Part shown: one piece after another, positions 1-42,890 of the stretch | Position numbering within the stretch: the first letter of the stretch is position 1 | Layout of the letters: every line of letters begins with the position of its first letter | Source: Desulfocurvus sp. | GTDB lineage: Bacteria > Desulfobacterota > Desulfovibrionia > Desulfovibrionales > Desulfovibrionaceae | Length of the DNA: 42,890 nucleotides | Assembly (NCBI GenBank): GCA_020692325.1 | Contig: JAIMKR010000008.1 | Coordinates: 86,057-128,946, forward strand | Direction of reading: 5' to 3' | Notes under the pieces: model-generated | Databases searched by the model: none | Seen by the model: the letters and a program-made list of their open reading frames with translations, nothing else | Told to the model about the DNA's origin: nothing | Translations under genes and position numbers: made by a program

Positions 1-2
1 GC

Positions 3-137
3 CGGGGCTACCCGCAGAGCGAATGCGCGCCGGGGCAGGCCTACCCGGGTTCGACGGGCTTCGACAAATACATCGTGGTCTGGCTGCGTCAGGACCGCGT
101 GAGCGCCTGGCGCGTCTGGCTCGACTGGGGGTTGTGA
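3..137 (+). CDS. C-terminal end of an unidentified protein (partial)
   Basis: Frame 3 is open from the window edge to a TGA at 135-137 and encodes about 44 residues ending in the segment KYIVVWLRQDRVSAWRVWL. The aromatic, hydrophobic and charged mix looks like real protein rather than a shadow frame. A hairpin followed by a T-rich stretch begins right after the stop, which supports this being the true 3' end of a gene. The family cannot be recognised from so short a tail. Confidence 0.5.
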   Translation, partial: RGYPQSECAPGQAYPGSTGFDKYIVVWLRQDRVSAWRVWLDWGL

Positions 138-172
138 TGGGCGGGCGGCGGTCACCGCCCACCTTCGTTTTC
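138..172 (+). terminator. Hairpin terminator after the partial gene
   Basis: TGGGCGG (138-144) pairs with CCGCCCA (155-161) across a 10-base loop and is followed by GTTTTCC. It starts one base after the upstream stop codon. From 173 to 255 I see no gene or clear signal. Confidence 0.55.
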
Positions 173-255
173 CCTCAGCGGAGCATGAGCTCCCTGCGAA
201 AGTGAACCACCTGAGGTCACGGGATGTCCGCCCGTTCCCGGCTAAGAGACCAGAT

Positions 256-290
256 GAAAAAGCCCCCGGAAGACAACTTCCGAGGGCTTT
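256..290 (-). terminator. Rho-independent terminator of mltD
   Basis: AAAGCCC and CGGAAG pair with CTTCCG and GGGCTTT around an ACAA loop with a single C/A mismatch. Read on the minus strand the stem ends in GGGCTTTTTC, a good T-tract. It lies about 25 bases past the mltD stop codon. Confidence 0.85.
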
Positions 291-314
291 CGTTTCGGCG
301 TTCGAAACGCGTGG

Positions 315-2123
315 CTACTGGTAGACCTTGATGCTGTCGCCGGCGCGCAGGTCGGTGCCCTTGATCTTGTTCCAGGAGCGCAGAGCGTCGGCGGTGACGC
401 CGAAGCGCCGCGAGAGGCTGTAGATGGTGTCGCCCTGGCGCACGGTGTACCGGGTGACCTGTTCGCGGGTGGCCTGTTCATGGGGGGCCGACTCGCGGGT
501 GACCGGCTCACGGATAACCTGCTCGCGGGTGCGGGCGGCCTGGGCGCGGGTCTTCTTGGTGGCCTGCTCCGTGGCGTCGGGGATGTTCAAACGCATGCCG
601 GGCCGGATTTCCTTGGCGCTGCTCAGGCCGTTGGCCTCCACCAGCGTTTTGACGCTGAGATTGAACTTCTTGCTGATGGACCAGGCGGAGTCGCGTTTGC
701 GCACCACGTAATTGGCGCGCGAGGCGGCGATGCGCCGGGTGTTACGCTGTTGCTGCACGACGGCGGGCGAGGAGGGGACGGCCTCGCCGGTGCTGCTCAA
801 GGGAACCATGAGCTGCGTGCCGGGCTGCAGGTCCTTGGCGGCGGCGCCGTTGACCTGGCAGATGATTTCCTGCGGCACGTGGTAGCGTCGGGCCAGCTTG
901 CGCAGGCTGTCGCCCTTTGTCACCTCGTGGGCGATGAAGCCAGCGTGGGGCCGGGCGCTGGGATCCTCCAGATAGGCCAGCATGGGGGCCTTCTTGTTCA
1001 CGGGAATGGCCACAACGACCTGCCGGTTCGGCGGACTGACGAGTCTGCGGAAGGCGGGGTTGAGCTGGTGGAACTGCTCCCAGTTCATGCCGCCGGCCTT
1101 GGCCAGGGCGAGAAGGTCGGTGCCGCCGGGAACCTTGACGGTCTCCAGCTTGGGCGCGACGTTCCAGTCGATGGGCTCGAAACCGAGGGCCTCAAGGTTC
1201 TGGAAGATCTTGGTGATGGCCACGAACTTGGGCACGTAGTGCTGCGTTTCGGCCTTGAGGCGCATGACGCGGTTGAGGCGGTTGTTCTGGCTCACCAGAT
1301 CGAGGAAGTCCTCGGCGTCGGTGGCCTCCAGCGCGCGGGAGATTTTGCCCTCGCCGGCGTTGTAGGCGGCTAGCGCCAAGTACCAGTCGCCGAACATGTC
1401 GTTCAGGAACGAAAGATAGCGGGCCGCCGCCTCGGTGGCCATGCGCGGATCGCGGCGTTCGTCCAGCCACCAGTCCACGGTAAGGCCGTACTTGCGCGCG
1501 GTGTAGGGCATGAACTGCCACATGCCTCCCGCGCCGGCCCAGGAATAGGCGTAGCAGTTGTAACCGGATTCGGCGAAGGGCAGCATGGCCAGATCCTGCG
1601 GCAGGCCGTTCTTGGCCAGGCTCTCGCGCACGTAGGGCAGCTGGGTCTGCGCGCGTTTGAGCCAGCGGGCGAATGACTCGCGAGCGGGACCGGTGTAATA
1701 GGCGAAATAACGTTCCACTTCCTGGGAGTCGAAGAGGTCCAGGCCGAAGTCGAGGCCGGTCTTCTGGCTCAGAATGCGGCGCTGCTCCTCGGTGAGCTGC
1801 TGCGCGGCGGGCGGCAGCGGCCCGTTGACCTCCGGCTCCAGCATGGTGCCGGTTTGCCCCGGAGTCAGGGGCACGGGAGACATTTCCTCGGGTTCGAGAT
1901 CGGCGTCGTTATCGAGAACGGGAGCGCTCTTGGCGCCGGGGTCGTGGCTTTGGGCGGCGAGAAGCCCAGGGTGTGATGAGGAGGCCTGGGAGGGGGAATC
2001 GGGAGACGAAGCCTTGACAGCGCTTGCTTTGTCGATATTCATGGCCGAGCACGACCAGAGCGAGGCGAGCAGGCAAGCGCTGCTCGCGGTTGCTAAGGAT
2101 AATCGGACGAATTTCCTAATCAA
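315..2123 (-). CDS. mltD: MltD-type membrane-bound lytic murein transglycosylase with three LysM domains
   Basis: Likely a lipoprotein that cleaves the MurNAc-GlcNAc bond of peptidoglycan with formation of 1,6-anhydroMurNAc. The start is taken as TTG at 2121-2123 because GGAGG lies 8 bases upstream; this gives 602 residues with a lipoprotein signal ending in LWSC (Cys25). An open frame continues upstream without a better start. The SLT (transglycosylase) domain spans about residues 165-300; the motif FAESGYN contains the expected catalytic Glu185, followed by GMWQFMPYTARKYGL and the AAYNAGEGK motif. Three LysM peptidoglycan-binding modules follow at about 397-442, 471-515 and 558-601. The linker before the last LysM is a degenerate run of TREQ-like repeats. 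The domain order matches MltD/DniR. It is divergent from rlmB and has its own terminator. Confidence 0.92.
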   Translation of the reverse strand: MIRKFVRLSLATASSACLLASLWSCSAMNIDKASAVKASSPDSPSQASSSHPGLLAAQSHDPGAKSAPVLDNDADLEPEEMSPVPLTPGQTGTMLEPEVNGPLPPAAQQLTEEQRRILSQKTGLDFGLDLFDSQEVERYFAYYTGPARESFARWLKRAQTQLPYVRESLAKNGLPQDLAMLPFAESGYNCYAYSWAGAGGMWQFMPYTARKYGLTVDWWLDERRDPRMATEAAARYLSFLNDMFGDWYLALAAYNAGEGKISRALEATDAEDFLDLVSQNNRLNRVMRLKAETQHYVPKFVAITKIFQNLEALGFEPIDWNVAPKLETVKVPGGTDLLALAKAGGMNWEQFHQLNPAFRRLVSPPNRQVVVAIPVNKKAPMLAYLEDPSARPHAGFIAHEVTKGDSLRKLARRYHVPQEIICQVNGAAAKDLQPGTQLMVPLSSTGEAVPSSPAVVQQQRNTRRIAASRANYVVRKRDSAWSISKKFNLSVKTLVEANGLSSAKEIRPGMRLNIPDATEQATKKTRAQAARTREQVIREPVTRESAPHEQATREQVTRYTVRQGDTIYSLSRRFGVTADALRSWNKIKGTDLRAGDSIKVYQ

Positions 2124-2236
2124 ATTTCGTTCCTCCGTTCGGCGGTGCGGGTAGATGAGGATATTCGGGACTTGAGGACCGGCGTGATGCGGCCAAGCCC
2201 CGTGCGCCGAGAGCTGGATACGTAGTGAGATGATAC

Positions 2237-2253
2237 ACGTTACACGTGAACGT
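2237..2253. promoter_or_regulatory. Palindromic site in the mltD-rlmB divergent region
   Basis: ACGTT and AACGT flank a central CACGTG-containing core, making a nearly symmetric 17-base site in the 179-base gap between two divergent genes. It could be an operator, but no regulator is identified and no clear -35/-10 pair was assigned. Confidence 0.25.
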
Positions 2254-2302
2254 TTCGTCTGGCAAGCCTCACCGCTTCGCCGCCGAATAACGGAGGTTCC
2301 CC

Positions 2303-3484
2303 ATGGCTGATTCCAGAAAATCCCCCCGCTCCAAGGGCTCGCGGACAGGTGCCGGCGCTCCCGGCGGACGCGACGATCGCAACGGCCCGGGCAGGTCCGG
2401 CGGGAAATCCGGTGGCAAGTTCGGTGGATTCGGCGGCAAGTCACGCCCCGGAAAGCCCGGCGATCCCCGCCGCACCGGCGGCTACGGCAAACCGTCGCGG
2501 GGCCCGGCCCGCCCCCCGCGTGAGGAAAAGGCCCCGCGGCAACCCGTTGGCGACTTCGATTTCAAGGATCTGGAGTTCGACGCCTCCAATTTCGCCGACG
2601 CCGAACCCACCGCCTTCCCCAACCCCGCCCGGACTGGCGAGCGTGAACCAGCCCCGCGCCGTGAACGGCCGCCGCGCTCCCCGCGTTCCGAAGCCGACCG
2701 CGACGGATTCCGCCGGGATGCCCACCGCCCCGTCCGCGAGGACGAGGAACCGGAGGACGGCAAGCTCGTCACCGCCGGACGCAATCCCGTGCGCGAGCTG
2801 CTCCAGTCCGCGCCCCGGCGCATCGACGTCGTGTACGTGCGCAAGGGCCGCCGCGACGCCAGAACCCAGGAGATCGTCGCGCTGGCCGACGCCGCGCACA
2901 TCAAGGTCCAGTTCGTGGACGACGTGTTTTTGCACCGCCTCTTCCCCGGCGTCCACCAGGGCGTGGCCGCCATTTCCGCCGCCGTGGAATACGCGGAGCT
3001 CGACGCCCTCATCGCCAGCGTGGCCGAGGCCCCCCTGCCCGTGCTCCTGGCCCTGGATCAGGTGCAGGACCCCGGCAACCTCGGGGCCATGGCCCGCACC
3101 GCCTGGGCCTTGGGCGCGGCCGGCATCATCGTGCCCCGGCACGGCGGCGCGTACATCGGCGCGGGAGCCATGCGCGCCAGCGCCGGCGCGTTGCACCACC
3201 TGCCCGTCGCCCGCGTCACCAACATGAGCCAAGCCCTCGACGCCTGCGCCGAGGCCGGCCTCTCCATCCTCTGCACCGCCGCCGACGGCGAGGACATCTA
3301 CGAGGCCGAAATCACTCTGCCAGCCGTGCTCGTCATGGGCGGCGAGGAAAAGGGCGTGCGCTTCGGCGTCGGCAAGCACTGCCACCAACGCCTCGCCATC
3401 CCTCTCAAACGCGACTTCGACTCCCTCAACGTCGCCCAGGCCGCTGCCATCTGTCTCGCCCACCTCGGCCGGACGAAGCGCTAG
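2303..3484 (+). CDS. rlmB: RlmB/TrmH-family (SpoU) 23S rRNA 2'-O-methyltransferase
   Basis: Predicted SAM-dependent ribose methyltransferase of the SPOUT class; RlmB methylates G2251 of 23S rRNA in E. coli. The start is ATG with CGGAGG 7 bases upstream; the product is 393 residues. Residues 1-150 are a low-complexity tail rich in Gly, Arg, Lys and Pro. The family region starts near 153 (LVTAGRNPVREL). SpoU motif 1 is at about 251-270 (LDQVQDPGNLGAMARTAWAL), motif 2 at about 344-351 (VMGGEEKG) and motif 3 at about 366-380 (IPLKRDFDSLNVAQA). The knot motifs are intact, so the enzyme is probably active. The family core is about 240-250 residues, so the tail is an addition. The exact RNA target cannot be told from sequence. 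A composite hairpin repeat starts 7 bases after the stop. Confidence 0.9.
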   Translation: MADSRKSPRSKGSRTGAGAPGGRDDRNGPGRSGGKSGGKFGGFGGKSRPGKPGDPRRTGGYGKPSRGPARPPREEKAPRQPVGDFDFKDLEFDASNFADAEPTAFPNPARTGEREPAPRRERPPRSPRSEADRDGFRRDAHRPVREDEEPEDGKLVTAGRNPVRELLQSAPRRIDVVYVRKGRRDARTQEIVALADAAHIKVQFVDDVFLHRLFPGVHQGVAAISAAVEYAELDALIASVAEAPLPVLLALDQVQDPGNLGAMARTAWALGAAGIIVPRHGGAYIGAGAMRASAGALHHLPVARVTNMSQALDACAEAGLSILCTAADGEDIYEAEITLPAVLVMGGEEKGVRFGVGKHCHQRLAIPLKRDFDSLNVAQAAAICLAHLGRTKR

Positions 3485-3490
3485 TAAAAA

Positions 3491-3690
3491 ATCGGGGGGA
3501 AACCTTTCCGCTGGAAAGGCTCTCCCCCCGTCCCCCCCTTCCAAAGGCTTTTATTGGTGGCACGGGCTGGCCACGGCTCTATCGCCTCCAAGCCCGGACG
3601 ATGGACTCCACTGATTTCCTTTTTCCAAACGAAGCGGCCCGGAATGGCAAAAGCCATTCCGGGCCGCTTCGTTTGGTGTTCAGGAAATTT
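3491..3690. repeat. Composite intergenic hairpin element, copy 1
   Basis: Two linked parts. Part A (3491-3560) is a GGGGGGAAACCTTTCC / GGAAAGG..CTCCCCCC hairpin followed by CTTCCAAAGGCTTTTA. Part B is a perfect 24-bp stem with an AAAA loop (3625-3648 with 3653-3676), enclosed by an outer ATTTCCT/AGGAAAT pair (3614-3620 with 3682-3688). The same composite occurs at 15893-16097, and part A alone at 19517-19605. Each copy lies just downstream of a plus-strand gene, so a role in termination or mRNA 3'-end stability is likely. From 3691 to 3927 I see no gene; open frames there are by-products of the palindromes. Confidence 0.85.
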
Positions 3691-3927
3691 TGTTCTTTCG
3701 CCATCGATGGGAAATTCATCCTTTATTCCACCATTGGCGGCACAGACATACGCGTACATCCGACTGTCGCCCCAGAGCATAGGCGGGTGCGGGCATGGGG
3801 AGGTGGCGCGGACGCTCCCCGCTTCGCCCTCGGCTGCCAATATGACGCGTAGTTTTTTCCCTGACCGCGCATCTTGGCGCGTCGTGATGCGTATCCATGC
3901 GACGTGGGAGGCAGCGGCGGTGGCCAG

Positions 3928-4695
3928 CTAACGGTCCAGCAAGCCGAGGGTGATGGCGCGGGCCACGGCGTGGCTTCGGGTCGTGACCTCCAGCTTGCCC
4001 ATGGCTTTGGCGACGTAGAAATCAACTGTCTTTGATGACAGGTTGATCCGTTGCGCGGTTTCCTTGCTCGATAGCCCACGTGACACCCACAGCAGGCACT
4101 CGCGTTCCCGAGAAGACAGAACGATGCCGGAAGCGCCGTGTTCCGGCGTTTGAAGAAGCATTTGCAGGCGGGTGTGCGCGTAAAGCGCCGCCAGTTGGGC
4201 AACCTGCCCCCACTCGGCCAGAAAGTGTTCGAACTCGACGGAACGCATGGCGTTGGACAGCGACATGCCTGCGAACGGATAGCGGCCCGGCGAACGCAGG
4301 GGAATGGCCACGCCGACCTTCATGCCGCAGTCCCCCGCCTCGGTGACTATGCGACGCTGGAGTGCCGTCAGCCCACGGCCCCGGTCCGGCCACTGGCCGA
4401 GGTAATCGCGGCCGACCAGCAACGGCGGCATATTCTTGGTGCAATACCGCACCACAGGGTCGTCACGATAGTAGCACTCCCGCCGATAGCGCTCCTGGTA
4501 GGCGGCGGGAAAGTTGGACAGAGTCGCGACCCCGTCTTCCACGGTCTCCATCCCCGTGGAACGGACACCGGCATAGCCATACTCTATCAGGTCGAACCCC
4601 AATGATTTCTGAAAAATAACGGTCTCGTCCCAGGTTTCATGGACCGACGTGGTTGTGGTGAGGCGTGAGAGGAAAACGTCGAGACAGGTGCACAT
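3928..4695 (-). CDS. LuxR-type regulator with autoinducer-binding domain (LuxR solo)
   Basis: Predicted transcription factor of the quorum-sensing LuxR family. The chosen ATG gives 255 residues and has GGGAGG upstream; an ATG at 4749 is in frame but has no ribosome site. Residues about 20-180 fit the autoinducer-binding fold: NFPAAYQERY, YYRDDPVV (Asp79-Pro80, the place of the ligand-contacting D70-P71 of TraR) and CGMKVGVAIPL. Residues about 191-255 form the LuxR-type helix-turn-helix (LSSREREC, GLSSKETAQRINLSSKTVDF). No LuxI-type synthase is in the window, so it would be a solo. It is divergent from the tail-collar genes, and the shared intergenic region holds a perfect inverted repeat where LuxR regulators usually bind. 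The ligand is unknown. Confidence 0.85.
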   Translation of the reverse strand: MCTCLDVFLSRLTTTTSVHETWDETVIFQKSLGFDLIEYGYAGVRSTGMETVEDGVATLSNFPAAYQERYRRECYYRDDPVVRYCTKNMPPLLVGRDYLGQWPDRGRGLTALQRRIVTEAGDCGMKVGVAIPLRSPGRYPFAGMSLSNAMRSVEFEHFLAEWGQVAQLAALYAHTRLQMLLQTPEHGASGIVLSSRERECLLWVSRGLSSKETAQRINLSSKTVDFYVAKAMGKLEVTTRSHAVARAITLGLLDR

Positions 4696-4751
4696 GCTGA
4701 CCTTGCCCTCCCGGTCACAAACTCCCCCAAAAACTTTCACCAGCATCACTT

Positions 4752-4767
4752 TTAGTAAATGTACTAA
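4752..4767. promoter_or_regulatory. Candidate lux-box-like operator
   Basis: TTAGTA-AATG-TACTAA is a perfect 6-4-6 inverted repeat that ends at the base before the predicted -35 hexamer of the collar operon. With a start point about 7 bases after the -10, its centre is near -42.5, the classical position of activator-bound lux boxes. The sequence is not the canonical Vibrio lux box, so linking it to the divergent LuxR gene is inference. Confidence 0.5.
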
Positions 4768-4795
4768 TTGTTAAACATTCTGTCTATGGTAATAT
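4768..4795 (+). promoter_or_regulatory. Predicted sigma-70 promoter of the tail-collar operon
   Basis: TTGTTA (4768-4773), 16-base spacer, TAATAT (4790-4795), in a clearly AT-rich stretch. The weak -35 next to an inverted repeat fits an activator-dependent promoter. Confidence 0.5.
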
Positions 4796-4923
4796 TTTAA
4801 CAAGATTTCACATTTCAACTGGTCATGATGCATAGGCAAAGCCGCTCCGAGGCATGGGGCGGCGGATTGGCGCGATGGGCAGATTCTTTGAACAAACCGG
4901 TTGCAGCATGGGAGGAGTCGGCG

Positions 4924-5508
4924 ATGGGAGATTCGGGTGGTAATGTTGAAGAGCTTGTTTATCCTGGAGAAATACGCATGTTTGCGGGTACTTACGCCCC
5001 ATACGGGTGGAGGCTGTGCGATGGCGGCAGCATGTCGATTGCTGCGTATCAAAGTCTTTATGCGGCCATCGGCACCACATTCGGTGTCGGCAGCATCCCC
5101 GGGATGACCTTCAGACTCCCGGATCTCATGGGGCGTGTGCCCGTGCATGCCGGTCAGGGGGAAAGCCTGTCCTACCGCGTGCGAGGCGAATCCTTTGGTG
5201 AGGAAAAAGTAGAGCTCTCAGAGTGGACCACCCCCGCACACACGCACCGCGTCTGGCTCGGCGGGCAACAGTCCAGCACAGGCAAATACCCGGCAACGGA
5301 AATCGTGGCGAATGGGCATTATGTTGCAGACAGCACAAACGCAAGGATATTCAGCAGCACGACATCGCCTGATCTGGTTGAGTTTGAAAAAGCGACAATG
5401 GAAGAGTCTCAGTCTGTGATACCACACCAAAACACAATGCCTAGCATGTGTATTAATTACATTATTTGCGTCGACGATGGTGTGGTTAACGGACAAATAC
5501 AGGAGTAG
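4924..5508 (+). CDS. Phage tail collar domain protein (MdpB-like), first of three
   Basis: A 194-residue protein of the tail-collar family (PF07484 type, often named microcystin-dependent protein). ATG at 4924 is chosen because GGAGGAG ends 6 bases before it; the frame is open further upstream. The N-terminal collar domain (about 11-75) reads YPGEIRMF, APYGWRLCDGG, FRLPDLMGRVPV. The middle holds TPAHTH (His106-x-His108), similar to the His-x-His metal sites of phage tail fibres. The C-terminus keeps the family pattern HQNTMPSMCINYIICVDDG (about 168-186). Base composition is less GC-rich than in the flanks. It lies 4 bases before the second paralogue. The real role of bacterial MdpB-like trios is not established; a trimeric fibre or adhesin tip is my inference. 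Confidence 0.85.
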   Translation: MGDSGGNVEELVYPGEIRMFAGTYAPYGWRLCDGGSMSIAAYQSLYAAIGTTFGVGSIPGMTFRLPDLMGRVPVHAGQGESLSYRVRGESFGEEKVELSEWTTPAHTHRVWLGGQQSSTGKYPATEIVANGHYVADSTNARIFSSTTSPDLVEFEKATMEESQSVIPHQNTMPSMCINYIICVDDGVVNGQIQE

Positions 5509-5512
5509 TGAG

Positions 5513-6040
5513 ATGGATGCATATATCGGTGAAATTCGTATATTTAGTCAAGGTGGAAGTGTCCCAGAAGGATGGCTTGAGTGTAATGGTCAAGAGCTGA
5601 AAACTAATGATTATCCAGCATTGGCAACACTGCTTCAAGGAGCGTTTGGAAAAACAAATACGACATTCAAACTGCCGAATCTGCGTGGGAGAACGCCGAT
5701 TGGCGTCAGCAAGGAGTATAAGATTGGAGCCGCCGGTGGTGTTGAGCAGGTTGCATTGACAGAGGATAGCTATACTAACCATTCACATCAGATTCGTGCT
5801 TCTTCCGTTGAGATAACAACATCTGAACCTTCTGCGCTCGGTGTGACAGGTGGACAATTGGGAATGTTGTACTCGCCTGTGAATCCAAGCAAGACATCGC
5901 CGCGCTATCTTCATGCCGATTCTGTCAGCAGCGCTGGAGCAGGTGCTCCGCATAACAATATGCAGCCGTCGCTTGTGCTCAGGTTTGGCATCGCCATAAC
6001 CGGGGAATACCCGCAACCGTCGCCAGCGGACCCAAAATAG
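5513..6040 (+). CDS. Phage tail collar domain protein (MdpB-like), second of three
   Basis: A 175-residue paralogue of the preceding gene. Start ATG 5513 has AGGAG 7 bases upstream; the AGGAG overlaps the end of the previous gene, implying translational coupling. The collar domain at about 4-65 shows YIGEIRIF, VPEGWLECNGQEL, FKLPNLRGRTPIGV. His90-Ser-His92 takes the place of the His-x-His motif, and HNNMQPSLVLRFGIAI (147-162) is the conserved C-terminal signature. It is the most AT-rich of the three, with many A/T third positions, which contrasts with the GC-rich genome and suggests acquisition by transfer. No signal peptide is visible, so export would need another route. Confidence 0.85.
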   Translation: MDAYIGEIRIFSQGGSVPEGWLECNGQELKTNDYPALATLLQGAFGKTNTTFKLPNLRGRTPIGVSKEYKIGAAGGVEQVALTEDSYTNHSHQIRASSVEITTSEPSALGVTGGQLGMLYSPVNPSKTSPRYLHADSVSSAGAGAPHNNMQPSLVLRFGIAITGEYPQPSPADPK

Positions 6041-6051
6041 GAGGAATGGAG

Positions 6052-6606
6052 ATGCCAGATATTTATTATATCGGCGAGATTCGCCTCTTCGCTCATGGAG
6101 TGATTCCAAAAGGATGGCTGAGCTGTGATGGGCAACTCATTCCGGTGAGCACGTGGAACGTACTGCTTCGCACAGTCATCGGAAATCGTTTCGGCGGAGA
6201 CGGAATAAATAATTTTGGGCTGCCGAATCTGAACGGCCGAGCGCCGATGGGCGTTGGAGCAGGGCCGGCATTGACCACCCGCGAGCTTGGCAACGCCCCG
6301 GGAGAGCAAAAAGTCTATATGGATATAGGTACTAAGCCCGCGCATCTGCATTACCTCCGCGGTGTAAAGATCTATGGGGACACAACGGAGGCGGAGGGGC
6401 ACCTGTTTGCAACGGCCGCGGTTGGCTCGGGAAAAGGAAAAGAAGTTGCTGGATACGCAATAACTCCCCATATCGGCTGCTACTTGGGCGGAGAGACGGT
6501 TGCCACTGCATGCACCGATAACGGGCACCCCAACATGCAGCCCTATTTGCCGTTGCAGTTCTGCATCGCCATTGAGGGACTTTTCCCGCCACGTACGGAA
6601 GAGTAG
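6052..6606 (+). CDS. Phage tail collar domain protein (MdpB-like), third of three
   Basis: A 184-residue paralogue. ATG 6052 is preferred over ATG 6046 because AGGAGG sits 7 bases before the former and only one base before the latter. The collar domain (about 6-68) reads YIGEIRLF, IPKGWLSCDGQL, FGLPNLNGRAPMGV; AHLH gives His98-x-His100; HPNMQPYLPLQFCIAIEG is the C-terminal family signature. It is separated from the autotransporter gene by only 6 bases, so the four genes are probably one transcript. The three paralogues have diverged strongly in their middle parts while the two ends are kept, as expected for subunits of one hetero-oligomer. Confidence 0.85.
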   Translation: MPDIYYIGEIRLFAHGVIPKGWLSCDGQLIPVSTWNVLLRTVIGNRFGGDGINNFGLPNLNGRAPMGVGAGPALTTRELGNAPGEQKVYMDIGTKPAHLHYLRGVKIYGDTTEAEGHLFATAAVGSGKGKEVAGYAITPHIGCYLGGETVATACTDNGHPNMQPYLPLQFCIAIEGLFPPRTEE

Positions 6607-6612
6607 CGCGCC

Positions 6613-9600
6613 ATGTCGGCGAAGCCTGAACCAGAAGGCACGGGGACGGCGAATGAATCGCGCGCCTGTTTGGGAGCGTCCAGGTGGCGGCGCCTGGGCG
6701 CTCAGAACGCGTTGTTTCTGGTACTGCTCGCACTTCTGCTTTCGCCCTCCACGGTCCGGGCCCTCACAACGGAAGGCTTCGGCGGCGACCCCGGCCCCCC
6801 TCTAGACAGCGCCGTCCTCGGAGGTGCCGGAGGCGCCAACCCGGCCACATACAATTCCTTCGTCTACACCTACCGCGATAGCGCGCGGAGCACGGTGAGC
6901 AATATCGTTTGGTGGAACGATTGCACCCCGGATTCTGCGGGGGGCTGCTTCCAAACGGCCTGGGACAACTCGGTTTACGGGCGTGAGTTCGACATCGCCA
7001 AGAGCGGGGGCGGGAACTTCAACTTCAACGGGCTCAGGCTCTGCAACTACACCAACGCAAACGGCGGGGATACGTCCAGCGCGCTCAAGGTCTACATTCA
7101 GGGCTACCGCAGCGGAACGAAAGTAAACGAATACGATAGCGGGTCAAAGACCATTGCGGAATGCAACTTCGCCTGGACAACATATACGCCGAGCACTGCT
7201 TGGATGAACATTGACGAGGTGCGGATCGTCCCAGTCACTTCGGGTCAGACCTTGGACCCGTTTATCGACGATGTGGTTTACGATTTTTCAACCGTCACCA
7301 CAGGCTCCGCAAGCAGCATAACCTACATCGGGGCAACGCTGAACGGAACGGTCAATCCTCAGGGAAGCAGCCCCAGCGTTTCATTCAGTTATGGCACGAC
7401 CGCAAGTTACGGCAGCACGGCCACGGCGACGCCGAGCACGGTTTCTGGATCCACCAGTACTTCGGTTTCCGCATCGGTGACGGGCCTTAGCTGTAGCACA
7501 TCCTATCACTACAAAATGACGGAAACGATCAGCGGAGTTGTGTTTAGCGGCGCTGACAAAACCTTTTCCACCACCCTCTGCAACACCGCCCCCACCTTCG
7601 TGGGGGCGACCACGGCCCTCAGCGTGACGCAGAACGCCAGCGCCACGGACATGAAAAGCCTGCTGCACGCGAGCGACAGCGATTCCGGCCAGACGCTGAC
7701 CTGGACCCAGAGCACGGCCCCGGGCCACGGCGCCCTCGTCATCAGCAGCGCCACCGCCGGCTCCGGCAGTGTGGACATCACCCCCGGCGGCACGATCACC
7801 TATACGCCAACCAGCGGCTACACCGGGCCGGACAGCTTCGCCATACAGGTGAGCGACGGCACGGACACCGCCATTCGCACCATAACCGTGGCGGTGAAGA
7901 GCCCTCAAAACATCACCTTCAGCAATCCCGGGACGCAGAATTTCGGCACCACGCCCACGCTCACGGCCACGGCCAGTTCCGGCCTCACGGTGGGCTTCAC
8001 CTCCGCCACCACGGGCGTATGCACCGCCACAACCGGCGGAGCGCTCACCTTCGTCACCGCCGGCACCTGCACCATCAACGCCGATCAGGCGGGCAACGGC
8101 ACATACGCCGCCGCCACGCAGGCGAGCCAAAGCTTCCTGGTCGCCGCCATTGTTCCCGGCGCGCCCACAATTGGCGCGGCTACGGCCGGAGATCAGCAGG
8201 TCGCGGTGGCCTTCACCGCGCCGACCTCCACCGGCGGGGCGGGCATAACCGGTTACACCGCCACGTCCAGCCCCGGCGGCAAGACGGGCACTGGCACGTC
8301 CAGTCCCATCGCCGTCACCGGTCTGACCAACGGCACGGCCTACACCTTCATGGTCACCGCCACCAACTCCGCAGGCACCAGCGCGGCCTCGGCCGCTTCG
8401 GCCAGTGTGACGCCCAAGGCCAGCCAGACCATAACCTTCGCCAACCCCGGCGCCCAGGTTTTCGGCACCTCGTCCACGCTCACGGCCACGGCCAGCTCGC
8501 ATCTCGCGGTGAGCTTCAGCTCGTCCACCACCGGCGTATGCACCGTCGCCACCGCGGGCGCGCTCACCTTCGTCAACACCGGCACCTGCACCATCAACGT
8601 CGATCAGGCCGGCGACAGCGCCTATCTCGCCGCGACCACCGTCACGCAGAGCTTCACCGTGTCCGGTCCGACGGTCGTTGTCGCGCCGGCCACACTCCCC
8701 AGCGCGACGAGCAACACGGCCTACAGCCAAACGCTGACCGCCAGCGGTGCGACCTCGCCTTATTCCTTCACCGTCAGCAGCGGCAGTCTGCCCACGGGGC
8801 TCGCGCTCTCCCCAGCCGGCGTGATTTCCGGCACCCCGACGGTAGAGGGCTCCATCTCCTTCACCGTGACGGCCATGGACAGCAGCGTTTCGCATTTTTC
8901 CGGCAATCGAAGCTACACCCTGGCGGTGGTCCCGCCGCTTCCTGTGGCCAACGCCGTCAGCGCCACCGTGGCGCACAACAGCTCGGGCAACGTCATCGCC
9001 CTCAATATCACCGGCGGCGCGGCCACCAGCGTGGCCGTGGTGCGCGCGGCCGGGCACGGCGCGGCCACGCCCAGCGGCGCTAGCATCACCTACACACCGG
9101 CGAACGGCTATTCCGGCACGGACAGCTTCACCTACACGGCGACCAACGGTGGGGGCACCTCCGCGGCGGCCACGGTCAGCATCACCGTTCAAGCCCAGGC
9201 GCCCGTGGCCGGAGCGGTCAGCGTCACGGTGCTGGCCAACAGCACCGGCAACGCCATCCCCCTTGTCATCACCGGCGGCGCCGCCGCCAGCGTGACCGTG
9301 GCCAGCGCGGCCAGCCACGGCGCGGCCACGGCCAGTGGCGCGCGCATCACCTACACCCCGGCGACCGACTACGCCGGGCCGGACAGCTTCACCTACACCG
9401 CCACCAACACGGGGGGCACCTCGGCCGCAGCCACGGTCAGCATCTCCGTGCAGGCCCGTGCGAATCCCACCCAGGACGCCACAGTGCGGGGCGTCCTCAC
9501 CTCCCAGGCCAACACGGCCAACCGCTTCGCCAAGACGCAGGTCAGCAATTTTCAGACCCATCTGGAGAGCCTGCACGTCCGCCCCCCCTCGGCACAGGGC

Positions 9601-10734
9601 TTTGGCGGGAAATCAAACGATGGAGCGCCGACGGGCGGCAAAACGGCGGGGGGGCGTTTTCCGGCTGGCTCGCCGGACCAATCGGCCGATCCTTCTGGCG
9701 CAGCCTCCGCCCCGGCCGATCAAAACGGCGGCGCGACGTCCAACACGGGTGTCATGGCCCCGTCCGCTTTTGGGGCGGGCGGGCTCCTTGGCAAATGGGA
9801 CTTGACATCCATCCTCACGACCATCGCCAAGAACGCCAAAAGCGGCTCCAACGCATGGCCCTGGAAAAGTCTGAATCTGGACGGCAAGAATGACGACGCC
9901 CTGGGCACGGGCATGTCCGTGTGGACTGGCGGCACCATAACCTTTGGCCACAGCCATGACAGCGACGCGCGCTTCACCACCTCGGGCCTCTCCATGGGCA
10001 CGGACTTCCGTGTCAACGACGCGCTGGTCCTGGGACTCGGCGTGGGGTACGGGCACGAGCACGAAACCATTGGTGACGATGGCACGAAAAACACTGGGGA
10101 TAGCTATGGGGTCATGCTCTATGGCAGCCTTCAACCCCAGGAGGGGTTTTTCCTGGACGGCCTGGTGGGCGTGAACCGTCTGGACTTCGACGCGCATCGT
10201 TATGCCAGCGGCGCGGGCGGTTATGCCCAGTCGCAACGGAAAGGCACGCAATGGATCGGCTCGGTGAACGGCGGCTATGAGTTCAAAACCTCCAACGTGC
10301 TCCTCTCCCCCTATGTCCGGCTCGACCTGGCTGCGACGCATCTCGACCGCAGCGACGAAAGCGGGGCGGGAGTCTACAACCTCGTCTACTTCAAGCAGGA
10401 CCTCTCAAGCACCAAGGCGGCGCTGGGTCTGCGGAGCTCCTACGCGTATGAGCGGGAGAACTTCTCGGCCAAGCCGTTCGTCCGCGTTGAATACCAGCGC
10501 GATTTCTCCAACGGCGGCTTGGCCTCGATGGCCTATGCCGATCAGGTATCCACCGGAGCGAACTATCAGTACAACCTGGGCGTCACCGACAAGAACAATT
10601 TCGTTCTGGGCGGCGGCGCGGACATGCTGTTTCTCGACAGCTGGCAGCTGGGTCTCGACTACCGCTATACGCGCGGCTCCGATACGACGATGCAGACCTT
10701 CGGCGTATTGCTTCGGAAATATTTTACGTTTTGA
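6613..10734 (+). CDS. Large Ig/fibronectin-like repeat autotransporter (type V secreted surface protein)
   Basis: 1373 residues. A signal peptide lies at about 33-50 (hydrophobic ALFLVLLALLLS, likely cleavage after STVRA). A unique N-terminal domain with paired Cys residues spans about 52-230. Then come beta-sandwich modules: a fibronectin-like module (235-320), a cadherin-like Ig module (325-428), two near-duplicate modules with the TCTIN-x-DQAG motif (about 430-512 and 604-685) around a fibronectin type III module (513-602), a putative Ig module (689-775, SLPTGLALSPAGVISGTP), and two tandem cadherin-like modules (775-860 and 863-950, ITYTP-x4-Y-x-G-x-DSFTYTAT). A Gly/Ala/Pro linker leads to a C-terminal beta-barrel (about 1096-1373) ending in Phe (RKYFTF), typical of autotransporters. 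It should display its repeats on the outer membrane. It lies last in the collar operon. Adhesion is a plausible role, not shown. Confidence 0.85.
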   Translation: MSAKPEPEGTGTANESRACLGASRWRRLGAQNALFLVLLALLLSPSTVRALTTEGFGGDPGPPLDSAVLGGAGGANPATYNSFVYTYRDSARSTVSNIVWWNDCTPDSAGGCFQTAWDNSVYGREFDIAKSGGGNFNFNGLRLCNYTNANGGDTSSALKVYIQGYRSGTKVNEYDSGSKTIAECNFAWTTYTPSTAWMNIDEVRIVPVTSGQTLDPFIDDVVYDFSTVTTGSASSITYIGATLNGTVNPQGSSPSVSFSYGTTASYGSTATATPSTVSGSTSTSVSASVTGLSCSTSYHYKMTETISGVVFSGADKTFSTTLCNTAPTFVGATTALSVTQNASATDMKSLLHASDSDSGQTLTWTQSTAPGHGALVISSATAGSGSVDITPGGTITYTPTSGYTGPDSFAIQVSDGTDTAIRTITVAVKSPQNITFSNPGTQNFGTTPTLTATASSGLTVGFTSATTGVCTATTGGALTFVTAGTCTINADQAGNGTYAAATQASQSFLVAAIVPGAPTIGAATAGDQQVAVAFTAPTSTGGAGITGYTATSSPGGKTGTGTSSPIAVTGLTNGTAYTFMVTATNSAGTSAASAASASVTPKASQTITFANPGAQVFGTSSTLTATASSHLAVSFSSSTTGVCTVATAGALTFVNTGTCTINVDQAGDSAYLAATTVTQSFTVSGPTVVVAPATLPSATSNTAYSQTLTASGATSPYSFTVSSGSLPTGLALSPAGVISGTPTVEGSISFTVTAMDSSVSHFSGNRSYTLAVVPPLPVANAVSATVAHNSSGNVIALNITGGAATSVAVVRAAGHGAATPSGASITYTPANGYSGTDSFTYTATNGGGTSAAATVSITVQAQAPVAGAVSVTVLANSTGNAIPLVITGGAAASVTVASAASHGAATASGARITYTPATDYAGPDSFTYTATNTGGTSAAATVSISVQARANPTQDATVRGVLTSQANTANRFAKTQVSNFQTHLESLHVRPPSAQGFGGKSNDGAPTGGKTAGGRFPAGSPDQSADPSGAASAPADQNGGATSNTGVMAPSAFGAGGLLGKWDLTSILTTIAKNAKSGSNAWPWKSLNLDGKNDDALGTGMSVWTGGTITFGHSHDSDARFTTSGLSMGTDFRVNDALVLGLGVGYGHEHETIGDDGTKNTGDSYGVMLYGSLQPQEGFFLDGLVGVNRLDFDAHRYASGAGGYAQSQRKGTQWIGSVNGGYEFKTSNVLLSPYVRLDLAATHLDRSDESGAGVYNLVYFKQDLSSTKAALGLRSSYAYERENFSAKPFVRVEYQRDFSNGGLASMAYADQVSTGANYQYNLGVTDKNNFVLGGGADMLFLDSWQLGLDYRYTRGSDTTMQTFGVLLRKYFTF

Positions 10735-11268
10735 GGGTGAATGCGTTCGGAAATGTCCGCACCGCATTTCCGCCCGGAGCCGGAGCAAGCCAGGGCACCC
10801 TGGCGGTGCGCACGACGCCGTCGATTTGCAATGCCCTCCCATGAAGTTTGAAGCGGCCCGCTTCCGGCCAGTGGAAGCGAACCGTCCTCTCCGATTGGTG
10901 TTGCCTTTGGCGCATCAGGCGGTTCCGGTCCTGTTCCCCCCACGCCTGCCTAGCCTAACCGCGCAACCTCCACTTGATTTTTTTCGTTTTGGAAGGAGGG
11001 CGGCGAATGAAGAAAATCGGAGCGGGGAAGAGCTCCCTGCTCTGATCTCGTTTCGCTGGTGTGCTGGACAGTGCCTTTTGGCGGGGGGGCATGGGGCGGC
11101 TCCCCCTGGGTGGGAACTCAGGGCATTCGGCGATGCTGGCGGGGGCTGGTTGATGAATGTCAGGAATGCGTGATCGACAGAATGGCGCACGGCCTCTGAC
11201 CGCGAGGGTGCGGGCTCGCGCGCGCTTTGACGGCGTGGTGGCGGAGACGCCTTCCGTCGGGCGGGACG
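10735..11268. other. Intergenic region after the autotransporter gene
   Basis: About 530 bases without a gene I can support. A hairpin CGGAAATG/CATTTCCG (10748-10772) may end the autotransporter transcript but has no T-tract. A 12-codon frame with a good ribosome site starts at about 11007 but ends at once. The rest looks like non-coding or decayed GC-rich sequence. Confidence 0.5.
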
Positions 11269-11910
11269 CTAGAGTTCCGGAGGGGGAAGTCGGGGCGAGA
11301 GTCCGCGGGCGATGAGCAGCACGACGGCGAGCAGATCCTGCTCCAGATGTTCCGGCTCGCCGAGCGTCTGGTCGTCCTGAATGGTCCGGGCGATGCTGCG
11401 GGGGTCGAGGAAGGGGGGCGTGGCGCACAGCAGCAGCTCGGCCACGCGTTCGGGGGGGCAGGGGGCGAACTCGCCCCGGGCGATGCCTTCCCGGATGAGG
11501 TCGGCGATGAAAGCGGCCATGCGGCGCATATGCGCGCGCATCACGGGCCAGTTCTGGGTTATTGCTGCGGAGACCATGTCGTACACGCCGCGATTGGAGA
11601 GAAATTCCGACCGGATGTAGCGATGGCAGGCGGCGAGGTAACGCTGGAGGTTTTCGGTGACGCTGACGTTCGGGTCGAGGCTCTCGTGCCAGCGCGCCTC
11701 GAAATCCATGATGAGGCTGTCGCAGATGAAGCCGTTGATTTCGAGCTTGGATCGGAAGAAGCGGTAGATGTTGGCTGTGCTCATGCCCAGGCGCGCGGCG
11801 ACGTCGGCGAGGGTTGTTTTGGAATAGCCGACCTCGCGGAAGAGTTCTTCGGCGACGGTGGCGATGGCCTGTCTGGTGGCGGCTGCGTCTGTGGTTTTTG
11901 GGCGGGGCAT
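11269..11910 (-). CDS. TetR/AcrR-family transcriptional regulator
   Basis: 213 residues from ATG 11910, which has AAGGA 5 bases upstream; the frame runs on upstream without a better start. Residues about 13-58 form the TetR DNA-binding domain: the helix-turn-helix TLADVAARLGMSTANIYRFF with the usual IYRFFxSK end. The remaining all-helical part (WHESLDPN, YIRSEFLSNRGVYDMV, HMRRMAAFIADLIREGI) is the ligand-binding and dimer domain. Targets are unknown: the gene stands alone, with long non-coding DNA on both sides and no divergent efflux or enzyme gene next to it. Autoregulation is likely by analogy with the family. Confidence 0.88.
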   Translation of the reverse strand: MPRPKTTDAAATRQAIATVAEELFREVGYSKTTLADVAARLGMSTANIYRFFRSKLEINGFICDSLIMDFEARWHESLDPNVSVTENLQRYLAACHRYIRSEFLSNRGVYDMVSAAITQNWPVMRAHMRRMAAFIADLIREGIARGEFAPCPPERVAELLLCATPPFLDPRSIARTIQDDQTLGEPEHLEQDLLAVVLLIARGLSPRLPPPEL

Positions 11911-12479
11911 GGTGATCCTTGGCTTTGGGGGGCCTCGGAGGGCGACCCCGATCTTGTTTGAAACTACTCCAAATCGCGGCGGCCGTCGAGGGGGGAGGAC
12001 GAATGGAGGAAAGTTTGCGCGAATGCGTTCGAAAGAGCGCGGCGGAGTCTTTACAACGGGTTCGGCGTGCTTACTCTTCAAAGCAAGACCGTCCCGGTAC
12101 GCACCGACGGCGGGGCCCTGGAGAAACAGACAACGGAGGGTGAGCCAGAATAGACACGGAGCCTCTCACCACAGAATGGCGGATTGAGCCGCCCCGCGCC
12201 AAACAAAGAGCGCAGTGCGCCGCAAGAGCGGTCCGCAGACCCGGACAAAAGAGGGTCGGGACCCACCCGGGAAATCCGGGAAGCGGCGCACAACCATGTT
12301 GAAATCCCGCCGCCTTCCACCGCCTATCATTTCAAATAAACATCATGTAGTCCCAGTATATTGGGCACACTTCCACAGTCTGGCGCATCTCAATGCGAAA
12401 AATGTGGAGAACATCCTTGACTGCGTCGAGGGCGTGTCTATCTTTCGAGGCACAAGAGATCGCCAAGGAGGTTAGCGCT
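11911..12479. other. Intergenic region between tetR and the hsp20 pair
   Basis: No gene supported. An imperfect palindrome CCCAGTATATTGGG lies near 12353-12366, and a promoter is described at 12417-12444. Open frames here have no credible start or codon pattern. Confidence 0.45.
12417..12444 (+). promoter_or_regulatory. Predicted sigma-70 promoter of the hsp20 pair
   Basis: TTGACT (12417-12422), 16-base spacer, TATCTT (12439-12444), 36 bases before the first hsp20 start. I saw no CIRCE element or clear sigma-32 -10 (CCCCAT type), so heat control is not evident. Confidence 0.5.
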
Positions 12480-12893
12480 ATGGTGCTGGACTTCAACACC
12501 CTTTACACCTTCCCCGGCCGCTTCGACCGCGTGCTGGAGGAATTCTTCAAGCCGCAGATGTCCGACGGACACCGGCTGGCCTATCCCCCGTTGAACCTGA
12601 GCGAGGACGAGACAGCCTATTACGTCCGGTCCGAGCTGCCGGGTCTGCCGCTGGAGGCACTGGAACTGACGTTGACCGACAAGAACCTGATCATCAAGGG
12701 CGAGCGCCCCACGGAGCAGGGCAAGTACTTCCGCCAGGAGCGCCCGGCGGGATTCTTCCAGCGCGTGGTGGCCCTGAACATGCCCGTGGACCGCGACGGG
12801 GTCAAGGCCACGCTCAAGGACGGTGTGCTCACCGTGGTTCTGCCCAAGTGCGAGGAGTGCAAGCCTCGCAAGATCAGCATCGACGTGGCCTGA
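12480..12893 (+). CDS. Small heat-shock protein, Hsp20/alpha-crystallin family (first of pair)
   Basis: 137 residues; ATG 12480 with AAGGAGG 8 bases upstream. ATP-independent holdase that binds unfolding proteins as oligomers in the cytoplasm. The alpha-crystallin domain covers about residues 36-130: SEDETAYYVRSELPGLPLEAL, LIIKGER, and the family hallmark ATLKDGVLTVVLPK. The C-terminal tail is short. It lies 20 bases before the second Hsp20, so the two are almost certainly co-transcribed and may co-assemble. Promoter at 12417. Confidence 0.92.
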   Translation: MVLDFNTLYTFPGRFDRVLEEFFKPQMSDGHRLAYPPLNLSEDETAYYVRSELPGLPLEALELTLTDKNLIIKGERPTEQGKYFRQERPAGFFQRVVALNMPVDRDGVKATLKDGVLTVVLPKCEECKPRKISIDVA

Positions 12894-12913
12894 CCGGGCC
12901 GGGAGGTATCGTC

Positions 12914-13324
12914 ATGACCGAACAGAACATCACACCGGAAACCGCTTCCCGGACCGTCGAAGCCAAGGAGGCCGCGAAGCAGGCCAAGCCCCTGCCGCGT
13001 GTCACCCCGGCCACGGATATTCTGGAGCGTGAGGACGGCTTCCACGTGTTCATGGACATCCCGGGCGTGCGCCGGGAGGACCTGAAGATCGAGATCAACG
13101 AGAACGACTTGCTGGTCTCCGGCCGGGCCGGGCAGGCGGCCTCGGACAAGGAGACTTTTTTGGAGGTTCAGTTCGGACCGGGTGAATACGTCCGCGCCGT
13201 GAATCTTTCCGATTTGATCGACCGCGAGCGCATCAAGGCCACGCTCAAGGACGGCGTGCTGAGCATTCATCTGCCCAAGCTGGAAAAGGCCGCCCCTCGC
13301 CGCATTCCGGTCCAGCCCGCCTGA
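12914..13324 (+). CDS. Small heat-shock protein, Hsp20/alpha-crystallin family (second of pair)
   Basis: 136 residues; ATG 12914 with GGGAGG 7 bases upstream. The N-terminal arm is rich in Ala, Lys and Glu; the alpha-crystallin domain starts near residue 34 (ATDILEREDGFHVFMDIPGV) and holds ATLKDGVLSIHLPK. The conserved A-x-x-x-x-G-V-L motif is shared with its neighbour, but the sequences differ elsewhere, so this is a paralogous pair rather than a recent duplication. It ends in a convergent arrangement with a small minus-strand gene 37 bases away. Confidence 0.92.
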   Translation: MTEQNITPETASRTVEAKEAAKQAKPLPRVTPATDILEREDGFHVFMDIPGVRREDLKIEINENDLLVSGRAGQAASDKETFLEVQFGPGEYVRAVNLSDLIDRERIKATLKDGVLSIHLPKLEKAAPRRIPVQPA

Positions 13325-13361
13325 TTCCCCCCGTCCCATGGCGAAGGCGCGCCTTTCCCGA

Positions 13362-13679
13362 TCAGCCTGAAGCGCCAGCTTTCGCCGTCCGCCGTGAAAG
13401 CCCGCCCGCGTCCTCCCGTTTTTTGGAGAAGGGCGCGGGCGGCGTCGGCGGTGGTGAGGGGTCCTGTCCTCGACCATACCCCGCGGGAGTCTCGGCTGCG
13501 AGCGCGGCGCTCCAGGAATTCGTCTCGGCGTCCGGCGTTTCGGCCGCCGGTTTCGGCGCAGCCTCGTTGCAAGGCTCGGCGGGAAGCGCGGCGGTGGAGA
13601 CATGGAATCCGTAGCGCCGCAAGTCCTCAGCCGAAGGCAGCCTGCCTCTTGCATCTTTGAACACAACAAAACACAGCAT
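13362..13679 (-). CDS. Small hypothetical protein (105 residues)
   Basis: ATG 13679 has GGAGG 6 bases upstream. The N-terminal 28 residues (MLCFVVFKDARGRLPSAEDL, then RRYGFHV) look structured; the rest is rich in Ala, Pro and Glu and probably disordered. Codon third positions are mostly G/C, as in other genes here. The upstream 13680-13930 region is AT-rich and promoter-like. I do not recognise a family and cannot assign a function. Confidence 0.45.
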   Translation of the reverse strand: MLCFVVFKDARGRLPSAEDLRRYGFHVSTAALPAEPCNEAAPKPAAETPDAETNSWSAALAAETPAGYGRGQDPSPPPTPPAPFSKKREDAGGLSRRTAKAGASG

Positions 13680-14030
13680 CGTCATCCTCCAGCAACGCGG
13701 GCCGCAGAAGCAGCCAAACGCGCAATGTTTTTCTCGATATGTAAAGAACGAGATTTGTTGTGTCCAGATAAATCCTAAAAAATATGTATAGAATAGCCTG
13801 TTTGATTTCCTATGTTGCAATTTTTATATTTAAAGTTTTTGTCATAATATACTTATACAGTACTACTGTAGTAATATGGTGGAATTCTTCGATGTAATAA
13901 CCAAATGTTACTGTAGGGCATCATCGCCTGCGGCGACCACAGCGGGTGTGGACATCCGGCGCGGCTGGGCCTAAAGTATTCACAGTCCGGCAGCCTGCCG
14001 GCCCCCATGCTCCTCCTGGAGGTTTTCGTC
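13680..14030. other. AT-rich intergenic region with palindrome
   Basis: A strongly AT-rich block (about 13735-13915) between the small minus-strand gene and the Sel1 gene. TACTAC-T-GTAGTA (13861-13873) is a perfect palindrome close to TATACT/TAATAT-like hexamers, so a divergent promoter with an operator is plausible. No gene seen. Confidence 0.4.
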
Positions 14031-15263
14031 GTGTCGAGACTGGCCTTCCCCTTTGGGCCGTGCAATGGCCAGTGCATTGGCCGTTCCGTGCGGCCGGATA
14101 TGGCGCACACCGCCGCCGCCGCCGCCCTGGTCCTCGCTCTCCTGGCCGTGCCGATTCCCGCCCTGGCCAACAAAACCGCCGCGTCCCAGCCCTCCGTGCT
14201 CGACGCGCCGGCCGAGGCTCCGACCACGGCCAGTCCCCAGTTCCGCGCCCTGTACGCCAAGGCCCAGGCCGGGGACCCCCGCGCCGCCAACGAGGTCGGC
14301 GCGTGTTACGCCGCCGGTCGCGGTGTGGCGAAATCCCCGACCGACGCCGTCCGATGGTGGACGCTGGCCGCCGACAAGGGACTGCCCGCCGCGCAGTTCA
14401 ACCTCGCTCTGGCCTACGAACAGGGCAACGGCGTGCCCCAGAACGCCCAGCACGCCCTCGAATATTACAAACTCGCCGCCGCTCAGGGCATGACGGCCGC
14501 CATGTACAACCTCGCCGGACTCGAGAGCTCCGGCCAGGGCGTGCCCTTCAACTTCGCCGAGGCCGCCCGCTACTACGAGACCGCAGCCAAGAAGGGCCAC
14601 GTGAAGTCCATGTACGCCTTCGCCCTGGCCTGCTCGCGCGGACAGGGCGTCACGCGGGACAACGCCCGCGCCGCCGGCTGGATGCGCAAGGCCGCCGAGG
14701 CCGGCTACCCGCGCGCCCAATACCTGCTGGCCCAAATGTACGCCCAGGGAATCGGCGTCAAAAAAGATATTCCCAAGGCCGCTCACTGGCTGGAGCGCGC
14801 CGCCAAGAATGGCCACGCCCGCGCTCAATACTCCTACGCCCTGCACTGCCAGCTGGGACAGGGCCTGCCCAGGGATCCCGCCGCCGCCGCCCGCTGGTAC
14901 CGCGAGGCGGCCAAGCACAACCACACAGGGGCCATGTGCAACCTGGCCTTGCTGTTGCTCGACGGACGCGGTGTGACGAAGGACCCCGCCGAGGCTCAGC
15001 GCCTTCTCGCCCAGGCCGCCGCCCTGGGCGACCCCAAGGCCGAGTTCAACCTCGGTTTGTTGCTGTGGCAGGGCAAGGACCTGCCCAAAAACGTCCCCGA
15101 CGCCTACTACTGGCTCACCGTGGCTGAAAATCACGGCATCGCGGAAGCCAAGCGACCGCGCGTCGAGGCCGCCGGCGTCCTCTCCCGATCCGACGTTCAG
15201 GGACTGGACGCATGCGCCGCGCAGTTCAAGCCAGCCACTGCCGCCACGGCCCCGGATATCTAA
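14031..15263 (+). CDS. Exported Sel1-repeat (TPR-like) protein
   Basis: 410 residues from GTG 14031 (GGAGG 8 bases upstream); an internal ATG at 14100 is an alternative but has a weak ribosome site and would remove the basic part of the signal. A signal peptide ends near PIPALA. About eight Sel1-like repeats of 36 residues follow, each with the pattern A-x-x-x-L-A-x-x-Y-x-x-G-x-G-V-x-x-D-x-x-x-A-x-x-W-x-x-x-A-A. Such solenoids act as protein-protein interaction scaffolds in the periplasm; the partner is unknown. The gene is followed by a CBS-domain gene 44 bases downstream in the same direction. Confidence 0.88.
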   Translation: MSRLAFPFGPCNGQCIGRSVRPDMAHTAAAAALVLALLAVPIPALANKTAASQPSVLDAPAEAPTTASPQFRALYAKAQAGDPRAANEVGACYAAGRGVAKSPTDAVRWWTLAADKGLPAAQFNLALAYEQGNGVPQNAQHALEYYKLAAAQGMTAAMYNLAGLESSGQGVPFNFAEAARYYETAAKKGHVKSMYAFALACSRGQGVTRDNARAAGWMRKAAEAGYPRAQYLLAQMYAQGIGVKKDIPKAAHWLERAAKNGHARAQYSYALHCQLGQGLPRDPAAAARWYREAAKHNHTGAMCNLALLLLDGRGVTKDPAEAQRLLAQAAALGDPKAEFNLGLLLWQGKDLPKNVPDAYYWLTVAENHGIAEAKRPRVEAAGVLSRSDVQGLDACAAQFKPATAATAPDI

Positions 15264-15307
15264 CGGCGGCTCCCGGCGACCGCGCCGAAAAACACGGAGG
15301 AAGCGTC

Positions 15308-15841
15308 ATGCGCATCGAGCAGATCATGAGGCACAATCCCACCCGCGTGGGCGAATCCGAGCCCGTCTCTCGGCTCATTGAATGGTACGCCAACCCCGCA
15401 GGGCACTCCCGCTACACCTACGTCGTCGATGGCGCGGGCAAGCTCCTCGGCGTCGTCACCATGATGGAGCTCCTCTCCCTTTTCATCGAATCCGAAATCG
15501 TCGATGCCCAGGAACGGGCCTCCATCTCCGACGCCGACGCCCTGCGCCGCATTTCCGCCGCGCTTGAAAGCAAAAAAGACATGCCGGTCTCGCGCATCAT
15601 GCGTCAGGACCTGCCCACCGTCGCCTCCACCGGCCTTTTCCTCGAGGCCCGGCTGCTCCTGCGGCAACGCGCCATCACCGCCCTGCCTGTCGTCGACGAG
15701 TGCGGCGTCCTTGTTGGCGAAATCACCCGCCGGCTCATCGTCAAATTGCTCGACACCATGCTGCGCGATCCCGACCTCTTCACCCTTAAAAAAGACTGCA
15801 AGCGTCTCTTCGACACCTCCAGCGAATTTTTTCTGGGCTGA
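15308..15841 (+). CDS. Tandem CBS-domain protein
   Basis: 177 residues, ATG 15308 with GGAGG 7 bases upstream. Two CBS motifs form one Bateman module: residues about 1-62 (IEQIMRHNPTRVGESEPV, YVVDGAGKLLGVVTMMELL) and about 95-160 (VSRIMRQDLPTVASTGLFLE, ITALPVVDECGVLVGEITRR). CBS pairs bind adenosyl nucleotides and regulate enzymes or transporters; here the module stands alone, so it must act on another protein. It may share a transcript with the Sel1 gene. A composite hairpin element lies downstream. Confidence 0.87.
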   Translation: MRIEQIMRHNPTRVGESEPVSRLIEWYANPAGHSRYTYVVDGAGKLLGVVTMMELLSLFIESEIVDAQERASISDADALRRISAALESKKDMPVSRIMRQDLPTVASTGLFLEARLLLRQRAITALPVVDECGVLVGEITRRLIVKLLDTMLRDPDLFTLKKDCKRLFDTSSEFFLG

Positions 15842-15892
15842 CCACCGCCCAGGCCCGCGCCCGAATGAAATGGCGAGGGAGAAGGCGAGAGA

Positions 15893-16097
15893 ATCGGGGG
15901 GAAACCTTTCCGCTGGAAAGTTTCTCCCCCCCCGCCCCCCTTCCAAAGGCTTTTACAGGTGACCTCTGGCGGGCCGTGGCCCTGGCGCCATGCTCCAAGC
16001 GTTGATGATGGGGTTAAATCTTTCTCCCTTTCCAAAAACCAAAGCGGCCCGGAATGGCGAAAGCCAGTCCGGGCCGCTTTGGTTGGTCTTTGGAAAA
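15893..16097. repeat. Composite intergenic hairpin element, copy 2
   Basis: Part A (15893-15961) repeats the GGGGGGAAACCTTTCC hairpin and CTTCCAAAGGCTTTTA of copy 1. Part B has a 22-bp stem (16037-16058 with 16063-16084) with one mismatch and a GAAA tetraloop, enclosed by TTTCCAAA/TTTGGAAA (16029-16036 with 16089-16096). The outer and distal paired bases differ from copy 1, yet pairing is kept. The stretch between A and B also aligns loosely with copy 1 (CTCCAAGC, GATGG). Confidence 0.85.
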
Positions 16098-16200
16098 ACC
16101 ATCCTGCGGCTTTGCCGGTATTGCGTGTGAATCCGCACCTGTCGCGGATGTCTTCCGCCGACTTCGTGTCGGTGGAAAACATCCGCGAATAGGGGATTCC

Positions 16201-16256
16201 AAAGGGCGAATGCCCTTTTGGGGGGGCTCGGGGGCGGAGCCCCCCCCGATATTTTT
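16201..16256 (+). terminator. Tandem hairpins with T-tract after the CBS gene region
   Basis: AAAGGGC-GAAT-GCCCTTT (16201-16218) is followed by GGGGGGGCTC (16220-16229) pairing with GAGCCCCCCC (16237-16246), then GATATTTTTCC. The second is a strong plus-strand terminator, although about 370 bases from the nearest upstream gene. No gene seen in 15842-16327. Confidence 0.6.
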
Positions 16257-16327
16257 CCCAGAGGTTGAGGCGGCGAGCCGCCCAGAATCCCACGTTTTTC
16301 CAAATGGAAAGTGGGCCGGCCTGCCCC

Positions 16328-17542
16328 CTATTGCATGGTGTCGGCGGCGGCGCGGCCGATGCGACCGGGGGTTTCCAGGACGGCGGCGACGGCGTCTAGG
16401 ATGAACGCGCCGGCCTTGCGCAGGGGGTTTTGGGGTTTGTGCGTCTCCATGGCGGCTTTGAGGGCGGTGGCCGCGCCGATGTAGCGGTCGTGGTTCAGGC
16501 TGTCGGTGGCGGCGGAGCCGGAGATGTCGATGATGCGGATGCCGTAGTTCTGGGCGAGCTGCTGGATGCGCGGGTCGCGTACGTCGAGGCCGCCGAGCCG
16601 GACGCGGTCGCCGCCGAGGCGGTCGGAGAAGGCGAGGGCGCGGTCGTCCGGCGAGGCGAGGATGGTGATGGGCGGGTCCATGCGCCCGAGGGCTCCGGCC
16701 TGGGCGCTGAAGACGTCGAGGTCGATGTCCGGCGCGGCGAGGACGACGGGGCCGAGTCTGGTGAGCGTCTTGTCATGTCCGGTGATGCGCAGTTGGCGCA
16801 GCGCCTCCATGGTGAGCCCGCAGCCCATGCTGTGGGCGGCGAGGGTTATCTGCCGGTAATGCAGATTGGCGGCGATGTCGATGAGGGTTTTGGCGAGGTG
16901 GTCGCGGGCGAAGGTGGTGGCGTCCTTGTCGGCGACGTAGCCGGAGAGTTCGCCATCGGAGGGCCAGGCGAACAGGACGGCCTCACCTTCGAGCGTGTTG
17001 TCGGCGATGAGTTGGGCCATGCGCAGCACGGATTCGGAATAGTTGGTGTTGTAGCCGTGGACGAAGATGACGATGTCCTCGCGCGTGTCAGTCGTGGTGG
17101 CGTTGCTGGCTGTGGCCGCGGGGGAGATTTCACCGGTGATGGCCGCCGCCGCGATCGCCGCGGGGGGGACGCTTGGAGCGACGGCCGGGCGGAAGTTGTG
17201 GAAATAGTCCGTCGGCAGGGGCGTGTAGGCTACGGTGGTGAAGCATTTGGATGCGTCGCCAACATGCGTGGCCGACCATTCCACGGTCGCGGCCTTGTGG
17301 TTGGGCGGGACGGAAAGCTCGTAGCGGCCGATGGAGAGGATTGGGGCGCGGCCGCTGGTGAAGTTGCCCGGATGGGCGGGATCCGGGGCGCGGTCCGTGG
17401 CCACGGTCATGGCCACCGTGCGGTGTGAGGCGGCGGGCGCGGGCGCGAGGGCGAACAGTTCCGGCCCGGGGCGCGCGGCGCATCCGGCCAGCAGGGCGGC
17501 GAGGCAGATTAGGACGAGGGCGGGCAGCAGACTTTTGGCCAT
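16328..17542 (-). CDS. Lipoprotein alpha/beta hydrolase, DUF900 type
   Basis: 404 residues; ATG 17542 with AGGA 6 bases upstream. A lipoprotein signal ends in LLAGC (Cys21). The alpha/beta-hydrolase region starts near 155: IVIFVHGYN, FAWPSDGE, the nucleophile elbow AAHSMG (Ser238), an acid in SPDDRALAF (Asp299 or Asp300) and a histidine in LNHDRYIG (His351). The spacing fits a complete catalytic triad. Members of this family are predicted esterases or lipases with mostly unknown substrates. It is transcribed alone, divergent from the small four-Cys protein gene. Confidence 0.85.
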   Translation of the reverse strand: MAKSLLPALVLICLAALLAGCAARPGPELFALAPAPAASHRTVAMTVATDRAPDPAHPGNFTSGRAPILSIGRYELSVPPNHKAATVEWSATHVGDASKCFTTVAYTPLPTDYFHNFRPAVAPSVPPAAIAAAAITGEISPAATASNATTTDTREDIVIFVHGYNTNYSESVLRMAQLIADNTLEGEAVLFAWPSDGELSGYVADKDATTFARDHLAKTLIDIAANLHYRQITLAAHSMGCGLTMEALRQLRITGHDKTLTRLGPVVLAAPDIDLDVFSAQAGALGRMDPPITILASPDDRALAFSDRLGGDRVRLGGLDVRDPRIQQLAQNYGIRIIDISGSAATDSLNHDRYIGAATALKAAMETHKPQNPLRKAGAFILDAVAAVLETPGRIGRAAADTMQ

Positions 17543-17632
17543 CGGACATCCTTTGGGCGCACCGGCGCTCGCCGGCTCAATAGGGCAAGGCGCGGCCGTT
17601 GTCGAGGGGGCGGCGAGAGGCCCTTGGACCTG

Positions 17633-17661
17633 TTGACTTAATTGTGACGCATTCGTATAGT
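17633..17661 (+). promoter_or_regulatory. Strong sigma-70 promoter of the small four-Cys gene
   Basis: TTGACT (17633-17638), 17-base spacer, TATAGT (17656-17661). This is the best promoter match in the window. Confidence 0.7.
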
Positions 17662-17667
17662 ATTCAC

Positions 17668-17743
17668 ATAACAGGTTCGCCAGCGGTTGGCGAGTCCCTA
17701 AAGGGAAGGAGTCTCAATAGGTTCAGACATATTGGGGGGTAAA
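17668..17743 (+). promoter_or_regulatory. Structured 5' leader of the small four-Cys gene
   Basis: Between the promoter and ATG 17744 is a leader of about 76 bases with two adjacent hairpins: CGCCA-loop-TGGCG and TCCCT-AA-AGGGA. It fits no riboswitch class I can recognise. Confidence 0.35.
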
Positions 17744-17995
17744 ATGACGCAGCATGGCACAGGCGCGAAGGCGCGCAAGGGCGTGAAGAGGACGGGACAA
17801 ACGGCGCTGGCGGAACGAGAGGGGCGGCGCGAGTGGATGCTGTCGCGCATCGAGCAAGTGCGCGCGTCCCAACGGGCCGAGGGGAATTTCGACTGTTTCG
17901 GAACGGCCGCCTCGGGCTACTGTGACCGGGGCGACTGCGTTTACCATGCGGAATGTCTGAGTCTTTCATTGCTGGCGGCGACGCCTTTCCCCTAG
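17744..17995 (+). CDS. Small four-Cys protein of unknown function
   Basis: 83 residues from ATG 17744 (GGGGGG just upstream); a TTG at 17732 is an in-frame alternative. The N-terminal half is basic and helical (EREGRREWMLSRIEQVR); the C-terminal half holds four Cys at 51, 60, 65 and 71 in FDCFGTAASGYCDRGDCVYH, then AEC. The spacing C-x8-C-x4-C-x5-C suggests a zinc or redox site. The strong promoter and structured leader point to real and possibly high expression. I do not recognise a named family. It lies 122 bases before the HD-GYP gene. Confidence 0.7.
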   Translation: MTQHGTGAKARKGVKRTGQTALAEREGRREWMLSRIEQVRASQRAEGNFDCFGTAASGYCDRGDCVYHAECLSLSLLAATPFP

Positions 17996-18117
17996 CGGCC
18001 CGCCGGCGGTGGGGTTGGCGATCCGCGCCTTGGTCCCCGGCAGTCCGGGGGGAACCTCCCTCCCCCCGGGCGATGTCGGCGCTTCCCTTTCGCGGCGGCA
18101 AAGGATAGGGCCACTTC

Positions 18118-19500
18118 ATGGCGCGAACCCACCCCGCATGGACCGGAGAGGCGCAATCCTCGCGCTCGCTGCACTGGATGCTGCTCAAGCGTCTGGCGGG
18201 CCTTTCCATTCTTGTCTGCACACTGACCGCCGTCGGATTTTTCTACGCGGAGCGGGCGCGGTTCGCGGCCACCCTGCGCGACGCGGTGAGTTACGGGGCC
18301 GCGCGTTTCGAGCGTCTGGCCGTCCAGGAGCTGAACGCGCCGAACCTCGGCGACCACGCCCATTTGCAGCGCATTCTCGACGACTTCCAGATTTTCAGCC
18401 AGCCCCTGCACCTGGGCGTCTCCGCGCGGCTCACCCTCATGGATGCCCAGGGGCGCGTCGTGGTCGAGAGCCGCAACCGGGACTTCCCGGGAAGTGAAAT
18501 AGACCCTTGGCTCGCCGCGAACCGGTTCGCGCCGACCGTCAGGGAGGACGCGTCCCGTCATGAACTCGTGTTCATCGGCACGCGGCCATTTTTGCATATG
18601 CTCATTCCCTTGCGCGACAGCGCGAGCCGCGTCGTCGCCTACGCCGAAAGCCTGTTCGCCGTGCGCGAGGCCGTCATCCGCGACGCCACCCGGCGCATGT
18701 GGCTCACCCAGGCCATGGCCGTCGGGCTCATCCTGGTCACCTCGGGTCTGCTCTATCCGATCATGCTGGGCATGTTGCGGCGCATGCACGCCACCTCCGT
18801 CCTGCTGCTGGAGGCCAATCTCGACACCCTCGACGCCCTTGGCCGCGCCAGCGCCAAGCGCGACAGCGACGTGGACGCCCACAGCCACCGGGTCACCCTC
18901 TACGCCGTGCGCCTGGGCGAGGCCATGAACCTGCCGCCCGGGGACATGCGCGCGCTCATCAAGGGCGCGTTTCTGCACGACGTGGGCAAAATCGGTGTGC
19001 CCGACGCCATTCTGCGCAAGCCCGGACGCCTCACCCCCGACGAGATGGCCCAGATGCGCCTGCACGTGGTCTACGGCCGGGATATCGTCTCCCGCTCGAC
19101 CTGGCTGCGCGACGCCGTCCAGGTCATTGGCGGCCACCATGAGCGCTACGACGGCAAGGGATATGATCGGGGACTCGCCGGCGAGGATATCCCGCTCACC
19201 GCGCGGGTGTTCGCCGTGGCTGATGTCTTCGACGCCCTGACCAGCGTGCGGCCCTACAAGGACGCCCTGTCCGTGGATCAGGCCCTCGACATCATGCGCG
19301 CCGAGCGCGGCACCCACTTCGACCCCGCCGTCCTCGACGTCTTCCTTTCCCTCGCGCCCCGGCTTTACGCGGCCTGCGTCGGCAAGGGCGCCGAGGAGCT
19401 GGAGGGCTTGCTTCGGGAGGTGTGCGCGCGGCACTTCACGGCCGATGCCCGCGCCCTGTTCGAGGTCACGGAGCGCCTCCGGCTCGATGGCGGGGAATGA
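18118..19500 (+). CDS. Membrane-bound HD-GYP-type cyclic-di-GMP phosphodiesterase
   Basis: 460 residues. A transmembrane helix lies at about 24-43, a periplasmic sensor region at about 45-198 and a second helix at about 200-222, followed by a cytoplasmic HD domain. Catalytic metal motifs are intact: RDSDVDAHSHRV, HDVGKIGVPD (His287-Asp288) and HHERYDGKGY. The signature tripeptide is GYD (348-350) instead of GYP, followed by RGLAGEDIPL. DVFDALTSVRPYK is also kept. Family members hydrolyse cyclic-di-GMP, but with the changed tripeptide another nucleotide substrate is possible. The ribosome site is moderate (AAGGAT). A part-A hairpin element follows 16 bases after the stop. Confidence 0.88.
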   Translation: MARTHPAWTGEAQSSRSLHWMLLKRLAGLSILVCTLTAVGFFYAERARFAATLRDAVSYGAARFERLAVQELNAPNLGDHAHLQRILDDFQIFSQPLHLGVSARLTLMDAQGRVVVESRNRDFPGSEIDPWLAANRFAPTVREDASRHELVFIGTRPFLHMLIPLRDSASRVVAYAESLFAVREAVIRDATRRMWLTQAMAVGLILVTSGLLYPIMLGMLRRMHATSVLLLEANLDTLDALGRASAKRDSDVDAHSHRVTLYAVRLGEAMNLPPGDMRALIKGAFLHDVGKIGVPDAILRKPGRLTPDEMAQMRLHVVYGRDIVSRSTWLRDAVQVIGGHHERYDGKGYDRGLAGEDIPLTARVFAVADVFDALTSVRPYKDALSVDQALDIMRAERGTHFDPAVLDVFLSLAPRLYAACVGKGAEELEGLLREVCARHFTADARALFEVTERLRLDGGE

Positions 19501-19516
19501 GGAAGAGGTGACGTGA

Positions 19517-19605
19517 ACCGGGGCGAAACCTTTCCGCTGGAAAGGTTCTCCCCCCGGCCCCCCTTTCCAAAGGCTTTTATCGGTGACACGGGCCGACCAA
19601 GGCTC
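19517..19605. repeat. Intergenic hairpin element, part A only (copy 3)
   Basis: CGGGGCGAAACCTTTCC pairs with GGAAAGGTTCTCCCCCCG and is followed by CTTTCCAAAGGCTTTTAT and CGGTGACACGGGCC, matching part A of the elements at 3491 and 15893. The long part-B palindrome is missing. The following 60 bases still resemble the copy-2 flank (AATCCGC, GGCGAATGCC). Confidence 0.8.
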
Positions 19606-19669
19606 CGCCGCCCCGCCGCCGGGAACGTCCGTCAGTGCATTGCGAATCCGCGCGGGGGCAACCGGACGA

Positions 19670-19900
19670 ATGCGGATTGCAGAAGGCGAATGCCTTGGGC
19701 GTGGTGGGCGGGGAGGCTTCAGGCTGTCGTCACCGAGGGCGCGCGCAGGGAAGACGCAGGCCCAGGTTGCCGAGGCTATGGGCATTTCACAGCTCGCCGT
19801 GGCGAAAATCGAGGCGGGGAAGGTCAAGAGTCTGGACACGCTCAAGCGCTACGCCTCTGCCGTGGGGTGCAAGGTCCGCTTGGAACTCGTGTCGAGTTGA
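19670..19900 (+). pseudogene. Remnant of an XRE-family helix-turn-helix (antitoxin-like) protein
   Basis: The last 50 codons encode GKTQAQVAEAMGISQLAVAK, then IEAGKVKSLDTLKRYASAVG and CKVRLELVSS, which is a typical XRE helix-turn-helix of HigA-like antitoxins up to its natural end. Upstream of about 19736 the frame no longer looks like protein (Gly/Arg-rich), and no ribosome site or convincing start is present. I read it as a 5'-truncated gene, possibly cut by the repeat element at 19517. No toxin partner is found. A short functional form from ATG 19670 cannot be excluded. Confidence 0.55.
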
Positions 19901-19946
19901 TTTCTCGCGAGGCACGTTGTGGCGGCATCGCTAAAACAAACGTTCC

Positions 19947-20855
19947 CTAATTATTGAAAATAACGTGTAGCGCCTGGAGCGTGGCGTCTGCATCGGCCAA
20001 CATTGCCAGAATGCCATTTGTAGACTCGAAGCAATACGTCTTACCGTCTTTGAACTGAAGGTGAAAATCTAATGGACGCTTCAAACTAAAAAAGGCTCCA
20101 TCCGCCTTTGTTACCTCGCTGATAACCGCGTTTTGAAGGTACTCCATATAGCGCAGCGCCTGTATCGCAAAAATATTAGCGATTGTGCTTTCTCCAGAAC
20201 AGACACTTCCAAGGCCTAACGGAGCGTATACCGTCCCATCATCTGTCTTTATGCACGTGCTGTAATTGTTGTCACGAAGCGTTTTTGTTTCACTTTCTGT
20301 CGGTATAAACTGGATATCAACTGCGCCTCTCATTCGGAATCTTGAAATTGCATTTGGCCAATTGTTGTGCAGTATCTCGATGATATCCTTCTTATACCAA
20401 TCTCCGTGCCTATAGATATTAATAAAGTATACTACGTCATCAGTCACTCTAGCAAAAAGAATTTCATCGCCTTTATTTACAAAACCATTCTTTTGAATGT
20501 TTGTACCAAGGTGAAAATGGAAGACGTCCCAATCATTCAACATTTTGTCTGAATAGTCAGATTTCAAGATGTGCTTGCTTAAATGAGGGTTGATGTCTTC
20601 TCCCGTTATAATTTTATTAATTAGAAAATTCAGTCCAGGTTCTAGTTCAACAGGGCAGCTAAATTCTTTAGATTTGAGAACAGTACGAGCCTTCTTCGTC
20701 ACCATTCTCCTGACGGTATTGTAAAATGAACGGCACATTTTATTGCAGTCAGCATGCTCGTCAACTTCAACACCACACGCTTTCATCTCATCTATGAGTT
20801 TTTCGCACCAGTCTTTTTTGAAGTCTATGCTGATATTTGTAGGCATTGTTCGCAC
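19947..20855 (-). CDS. AT-rich orphan gene of unknown function
   Basis: 302 residues from GTG 20855 (AGGA 7 bases upstream); ATG 20846 is the alternative. The base composition is far more AT-rich than any neighbour, with A/T-ending codons throughout, so it is very likely acquired. Segments that look conserved are DWDVFHFHLG (108-117), DEILFARVTDDVVYFIN (130-146) and IYRHGDWYKKDIIEILHNNW (147-166). The HFHLG and RHG-x-W histidines could be catalytic or metal-binding. There are no transmembrane segments or signal peptide. I recognise no named domain. It sits between an XRE remnant and a tRNA-Glu remnant, a typical place for phage-defence or other cargo genes, but function is not shown. Confidence 0.8.
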   Translation of the reverse strand: MRTMPTNISIDFKKDWCEKLIDEMKACGVEVDEHADCNKMCRSFYNTVRRMVTKKARTVLKSKEFSCPVELEPGLNFLINKIITGEDINPHLSKHILKSDYSDKMLNDWDVFHFHLGTNIQKNGFVNKGDEILFARVTDDVVYFINIYRHGDWYKKDIIEILHNNWPNAISRFRMRGAVDIQFIPTESETKTLRDNNYSTCIKTDDGTVYAPLGLGSVCSGESTIANIFAIQALRYMEYLQNAVISEVTKADGAFFSLKRPLDFHLQFKDGKTYCFESTNGILAMLADADATLQALHVIFNN

Positions 20856-21080
20856 TTTTGCTTCCTAGACGGTTCCCCCGAGGTGAGCAAATCCATCAAC
20901 TATCCGCTGGCGCATACAAGCGTCGAGCCAAATGTATATTGCTCTAAGAGTTAAACTTAGGCCAAGCGACTGAAAAGGGCAAGCCCCATCGTCCTGGACA
21001 GTTGTGGAGTCCTGTTCGGTGGCAAGGCGCATCATCGGTCTTAAGGTTGGAAATACGGTTGGAATTTGAGTTTCGACAAA
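20856..21080. other. Intergenic region upstream of the orphan gene
   Basis: On the minus strand a frame of 57 codons (about 21035 down to 20865, beginning MMRLATEQDS) ends just before the ribosome site of the orphan gene. It has no ribosome site of its own and looks only weakly protein-like, so I do not call it. No integrase or IS end is visible. Confidence 0.35.
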
Positions 21081-21118
21081 CAGAAAAGGCGGTCAGGAAT
21101 TTCTTCTAACCGCCTTAA
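21081..21118 (-). terminator. Rho-independent terminator behind the tRNA-Glu-like sequence
   Basis: AAGGCGGT (21086-21093) pairs with ACCGCCTT (21109-21116). Read on the minus strand it ends in CCGCCTTTTCTG, 10 bases past the CCA end of the tRNA-like sequence. This suggests the tRNA 3' end still carries its native terminator. Confidence 0.75.
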
Positions 21119-21126
21119 ATAATTAC

Positions 21127-21200
21127 TGGCGTTCCCAAGGGGATTTGAACCCCTGTTAACGGCGTGAAAGGCCGTCATCCCCGCTTTCTTTGGTGGGAAG
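21127..21200 (-). tRNA. tRNA-Glu(UUC)-like sequence with intact 3' half and degenerate 5' half
   Basis: On the minus strand the anticodon arm (ACGGC-CTTTCAC-GCCGT, anticodon TTC), variable bases TAAC, T arm (AGGGG-TTCAAAT-CCCCT), acceptor strand TGGGAAC, discriminator G and encoded CCA are all perfect. The 5' side (21176-21200) has TTCCCA at about the right distance to pair with the acceptor strand, but the first acceptor pair would be C-C and no normal D arm can be folded. Either it is a pseudo-tRNA or it is the 3' half left at an integration site. I would not count it as functional. Confidence 0.6.
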
Positions 21201-21393
21201 GAAAGCTGAAGGAGGAGCTGGAGGGAGCGGAGGAGCAGACGGGAGAGCGGAGAAGGAAGGACGCGCCGCCCCCCGTCGTTGGCCTATGATTTGCTCCGTG
21301 TTGTCGAAGTCAGCGGGCGTACGCATCCAGATGGGCGGGAGCGCGCGCCAAGGTGGGCGTGAATGCACGCGACCATTCGCCGCCGGCGGCCAC

Positions 21394-21426
21394 GAAAAAG
21401 GCCGGCCCCACGGGGGAACCGGCCTC
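21394..21426 (-). terminator. Rho-independent terminator of aldA
   Basis: AGGCCGG (21399-21405) pairs with CCGGCCT (21419-21425); read on the minus strand it ends CCGGCCTTTTTCG. It lies 23 bases past the aldA stop. The stretch 21201-21393 has no gene I can support. Confidence 0.85.
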
Positions 21427-21448
21427 GGTTGCGTGATCGTGGCGGGGG

Positions 21449-22879
21449 TTAGCGCTGCACGTAGACGACGTGGGTCTGCAGGTACTCCATGAGGCCGTGC
21501 TTGCCGTCCGCGCCGCCGATGCCGGACTTGCGCCAGCCGGCGTGGAAGCCCTGCATGGCCTCGAAGTGCTCGCGGTTGACGTAGGTCTCGCCGAATTTGA
21601 GTTCGTTCATGGCGCGCATCATGTTGGTGACGCCGCTGGTGAAGATGGAGGAGGTGAGGCCGTACTCGCAGTCGTTGGCCATGGCGATGGCCTCGTCGAG
21701 GCCGGAGACGCGCATGACGGGCAGCACGGGGCCGAAGATCTCCTTGCGCATGATCTCCATGTCCTGCTTGCAGTTCGCCAGCAGGGTGGGTTTGTAGAAC
21801 GGGCCGGTCTTGGGCTCGGCCGGGCGCTCGCCGCCGGTGACGACCTGCGCGCCCTGCTGTTTGGCGCGCTCGACCATGGCCTCGATCTTGGCGAGCTGCT
21901 CGCGGTTGATCTGGCAGCTCATGTCGGTGTTCTGGAAGGGGTCGCCGTAGGTGACGGCGGCCATGGCCTTCGCCATGCGGTCCATGAACTCGTCGGCGAT
22001 CTTCTCATCCACGTAGACGCGCTCGGCGCAGTTGCAGACCTGCCCGGAGTAGATGATGCGCGAGCCCACGACGGCCTTGACGGTGAGGTCGAGGTCGGCG
22101 TCGGCGCAGACGATGACCGGGGCCTTGCCGCCGAGTTCGAGGGAGGTCTTGGTGATGTTGGGCGCGGTGGCGGCGATGATCTGCTGACCGGCCTCCACGC
22201 TGCCGGTGAGGGTGACCAGATCGGTGACCGGGCTTTTGACGAGGGCGTCGCCCAGTGTGCCGCCCCGGCCGGAGACGAAGTTCAGCACGCCGGGGGGCAG
22301 GCCGATCTCGTCCACGAGTTTGGCGAACTCGAAGGTGGTGCAGGGGGTTTCGCTGCTGGGTTTGATGATGGTGGCGCAGCCGGTCAAGAGCGAGGGCGCG
22401 ACCTTGCGGGCCATGACGAAGAACGGGAAGTTCCAGGGGCAGATGCCCACCACCACGCCGATGGGTTGGAGCATCAGGAAGATGTTCTCGCCCGGGCGGT
22501 CGCTCTGGATGACCTCGCCCTCGTACTTGGTGGCCCAGCCGGCGTAATAGTCGAAGTAGGCCGCGGTGCTGTCTATCTCGCCCTGGGCCAGGCCGATGAC
22601 CTTGGCCTGCTCCTCGGCCAGGGTTTTCGCCAGCTCCACGCGGTGGGCGCGGATGACCTCGGCCATTTTGCTGAGGTAACCGGCGCGGTCGCCGGCGGTG
22701 CGGGCGGCCCAGGGGCCCTGGGCCTTCTGGGCAGCGGCCAGCGCCCTGGCGGCGTCCTCGGCGTCGCCGTTGGGCGCGGTGGCGATGACTTTCCCTGTGA
22801 AGGGATTGAGCACCTCGATCGTGTCCTTCGAGTGCGAATTCTGAAATTTTCCGTCGATATACTGCTTGTAGACCTTCAC
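21449..22879 (-). CDS. aldA: NAD-dependent aldehyde dehydrogenase, AldA (lactaldehyde dehydrogenase) type
   Basis: 476 residues from GTG 22879, chosen because AGGAGG lies 9 bases upstream. It oxidises an aldehyde to the carboxylate with NAD(P)+ in the cytoplasm. ALDH motifs are present: PWNFPF, KPSSETP, the general base Glu248 in LELGGKAP, and the catalytic Cys282 in YSGQVCNCAERVYV, which is the AldA-like context. EIFGPVLPVMRV and the C-terminal FGETYVNREHFEAMQGFHAG are also typical of the lactaldehyde/glycolaldehyde group. Length is normal. The gene is transcribed alone with its own terminator, divergent from nifU. The true substrate cannot be fixed from sequence. Confidence 0.9.
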   Translation of the reverse strand: MKVYKQYIDGKFQNSHSKDTIEVLNPFTGKVIATAPNGDAEDAARALAAAQKAQGPWAARTAGDRAGYLSKMAEVIRAHRVELAKTLAEEQAKVIGLAQGEIDSTAAYFDYYAGWATKYEGEVIQSDRPGENIFLMLQPIGVVVGICPWNFPFFVMARKVAPSLLTGCATIIKPSSETPCTTFEFAKLVDEIGLPPGVLNFVSGRGGTLGDALVKSPVTDLVTLTGSVEAGQQIIAATAPNITKTSLELGGKAPVIVCADADLDLTVKAVVGSRIIYSGQVCNCAERVYVDEKIADEFMDRMAKAMAAVTYGDPFQNTDMSCQINREQLAKIEAMVERAKQQGAQVVTGGERPAEPKTGPFYKPTLLANCKQDMEIMRKEIFGPVLPVMRVSGLDEAIAMANDCEYGLTSSIFTSGVTNMMRAMNELKFGETYVNREHFEAMQGFHAGWRKSGIGGADGKHGLMEYLQTHVVYVQR

Positions 22880-23113
22880 GTGGGGGTACCTCCTGAGCTG
22901 GTTGCGCGAGGTTGGTGGAAGGTGGTTCCACAATTGCCTCCACTTTACGAGCATCGCCAGGGATAGACAAGACTGGGGAAAAAATTTCGTGGCGCCTCAA
23001 GCTGCCGCGCGCGTCTTTTCCCTCCTCGCACACCGGGGATTCTCGTCGAACCACCCGGAATGTGACGCGGATTTAATCACGACCAAATTCATAAAGATTT
23101 AGCCCCGCCCCCC

Positions 23114-23141
23114 TTGCGCGCGCGCCGCCCGTGTGTATCTA
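23114..23141 (+). promoter_or_regulatory. Predicted promoter of the nifU operon
   Basis: TTGCGC (23114-23119), 16-base spacer, TATCTA (23136-23141), 54 bases before nifU. The whole aldA-nifU gap (22880-23194) holds no gene. No clear IscR-type site was seen. Confidence 0.4.
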
Positions 23142-23194
23142 TGGGACTGCGCCCGCCTTTGGCCCGCGCCAATCCTTGCAGTGGGAGATGCGCC

Positions 23195-24031
23195 ATGTGG
23201 GAATATTCGGAAATCGTTAAGGAACATTTTCTACACCCCAAGAACGTGGGCGAGATGAAGGACCCCACCTGCGTGGGAGAGGTCGGCTCCATCGCCTGCG
23301 GCGACGCCCTGAAGCTCTTTCTCAAGATCGAGGAGGGCATCATCAAGGACGCCACCTTCCAGACCTTCGGCTGCGCCAGCGCCATCGCCTCCAGCTCCGC
23401 CCTGACGGAGCTGGTCAAGGGCAAGACCGTGGACGAGGCGCTCAAGATCTCCAACAAGAACATCGCCACCGCGCTCGGCGGCCTGCCCAAGGAGAAGATG
23501 CACTGCTCCGTCATGGGGCAGGAGGCGCTCGAGGCCGCCATCAAGCAGTGGCGCGGCGAGGACGTGGGCAACGTGGAGCACTCCGAGGGCGAGATCGTCT
23601 GCGAGTGCTTCGGCGTCACCGACCATCAGATTCTGGAGGCCGTGCGCGAGAACGACCTCAAGACCGTGGAGGACGTGACCTACTACACCAAGGCCGGCGG
23701 CGGCTGCGCCAAGTGCCATGAGAAGATCGCCGCGCTCATCGCCCAGGCCAGGGGCGAGGCCAAGCCAAAGACCGAGGAGAAGCCGGCGAAAAAGCTCACC
23801 AACGTCCAGCGCATGCGCATGATCGAGGACGTTTTGGAGACCGAGATACGCCCGCGCTTGCAGCTGGACGGCGGCGACGTGGAGCTGGTGGACATCGACG
23901 GCGTGACCGTGAGCGTGGCCATGCGCGGCCACTGCGTGGGCTGCCCGGCCAGCCAGGCCACTGTGCAGGGCACCGTGGAGCGCATCCTGCGCGACAAGGT
24001 CGACCCCGAAATCACCGTGCGGGAGGCCTAG
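23195..24031 (+). CDS. nifU: NifU: three-domain Fe-S cluster scaffold
   Basis: 278 residues; ATG 23195 with GGGAG upstream. It assembles [Fe-S] clusters from iron and the sulfur delivered by NifS. An N-terminal IscU-type domain (about 1-125) has the scaffold ligands Cys35, Asp37, Cys60 and Cys104. A central BFD-like [2Fe-2S] domain (about 134-180) has Cys136, Cys138, Cys171 and Cys174. A Lys/Glu-rich linker leads to a C-terminal Nfu domain (about 203-278) with HCVGCPAS (Cys247, Cys250). All ligands are present. In sulfate reducers the NIF-type pair commonly serves general Fe-S assembly, not only nitrogenase; no other nif genes are here. nifS starts 2 bases after the stop. Confidence 0.96.
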   Translation: MWEYSEIVKEHFLHPKNVGEMKDPTCVGEVGSIACGDALKLFLKIEEGIIKDATFQTFGCASAIASSSALTELVKGKTVDEALKISNKNIATALGGLPKEKMHCSVMGQEALEAAIKQWRGEDVGNVEHSEGEIVCECFGVTDHQILEAVRENDLKTVEDVTYYTKAGGGCAKCHEKIAALIAQARGEAKPKTEEKPAKKLTNVQRMRMIEDVLETEIRPRLQLDGGDVELVDIDGVTVSVAMRGHCVGCPASQATVQGTVERILRDKVDPEITVREA

Positions 24032-24033
24032 CC

Positions 24034-25242
24034 ATGAGCGAGAAGGTCGTCTACCTCGACAACAACGCCACAACCCGCGTGGCCCCGGAAGTCCTTGACG
24101 TCATGCTCCCGTTCTTCTCCGAGCGGTACGGCAACCCCAGCTCCATGCACAGCTTCGGCGGCGCGGTGGGCAGGGAGATGCGCGAGGCCCGGCAGGCGCT
24201 GGCCGATCTGCTCGGCTGCGAATCGGACGAGATCATCTTCACCTCCTGCGGCACGGAGAGCGACAACACCGCCATCCGTTCCGCCCTGGCCGCCCAGCCC
24301 GAGAAGCGGCACATCGTCACCACCCGCGTGGAGCATCCGGCCGTGCTCTCCCTGTGCAAGTTCCTGGAGCGCAGCCAGGGCTACCGCGTCACCTACCTGG
24401 GCGTGGACGCCGAGGGCCGGCTCGACCTCAAGGAGTTCGAGGACAGCCTGACGTCGGACACGGCCATCGTGTCCATCATGTGGGCCAACAACGAGACCGG
24501 CGTCATCTTCCCCATCCCGGAGATCGCGCGCATCGCCCACAAGCACGGGGTGATGATGCATACCGACGCCGTGCAGGCCGTGGGCAAGGTCGACATCAAC
24601 CTGCGCGAGCTCGATGTGGACATGCTCTCGCTTTCCGGCCACAAGCTGCACGCGCCCAAGGGCGTGGGCGCGCTCTACGTGCGGCGCAAGCTGCCCTACC
24701 GGCCGTACCTCATCGGCGGCCACCAGGAGCACGGCCGCCGCGCCGGCACCGAGGCCACCACGAGCATCATCGCCCTGGGCGAGGCGGCGAGACAGGCCCG
24801 CGCCCACATGGCGGACGAGAACACCCGCGTGCGCGCCCTGCGCGACAAGCTGGAGAATGGTCTGCTGGCCGCCGTGCCGGACAGCCGCCTTAACGGCCAC
24901 AAGATCGAGCGCCTGCCCAACACCGCCAACATCAGCTTCAAGTACGTGGAGGGCGAGGCCATCCTGCTGCTGCTCGACCAGCTCGGCATCGCGGCCAGCT
25001 CCGGCTCGGCCTGCACCTCCGGCAGTCTTGAGCCTTCGCACGTGCTGCGGGCCATGGGCGTGCCCTTCACCTACGCCCACGGTTCCATCCGCTTCTCCCT
25101 GTCGCGTTACACCACGGAGGCGGAGATAGACTACGTGGTCGAGAATCTGCCCCCCATCATCGAGAACCTGCGTAAGATCTCGCCCTATAAGCGCGGCGAG
25201 GCCGATCCCGTGGATCCGCGCAAGCCCGCCTGCTCCTGTTGA
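24034..25242 (+). CDS. nifS: NifS: PLP-dependent cysteine desulfurase
   Basis: 402 residues. It converts L-cysteine to alanine and passes the persulfide sulfur to NifU. The PLP-binding lysine is Lys204 in SLSGHKLHAPKG; pyridoxal-phosphate contacts include HTDAVQAVGK; the catalytic Cys327 lies in SSGSACTSGSLEPSHV. The N-terminus (VYLDNNATTRVAPEV) is the group I desulfurase signature, and the length matches NifS/IscS. The C-terminus ends in PACSC, an extra Cys pair. Translation is probably coupled to nifU, whose stop is 2 bases upstream. With cysK-cysE downstream the operon supplies and uses cysteine. Confidence 0.96.
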   Translation: MSEKVVYLDNNATTRVAPEVLDVMLPFFSERYGNPSSMHSFGGAVGREMREARQALADLLGCESDEIIFTSCGTESDNTAIRSALAAQPEKRHIVTTRVEHPAVLSLCKFLERSQGYRVTYLGVDAEGRLDLKEFEDSLTSDTAIVSIMWANNETGVIFPIPEIARIAHKHGVMMHTDAVQAVGKVDINLRELDVDMLSLSGHKLHAPKGVGALYVRRKLPYRPYLIGGHQEHGRRAGTEATTSIIALGEAARQARAHMADENTRVRALRDKLENGLLAAVPDSRLNGHKIERLPNTANISFKYVEGEAILLLLDQLGIAASSGSACTSGSLEPSHVLRAMGVPFTYAHGSIRFSLSRYTTEAEIDYVVENLPPIIENLRKISPYKRGEADPVDPRKPACSC

Positions 25243-25265
25243 GGCGGAGGAGCACGACGTGTTCA

Positions 25266-25292
25266 CGGGAGGAGGCGGCGCGTCTCCTCCCG
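25266..25292. other. Intercistronic hairpin after nifS
   Basis: CGGGAGGA pairs with TCCTCCCG around an 11-base loop. There is no T-tract, so it may be an mRNA processing or stability element rather than a full terminator between nifU-nifS and the downstream genes. Confidence 0.4.
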
Positions 25293-25357
25293 GCTTCCCG
25301 CGCGGAGAGCGTCGTTGACCGGTTCATTTCGGGCGGGTGGCCCGTCAGGAGGACAAC

Positions 25358-25852
25358 ATGATCACCGAGACCGCAACACAACTTGCCGCTGGCATCCGCG
25401 CCGCGCTCGCGGAACTCGAATCCGCCTGCGCCGGCGTCGCCGAGGACGTCGCGGGCCGCGCGCCCGCCGGGCGCTGGTCGCCCAAGGAGATTCTCTCCCA
25501 CCTCGCCGGACCGGAGGAGGGGGGGCTGAAGCTGTTCGAGGCGTTTCTGGAGACCGACACGCCCTGCATCGACCTGGTGCCGGAACAGACCCACTTCACG
25601 GATGCGCGGCGGGCCATGAGCTTCGCGCAGCTGTTGTCGCTGGTGAAGCGCAAGGGCGAGGGGCTCGCCGTCTTCGCCGCTGGCCTCAGCGAGGAGCGGC
25701 TGGCCCGCAAGGCGCACGTCCCGGCGTTCAAGGAAACGCCCCTCACCGAATACCCCACGTTGGCCGACATGCTCGGCAGGCTTGGACGGGACCACGTGCG
25801 GATGCACGCGGACCACCTGCGCCAGGTTCTCGCCGAGTTGGCCGCGAACTAG
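25358..25852 (+). CDS. DinB/YfiT-superfamily protein
   Basis: 164 residues; ATG 25358 with AGGAGG 5 bases upstream. A predicted four-helix bundle of the DinB_2 type with metal-ligand candidates His48 (WSPKEILSHLAGPEE) and the C-terminal pair His146 and His150 in DHVRMHADHLRQVL. Some family members are thiol S-transferases, others have no known activity. Its place between nifS and cysK hints at a link to thiol metabolism, but this is inference from position only. Confidence 0.8.
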   Translation: MITETATQLAAGIRAALAELESACAGVAEDVAGRAPAGRWSPKEILSHLAGPEEGGLKLFEAFLETDTPCIDLVPEQTHFTDARRAMSFAQLLSLVKRKGEGLAVFAAGLSEERLARKAHVPAFKETPLTEYPTLADMLGRLGRDHVRMHADHLRQVLAELAAN

Positions 25853-25927
25853 CCGCCACACCGGGCCACGGGGCGATCGCCTTCGATCGCGCCGGCAATG
25901 CCCGGAGCGGCCATAAGGAGCACTGCA

Positions 25928-26866
25928 ATGTCCATCGCACAGTCCGTGGCCGAACTCATCGGCCACACCCCGCTTGTCCGCCTGAACAAATTGAGCGCCG
26001 GACTTTCCGCCACGGTCGTGGCCAAGCTGGAGTCGCGCAATCCCGGCGGATCGATCAAGGACCGCATCGGCGCGAGCATGATCGAACAAGCCCTGGCCGA
26101 CGGCCGTATCACCACGGACAGCCTCATCGTGGAGCCCACGAGCGGCAATACTGGCATCGGCCTGGCGCTGATCTGCGCCGTCAGGGGCATGAAGCTGGTG
26201 CTGACCATGCCGGAGAGCATGAGCATGGAGCGCCGCAAGCTGCTGGCTGGCTACGGCGCGAAAATCGTGCTGACGCCGGCGGTGGAGGGCATGACCGGAG
26301 CGATCAAAAAGGCCGGGGAACTCGTGGTGGCCACGCCGGGGGCCTTCATGCCCATGCAGTTCGACAATCCGGATAACCCGGCGGCGCACCGGGCGACCAC
26401 GGCTGTGGAGATTTGGGACGACACCGAGGGCCGGGTGGACTGCTTCGTGGCGGGAGTTGGCACCGGCGGCACGGTGACGGGCGTGGGGCAGGCGCTCAAG
26501 GAACGCAAGCCCGGGGTGCGCGTGGTGGCGGTGGAGCCCAGCGACTCGCCGGTGCTCTCGGGCGGTAAGGCCGGTCCGCACAAGCTGCAGGGCATCGGCG
26601 CGGGGTTCGTGCCCGTGGTGCTGGATACGAATGTTTACGACGAGGTCATCCGTGTGGGCGCCCCGGAGGCCTTCGACACCGCGCGGCGGATGATGCGCGA
26701 GGAGGGAATATGCTGCGGCATCTCCTCCGGCGCCAACGCCTGGGCGGCGTTGCAGGTGGCGAAGCGGCCGGAGATGGCGGGCAGGCTCATCGTGTTCGTG
26801 GTGTGCGACACGGGCGAGCGCTACCTGTCCACGCCGTTGTTCGACAGTGCCGGGGAGGGCGAATGA
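25928..26866 (+). CDS. cysK: Cysteine synthase (O-acetylserine sulfhydrylase), CysK type
   Basis: 312 residues; ATG 25928 with AAGGAG 7 bases upstream. A PLP enzyme that joins sulfide and O-acetylserine to make cysteine. The PLP lysine is Lys44 in [11 protein letters not shown]; the substrate loop is [11 protein letters not shown]; the phosphate loop is [21 protein letters not shown] is the C-terminal family motif. Size is normal. The stop codon overlaps the start of cysE (ATGA), so both are translationally coupled and could form the cysteine synthase complex. Placement after nifUS suggests local supply of the NifS substrate. Confidence 0.95.
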
Positions 26867-27813
26867 TCGACGAGACGACCCTGCCGGAAGAGGGCCTGAG
26901 CAAGGACGAGGTGCTCTCGCTGACGGTGGCTCGCCTGTGCGAGCCCGGCGCGGAGGCGTCGGAGCTGCGCGTCCCGCGTGATAGACCCATGCCCTCGCTG
27001 GACGCCCTGGCCGAAATGATGGACCTTTTGCGCGCCGTGCTGTTCCCCGGCTTTTTCGGCCATTCCGACGTGGCGGGCCGGAGCATGCCATTCTACACGG
27101 GCAGCGCGCTGGATCGCGTGCTCAACCTGCTCACGGAGCAGATCAACCGCGGGTACTGCTTCGTGTGCGCCAGGAACAACCGTGAGCCGTGCACGGATTG
27201 CTCCTCCCGCTCCGAGGCTGTGGCCATCGAGTTCGTACGGCGGCTGCCCCGGGTGCGCGACCTGCTGGCCGGCGACGTGCAGGCGGCCTACGATGGCGAC
27301 CCCGCGGCCAAGACGCCGGGCGAGACGATCTTCTGCTACCCCAGCATCAAGGCGTTGACGAACCACCGCATCGCCCACGAACTGCACGAGTTGGGCGTGG
27401 ACATCATCCCGCGCATCATCGGGGAGATGGCGCACTCGGACACCGGCATCGACATCCATCCCGGCGCGCAGATCGGCCCGCATTTCTTCATCGATCACGG
27501 CACGGGCACGGTCATCGGCGAGACGTGCATCATCGGCGGCAACGTGCGGCTGTATCAGGGCGTCACGCTGGGGGCCAAGAGTTTCCCCAAGGACGAGACG
27601 GGTAGCCGGCTGGTGAAGGGACTGCCCCGGCATCCCATCGTGGAGGACGACGTGACCGTGTACGCGGGCGCGACTATCCTCGGCCGTGTGACCATCGGGC
27701 GCGGAGCGGTCATCGGCGGCAACGTGTGGGTGACGCAGGATGTGGCTCCCGGGGCGCGGATCATTCAGGCGCGCGCGGCTGAGCAACTGTTCATCGATGG
27801 GCTTGGAATTTGA
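26863..27813 (+). CDS. cysE: Serine O-acetyltransferase (CysE/EpsC type) with an internal four-Cys motif
   Basis: 316 residues; the ATG overlaps the cysK stop. It makes O-acetylserine from serine and acetyl-CoA. An N-terminal helical region (about 1-185) is followed by a left-handed beta-helix of hexapeptide repeats (about 192-300). Catalytic histidines fit His199 ([11 protein letters not shown]) and His212 ([14 protein letters not shown]); [14 protein letters not shown] and KGLPRHP are family features. An unusual segment in the helical region has [15 protein letters not shown] (Cys99, 102, 110, 113), which could bind zinc or an Fe-S cluster or form disulfides. The C-terminal tail ends in a terminal Ile, as needed for insertion into the CysK active site. 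Confidence 0.93.
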
Positions 27814-27863
27814 ACGGGCGGTTTTTGAAGCTTGATTTCGACCGGGTCCGAGAATCTTCCCAG

Positions 27864-27882
27864 AAGAGTGATAATCATTGCG
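27864..27882. promoter_or_regulatory. Weak Fur-box-like sequence
   Basis: The 19 bases at 27864-27882 match 13 of 19 positions of the classical GATAATGATAATCATTATC Fur box, with a perfect TGATAATCATT core. It lies between cysE and the HIT gene, 19 bases upstream of the putative -35. Confidence 0.25.
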
Positions 27883-27900
27883 TGATATGAGAAAAATCTC

Positions 27901-27929
27901 TTGAAGTCCTCCGCGTTGCGCGCTACAGA
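27901..27929 (+). promoter_or_regulatory. Predicted promoter of the HIT gene
   Basis: TTGAAG (27901-27906), 17-base spacer, TACAGA (27924-27929), 39 bases before the GTG start. The -10 is weak. Confidence 0.4.
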
Positions 27930-27968
27930 GCGGGCAGAGTAGGGTGTTTTCAACACGCGGAGTATGTC

Positions 27969-28385
27969 GTGAGTCAGGATTGCATTTTCTGCAGAATCGT
28001 CGCTGGGGAAATCCCCTCGGCCAAAATTTATGATCATGGCGGGGTGTTTGCATTTTTGGACATCGCGCCTGTGAACAAGGGCCATGCCCTGGTTGTGCCG
28101 AAAAAGCATTATGAGACGTTGTTCGAGTTGCCCGAGGACCTTGGCCGCGAGCTGACCATCGCCCTGAAGACGGTGGGCCGCGCGGTCATGCGGGCCACGG
28201 GCGCAACCGGGCTGAACCTGGGCATGAACAATTTTGAGGCCGCGGGGCAGCTGGTGAACCACGCCCACTTCCATCTCATCCCGCGTCACCAGGGAGACGG
28301 GCTGAACCTTTGGACCCAGCACGCTTACGAGAACGACGAGGAAATGCGGAAGCTGGCCCAGGCCATCCGGTCGGCCATCGGCTGA
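27969..28385 (+). CDS. HIT-family nucleotide-binding hydrolase (HinT-like)
   Basis: 138 residues from GTG 27969 (GGAG 6 bases upstream). The histidine-triad motif is NHAHFHLIPR (His98-x-His100-x-His102), and the N-terminal CIFCRI pair (Cys5, Cys8) is the zinc-binding type seen in many bacterial HIT proteins. HinT-like enzymes hydrolyse adenosine phosphoramidates; the cellular role is poorly defined. The length is slightly above a minimal HinT owing to a C-terminal helix. The IHF gene follows 26 bases downstream. Confidence 0.92.
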   Translation: MSQDCIFCRIVAGEIPSAKIYDHGGVFAFLDIAPVNKGHALVVPKKHYETLFELPEDLGRELTIALKTVGRAVMRATGATGLNLGMNNFEAAGQLVNHAHFHLIPRHQGDGLNLWTQHAYENDEEMRKLAQAIRSAIG

Positions 28386-28411
28386 AAACGGAGAAACCCC
28401 ACGGAGGTCGC

Positions 28412-28708
28412 ATGAGCGGTCAAACCCTGACGAAAGCGCACATCGTCGACGCCATCTACAAGAAGACGGATCGCAACCGCGCGGAGATCAAGGATCTGGT
28501 GGAATCCACCCTGGATCTGATGAAGCAGGCCATCAAAAAGGATCACGCCATGCTGGTCAGCGGCTTCGGCAAATTCGAGGCCTATGACAAGAACTCGCGT
28601 CGCGGCCGCAACCCGCAGACCAACGAGAGCATCACCCTGCCGCCGCGCAAGGTGGTCGTATTCCGCCTCTCCCGCAAGTTCCGCGCGGAGCTCAATCCGC
28701 TGGAATAA
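28412..28708 (+). CDS. ihfA: Integration host factor subunit alpha (HU/IHF family)
   Basis: 98 residues; ATG 28412 with CGGAGG 5 bases upstream. A DNA-bending architectural protein that acts as a dimer. Helices LTKAHIVDAIYKKTDRNRAE and DLVESTLDLMKQAI are followed by GFGKFEAYDKNSRRGRNPQT, the beta-arm with the RGRNPQT signature, and KVVVFRLSRKFRAELN. IHF-alpha-like rather than HU by the arm and the C-terminal extension. Its last 17 bases overlap the end of the convergent SPOR gene. Confidence 0.9.
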   Translation: MSGQTLTKAHIVDAIYKKTDRNRAEIKDLVESTLDLMKQAIKKDHAMLVSGFGKFEAYDKNSRRGRNPQTNESITLPPRKVVVFRLSRKFRAELNPLE

Positions 28709-29390
28709 ACGCCTGCGGCCAGTCAGCCTTCAACTGTTCCAGGGCCTTGCGGGCGGCCGCTTGGTCCTGGAACGGTCCGGCCTGGACGCGCACGTAGGGC
28801 GTTTTCCCCTGATCCACACGCACCTTGCGCGATTGGGCATAGCCCATGTTCTTCAGCCACGTCATGGCGGCGTCGGCGTTCTTTTCCGTGCCGAATGAGG
28901 CGATCTGCACCATGAGTCCCTTGGTTGCGGACTTCTCCGGGGCTGTTTCGCCCTTCTCGCCTTCCTCCCCCTTCGTATCGGCGGCTCCGGCCGGCTGCTG
29001 CGCGGCCGGCGTCGGGTTCTCCCCGGCGGGCTTGGTCGCGGCGGCTTGCTCCTGATTGGAGTGATCCTTGGCCGCCTCTTCGGCGAGCGCTTCGTCCAGG
29101 GGGTCCGCATGGTGAGCCTCGGTCTTGGCCACGGCGGTTTTGATTTGCGCGTCGGTCGTCTGCGGGTCGCGCACCTCGGCGACGACGGTCTCCTCCACGG
29201 GGCCCTGCTGTGGCTGGGCGGTTTGCGGCCGTCTGGACGCCTGATGTTGGCGTTCGGCGCGCACTTCGGCCTCGGGCCGTACTTCCCCCGGGGTGGAGGG
29301 AATGGACTGGCGGGGGGAGCAAGCCGGCAACAGTGCCAGTGCGGTCGCCACCAGGGCGATTTTCGGAGTGAGGCTGCGAAAGCCGTTCAT
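28692..29390 (-). CDS. SPOR-domain lipoprotein
   Basis: 232 residues; ATG 29390 with GGAGG 8 bases upstream. The lipoprotein signal ends in LLPAC (Cys24). A long Ala/Pro/Gln/Glu-rich linker (about 30-150) leads to the SPOR domain (about 155-230: GLMVQIASFGTEKNADAAMT, YVRVQAGPFQDQAAARKALE). SPOR domains bind denuded glycan strands at division septa, so a role in cell-wall remodelling or division is likely. Convergent with ihfA, overlapping by 17 bases. Confidence 0.9.
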   Translation of the reverse strand: MNGFRSLTPKIALVATALALLPACSPRQSIPSTPGEVRPEAEVRAERQHQASRRPQTAQPQQGPVEETVVAEVRDPQTTDAQIKTAVAKTEAHHADPLDEALAEEAAKDHSNQEQAAATKPAGENPTPAAQQPAGAADTKGEEGEKGETAPEKSATKGLMVQIASFGTEKNADAAMTWLKNMGYAQSRKVRVDQGKTPYVRVQAGPFQDQAAARKALEQLKADWPQAFIPAD

Positions 29391-29517
29391 GGCGTGAAGC
29401 CCTCCGTTTGCTTGACGATGAATGAAACTAAACTTTGTCTAGAATAGTCCAGTGGCAGGCGGAAGGCAAGCGGGGTCGGCGCTGCTGAAAGCCCTCGCCC
29501 TTTATGCAAAAAAATGA

Positions 29518-29573
29518 TTTCCCTTCACGCGGGGCTCCAGGGGGCGCGTAGTCCCCTGGCCGCCGGAGGCATA
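29518..29573 (+). repeat. Intergenic repeat family C, copy 1
   Basis: This stretch matches, in reverse orientation, 42697-42750: TTTCCCTTCACGC, a palindromic CCAGGGG..CCCCTGG hairpin and GGCCGCCGGAGGCAT. The surrounding gap (29391-29674) holds no gene. Confidence 0.8.
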
Positions 29574-29674
29574 CGGGCGCCGCGCCGTCATGGCGCTGCC
29601 ACGTCAGGCCCCACAGGCACCGGCCGTGTGACAGCCGGGCGCTTTTCCACGCCTGAGAATTCGGCCGGCCCGGG

Positions 29675-30148
29675 CTAGAAGCCGTAGCCCAGCGACTCGC
29701 GCACGGCGGCGGGCAGGTTGGCACTGCGGGTGGGCGCGGCGTGTCTTTGGGACCGACCGGCCCTGCGGCGGGCAGCCTTGGCCTCATCCAGCGAGAAGTC
29801 GCGGGGAATCTTGAGAACCTGACCGGGGGGAATGCGCCGGGGATGCCTAACGTCCACCCGATTGGCCTTCGCTATCAGCGGCCACATGAACGGATCGTTG
29901 TAGACCCGCTTGCTGCGGGCGATACGCCACAGGCTGTCACCCCTGGCCACTGTGTAGGACGAGGGCAACTTGGCGTAGTCGGCCTCGTAGACTTGGCGTG
30001 GGGTGGGCTGGACTGGCTTTGGCGCCGGGTCCTCCCTGACCGGGGGGAACAGAGGATCCCAGCACGTTATCTCCTGCTTCACCGTCTTGGCGCAGCCAAG
30101 GGCGGAGAGGGCGCAGCAGAGGACCGCCAGCAAAGCGAATTTCTTCAT
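29675..30148 (-). CDS. LysM-domain lipoprotein
   Basis: 157 residues from ATG 30148 with GGGAG upstream; the much longer open frame upstream is a shadow of the Lon-like and neighbouring genes. The lipoprotein signal ends in SALGC (Cys19). One LysM-like module spans about 63-115 (SSYTVARGDSLWRIARSKRV, PLIAKANRVDVRHPRRIPPG, QVLKIP), followed by a basic C-terminal tail. It probably tethers the outer membrane to peptidoglycan or acts as an accessory cell-wall factor. No enzyme domain is seen. Confidence 0.87.
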   Translation of the reverse strand: MKKFALLAVLCCALSALGCAKTVKQEITCWDPLFPPVREDPAPKPVQPTPRQVYEADYAKLPSSYTVARGDSLWRIARSKRVYNDPFMWPLIAKANRVDVRHPRRIPPGQVLKIPRDFSLDEAKAARRRAGRSQRHAAPTRSANLPAAVRESLGYGF

Positions 30149-30207
30149 TGCGCATTTCTCCCGGCGGGGCATGGGAACGCCACCTCGCCTGCTCGTCGCG
30201 GACCGGC

Positions 30208-30978
30208 TCAGCCGGTCATCCGCTGACGCCAGTTGTCGAGGATCTTCTTTTCCTGCAGCACCATCTTGTCCGACGGGGTGATGCCCAACGCCCCCTGGAC
30301 CGCCAGGGAGGCCTCGTCCAGCCAGCCGCCCAGGCGCAGGCTTTGCGCGGCCAGAATGTACATGCGTTCCGGGTGCTCGCCGTACACCGTGCCCACCAGG
30401 TGCTCGTAGTCCGCGCCGAAAACCTCGCGCACCAGGGCGTTCTGCGAGAAGATGTACCGCGCGAGCAGGGCGTTTTCCTTGTGCCGCGCCAGATAGATGG
30501 GCAGCAGCTGCCGGCTTTGCGACATGATGAAGCGGATGCGGTCGATCTCGCGGCGCATGCTTTCCTCGGTCTGCCGCAGCACCTGGAAGAGCTCCTCGAC
30601 CACGGCGCGCTCGGTGCCGGGCAGCTCGCGGCCGCGCAGGGCCAGGAACCACGGGGCGTAGGTCAGCGCCTGATAGGCGTCCTCCTTGAGCTTGATGGTC
30701 TCGTGGAAGATGTAGCCCAGGCCCCAGTCCAAGAACTGGCCGGTGAGCGGCGTCTCGGGATCGTTGCGGAACACGTGGTGGGCTGTGTCCTTCATGCGCC
30801 AGAGCAACCCCTTGTCCATCTCTTGGCCGATGAGGTCGCGCAGGATGGTGAAGGCCACGGAGCCCTCGCGGTCGAATGAGTGGAACTGCTCCTCCAGCGC
30901 GCGGCTGGACAGACAGAAGTTGCGGAACATGTCGCGGACGAACTCGGGCAGCTTGGCCCGTATCCATGCCTTGGACAT
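30208..30978 (-). CDS. Conserved-looking protein of unknown function next to the Lon-like protease
   Basis: 256 residues, all predicted alpha-helical, soluble, rich in charged residues (LPEFVRDMFRNFCLSSRALE, DWGLGYIFHETIKLKEDAYQ, RREIDRIRFIMSQSRQLLPI). The start ATG lies 6 bases after the end of the Lon-like gene, with GAGGGGG upstream overlapping the Lon stop, so the two are one operon and probably coupled. I recognise no domain. A substrate adaptor or partner of the protease is a guess from the gene order. Confidence 0.8.
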   Translation of the reverse strand: MSKAWIRAKLPEFVRDMFRNFCLSSRALEEQFHSFDREGSVAFTILRDLIGQEMDKGLLWRMKDTAHHVFRNDPETPLTGQFLDWGLGYIFHETIKLKEDAYQALTYAPWFLALRGRELPGTERAVVEELFQVLRQTEESMRREIDRIRFIMSQSRQLLPIYLARHKENALLARYIFSQNALVREVFGADYEHLVGTVYGEHPERMYILAAQSLRLGGWLDEASLAVQGALGITPSDKMVLQEKKILDNWRQRMTG

Positions 30979-30984
30979 GACGCC

Positions 30985-33477
30985 TTACCCCCTCTTGGCG
31001 CGCGGTTTCTCGGCCATGGCGGCCAACCGCGTCAGCTCGGCCACGCGGGCGTCCACCAGACTGTACAGCGAGCCCGGCGTGTAGCGGCCGTCCTTGCGGC
31101 GCGTGCCCGCCGGCAGACCGGTGAGAATGGTCATGGCCTGCTCGATGCTGGCCACAGGGTAGAGGTGGAATTTCCCGGTGCGCACGGCCTCCACCACCTC
31201 GTCCTTGAGCATGAGGTGCACGGTGTTGTCCGCCGGGTAGAGCACGCCCTGCCTGCCGGTGAGGCCCCGCCTGCGGCAAACTTCGAAGAATCCCTCCACC
31301 TTGCGGGAAACCCCGCCCACGGCCATGATGGCCCCGCTCTGGCTCACCGCGCCGGTGAAGGCCAGCGAGAGGTCGATGGGCGCGCCGGACAGCGCGGAGA
31401 GCAGGGCGGCCAGCTCCGCGCCGGAGGCGGAGTCGCCCTCGACGCCCGCGTAGTTCTGCTCGAAGCACAGGCTGCCCGTGAGCACCAGCGGCTTGTCCTG
31501 GGCGAACAGTCGTGTCAGGCAGCTCTTGATGATCATCATGCCCTTGGTATGGATGGGGCCGCCGAGCTGGGCCTCGCGCTCCAGGTCGAGGATGCCGCCG
31601 TGGCCCACACCGACGGTGCAGGAGATCTGGTGTGGCAGGCCGAACTCGTAGTCGCCGAAGAGCGTGACCGAGAGCCCGTTGGCCCGGCCCACGGCGCTGC
31701 CGCCCGTGGCCACCTTGATGATCTCCCGGTCGTAGTCGTCCATGAACTCTTCCTCGTACAGATTGGCGCGGAAGTCGTTCTCGGCCACGGCGTGGGCCAG
31801 GTCGGCGGTTTCGACCATGTCGCGCCCGTCGCGCCGGGTTATGGCCGCGGCCTCGATCATGCGGCCGCGCAGCAGCGGGAACGAGAGCGAGAGCAGCTTC
31901 TGGTCCTCGGTGAGGCGGCTGGAGTGCTCGATGAGGCCGGCCAGCGCCCCGCGCGCGAAGGGCGGCAGGCCCGCCTCGTCGATGATGTCCGCCAGGGCGG
32001 AGAGATAGCGGCGGATGTTCTGGGCCGTGCGTGGCACCGTGGCCTGCATGTGCGCCTTGAGTTTGAAGTGCTTGCGGAAACGGTCGTCGCCGTCCAGCAG
32101 CGTCTCGTAGGCCTCGTCCGTGCCCACCAGGACGATCTTGAGATCGAGGGGAATGGGTTCGGGTTCGATGGTGCGGGCCTTGGCCTGCTCGGCGTCGGTC
32201 GGGTCCTCCATGCGTAGCCGGCCGCTGCGCATGGCGCGCAGCAGGCCCTCCCACGAGCCCGGGTTGCCCAGCAGATCCTCCACGTTGAGGATGAGGAACC
32301 CCCCTCCGTTGGCCCGGTGCAGGCTGCCGGCGCGCAGCAGGGTGAAGTCGGTGTAGAACGCGCCGAGCTCGCTCTCGCGTTCGATGGAACCGAGCAGGTT
32401 GAAGGCCGTGGGGTGGTCCTCCACGATGACCGGGACGCCGCCCTTTTCACGGGCGTACTTGCTGTTGTCCACGAAGACGTTGACCTCGTAGCGGTAGCTC
32501 GGGTCGTCGGCGGGGGGCTGCGCGTGGCCGTCGGAGTGGCGGTCGTGCGCGGACTGGAGCGTGCCGGGAATGGGAGCCTTGTCCGCCGCGTCGCGCGGGA
32601 GAAAGTAGTCCAAGTTCTCCAGCACGTCCTTCTCCACGGCGGCCAGGTGCTCCAGCAGCCGGGGCACGCCGGAGAAATTCTCACGCAGGGGCTTGAGGTT
32701 CTCGGCCAGCGCCTCCTGGGTGATGTCGCGGTGCAGTTTGGTTTCGCTCTGCCGGAAGCCCTGTTCGCTCTGGGTGAGCTTGCGCAGGAACACGCTGATG
32801 TCCGAGAGCAGATGCTCGCCCTTGGTCTTGAGCACCTTGCGCCGGGCCGGGGCGAGCCTGCCGTACTCCTCGTCGCCCATGACCTTGCCGCCCACCATGG
32901 GCATGAGGGTCAGCGCGCCGCTGTCGTCCATGTCCAGGGCGAAGCCCTTGGTGCGGGCCAGCGATTCCATTTTGCTGAAGATGCTGTCGCGCTTGGCGGA
33001 AAAGCGCTTGAAGAGGGTCTCATGCTTGCGGCGGTACGCGTCCTGATCGAAAGTGGTGGTGATAGCCGCGCGCACGTCGGCGAGGGCCTTGACCATGCCG
33101 TTCTTGAAGGCGCGGCCCTGGCCCGCGGGCAGGGAGACGGCGATCGGCCGGTCCTCGTCCTCGAAATTGTGCAGGTAGATCCAGTCGTTGGGCGCGGGGC
33201 GCTTGGCCGCCTCCGGCTCCAGGAAGTGGCGCACGAAATGCGTGCGGCCGAGTCCCGGCTCGCCGGCCAGGAAAACGTTGTATTCGAGGCCGGGAACCAG
33301 CAGCGCCATGGAGAGGGCCTGCATGGCGCGCGGCTGGAAGCCGGCTTGGCCATTTTTGCGCGGAATCTCGCGGCTGTCGGCGCAGGGCAGCGCCTCGGGA
33401 TCCTGCCGGTTCTTGAGCTTTTCGGGCGGAGTCTGCGCGGCCGTGCGCTCGGGGAACGTGATTGCTTTTTGGGTCAT
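30985..33477 (-). CDS. Lon-like ATP-dependent protease (AAA_32 / Lon C-terminal type)
   Basis: 830 residues from ATG 33477; the frame is open upstream but without a better start. An AAA region carries the P-loop GEPGLGRT (72-79), with Arg78 where Lys is usual, followed by a long coiled-coil-like insertion (about 120-330) and the second ATPase part (RANGGGFLILNVEDLL, LKIVLVGTDEAYETL). The C-terminal Lon protease domain holds Ser683 in EGDSASGAEL and Lys726 in GGVSRKVEGF; the 43-residue spacing equals that of the Ser-Lys dyad of E. coli Lon. The domain layout is that of the LonB-like/YcbZ group, not canonical Lon. It likely degrades regulatory or misfolded proteins. The first gene of a two-gene unit. 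Confidence 0.9.
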   Translation of the reverse strand: MTQKAITFPERTAAQTPPEKLKNRQDPEALPCADSREIPRKNGQAGFQPRAMQALSMALLVPGLEYNVFLAGEPGLGRTHFVRHFLEPEAAKRPAPNDWIYLHNFEDEDRPIAVSLPAGQGRAFKNGMVKALADVRAAITTTFDQDAYRRKHETLFKRFSAKRDSIFSKMESLARTKGFALDMDDSGALTLMPMVGGKVMGDEEYGRLAPARRKVLKTKGEHLLSDISVFLRKLTQSEQGFRQSETKLHRDITQEALAENLKPLRENFSGVPRLLEHLAAVEKDVLENLDYFLPRDAADKAPIPGTLQSAHDRHSDGHAQPPADDPSYRYEVNVFVDNSKYAREKGGVPVIVEDHPTAFNLLGSIERESELGAFYTDFTLLRAGSLHRANGGGFLILNVEDLLGNPGSWEGLLRAMRSGRLRMEDPTDAEQAKARTIEPEPIPLDLKIVLVGTDEAYETLLDGDDRFRKHFKLKAHMQATVPRTAQNIRRYLSALADIIDEAGLPPFARGALAGLIEHSSRLTEDQKLLSLSFPLLRGRMIEAAAITRRDGRDMVETADLAHAVAENDFRANLYEEEFMDDYDREIIKVATGGSAVGRANGLSVTLFGDYEFGLPHQISCTVGVGHGGILDLEREAQLGGPIHTKGMMIIKSCLTRLFAQDKPLVLTGSLCFEQNYAGVEGDSASGAELAALLSALSGAPIDLSLAFTGAVSQSGAIMAVGGVSRKVEGFFEVCRRRGLTGRQGVLYPADNTVHLMLKDEVVEAVRTGKFHLYPVASIEQAMTILTGLPAGTRRKDGRYTPGSLYSLVDARVAELTRLAAMAEKPRAKRG

Positions 33478-33647
33478 GTCCTGTCCATGCTTGAGTGTGC
33501 TGGCGTCCTCGTGGTAAGAAGGAAAGCGGGCGGGACGCCTTGCCCGTGTGTACTGGCTTCGCGGCCGATTGTCGATACGGCCGGAGGCCGGGGCGGACAC
33601 GCAGGGGCGGAAAGTGAAAAAATGCATGGCCATCGGCGTCAACCGCA

Positions 33648-33676
33648 TTGACGGTGCCAGGGGCTTGTGCTAGCTA
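33648..33676 (+). promoter_or_regulatory. Predicted promoter of the ATP synthase Fo cluster
   Basis: TTGACG (33648-33653), 17-base spacer, TAGCTA (33671-33676). The transcript would start near 33683. Confidence 0.45.
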
Positions 33677-33683
33677 TCCCTCC

Positions 33684-33701
33684 TTGTGAAGAAATGAACG
33701 T
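33684..33701. promoter_or_regulatory. Candidate Rex operator at the atp promoter
   Basis: TTGTGAA is a perfect Rex half-site (consensus TTGTGAA-N4-TTCACAA), but the second half is degenerate; 11 of 18 positions match. It lies immediately after the predicted -10, where binding would block transcription. The rex gene is four genes downstream. Confidence 0.35.
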
Positions 33702-33743
33702 CCCGGCTCTCGCGGGCGCAATCCAAAGCGAGAGGAGAGGGCG

Positions 33744-34028
33744 GTGTTCATTCCCAGCAAGGACAAGTCTTCAGGCGCATTGGAGCTGTTGTCGACCGCC
33801 GGAACCATAGGGCTCCAGCTGGTCACCGCAACCTTCATCGGGCTGGCCATGGGCTATTTTCTCGACAAATGGTTGGGAACGAGCCCGTGGTTGTTGATCA
33901 TATTTCTCATCCTGGGCATCGTGGCGGGGTTCCGCGATGTTTTTCTGGAGGCCAAGCGCATCCAGAGGAAGGACGAGGGGGGGACGGACGACGGGGATTC
34001 GTCCGGACAGTCCGGTTCGGGGAACTAG
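33744..34028 (+). CDS. AtpZ/AtpI-family small membrane protein of the ATP synthase
   Basis: 94 residues from GTG 33744, with AGGAGAGG upstream. Two transmembrane helices (about 18-38 and 48-63: LQLVTATFIGLAMGYFLD, WLLIIFLILGIVAGF) and a charged C-terminus (KRIQRKDEGG). This is the short hairpin protein often encoded first in ATP synthase operons; it is thought to help c-ring assembly or Mg/Ca supply. Followed 33 bases later by the subunit I gene. Confidence 0.85.
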   Translation: MFIPSKDKSSGALELLSTAGTIGLQLVTATFIGLAMGYFLDKWLGTSPWLLIIFLILGIVAGFRDVFLEAKRIQRKDEGGTDDGDSSGQSGSGN

Positions 34029-34061
34029 CCGGTCAATGCCGTGACCGGCCGACGAGGCCAG

Positions 34062-34505
34062 ATGCTGAAAAAGCTTGTCCAGAAGATCGACGCCATGCTC
34101 TTCCGCCGCGGATTCGTCCTGGCGGACGCGAGGCGGTTAATGCATAACCAGATCCTGTTCTCCGCGGGTTGCTCCGTGGCGGCGGTTCTGGCTTCGGGTT
34201 TCTCCAACTGGGGATTCTCGTTCGCTGCCGGCGCGCTGATCATCGGCTTCAATTTCTGGTGGCTTTCCAAAGCCGCGCAGGAACTGGTGCGGGTGAAGCA
34301 TGGGGCGATGTTCACGCTGTTGTCGCTCTTTTATGGAAGATTGGCATTGACCGCGGTCGCCATCGCCGGACTGATCGTCTGGGCGCAGGCCTCGGTTTAC
34401 GGGCTTTTGGCTGGGCTCTCCACGGTATTGGCGAATGCTGTGCTGTGGGGCGTCCTACAGATGAGGCACAAGGTTCCCGTCGCGGGGGATGGGAAGGAGG
34501 CGTAA
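34062..34505 (+). CDS. atpI: ATP synthase subunit I
   Basis: 147 residues from ATG 34062 with GAGG upstream; GTG 34041 is the in-frame alternative without a ribosome site. Four hydrophobic segments (ILFSAGCSVAAVLASGF, FSFAAGALIIGFNFWWL, LTAVAIAGLIVW, YGLLAGLSTVLANAVLWGVL). UncI-type proteins assist c-ring formation. Three bases separate it from atpB. Confidence 0.85.
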   Translation: MLKKLVQKIDAMLFRRGFVLADARRLMHNQILFSAGCSVAAVLASGFSNWGFSFAAGALIIGFNFWWLSKAAQELVRVKHGAMFTLLSLFYGRLALTAVAIAGLIVWAQASVYGLLAGLSTVLANAVLWGVLQMRHKVPVAGDGKEA

Positions 34506-34508
34506 GAA

Positions 34509-35195
34509 ATGGCTGGAGGACTTCCGGAACCGTTGACCTTTTCGGAGATCATCAACCACGCTATAGGCGTGCACATGCCTGTGCATGTCTACTATATGTG
34601 GCTGGCGATGATCATCCTTTTCACCTGCGGCCTGATGCTGCGGGGACGCCTGCAGATGGTGCCGGGTGGCCTGCAGAACGTTTTCGAGGCCGTCATCGGC
34701 GGTCTTGAGGACTTCACGGTGAAGAACATCGGTGAGGAGGGTCGGCGCGTCTACCCGTTCATGTGCACGCTGTTCCTGTTCATCCTGGTGATGAACTACA
34801 TCGGGCTGGTCCCCGGCTGCGACGCGGCCACGGCCAACATCAACACGAACGCGGCCATGGCCATGTGCGTGTTCCTCTATTATAATTATCAGGGCATAAA
34901 AAAATGGGGCTTCGGCTACATCAAGCACTTCATGGGTCCCATGCCCGCCCTGGCTCCGTTCATGATGATAATCGAGACCGTGAGCCATCTGGCCCGTCCG
35001 CTCTCCCTCACGCTCCGTCTTTTCGGCAACATCCGCGGCGAGGAAATCGTCCTGGTGCTGCTCTTCGTGCTGGCTCCGGTGCTGAGCACACTGCCCATGT
35101 ACTTCCTGTTCATCCTGGCCAAAACCATTCAGGCCTTCATCTTCTTCATGCTGACGATGATCTACCTGAAGGGTTCGCTGGAGCACGCCCACTAA
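34509..35195 (+). CDS. atpB: ATP synthase Fo subunit a
   Basis: 228 residues, about five to six transmembrane helices. The ion channel subunit next to the c-ring. The essential arginine is Arg170 in [16 protein letters not shown]; the last helix keeps [16 protein letters not shown] with the conserved Gln. N-terminal sequence starts [15 protein letters not shown]. The ribosome site overlaps the end of atpI (GGAGG). The F1 genes and subunit b are not in this window; in Desulfovibrio they lie elsewhere on the chromosome. Confidence 0.95.
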
Positions 35196-35249
35196 ACCTT
35201 GGGGAAATGGTCGCTTGACCACAACATTATACCTTTAGGAGTCCTTGAT

Positions 35250-35570
35250 ATGCGCAAAACTCTTCTGCTGACCTTGGCCATGGTTCTCTGCGCTTCCGCC
35301 GCCTTCGCCGCCGATGGCGCCGCTCCGGCCGCCGTTGGTCCGGTCGCCGCCTGGGCCACCGCCATGGGCATGGGTCTCGCCGCCGGTCTCTGCGGCATTG
35401 GCCAGGGCCTTGGTCTGAAGGCCGCCTGCGAAGGCACCGCCCGCAACCCCGAAGCCGGCGGCAAAATCACCGTTACGTTCATTCTGGGCTTGGCCTTCAT
35501 CGAGTCCCTGTCCATTTACGCCCTGGTCGTCGACCTGATCCTGCTCTTCGTGAAGCCCCTGGGCGCCTAG
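35250..35570 (+). CDS. atpE: ATP synthase Fo subunit c with N-terminal signal-like sequence
   Basis: 106 residues from ATG 35250 (AGGAG 8 bases upstream). Residues 1-20 ([19 protein letters not shown]) look like a cleavable signal, then a two-helix hairpin with the polar loop ARNPE. Helix 1 has Gln52 and helix 2 has Glu85-Ser86 (FIESLSIY); these align with Gln32, Glu65 and Ser66, the Na+ ligands of the Ilyobacter c-ring. Asp95 is a second acidic residue in helix 2 (VVDLILLF) where a small residue is usual. A strong terminator follows, so it is the last gene of the unit. Confidence 0.94.
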
Positions 35571-35591
35571 TTTCTGTCTCTTCTGGAATCA

Positions 35592-35620
35592 AGGAGGCCC
35601 TTTTCAGGGCCTCCTTTTTT
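35592..35620 (+). terminator. Rho-independent terminator of the atp cluster
   Basis: AGGAGGCCC (35592-35600), TTTTCA loop, GGGCCTCCT (35607-35615), then TTTTT. Perfect 9-bp stem. Confidence 0.95.
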
Positions 35621-35629
35621 CCTGAAATT

Positions 35630-35647
35630 CCGTTACAAAATTCACAA
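35630..35647. promoter_or_regulatory. Candidate Rex operator upstream of rex
   Basis: The right half TTCACAA matches the Rex box perfectly while the left half is degenerate (12 of 18 positions overall). It lies 12 bases before the rex start codon, suited to autoregulation. Confidence 0.35.
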
Positions 35648-35659
35648 ACCAAGGTCCGT

Positions 35660-36304
35660 ATGGCCGTCAAGAGCGAGCATATTCCAAAGGCCACAATCGC
35701 CCGTTTGGCCACCTACATCCAAGTGCTCTCCGAGTTCAAACGCGAAGGCACGGATGTGGTCTCCTCCGAACGACTCGCCGAGGCCTGTTCCGTCAACTCT
35801 TCGCAGATTCGCAAGGATCTCGCCTACTTCGGCGAGTTTGGCGTGCGAGGGGTTGGCTACTACGTTCAGGATCTCATCACCTCGATCAAGCGTTCGCTGG
35901 GCATCGACCGCGCCTGGAACTGCGCCCTCGTGGGTGTGGGCAATCTGGGCCGGGCGCTCTTGCGTCACCGTGAGTTCACGCGCAAGGGCTTCATCATTCG
36001 CGGCGCGTTCGACTGCGACCCCTATAAGATCGGCGAGATGGTCGAGGGCATGGAGATCGTCTGCTCGCGCCAGTTGCCGGCCAAGGTCAAGGAACTCGGC
36101 CTGGAAATCGGCATCATCACCACCCCGCCCGAGCGCGCGCAGCGCGCCGCCAACTATCTTGTCGGAGCCGGAATCAAGGGCATCATCAACTTCGCTCCGG
36201 CCCGCGTGGCCGTGCCCAAACATATTCATTTGGAATATGTCGATTTCTTCCACTATTTCTACGCCGCCGCCTTTCATATCCGTTTCGATGAGCAAGCGGA
36301 TTAG
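35660..36304 (+). CDS. rex: Redox-sensing transcriptional repressor Rex
   Basis: 214 residues. Rex binds DNA when NAD+ is high and is released by NADH, controlling energy genes. The N-terminal winged helix (about 8-80) includes PKATIARLATYIQVL and SSQIRKDLAYFGEFGVRGVG, the DNA-recognition signature of Rex. The Rossmann domain has VGVGNLGRAL (GxGxxG at 92-97) and the C-terminal domain-swapped helix (DFFHYFYAAAFHIRF). Complete and of normal length. Order atpB-atpE-rex is as known in Desulfovibrio vulgaris. No strong ribosome site is visible (AAGG 7 bases upstream). Confidence 0.95.
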   Translation: MAVKSEHIPKATIARLATYIQVLSEFKREGTDVVSSERLAEACSVNSSQIRKDLAYFGEFGVRGVGYYVQDLITSIKRSLGIDRAWNCALVGVGNLGRALLRHREFTRKGFIIRGAFDCDPYKIGEMVEGMEIVCSRQLPAKVKELGLEIGIITTPPERAQRAANYLVGAGIKGIINFAPARVAVPKHIHLEYVDFFHYFYAAAFHIRFDEQAD

Positions 36305-36342
36305 CTCCGCTATTCGATAGCCGTAATCAATCGTGGAATCGG

Positions 36343-36371
36343 TTGACTTGCGACCTGCTTCGGTCGATACT
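36343..36371 (+). promoter_or_regulatory. Predicted promoter of cheD and downstream genes
   Basis: TTGACT (36343-36348), 17-base spacer, GATACT (36366-36371), 41 bases before the cheD start. Confidence 0.5.
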
Positions 36372-36412
36372 CCGAAAGCGCGTAGCCTGCGTGCATTCGG
36401 GAGCGACCATCC

Positions 36413-36919
36413 GTGCAGGATATTGAACAATACCCCAAGGTTTTCCTGCAAACGGGAGACTGCTTCCTCGGAGTGCGGCCGACCCTGGTCTCTACCGTGC
36501 TCGGCTCCTGCGTGGCCGTGACCATGTGCGATCCCTCCCGCGGCGTGGGCGCCATCTGCCACGCGTTCCTGCCCGACAGCGCGAGCTTTCAGCACTCCTC
36601 TCGTGAACCGCAGGTCTGCCGTTTCGTCGATACGGCGCTGGAGAACATGTACTCGTCGCTGCTCAAGCTGCACGTTCCTCCGGAGAATCTGGTGGTGAAG
36701 GTCTTCGGCGGCGCGTCCGGCCTCATGGGCGGCGCGGAGCGTACCAATCTCTATGACATTGGCGGGCGCAACCTGCGCGCCGTGCGCAGCTGGCTCATGG
36801 TCCATGGGCTGCCTATCGCCAAGTCGCAGATCGGCGGCCACCAGGGCCGCAAACTGCATTTCCTCACCAGCACGGGCGACGTGTGGGTGAAGCTGCTCAA
36901 TCGTTCCGGCAGGGAGTGA
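36413..36919 (+). CDS. cheD: CheD: chemoreceptor glutamine deamidase
   Basis: 168 residues from GTG 36413 (GGGAG 9 bases upstream). It deamidates glutamines of methyl-accepting chemotaxis proteins in the cytoplasm. Catalytic Cys33 (TVLGSCVAVTM) and His50 (GAICHAFLP) are present; VKVFGGASG, DIGGRNLRAV and IGGHQGRKLHF are family motifs. No other chemotaxis gene is in the window, so it acts in trans on receptors encoded elsewhere. Only one base separates its stop from the next gene. Confidence 0.93.
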   Translation: MQDIEQYPKVFLQTGDCFLGVRPTLVSTVLGSCVAVTMCDPSRGVGAICHAFLPDSASFQHSSREPQVCRFVDTALENMYSSLLKLHVPPENLVVKVFGGASGLMGGAERTNLYDIGGRNLRAVRSWLMVHGLPIAKSQIGGHQGRKLHFLTSTGDVWVKLLNRSGRE

Positions 36920-36920
36920 C

Positions 36921-37733
36921 ATGCGCAAACGCACACGCATCAGTCTCGGCATCGTCGCCCTGATCATTTGCTGGGCGGTGGCCATGGGCGCGGAGCTGCC
37001 GCGCCAGAATCCGGCGCGGCAGGCGGCCCTCAACCAGGTCGGCGTCATCGACGCCTTGCTCGCCGGAAACTATCGTGGCTCCGTGACCATTGGCGACCTG
37101 CGGCGTCTGGGCGATTTCGGTCTGGGCACCTTTGACGGGCTGGACGGCGAGATGGTCGTGCTCGACGGCGTGGCGAGGCAGGTGGCCGCCGACGGCGTGG
37201 CCCGCCGCGCGCCGGACGCCTGGACCACGCCCTTCGCGCAGGTGGTGCGCTTCGCACCGGACATGCACTGCGTGCTGCCGGCCGGGGCCGATCTCAAGAC
37301 CATCGAGGAGCGCCTGGATTCGGTCATCGGCGACGCCAATTGCTTTGCCGCCGTCCGTGTGGACGCCACCTTCGCCAGTCTCACCGCGCGAAGCGTTCCC
37401 GCGCAGAAACCGCCATACCGGCCGCTGGCCGAGGTGGCGAAGAGCCAGTCCGTTTTTCCGTTCCAGAATACCCGGGGCACCCTCGTGGGCCTGCGGTGTC
37501 CCGCCTTTTCCCGTGGGCTGGCCGTTCCTGGTTGGCACTGGCATTTCCTCACCGAGGAGCGCAAGCGCGGTGGCCACGTGCTCGCGCTCGCCCTGGGCGG
37601 AGCCGCCCAGCCGGAGGCGCAGATCATGCGCGTGCGCCGATTCTCACTGGCTTTGCCCCAGAATGGCCTGTCGGACTTTGATCTGAGCCGCGACCGGTCG
37701 GTCGAACTCAGGAGCGTCGAGGGCGGACGATGA
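36921..37733 (+). CDS. Alpha-acetolactate decarboxylase with signal peptide or membrane anchor
   Basis: 270 residues. It converts acetolactate to acetoin and CO2. The family core starts at QVGVIDALLAGNYRGSVTIG; the zinc ligands His206, His208 and His219 are in PGWHWHFLTEERKRGGHV; RSVPAQKPPYRPL holds Arg157; LDGEMVVLDG holds Glu77. Residues 1-24 (KRTRISLGIVALIICWAVAM) form a clear signal peptide or anchor, so the enzyme is likely periplasmic. No acetolactate synthase is nearby, so its substrate would have to come from elsewhere. It overlaps the next gene by 4 bases (ATGA). Confidence 0.87.
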   Translation: MRKRTRISLGIVALIICWAVAMGAELPRQNPARQAALNQVGVIDALLAGNYRGSVTIGDLRRLGDFGLGTFDGLDGEMVVLDGVARQVAADGVARRAPDAWTTPFAQVVRFAPDMHCVLPAGADLKTIEERLDSVIGDANCFAAVRVDATFASLTARSVPAQKPPYRPLAEVAKSQSVFPFQNTRGTLVGLRCPAFSRGLAVPGWHWHFLTEERKRGGHVLALALGGAAQPEAQIMRVRRFSLALPQNGLSDFDLSRDRSVELRSVEGGR

Positions 37734-38698
37734 ATATTCTCATGATCGCCGTGAACGATCCGGCCGGCACGGGCATCGGCTTTTGCCGGGCCGTGAACAG
37801 GCTGGGGCGGCACCATTGCCGCATCGTCACACTGGAGACCCGCTACACCCACTCCTGGGACAAGGATCTGCACGTGCCCGACCTGGACGAGGCCGGGCTG
37901 GCCGAGCTGGAGCGCCTGCTCAAGACGAGCGATGTGTTTCACTTCCACATGACCGCCGACGAGAACCTGCGCCTGGGGCCGTTTCTTCCGGCGGACTATC
38001 TCGCCGGCAAGGCCATCGTGCATCACGAGCACGGCCACCACGAGTTCCGTGGAAATCCCGAGCGTTTTCGCGCCAAGTATCGCCGGCTCGGCCGCACGCA
38101 TCTGCTGGTGAGCACGCCGGATTTGCTTCGCCTGATGCCCGAGGCGCGCTGGCAGCCCAATCTGGTGCATGAGGGCGACGCCGATTTGACGCCGCTGTCG
38201 CCCGATGAGCGCGATTGGGCTGGGCCGCTTCTATTGGCGCATTCGCCCACGCGCAAGGACCTCAAGAACACCGACGAGCTGCTGGCCGTGGTGGAACGGC
38301 TGCGCGTCGCTGGCGCGGACATCCGGCTGGACATGATCGACGACGTGCCGCACCACGAGTGTCTGGCCCGCAAGCGCCGGGCCCACGCGCTGTTCGACCA
38401 CATGCAGGGCTATTACGGTGTGAGCAGCCTGGAGGGGTTGAGCCAGGGCTTGGCGGTCATCGCCGGGCTGGACGAGTGGAACCGCGCGCACGTGGCCGGT
38501 TTCGCCGGCGTTTCCGAGGACGACCTGCCGTGGCTGCTGGCCCACGACGCGGACGGGCTCGCGCGCGTTCTGCGCGATCTTGCCGCCGACCCGGATCTGC
38601 GGCGCGCGAAGGGCGAGGCCTCGCGTCGGTTCATTGTGAACTGTTGGTCCGAGGCCAAGGTGGCCGGCCGCTTGTGCGATTTCTGGGACGCCCTGTGA
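37730..38698 (+). CDS. Glycosyltransferase-like protein (GT-B fold, family 4-like)
   Basis: 322 residues. The N-terminus (MNILMIAVNDPAGTGIGFCR) and SDVFHFHMTADENLRLGPFL fit the acceptor domain of GT-B enzymes; LLAHSPTRKDLKNTDELL and the C-terminal YYGVSSLEGLSQGLAVIAGL fit the nucleotide-sugar domain, with the Glu of the E-x7-E region partly kept. Many His residues lie around residue 100 (IVHHEHGHHEFRG). The sugar and acceptor are unknown. Translationally coupled to the decarboxylase gene by an ATGA overlap, although their roles have no obvious link. Confidence 0.72.
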   Translation: MNILMIAVNDPAGTGIGFCRAVNRLGRHHCRIVTLETRYTHSWDKDLHVPDLDEAGLAELERLLKTSDVFHFHMTADENLRLGPFLPADYLAGKAIVHHEHGHHEFRGNPERFRAKYRRLGRTHLLVSTPDLLRLMPEARWQPNLVHEGDADLTPLSPDERDWAGPLLLAHSPTRKDLKNTDELLAVVERLRVAGADIRLDMIDDVPHHECLARKRRAHALFDHMQGYYGVSSLEGLSQGLAVIAGLDEWNRAHVAGFAGVSEDDLPWLLAHDADGLARVLRDLAADPDLRRAKGEASRRFIVNCWSEAKVAGRLCDFWDAL

Positions 38699-38760
38699 GT
38701 GGGCTTTGCTCCGCGCGACGTTTGGTGTAGGGTGCGGAAAATTTCAGCCTGGAGCAGGGG

Positions 38761-39633
38761 ATGAGCGAAGCGTCAAGACTTTTTGAGGGTCGTTTGGCCA
38801 CCGTGGTTTGCGCGGTTGGATTTTGCGCCGCCATGGGCCTCGCGGCCGGGCCGGCCGTGGCTGCGGACTATGAAGTGCGCCTGCCCGTGAACAAGACCGT
38901 GCGCATGCTGCCCATCTCCGAAGCCGAGAACGCCACAGCCGCGCCCGAGGCCGCCCAGGCCGAGAAACCGGCCGCCAAGCCCGCGCGCAAAGCGGCCAAG
39001 GCTCAGCCGGCGAAGTCTTCGGCGACGCGAGCCGTGACGGTGGAAACGCCCTCCATCGAGGTTGGCAGGCCCGCGGCCAAGGCCAAGAAGCCCGCGCCGC
39101 GCCATGTGGCCAAGCTCGTCGAAGTCGACTCCTCCACCGGCCTCAACGCCACGGATGGCGTGGCCGCGCCGCAGCAGGTGAAGCCCCTCGCCAAAAAGCA
39201 TGCCGCGCCCAAGGCGCAGCCGCGCGAGGCCTCGGGCAAACTGGGCGAGACGGTCAGCACGGGCGTGCTCGGCGCGCTGCCGTCGGACGGCCTGTGGCTG
39301 GGCGAGGTGGCGGTGAGCCTCGAGGAACACGCCGTCGTGATCCGCGCGGACACCAACAAAACCGCCGACCATGTCACCTGGTTCAATCACAATGAGCCCC
39401 GCAAGCTGGCCATAGATCTGCACGGCCAGTGGCGGATGAAATGCCGGGACAGCGTGCTGCGCTTCGCCGCCGGGCCGATCAAGAATCTCATCATCGGCCA
39501 GCATGAGGACCGCGTCCGTCTGGCCGTGGAGTTCCGCGAGGGCGTTGTCGCCCCCGACCTCACGCCGAAGGTCGAGCCGCAGACGGCCGGCCTTGTCGTC
39601 ACCATTCCCCTCGCCTCCGAACCGAAGCCCTGA
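38761..39633 (+). CDS. Exported AMIN-domain protein
   Basis: 290 residues. A signal peptide (about 13-35, ending in PAVAADYE) is followed by an Ala/Lys/Pro-rich linker (about 55-165) and a C-terminal AMIN-like beta domain (about 172-287: LGEVAVSLEEHAVVIRADTN, RKLAIDLHGQWRMK, LIIGQHEDRVRLAVEF). AMIN domains target periplasmic proteins to peptidoglycan, for example at the septum; no amidase catalytic domain is attached. The neighbours do not suggest a partner. Confidence 0.82.
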   Translation: MSEASRLFEGRLATVVCAVGFCAAMGLAAGPAVAADYEVRLPVNKTVRMLPISEAENATAAPEAAQAEKPAAKPARKAAKAQPAKSSATRAVTVETPSIEVGRPAAKAKKPAPRHVAKLVEVDSSTGLNATDGVAAPQQVKPLAKKHAAPKAQPREASGKLGETVSTGVLGALPSDGLWLGEVAVSLEEHAVVIRADTNKTADHVTWFNHNEPRKLAIDLHGQWRMKCRDSVLRFAAGPIKNLIIGQHEDRVRLAVEFREGVVAPDLTPKVEPQTAGLVVTIPLASEPKP

Positions 39634-39672
39634 CGCCGCCGCGTCACGTCTCCGGGCTTCCGCGCCGCGCCT

Positions 39673-39690
39673 TGTCACAGAATCGTCACA
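39673..39690. promoter_or_regulatory. Pho box upstream of pstB
   Basis: TGTCACA-GAAT-CGTCACA is a direct repeat of two 7-base units with a 4-base gap, the geometry of a PhoB binding site (CTGTCAT-A(A/T)A(A/T)-CTGTCA type). It lies about 97 bases before pstB. Confidence 0.6.
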
Positions 39691-39786
39691 AGGCCGTGGC
39701 CCACACGTCGCTTCACATGCGTACATCTCCGTCTGCAGCACGCGGCCGCGCCCCGCGGCCAACCGCCTGCAACCACGGAGAGACGA

Positions 39787-40560
39787 ATGCCAGACATCAA
39801 GGTTACCTCCCAATCGCTCGACTTCTACTACGGCGGCTTTCACGCGCTGCATGACGTGAGTCTCGATTTCGCGACACGTCAGGTCACGGCGCTCATTGGG
39901 CCGTCCGGCTGTGGCAAGAGCACGTTCCTGCGCTGCATCAACCGCATGAATGACCTCATCCCCGGCACCCGCGTCACCGGAGCTCTCGCCCTGGACGGCG
40001 AGGACATCCACGCCGCCGGAGTGGACGTGGTGGCCCTGCGCCGGCGCATCGGCATGGTCTTTCAGAAACCCAATCCCTTCCCCAAGACCATTTACGAGAA
40101 TGTGGCCTACGGCCTGCGCGTCAACGGCCTGCGCGTCAACGGCGTGCGCAACAAGCGCGTGCTCAACGAGAGCGTTGAGGCCAGTCTGCGCGGGGCCGCC
40201 CTGTGGGACGAGGTCAAGGACCGCCTGCAGACATCGGCCCTGGGGTTGTCCGGTGGGCAGCAGCAGCGTCTGTGCATCGCCCGCGCGCTTGCCGTGCGGC
40301 CGGAGGTGCTGCTCATGGACGAGCCCGCCAGCGCGCTCGACCCCATCGCCACCCAGAAGATTGAGGACCTCATCCACGAACTCAAGCGCGATTTGACCAT
40401 CATCATCGTCACGCATTCCATGCAGCAGGCCGCACGCGTTTCCGACCGCACGGCCTTTTTCTACCTGGGTAAGCTCATCGAGGAAGGCGATACGCGCATC
40501 ATCTTCACCAAGCCGCGAAATCGCCAGACGGAAGACTACATCACCGGCCGCTTCGGCTAG
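39787..40560 (+). CDS. pstB: Phosphate ABC transporter ATP-binding protein PstB
   Basis: 257 residues; ATG 39787 with GGAGAG upstream. It energises the PstSCAB high-affinity phosphate importer. Walker [10 protein letters not shown] (38-46), Q-loop [20 protein letters not shown] (a PstB hallmark), signature [15 protein letters not shown] and Walker [16 protein letters not shown] are intact. A 5-residue in-frame duplication [10 protein letters not shown] (109-118) comes right after the Q-loop region. pstS, pstC and pstA are not in the window. phoU follows 15 bases later. Confidence 0.96.
40111..40140 (+). repeat. 15-base tandem duplication inside pstB
   Basis: GGCCTGCGCGTCAAC occurs twice in a row (40111-40125 and 40126-40140), followed by a partial third copy GGCGTGCGCAAC. 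It adds five residues in frame. Confidence 0.95.
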
Positions 40561-40575
40561 GAGGAACTTGTCGCA

Positions 40576-41241
40576 ATGCAGCAACGCAGTCATTTCACGC
40601 AAAAGCTCGGTGAATTGCGCATGCACCTTCTGCGCATGGCCGCGCAGGCCGAAAAGGCCGTACAGAATTCCTGCCGCGCCTACATGGAAGGCGACACGGA
40701 CCTCGCCGAAAGCGTGGTCATGAACGACGTCTCCATCAACGAGATGGAGGACTCCATCGACGCCTTCAACCTGGAGCTGCTCGCCCTCGACCAGCCCATG
40801 GCCAGCGATCTGCGGCTCATCATCGGCTCCATGCGCGTCACCATGAACCTGGAGCGCGTGGGCGACGAGGCCGTGAACCTGGCGCATCGCACGTTGTTCC
40901 TTTCCACCCGGCAGACGCTGCCGGCCAATCCGCGCATGGCCCAGCTGTGCGCCCACGTGGAGGAGATGCTGCACCGCGCCGTGCGCGCCCTGGCCGACGA
41001 GGATACCACCCTGGCCGGAGAGATCTGCGGTATGGATCATCGCGCCGATGAGCTGTGCATCAAGGTGCTCAAGGAGGCCATCAACACCATGGTCGAGGAG
41101 ACACGCATCGTGGAGCGCGGGGTGCATGTCATCATGGCCTCGCGCCACCTGGAGCGCATCGGCGACCTCGCCACCAACATCGCCGAGGCCGTCATCTTCA
41201 TCAGGGAAGGCATTGATCTGAAGCATCGTTGCAAGGGGTAA
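40576..41241 (+). CDS. phoU: PhoU: phosphate signalling regulator
   Basis: 221 residues; the ribosome site GAGGA lies just after the pstB stop. A cytoplasmic protein that links PstB to the PhoR/PhoB system and lowers phosphate uptake and pho gene expression. Two similar three-helix bundles carry the metal-cluster motifs ERVGDEAVN (about 96-104) and ERIGDLATN (about 196-204). Length and symmetry are typical. Terminator 40 bases downstream. Confidence 0.95.
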   Translation: MQQRSHFTQKLGELRMHLLRMAAQAEKAVQNSCRAYMEGDTDLAESVVMNDVSINEMEDSIDAFNLELLALDQPMASDLRLIIGSMRVTMNLERVGDEAVNLAHRTLFLSTRQTLPANPRMAQLCAHVEEMLHRAVRALADEDTTLAGEICGMDHRADELCIKVLKEAINTMVEETRIVERGVHVIMASRHLERIGDLATNIAEAVIFIREGIDLKHRCKG

Positions 41242-41280
41242 GGCCCGACGCGTCCGCACTTGCGGCCGCCGCCGAAAACA

Positions 41281-41313
41281 AGGGGCTCTGGATCCGTCCG
41301 GGGCCTCTTTTTT
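41281..41313 (+). terminator. Rho-independent terminator of pstB-phoU
   Basis: AGGGGCTC (41281-41288) pairs with GGGCCTCT (41301-41308), including two G-T pairs, followed by TTTTTT. The following stretch to 41516 holds no gene; a possible weak promoter TTGCGT-N17-TAGACT lies near 41349. Confidence 0.75.
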
Positions 41314-41516
41314 GTTGTATCATGAAAAATTACGTGGATTGACATGGTTGCGTATTGATTTGCTGCTGCGTAGACTTGCACCATGAAATTGGATGATCGG
41401 CGCGGCGCACGACCCGTAAACGGACGGCGTGCGAACGCGCGGAGGCGTTGCAGGGACGCGCCGGCGCGCGCCCGGGATTGCAACATGGCGGATGAACGAT
41501 CCAAGGAGAAAAGCCC

Positions 41517-42605
41517 ATGCTCATGACGTCGATTTTCCCCGGCCGCTATGTCCAAGGCGCTGGCGCGCTCGCTTCGCTTCCCGAGGAGGCGGCCCGGCTG
41601 GGCGCGCGCGCCCTGGCCATCGTGAGCGGCTCCATCCGAGCAGCCGTCGAGAAGGCCGTGGCAGGTCGGAAGCTGCTCGACATCACCCTGGAGCGCTTCG
41701 GCGGTGAATGCAGCGACGAGGAAATCGACCGGCTGGTCGCCCTGGCCCGCAAGATTCACGCGGACGTCATCATCGGCGTGGGCGGCGGCAAGACCCTCGA
41801 CACCGCCAAGGCCATCGCGAACGCGATCAAAACCCCCGTGGTTCTCGCACCCTCCATCGCCTCCACAGACGCCCCTTGCAGTGCGCTGTCCGTGGTCTAC
41901 ACCGCGCAGGGCGCGTTCAAACGCTACCTCCTGTTCCCGCGCAATCCCGATGTCGTCATGGTCGACAGCCAAATCGTGCTCGGCGCGCCCGTGCGCTTCC
42001 TCATCTCCGGCATGGGCGACGCCCTGTCCACCTGGTTCGAGGCCGAGGACTGCCGCGAAGCCAAGTCCCCCAACATGACCGGTCGCGTCGGTTCCATGAC
42101 TGCCTACGGTCTGGCCCGCCTGTGCTTCGACACCCTCATGGCCGACGGCGCCGCCGCCCGCCAGGACTTCGACGGCAAGATCGTCACTCCCGCAATCGAG
42201 CGCATCATCGAGGCCAACACCCTGCTGAGTGGTCTGGGCTTCGAGAGCGGCGGCCTCTCCGGCGCGCACGCCATCCACAACGGCTTTACCGTCCTGCCCG
42301 AAACCCACAAGTTCTGGCACGGCGAGAAAGTCGCCATTGGCACCCTCTCGCTGCTCATGCTCACCAAACGCCCCGCCGACGTGGTCGCCAAGGTCTACGA
42401 CTTTTGCCAAGCGGTCGGTCTGCCCATCTGCCTCGCCGATATCGGGCTCGAAAATCCCACCGACGATCAACTCATGGAGGTCGCCCGCGTGGCCTGCGCC
42501 CCTGGGGACACCATCCGCAACATCAAGGGGAACATCACTCCCGAGGCCGTTCGTGACGCCATCAAGGCCGCCGACGCCGAGGGACGCCGCCGCAAGGGCA
42601 AGTAA
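41517..42605 (+). CDS. gldA: Iron-containing alcohol dehydrogenase, glycerol dehydrogenase (GldA) type
   Basis: 362 residues; ATG 41517 with AAGGAG 8 bases upstream (ATG 41523 is an alternative). Predicted NAD-dependent, zinc-containing oxidation of glycerol to dihydroxyacetone or of a related diol. The NAD site is VIIGVGGGKTLDTAKAIAN (about 84-102); metal ligands fit Asp168 (GMGDALSTWFEA), His251 (SGAHAIHNGF) and His268 (KFWHGEKVAIG), with the same spacing as in Geobacillus glycerol dehydrogenase. Length is normal. The C-terminus is basic. Transcribed alone. The substrate is not certain: GldA relatives also reduce acetoin and methylglyoxal. Confidence 0.9.
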   Translation: MLMTSIFPGRYVQGAGALASLPEEAARLGARALAIVSGSIRAAVEKAVAGRKLLDITLERFGGECSDEEIDRLVALARKIHADVIIGVGGGKTLDTAKAIANAIKTPVVLAPSIASTDAPCSALSVVYTAQGAFKRYLLFPRNPDVVMVDSQIVLGAPVRFLISGMGDALSTWFEAEDCREAKSPNMTGRVGSMTAYGLARLCFDTLMADGAAARQDFDGKIVTPAIERIIEANTLLSGLGFESGGLSGAHAIHNGFTVLPETHKFWHGEKVAIGTLSLLMLTKRPADVVAKVYDFCQAVGLPICLADIGLENPTDDQLMEVARVACAPGDTIRNIKGNITPEAVRDAIKAADAEGRRRKGK

Positions 42606-42696
42606 AACGCCCGCCGCCGACGGCTTTGATGGCTCAAAAATGCCCCCGGTCGTTGGAGTGCATGTTCTGCCGCCACACAGCTGCGGTGGTTTGAAA

Positions 42697-42750
42697 ATGC
42701 CTCCGGCGGCCAGGGGGCTTCGCGCCCCCTGAACCCTGCGTGAAGGGAAA
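42697..42750 (-). repeat. Intergenic repeat family C, copy 2 (inverted)
   Basis: Reverse complement of the element at 29518-29573: ATGCCTCCGGCGGCC, hairpin AGGGGGC-TTCGC-GCCCCCT, CCTGCGTGAAGGGA. An ATGCCCCCGG sequence at about 42640 begins like it. The neighbouring 42771-42807 forms another strong hairpin (CCAAGGG..CCCTTGG with inner AGCCC-GAA-GGGCT). Confidence 0.8.
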
Positions 42751-42824
42751 ACGTGTTTTTGACCAGGGTTCCAAGGGGCCGGCTTGAAGCCCGAAGGGCT
42801 CCCTTGGCCTGCGGAGCATATTTC

Positions 42825-42878
42825 CCTAACCACGAAGTTCTGACTGCGTAGTCCTTACGCCATGAGGTCGTGGCTAGG
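42825..42878. repeat. Long-arm hairpin at the window end
   Basis: CCTAACCACGA (42825-42835) pairs with TCGTGGCTAGG (42868-42878) with one mismatch, and the loop contains a second hairpin GACT-GCGT-AGTC (42842-42853). It follows the family C element and may be part of a larger non-coding repeat cut by the window edge. Confidence 0.5.
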
Positions 42879-42890
42879 TGTTGAGTTGCA

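Follow-up and report, generated by a model that had tools for sequence, protein, structure and literature searches.

One each of three collar protein types beside a giant protein: a cassette of many bacterial phyla with a divergent member in Desulfocurvus

The window analysed in this study, a stretch of 42,890 nucleotides from a Desulfocurvus sp. genome, carries three tandem genes of collar-domain (PF07484) proteins followed by an autotransporter gene, and this row is one divergent member of a widespread cassette that combines one collar protein of each of three types, designated A, B and C. The ABC collar cassette is almost certainly real, and its conserved feature seems to be the set of three types, the order being less strictly kept. 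Our best reading of the whole, to which we assign a probability of about one half, is that A, B and C form a heterotrimeric tip that works with a giant protein encoded beside them.

The collar row in the window

The preliminary description had reported a LuxR-type gene divergent to three tandem collar genes and a 1373-residue autotransporter gene, and this arrangement was confirmed by the open reading frames, the Pfam matches and the gaps of the row, which were 4, then 5 (or 11, with the alternative in-frame ATG start of collar 3 at 6052) and then 6 bases (Table 1). Collar 1 starts with the ATG at 4924, which is preceded by GGAGGAG. When the whole genome (3.05 Mb, 27 contigs) was searched with PF07484 at E ≤ 0.001, the three collars of the window were the only matches. 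The G+C content was about 0.52 across the collars vs. 0.65–0.71 in the preceding genes.

A single promoter region for the row had also been proposed. The position, 174 bases between divergent genes, is in its favour, while a sigma-70 scan of this region found two sites on the minus strand, that is, directed toward the LuxR gene, and none on the plus strand. The total of sigma-70 sites was near chance, at 4 in 8.1 kb compared with 2.4 (sd 1.4) in shuffled sequences. PADLOC returned no match for four window proteins and one GNAT protein. On the far side of the LuxR gene, the hairpin of Table 1 has a related copy within 16037–16097.

Table 1. Features of the collar row and its flanks in the window
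Feature	Position	Strand	Remarks
Hairpin, 20 pairs	3629..3672		Between SpoU methylase gene and LuxR gene
LuxR-type regulator	3928..4749	-	Autoind_bind + GerE (Pfam)
Divergent intergenic region, 174 bases	4750..4923		Between LuxR gene and collar 1
Dyad TTAGTAAATGTACTAA	4752-4767		Weak candidate operator
Collar 1, type B, 194 aa	4924..5508	+	Pfam Collar, 4.7e-23
Collar 2, type A (divergent), 175 aa	5513..6040	+	Pfam Collar, 7.6e-19
Collar 3, type C, 186 aa	6046..6606	+	Pfam Collar, 2.6e-18
Autotransporter, 1373 aa	6613..10734	+	Pfam autotransporter beta-domain, 1.2e-42

Three collar types recur as a set across phyla

A tblastn search of plasmids with collar 1 gave 143 places in 63 records, and among the matches listed, 33 of 40 plasmid records had three places. 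Twelve plasmid regions, hand-picked for variety, all carried three tandem collars; a giant gene of Ig, VcbS, YDG, choice-of-anchor, cellulose-binding or unnamed repeat type lay close by in 11 of them, and an acetyltransferase gene was annotated in nine of the 11 annotated regions. Further, the genome_contigs collection was scanned with an alignment (A2) of six third-position collars, which gave at least 583 confirmed relatives; the best 80, selected by how closely they resembled the type C collars of trio loci, were kept as genome loci. Many loci stem from metagenome bins, and the phylum given for them could be incorrect. The collars were all on the same strand in each of the 80 genome loci, and exactly three tandem collars were present in 70 of the 73 loci with more than 300 bases on both sides, the remainder having six (two loci) or two (one locus).

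The window, the 12 plasmid loci, one locus from a genome of the same genus (G007) and the 80 genome loci made up 94 loci, from which nine were dropped, seven without exactly three collars and two (L061 and L071) with a collar match shorter than 120 aa, to leave 85 trios. Types were assigned with profile models trained without the tested phylum; nine trios with an odd order or an odd place in the tree were excluded from training, and L088 and L107, which were permuted by result, stayed in training as ABC for other phyla. A single collar of each type was found in 83 of the 85 trios, covering ten named phyla, with the calls for some trios (L024, L030 and G007) resting on less than 3 bits; the two failing trios were typed BCC and CCC. 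The order was ABC in 76 of the 83, BAC in four, CBA in two and BCA in one. Among the nine non-ABC trios, which are partly non-independent since the window and G007 are kin, seven still had one collar of each type, with a chance of about 0.0006 if types were random.

The window was typed B-A-C. Collar 1 scored 138.3, 117.7 and 102.7 bits with the B, C and A models, collar 2 scored 120.8, 112.7 and 107.2 bits with A, B and C, and collar 3 scored 144.8, 133.8 and 123.1 bits with C, B and A, giving margins of 20.6, 8.1 and 11.0 bits, respectively. The window has the defining features of the cassette, with three tandem collars on one strand, one each of A, B and C, and the giant gene 6 bases downstream.

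The best match in another phylum kept the gene position for 77, 78 and 79 of the 85 trios at the three positions, respectively. When a tree was built for 35 loci (105 collars), it required 12 changes of position label vs. a mean of 50 when labels were shuffled; since strong support was found on only 7 of its 102 inner branches, the held-out-phylum models were relied on for the claim of three types. The tree and the held-out models led us to reject the idea that the collars had been duplicated locally, lineage by lineage.

Near relatives of the row

A collar profile was run against 297 genomes of the class, and three tandem matches were found in four of them, which were strong in the window genome (G000), in G007 and in a genome of the same family (G076), and weak in a fourth, G176. 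G076 and G176 are outside the 85 trios. The order collar-collar-collar-autotransporter with small gaps was also present in G007 (locus L036) and G076 (locus L172), and the recurrence of the four-gene row in these two genomes indicates that the window row is more than chance. A 7TMR-type hybrid histidine kinase gene lies just upstream of the row in both. From reading of the ORF lists, the flanking genes differ among the three genomes, which suggests that the row moves as a unit. Scored with the full models, the G076 collars were typed B-B-C by 1.3 bits, indicating that in this lineage type A is difficult to distinguish.

Between the window and G007, the three collars were 48, 48 and 43% identical. 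In the autotransporter, the identities were 53% for the N-terminal domain, 78% for the Ig part and 85% for the barrel; a cysteine-desulfurase-like protein (24034–25239 of the window, identified by our own reading) was 91% identical. On these identities, the parts expected at the tip diverge fast, but so do two other parts of the autotransporter, its signal region at 38% and its linker at 57%.

The collar proteins

The fibre tips of phages form homotrimers that carry metal sites of HxH type, and the HxH pair is metal-binding in gp12 and gp37. The HxH motif was present in 255 of 255 collars. When the profile was compared with the PDB, the collar region aligned with the short tail fibre protein gp12 of T4 (1ocy), and the HxH region with HQH in the structure of a long tail fibre (8kec). 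PHROGs tail families matched most of the collar protein length, although on the phage side the match sits inside longer proteins (profiles of 303–1024 positions for the best matches). The segment between HxH and the C-terminal HxN was hypervariable in A, B and C each, with entropies of 2.55–2.79 bits vs. 0.89–1.08 bits on the flanks. A positive-selection statistic for Solibacter collar paralogues is reported in PMC3174227.

A signal-peptide-like N-terminus was found in none of 283 collars by hydropathy alone, a crude measure, at a cut-off of 2.0, and two collars reached 1.8 or more. This absence is the main argument against a display of the collars at the surface. In a non-systematic inspection of loci, no export gene common to them was noticed, which, together with the missing signal peptide, leaves assembly at the surface without an evident route. 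A reading that we consider unlikely is that the collars take a separate way out of the cell and function there as a free lectin, cross-linking cells or matrix and attaching to the giant protein on the outside. The missing signal peptide, combined with the fast divergence and the fibre-tip likeness, would suit such a lectin, and COG4675, the "microcystin-dependent protein" family, appears in a soil metaproteome (PMC5579227), which indicates that the family is expressed and says nothing on its location; it is opposed by the lack of any sign of export and of a shared secretion gene among the loci inspected.

The giant partner and the GNAT neighbour

Giant proteins were defined as ORFs of at least 500 aa with at least 44% T+S+G+N+V, a threshold fixed after viewing the list. 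Of the 48 loci that had 5 kb of sequence to either side, 35 had a giant no more than 1 kb away from the trio, while random placement gave a mean of 6.6 and a maximum of 13 in 500 draws; in 12 of the 48, no giant above the threshold was found within 3 kb. By hydropathy, a signal-like start was present in 36 of the 46 giants with a 5′ end. The C-terminal pieces (n = 50) were varied, with six autotransporter barrels, two other outer-membrane barrels, one SLH domain, one type 9 sorting tail and 11 beta-helix matches. Eight C-terminal pieces compared with NCBIfam had no match. An unnamed C-terminal segment was common to 30 of the 51 giants with a 3′ end, and a Cys stood in the last 12 residues of 26 of these 30 vs. 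2 of the 21 others.

In the window, the giant is a type Va autotransporter, as judged from its signal region (hydropathy only) and a C-terminal PF03797 barrel ending in F. A long signal region is followed by an N-terminal domain (about aa 51–228), a stalk of Ig, cadherin and fn3 repeats, and the barrel; besides the beta-domain, Pfam matched Big_9 (three stretches), Cadherin_5 (three), He_PIG and fn3. The N-terminal domain had no Pfam match; of 59 genomes, only G000 and G007 were found to encode it. The protein thus resembles type Va adhesins with Ig-type repeats in its signal region, repeat passenger and barrel ending in F, and differs from them in sharing a row with three collars and in its N-terminal domain. 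The preliminary description had viewed the four proteins as one surface structure made on a signal, a view that was supported in part; the linkage to giants and the one-of-each composition of the trios speak for the joint structure, and the LuxR regulator is local and outside the conserved cassette (see below).

A GNAT gene, a usual companion of the cassette that does not define it, was located within 3 kb in 69 of the 80 genome loci. None was found within 3 kb of the window trio, and G000, G007 and G076 gave weak matches only, which indicates that in the window's lineage GNAT is not essential to the row. These data bear on another reading, in which the collars stay cytoplasmic and, in the role of a trimeric chaperone or of a scaffold for modification, serve the giant before it is exported, with GNAT modifying the giant or the collars. 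Signal-like starts on most giants and on no collar, the frequent GNAT neighbour, and the varied C-terminal ends of the giants, which fit a partner acting before export, all agree with it. The hypervariable segment and the fast collar divergence fit ligand binding better than the chaperoning of a conserved stalk, and we know of no chaperone with a fibre-tip fold; on balance, we consider a cytoplasmic helper role rather improbable.

Phage or cellular origin

Scanned with Pfam or PHROGs, ten neighbours in the window, including LuxR, a transglycosylase with LysM, the SpoU methylase, TetR, two Hsp20, Sel1, an alpha/beta hydrolase and an HD domain protein, gave no clear phage gene; the rest of the window was judged from the ORF list. 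The earlier statement that no other phage gene is present thus held for the neighbours scanned. The transglycosylase matched PHROGs lysis and lytic-tail families (best 1e-24) via its SLT and LysM domains, and as these domains also occur in cellular enzymes, the match is not a clear sign of phage. Elsewhere in the same genome, a tail sheath gene and a baseplate J gene lie 8 kb apart on contig C3, and this pair is probably a prophage.

If the row were what is left of a tailocin or of the tail of a prophage, the matches of the collars to PF07484 and PHROGs tail families would be explained, and three tandem collars do occur in a prophage-like tail region (by our own reading) of G176. Those proteins are longer, scored only 46–53 bits with the collar model and were all best matched to type B, whereas the row relatives in G076 scored 132–160 bits; the G176 region gave no match to the autotransporter and had no GNAT, which shows that tandem collars alone are insufficient to define the cassette. 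Moreover, G076 keeps the row and has no sheath or baseplate J match. In phage records, 187 places were found in 172 of 50,697 records, indicating mostly one collar copy per record, in contrast to the three different stalkless tips plus a separate giant protein of the window. Viral_contigs held six collar relatives vs. at least 583 in genome_contigs; one 5.2-kb viral contig (L131) bears three collars. Based on the phage-record census, the sheath and baseplate scans, the neighbour scans and the weak type B collars of G176, a prophage remnant was rejected, and we give it practically no credence.

The LuxR regulator

The LuxR protein is a solo by its Autoind_bind and GerE domains and by the absence of a LuxI match in the 27-contig draft genome, where a search with PF00765 gave no match while its positive control on a Rhizobium plasmid worked. 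As regards the binding of an acyl-homoserine lactone, in alignment to LasR the W of the WxxxY...DP stretch is replaced by Y, and the Y, D and P are kept.

The divergent position and the shared 174-base region would be expected if LuxR and the four genes had evolved as a single quorum-type unit, and PMC5977203 describes Rhizobium rhiABC, with one collar gene (rhiB), as induced by RhiR. This possibility is nonetheless very improbable, as a similar LuxR was found near the trio at none of the 80 genome loci and none of the 12 plasmid loci, the rows of G007 and G076 have the hybrid histidine kinase upstream in place of LuxR, and no LuxI was matched in G000. The rhiABC–rhiR/rhiI genes of R. leguminosarum pRL10 are alike in placing a collar gene under a LuxR-type regulator, but have a single divergent collar, RhiB (best 27.9 bits, type B), a LuxI-type synthase and no giant protein annotated beside, and RhiA and RhiC match no collar model. 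No RhiA- or RhiC-like gene was seen beside the window collars in the ORF list or by blastp of five window proteins. As only RhiB is a collar, rhiABC was rejected as a relative of the trio. In PMC2275737, RhiA served as a cytoplasmic marker; this was dropped as evidence on collar location, since RhiA is without a match to the collar models.

A LuxR-centred system was rejected on the same genome loci, and of the expectation that collar trios in other genomes would lie near a surface protein and a LuxR gene, the first part was borne out by the giants and the second was not. LuxR matches were found in three of 59 genomes, the window genome included. The one in the sister genome G005, 75% identical, lies divergent to a two-partner secretion row, which encodes a transporter of ShlB type along with a TPS protein of 2377 residues; G016 had two matches at 27–28% identity. 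That the two close LuxR loci face adhesin-type rows is evidence that LuxR controls surface proteins in the genus and not that it is bound to the trio, and LuxR is probably a local recruit. No operator common to the window and G005 LuxR regions was found, the longest shared stretch being 12 non-palindromic bases. The G005 region has a 26-base near-palindrome of its own. Whether LuxR controls the window row we judge to be an even question.

Discussion

Since one collar of each type is kept in nearly all trios, a joint structure is likely, and A, B and C quite probably form one complex. In the mechanism that we propose, they would fold into one heterotrimer, replacing the homotrimer of the phage fibre tip, in which one HxH pair per chain would clamp a metal ion on the trimer axis and the hypervariable segment behind HxH would present a ligand-binding face. 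The stalkless ABC tip would work with the giant protein, which would provide its stalk and its anchor; in the window these would be the Ig-type repeats and the autotransporter barrel that carries them, and in other loci the anchor would be an SLH, type 9 or other end. What is a single chain in phages, tip plus stalk, would in this way be divided over four genes. The LuxR solo may have been recruited as a switch in the window genome. The weakest step is how collars lacking a signal peptide reach the giant protein, and a location of the ABC tip on the surface protein is possible, at slightly less than even odds. More tentative still is the complete picture, in which a fibre tip was domesticated in ten or more phyla into an obligate A+B+C heterotrimer on giants, with three separately variable binding faces, anchors that differ by lineage and, in the window, LuxR as the switch.

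Each part is known by itself. Bacterial entries named "tail fiber protein" or "microcystin-dependent protein" (COG4675) are the same collar proteins, annotated singly, and none was found to treat them as a three-type set; nor was a paper on the three types as a set found in a literature search that left most subscription journals outside its scope. As a fixed combination, the three types and their giant partner are apparently undescribed.

The annotated records inspected give collar genes phage names, while the three-type set kept across phyla beside giants points to a cellular device, and collar trios should not be counted as prophage genes. If the A+B+C heterotrimer is true, nature would have made a modular binding head whose three variable faces are independent of one another, and collar function in bacteria would become open to a direct test. 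Our results suggest that the trio and its giant protein are a shared device for sticking or recognition.

Regulators and repeats beside the collar genes

The regulators adjoining the trios of tandem collar genes (PF07484) vary in kind between loci. A hybrid kinase is encoded upstream of the trio in the two genomes that share the window's four-gene row, G007 (same genus) and G076 (same family), in a place comparable to that of the histidine kinase in Spirosoma. In genome G005, a LuxR with 75% identity to the window LuxR faces a two-partner secretion row, which consists of a ShlB-type transporter and a TPS protein of 2377 residues that contains MBG and GLUG repeats, and the gap between them contains a 26-base near-palindrome. 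Two interspersed repeats were found in the window; the first copy of the two-copy repeat surrounds a 20-pair hairpin, and the second is 84% identical to it.

Coordinates of the features at the window, other loci and genomes
Feature	Location	Coordinates	Remark
Interspersed repeat, two copies	window	3627-3687; 16037-16097
Interspersed repeat, 109 bases, three copies	window	3490-3598; 15892-16000; 19516-19624
LuxR + two-partner secretion row	L142 (G005:C88)	3023-13375
Near-palindrome	L142	about 4065-4090
Histidine kinase + response regulator upstream of trio	L024	5501-6831	Spirosoma
Three tandem longer collar proteins	L185 (G176)	8074-10522	prophage-like tail region
Six collars at one locus	L062; L092	3429-7769; 6630-10519
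Tail sheath + baseplate J genes	G000:C3	193513-202278	window's genome, other contig
400-500-residue protein between trio and GNAT	L025; L029; L106	9083-10567; 9114-10331; 10528-12042
Giants with C-terminal 90 residues, examples	L116; L075; L066	to 8936; to 8412; to 8736

Collar arrangements and neighboring proteins

All three longer collars of G176 scored best as type B. The six-collar loci apparently each comprise two successive trios. The tail sheath and baseplate J region is probably a prophage.

A 400-500-residue protein is encoded between the trio and the GNAT acetyltransferase gene in a number of loci, many of them alphaproteobacterial. The copy of Ruegeria sp. TM1040 (L029) had no Pfam or NCBIfam match, and the Deinococcus copy (L027) carries the annotation ABC transporter substrate-binding protein.

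Among the giant repeat-rich secreted-type proteins adjoining trios, 30 of 51 have in common an unnamed segment in their C-terminal 90 residues, with a Cys among the last 12 residues in 26 of these 30. Eight C-terminal pieces of giants gave no NCBIfam match, and the segment may act as a signal for sorting or processing.
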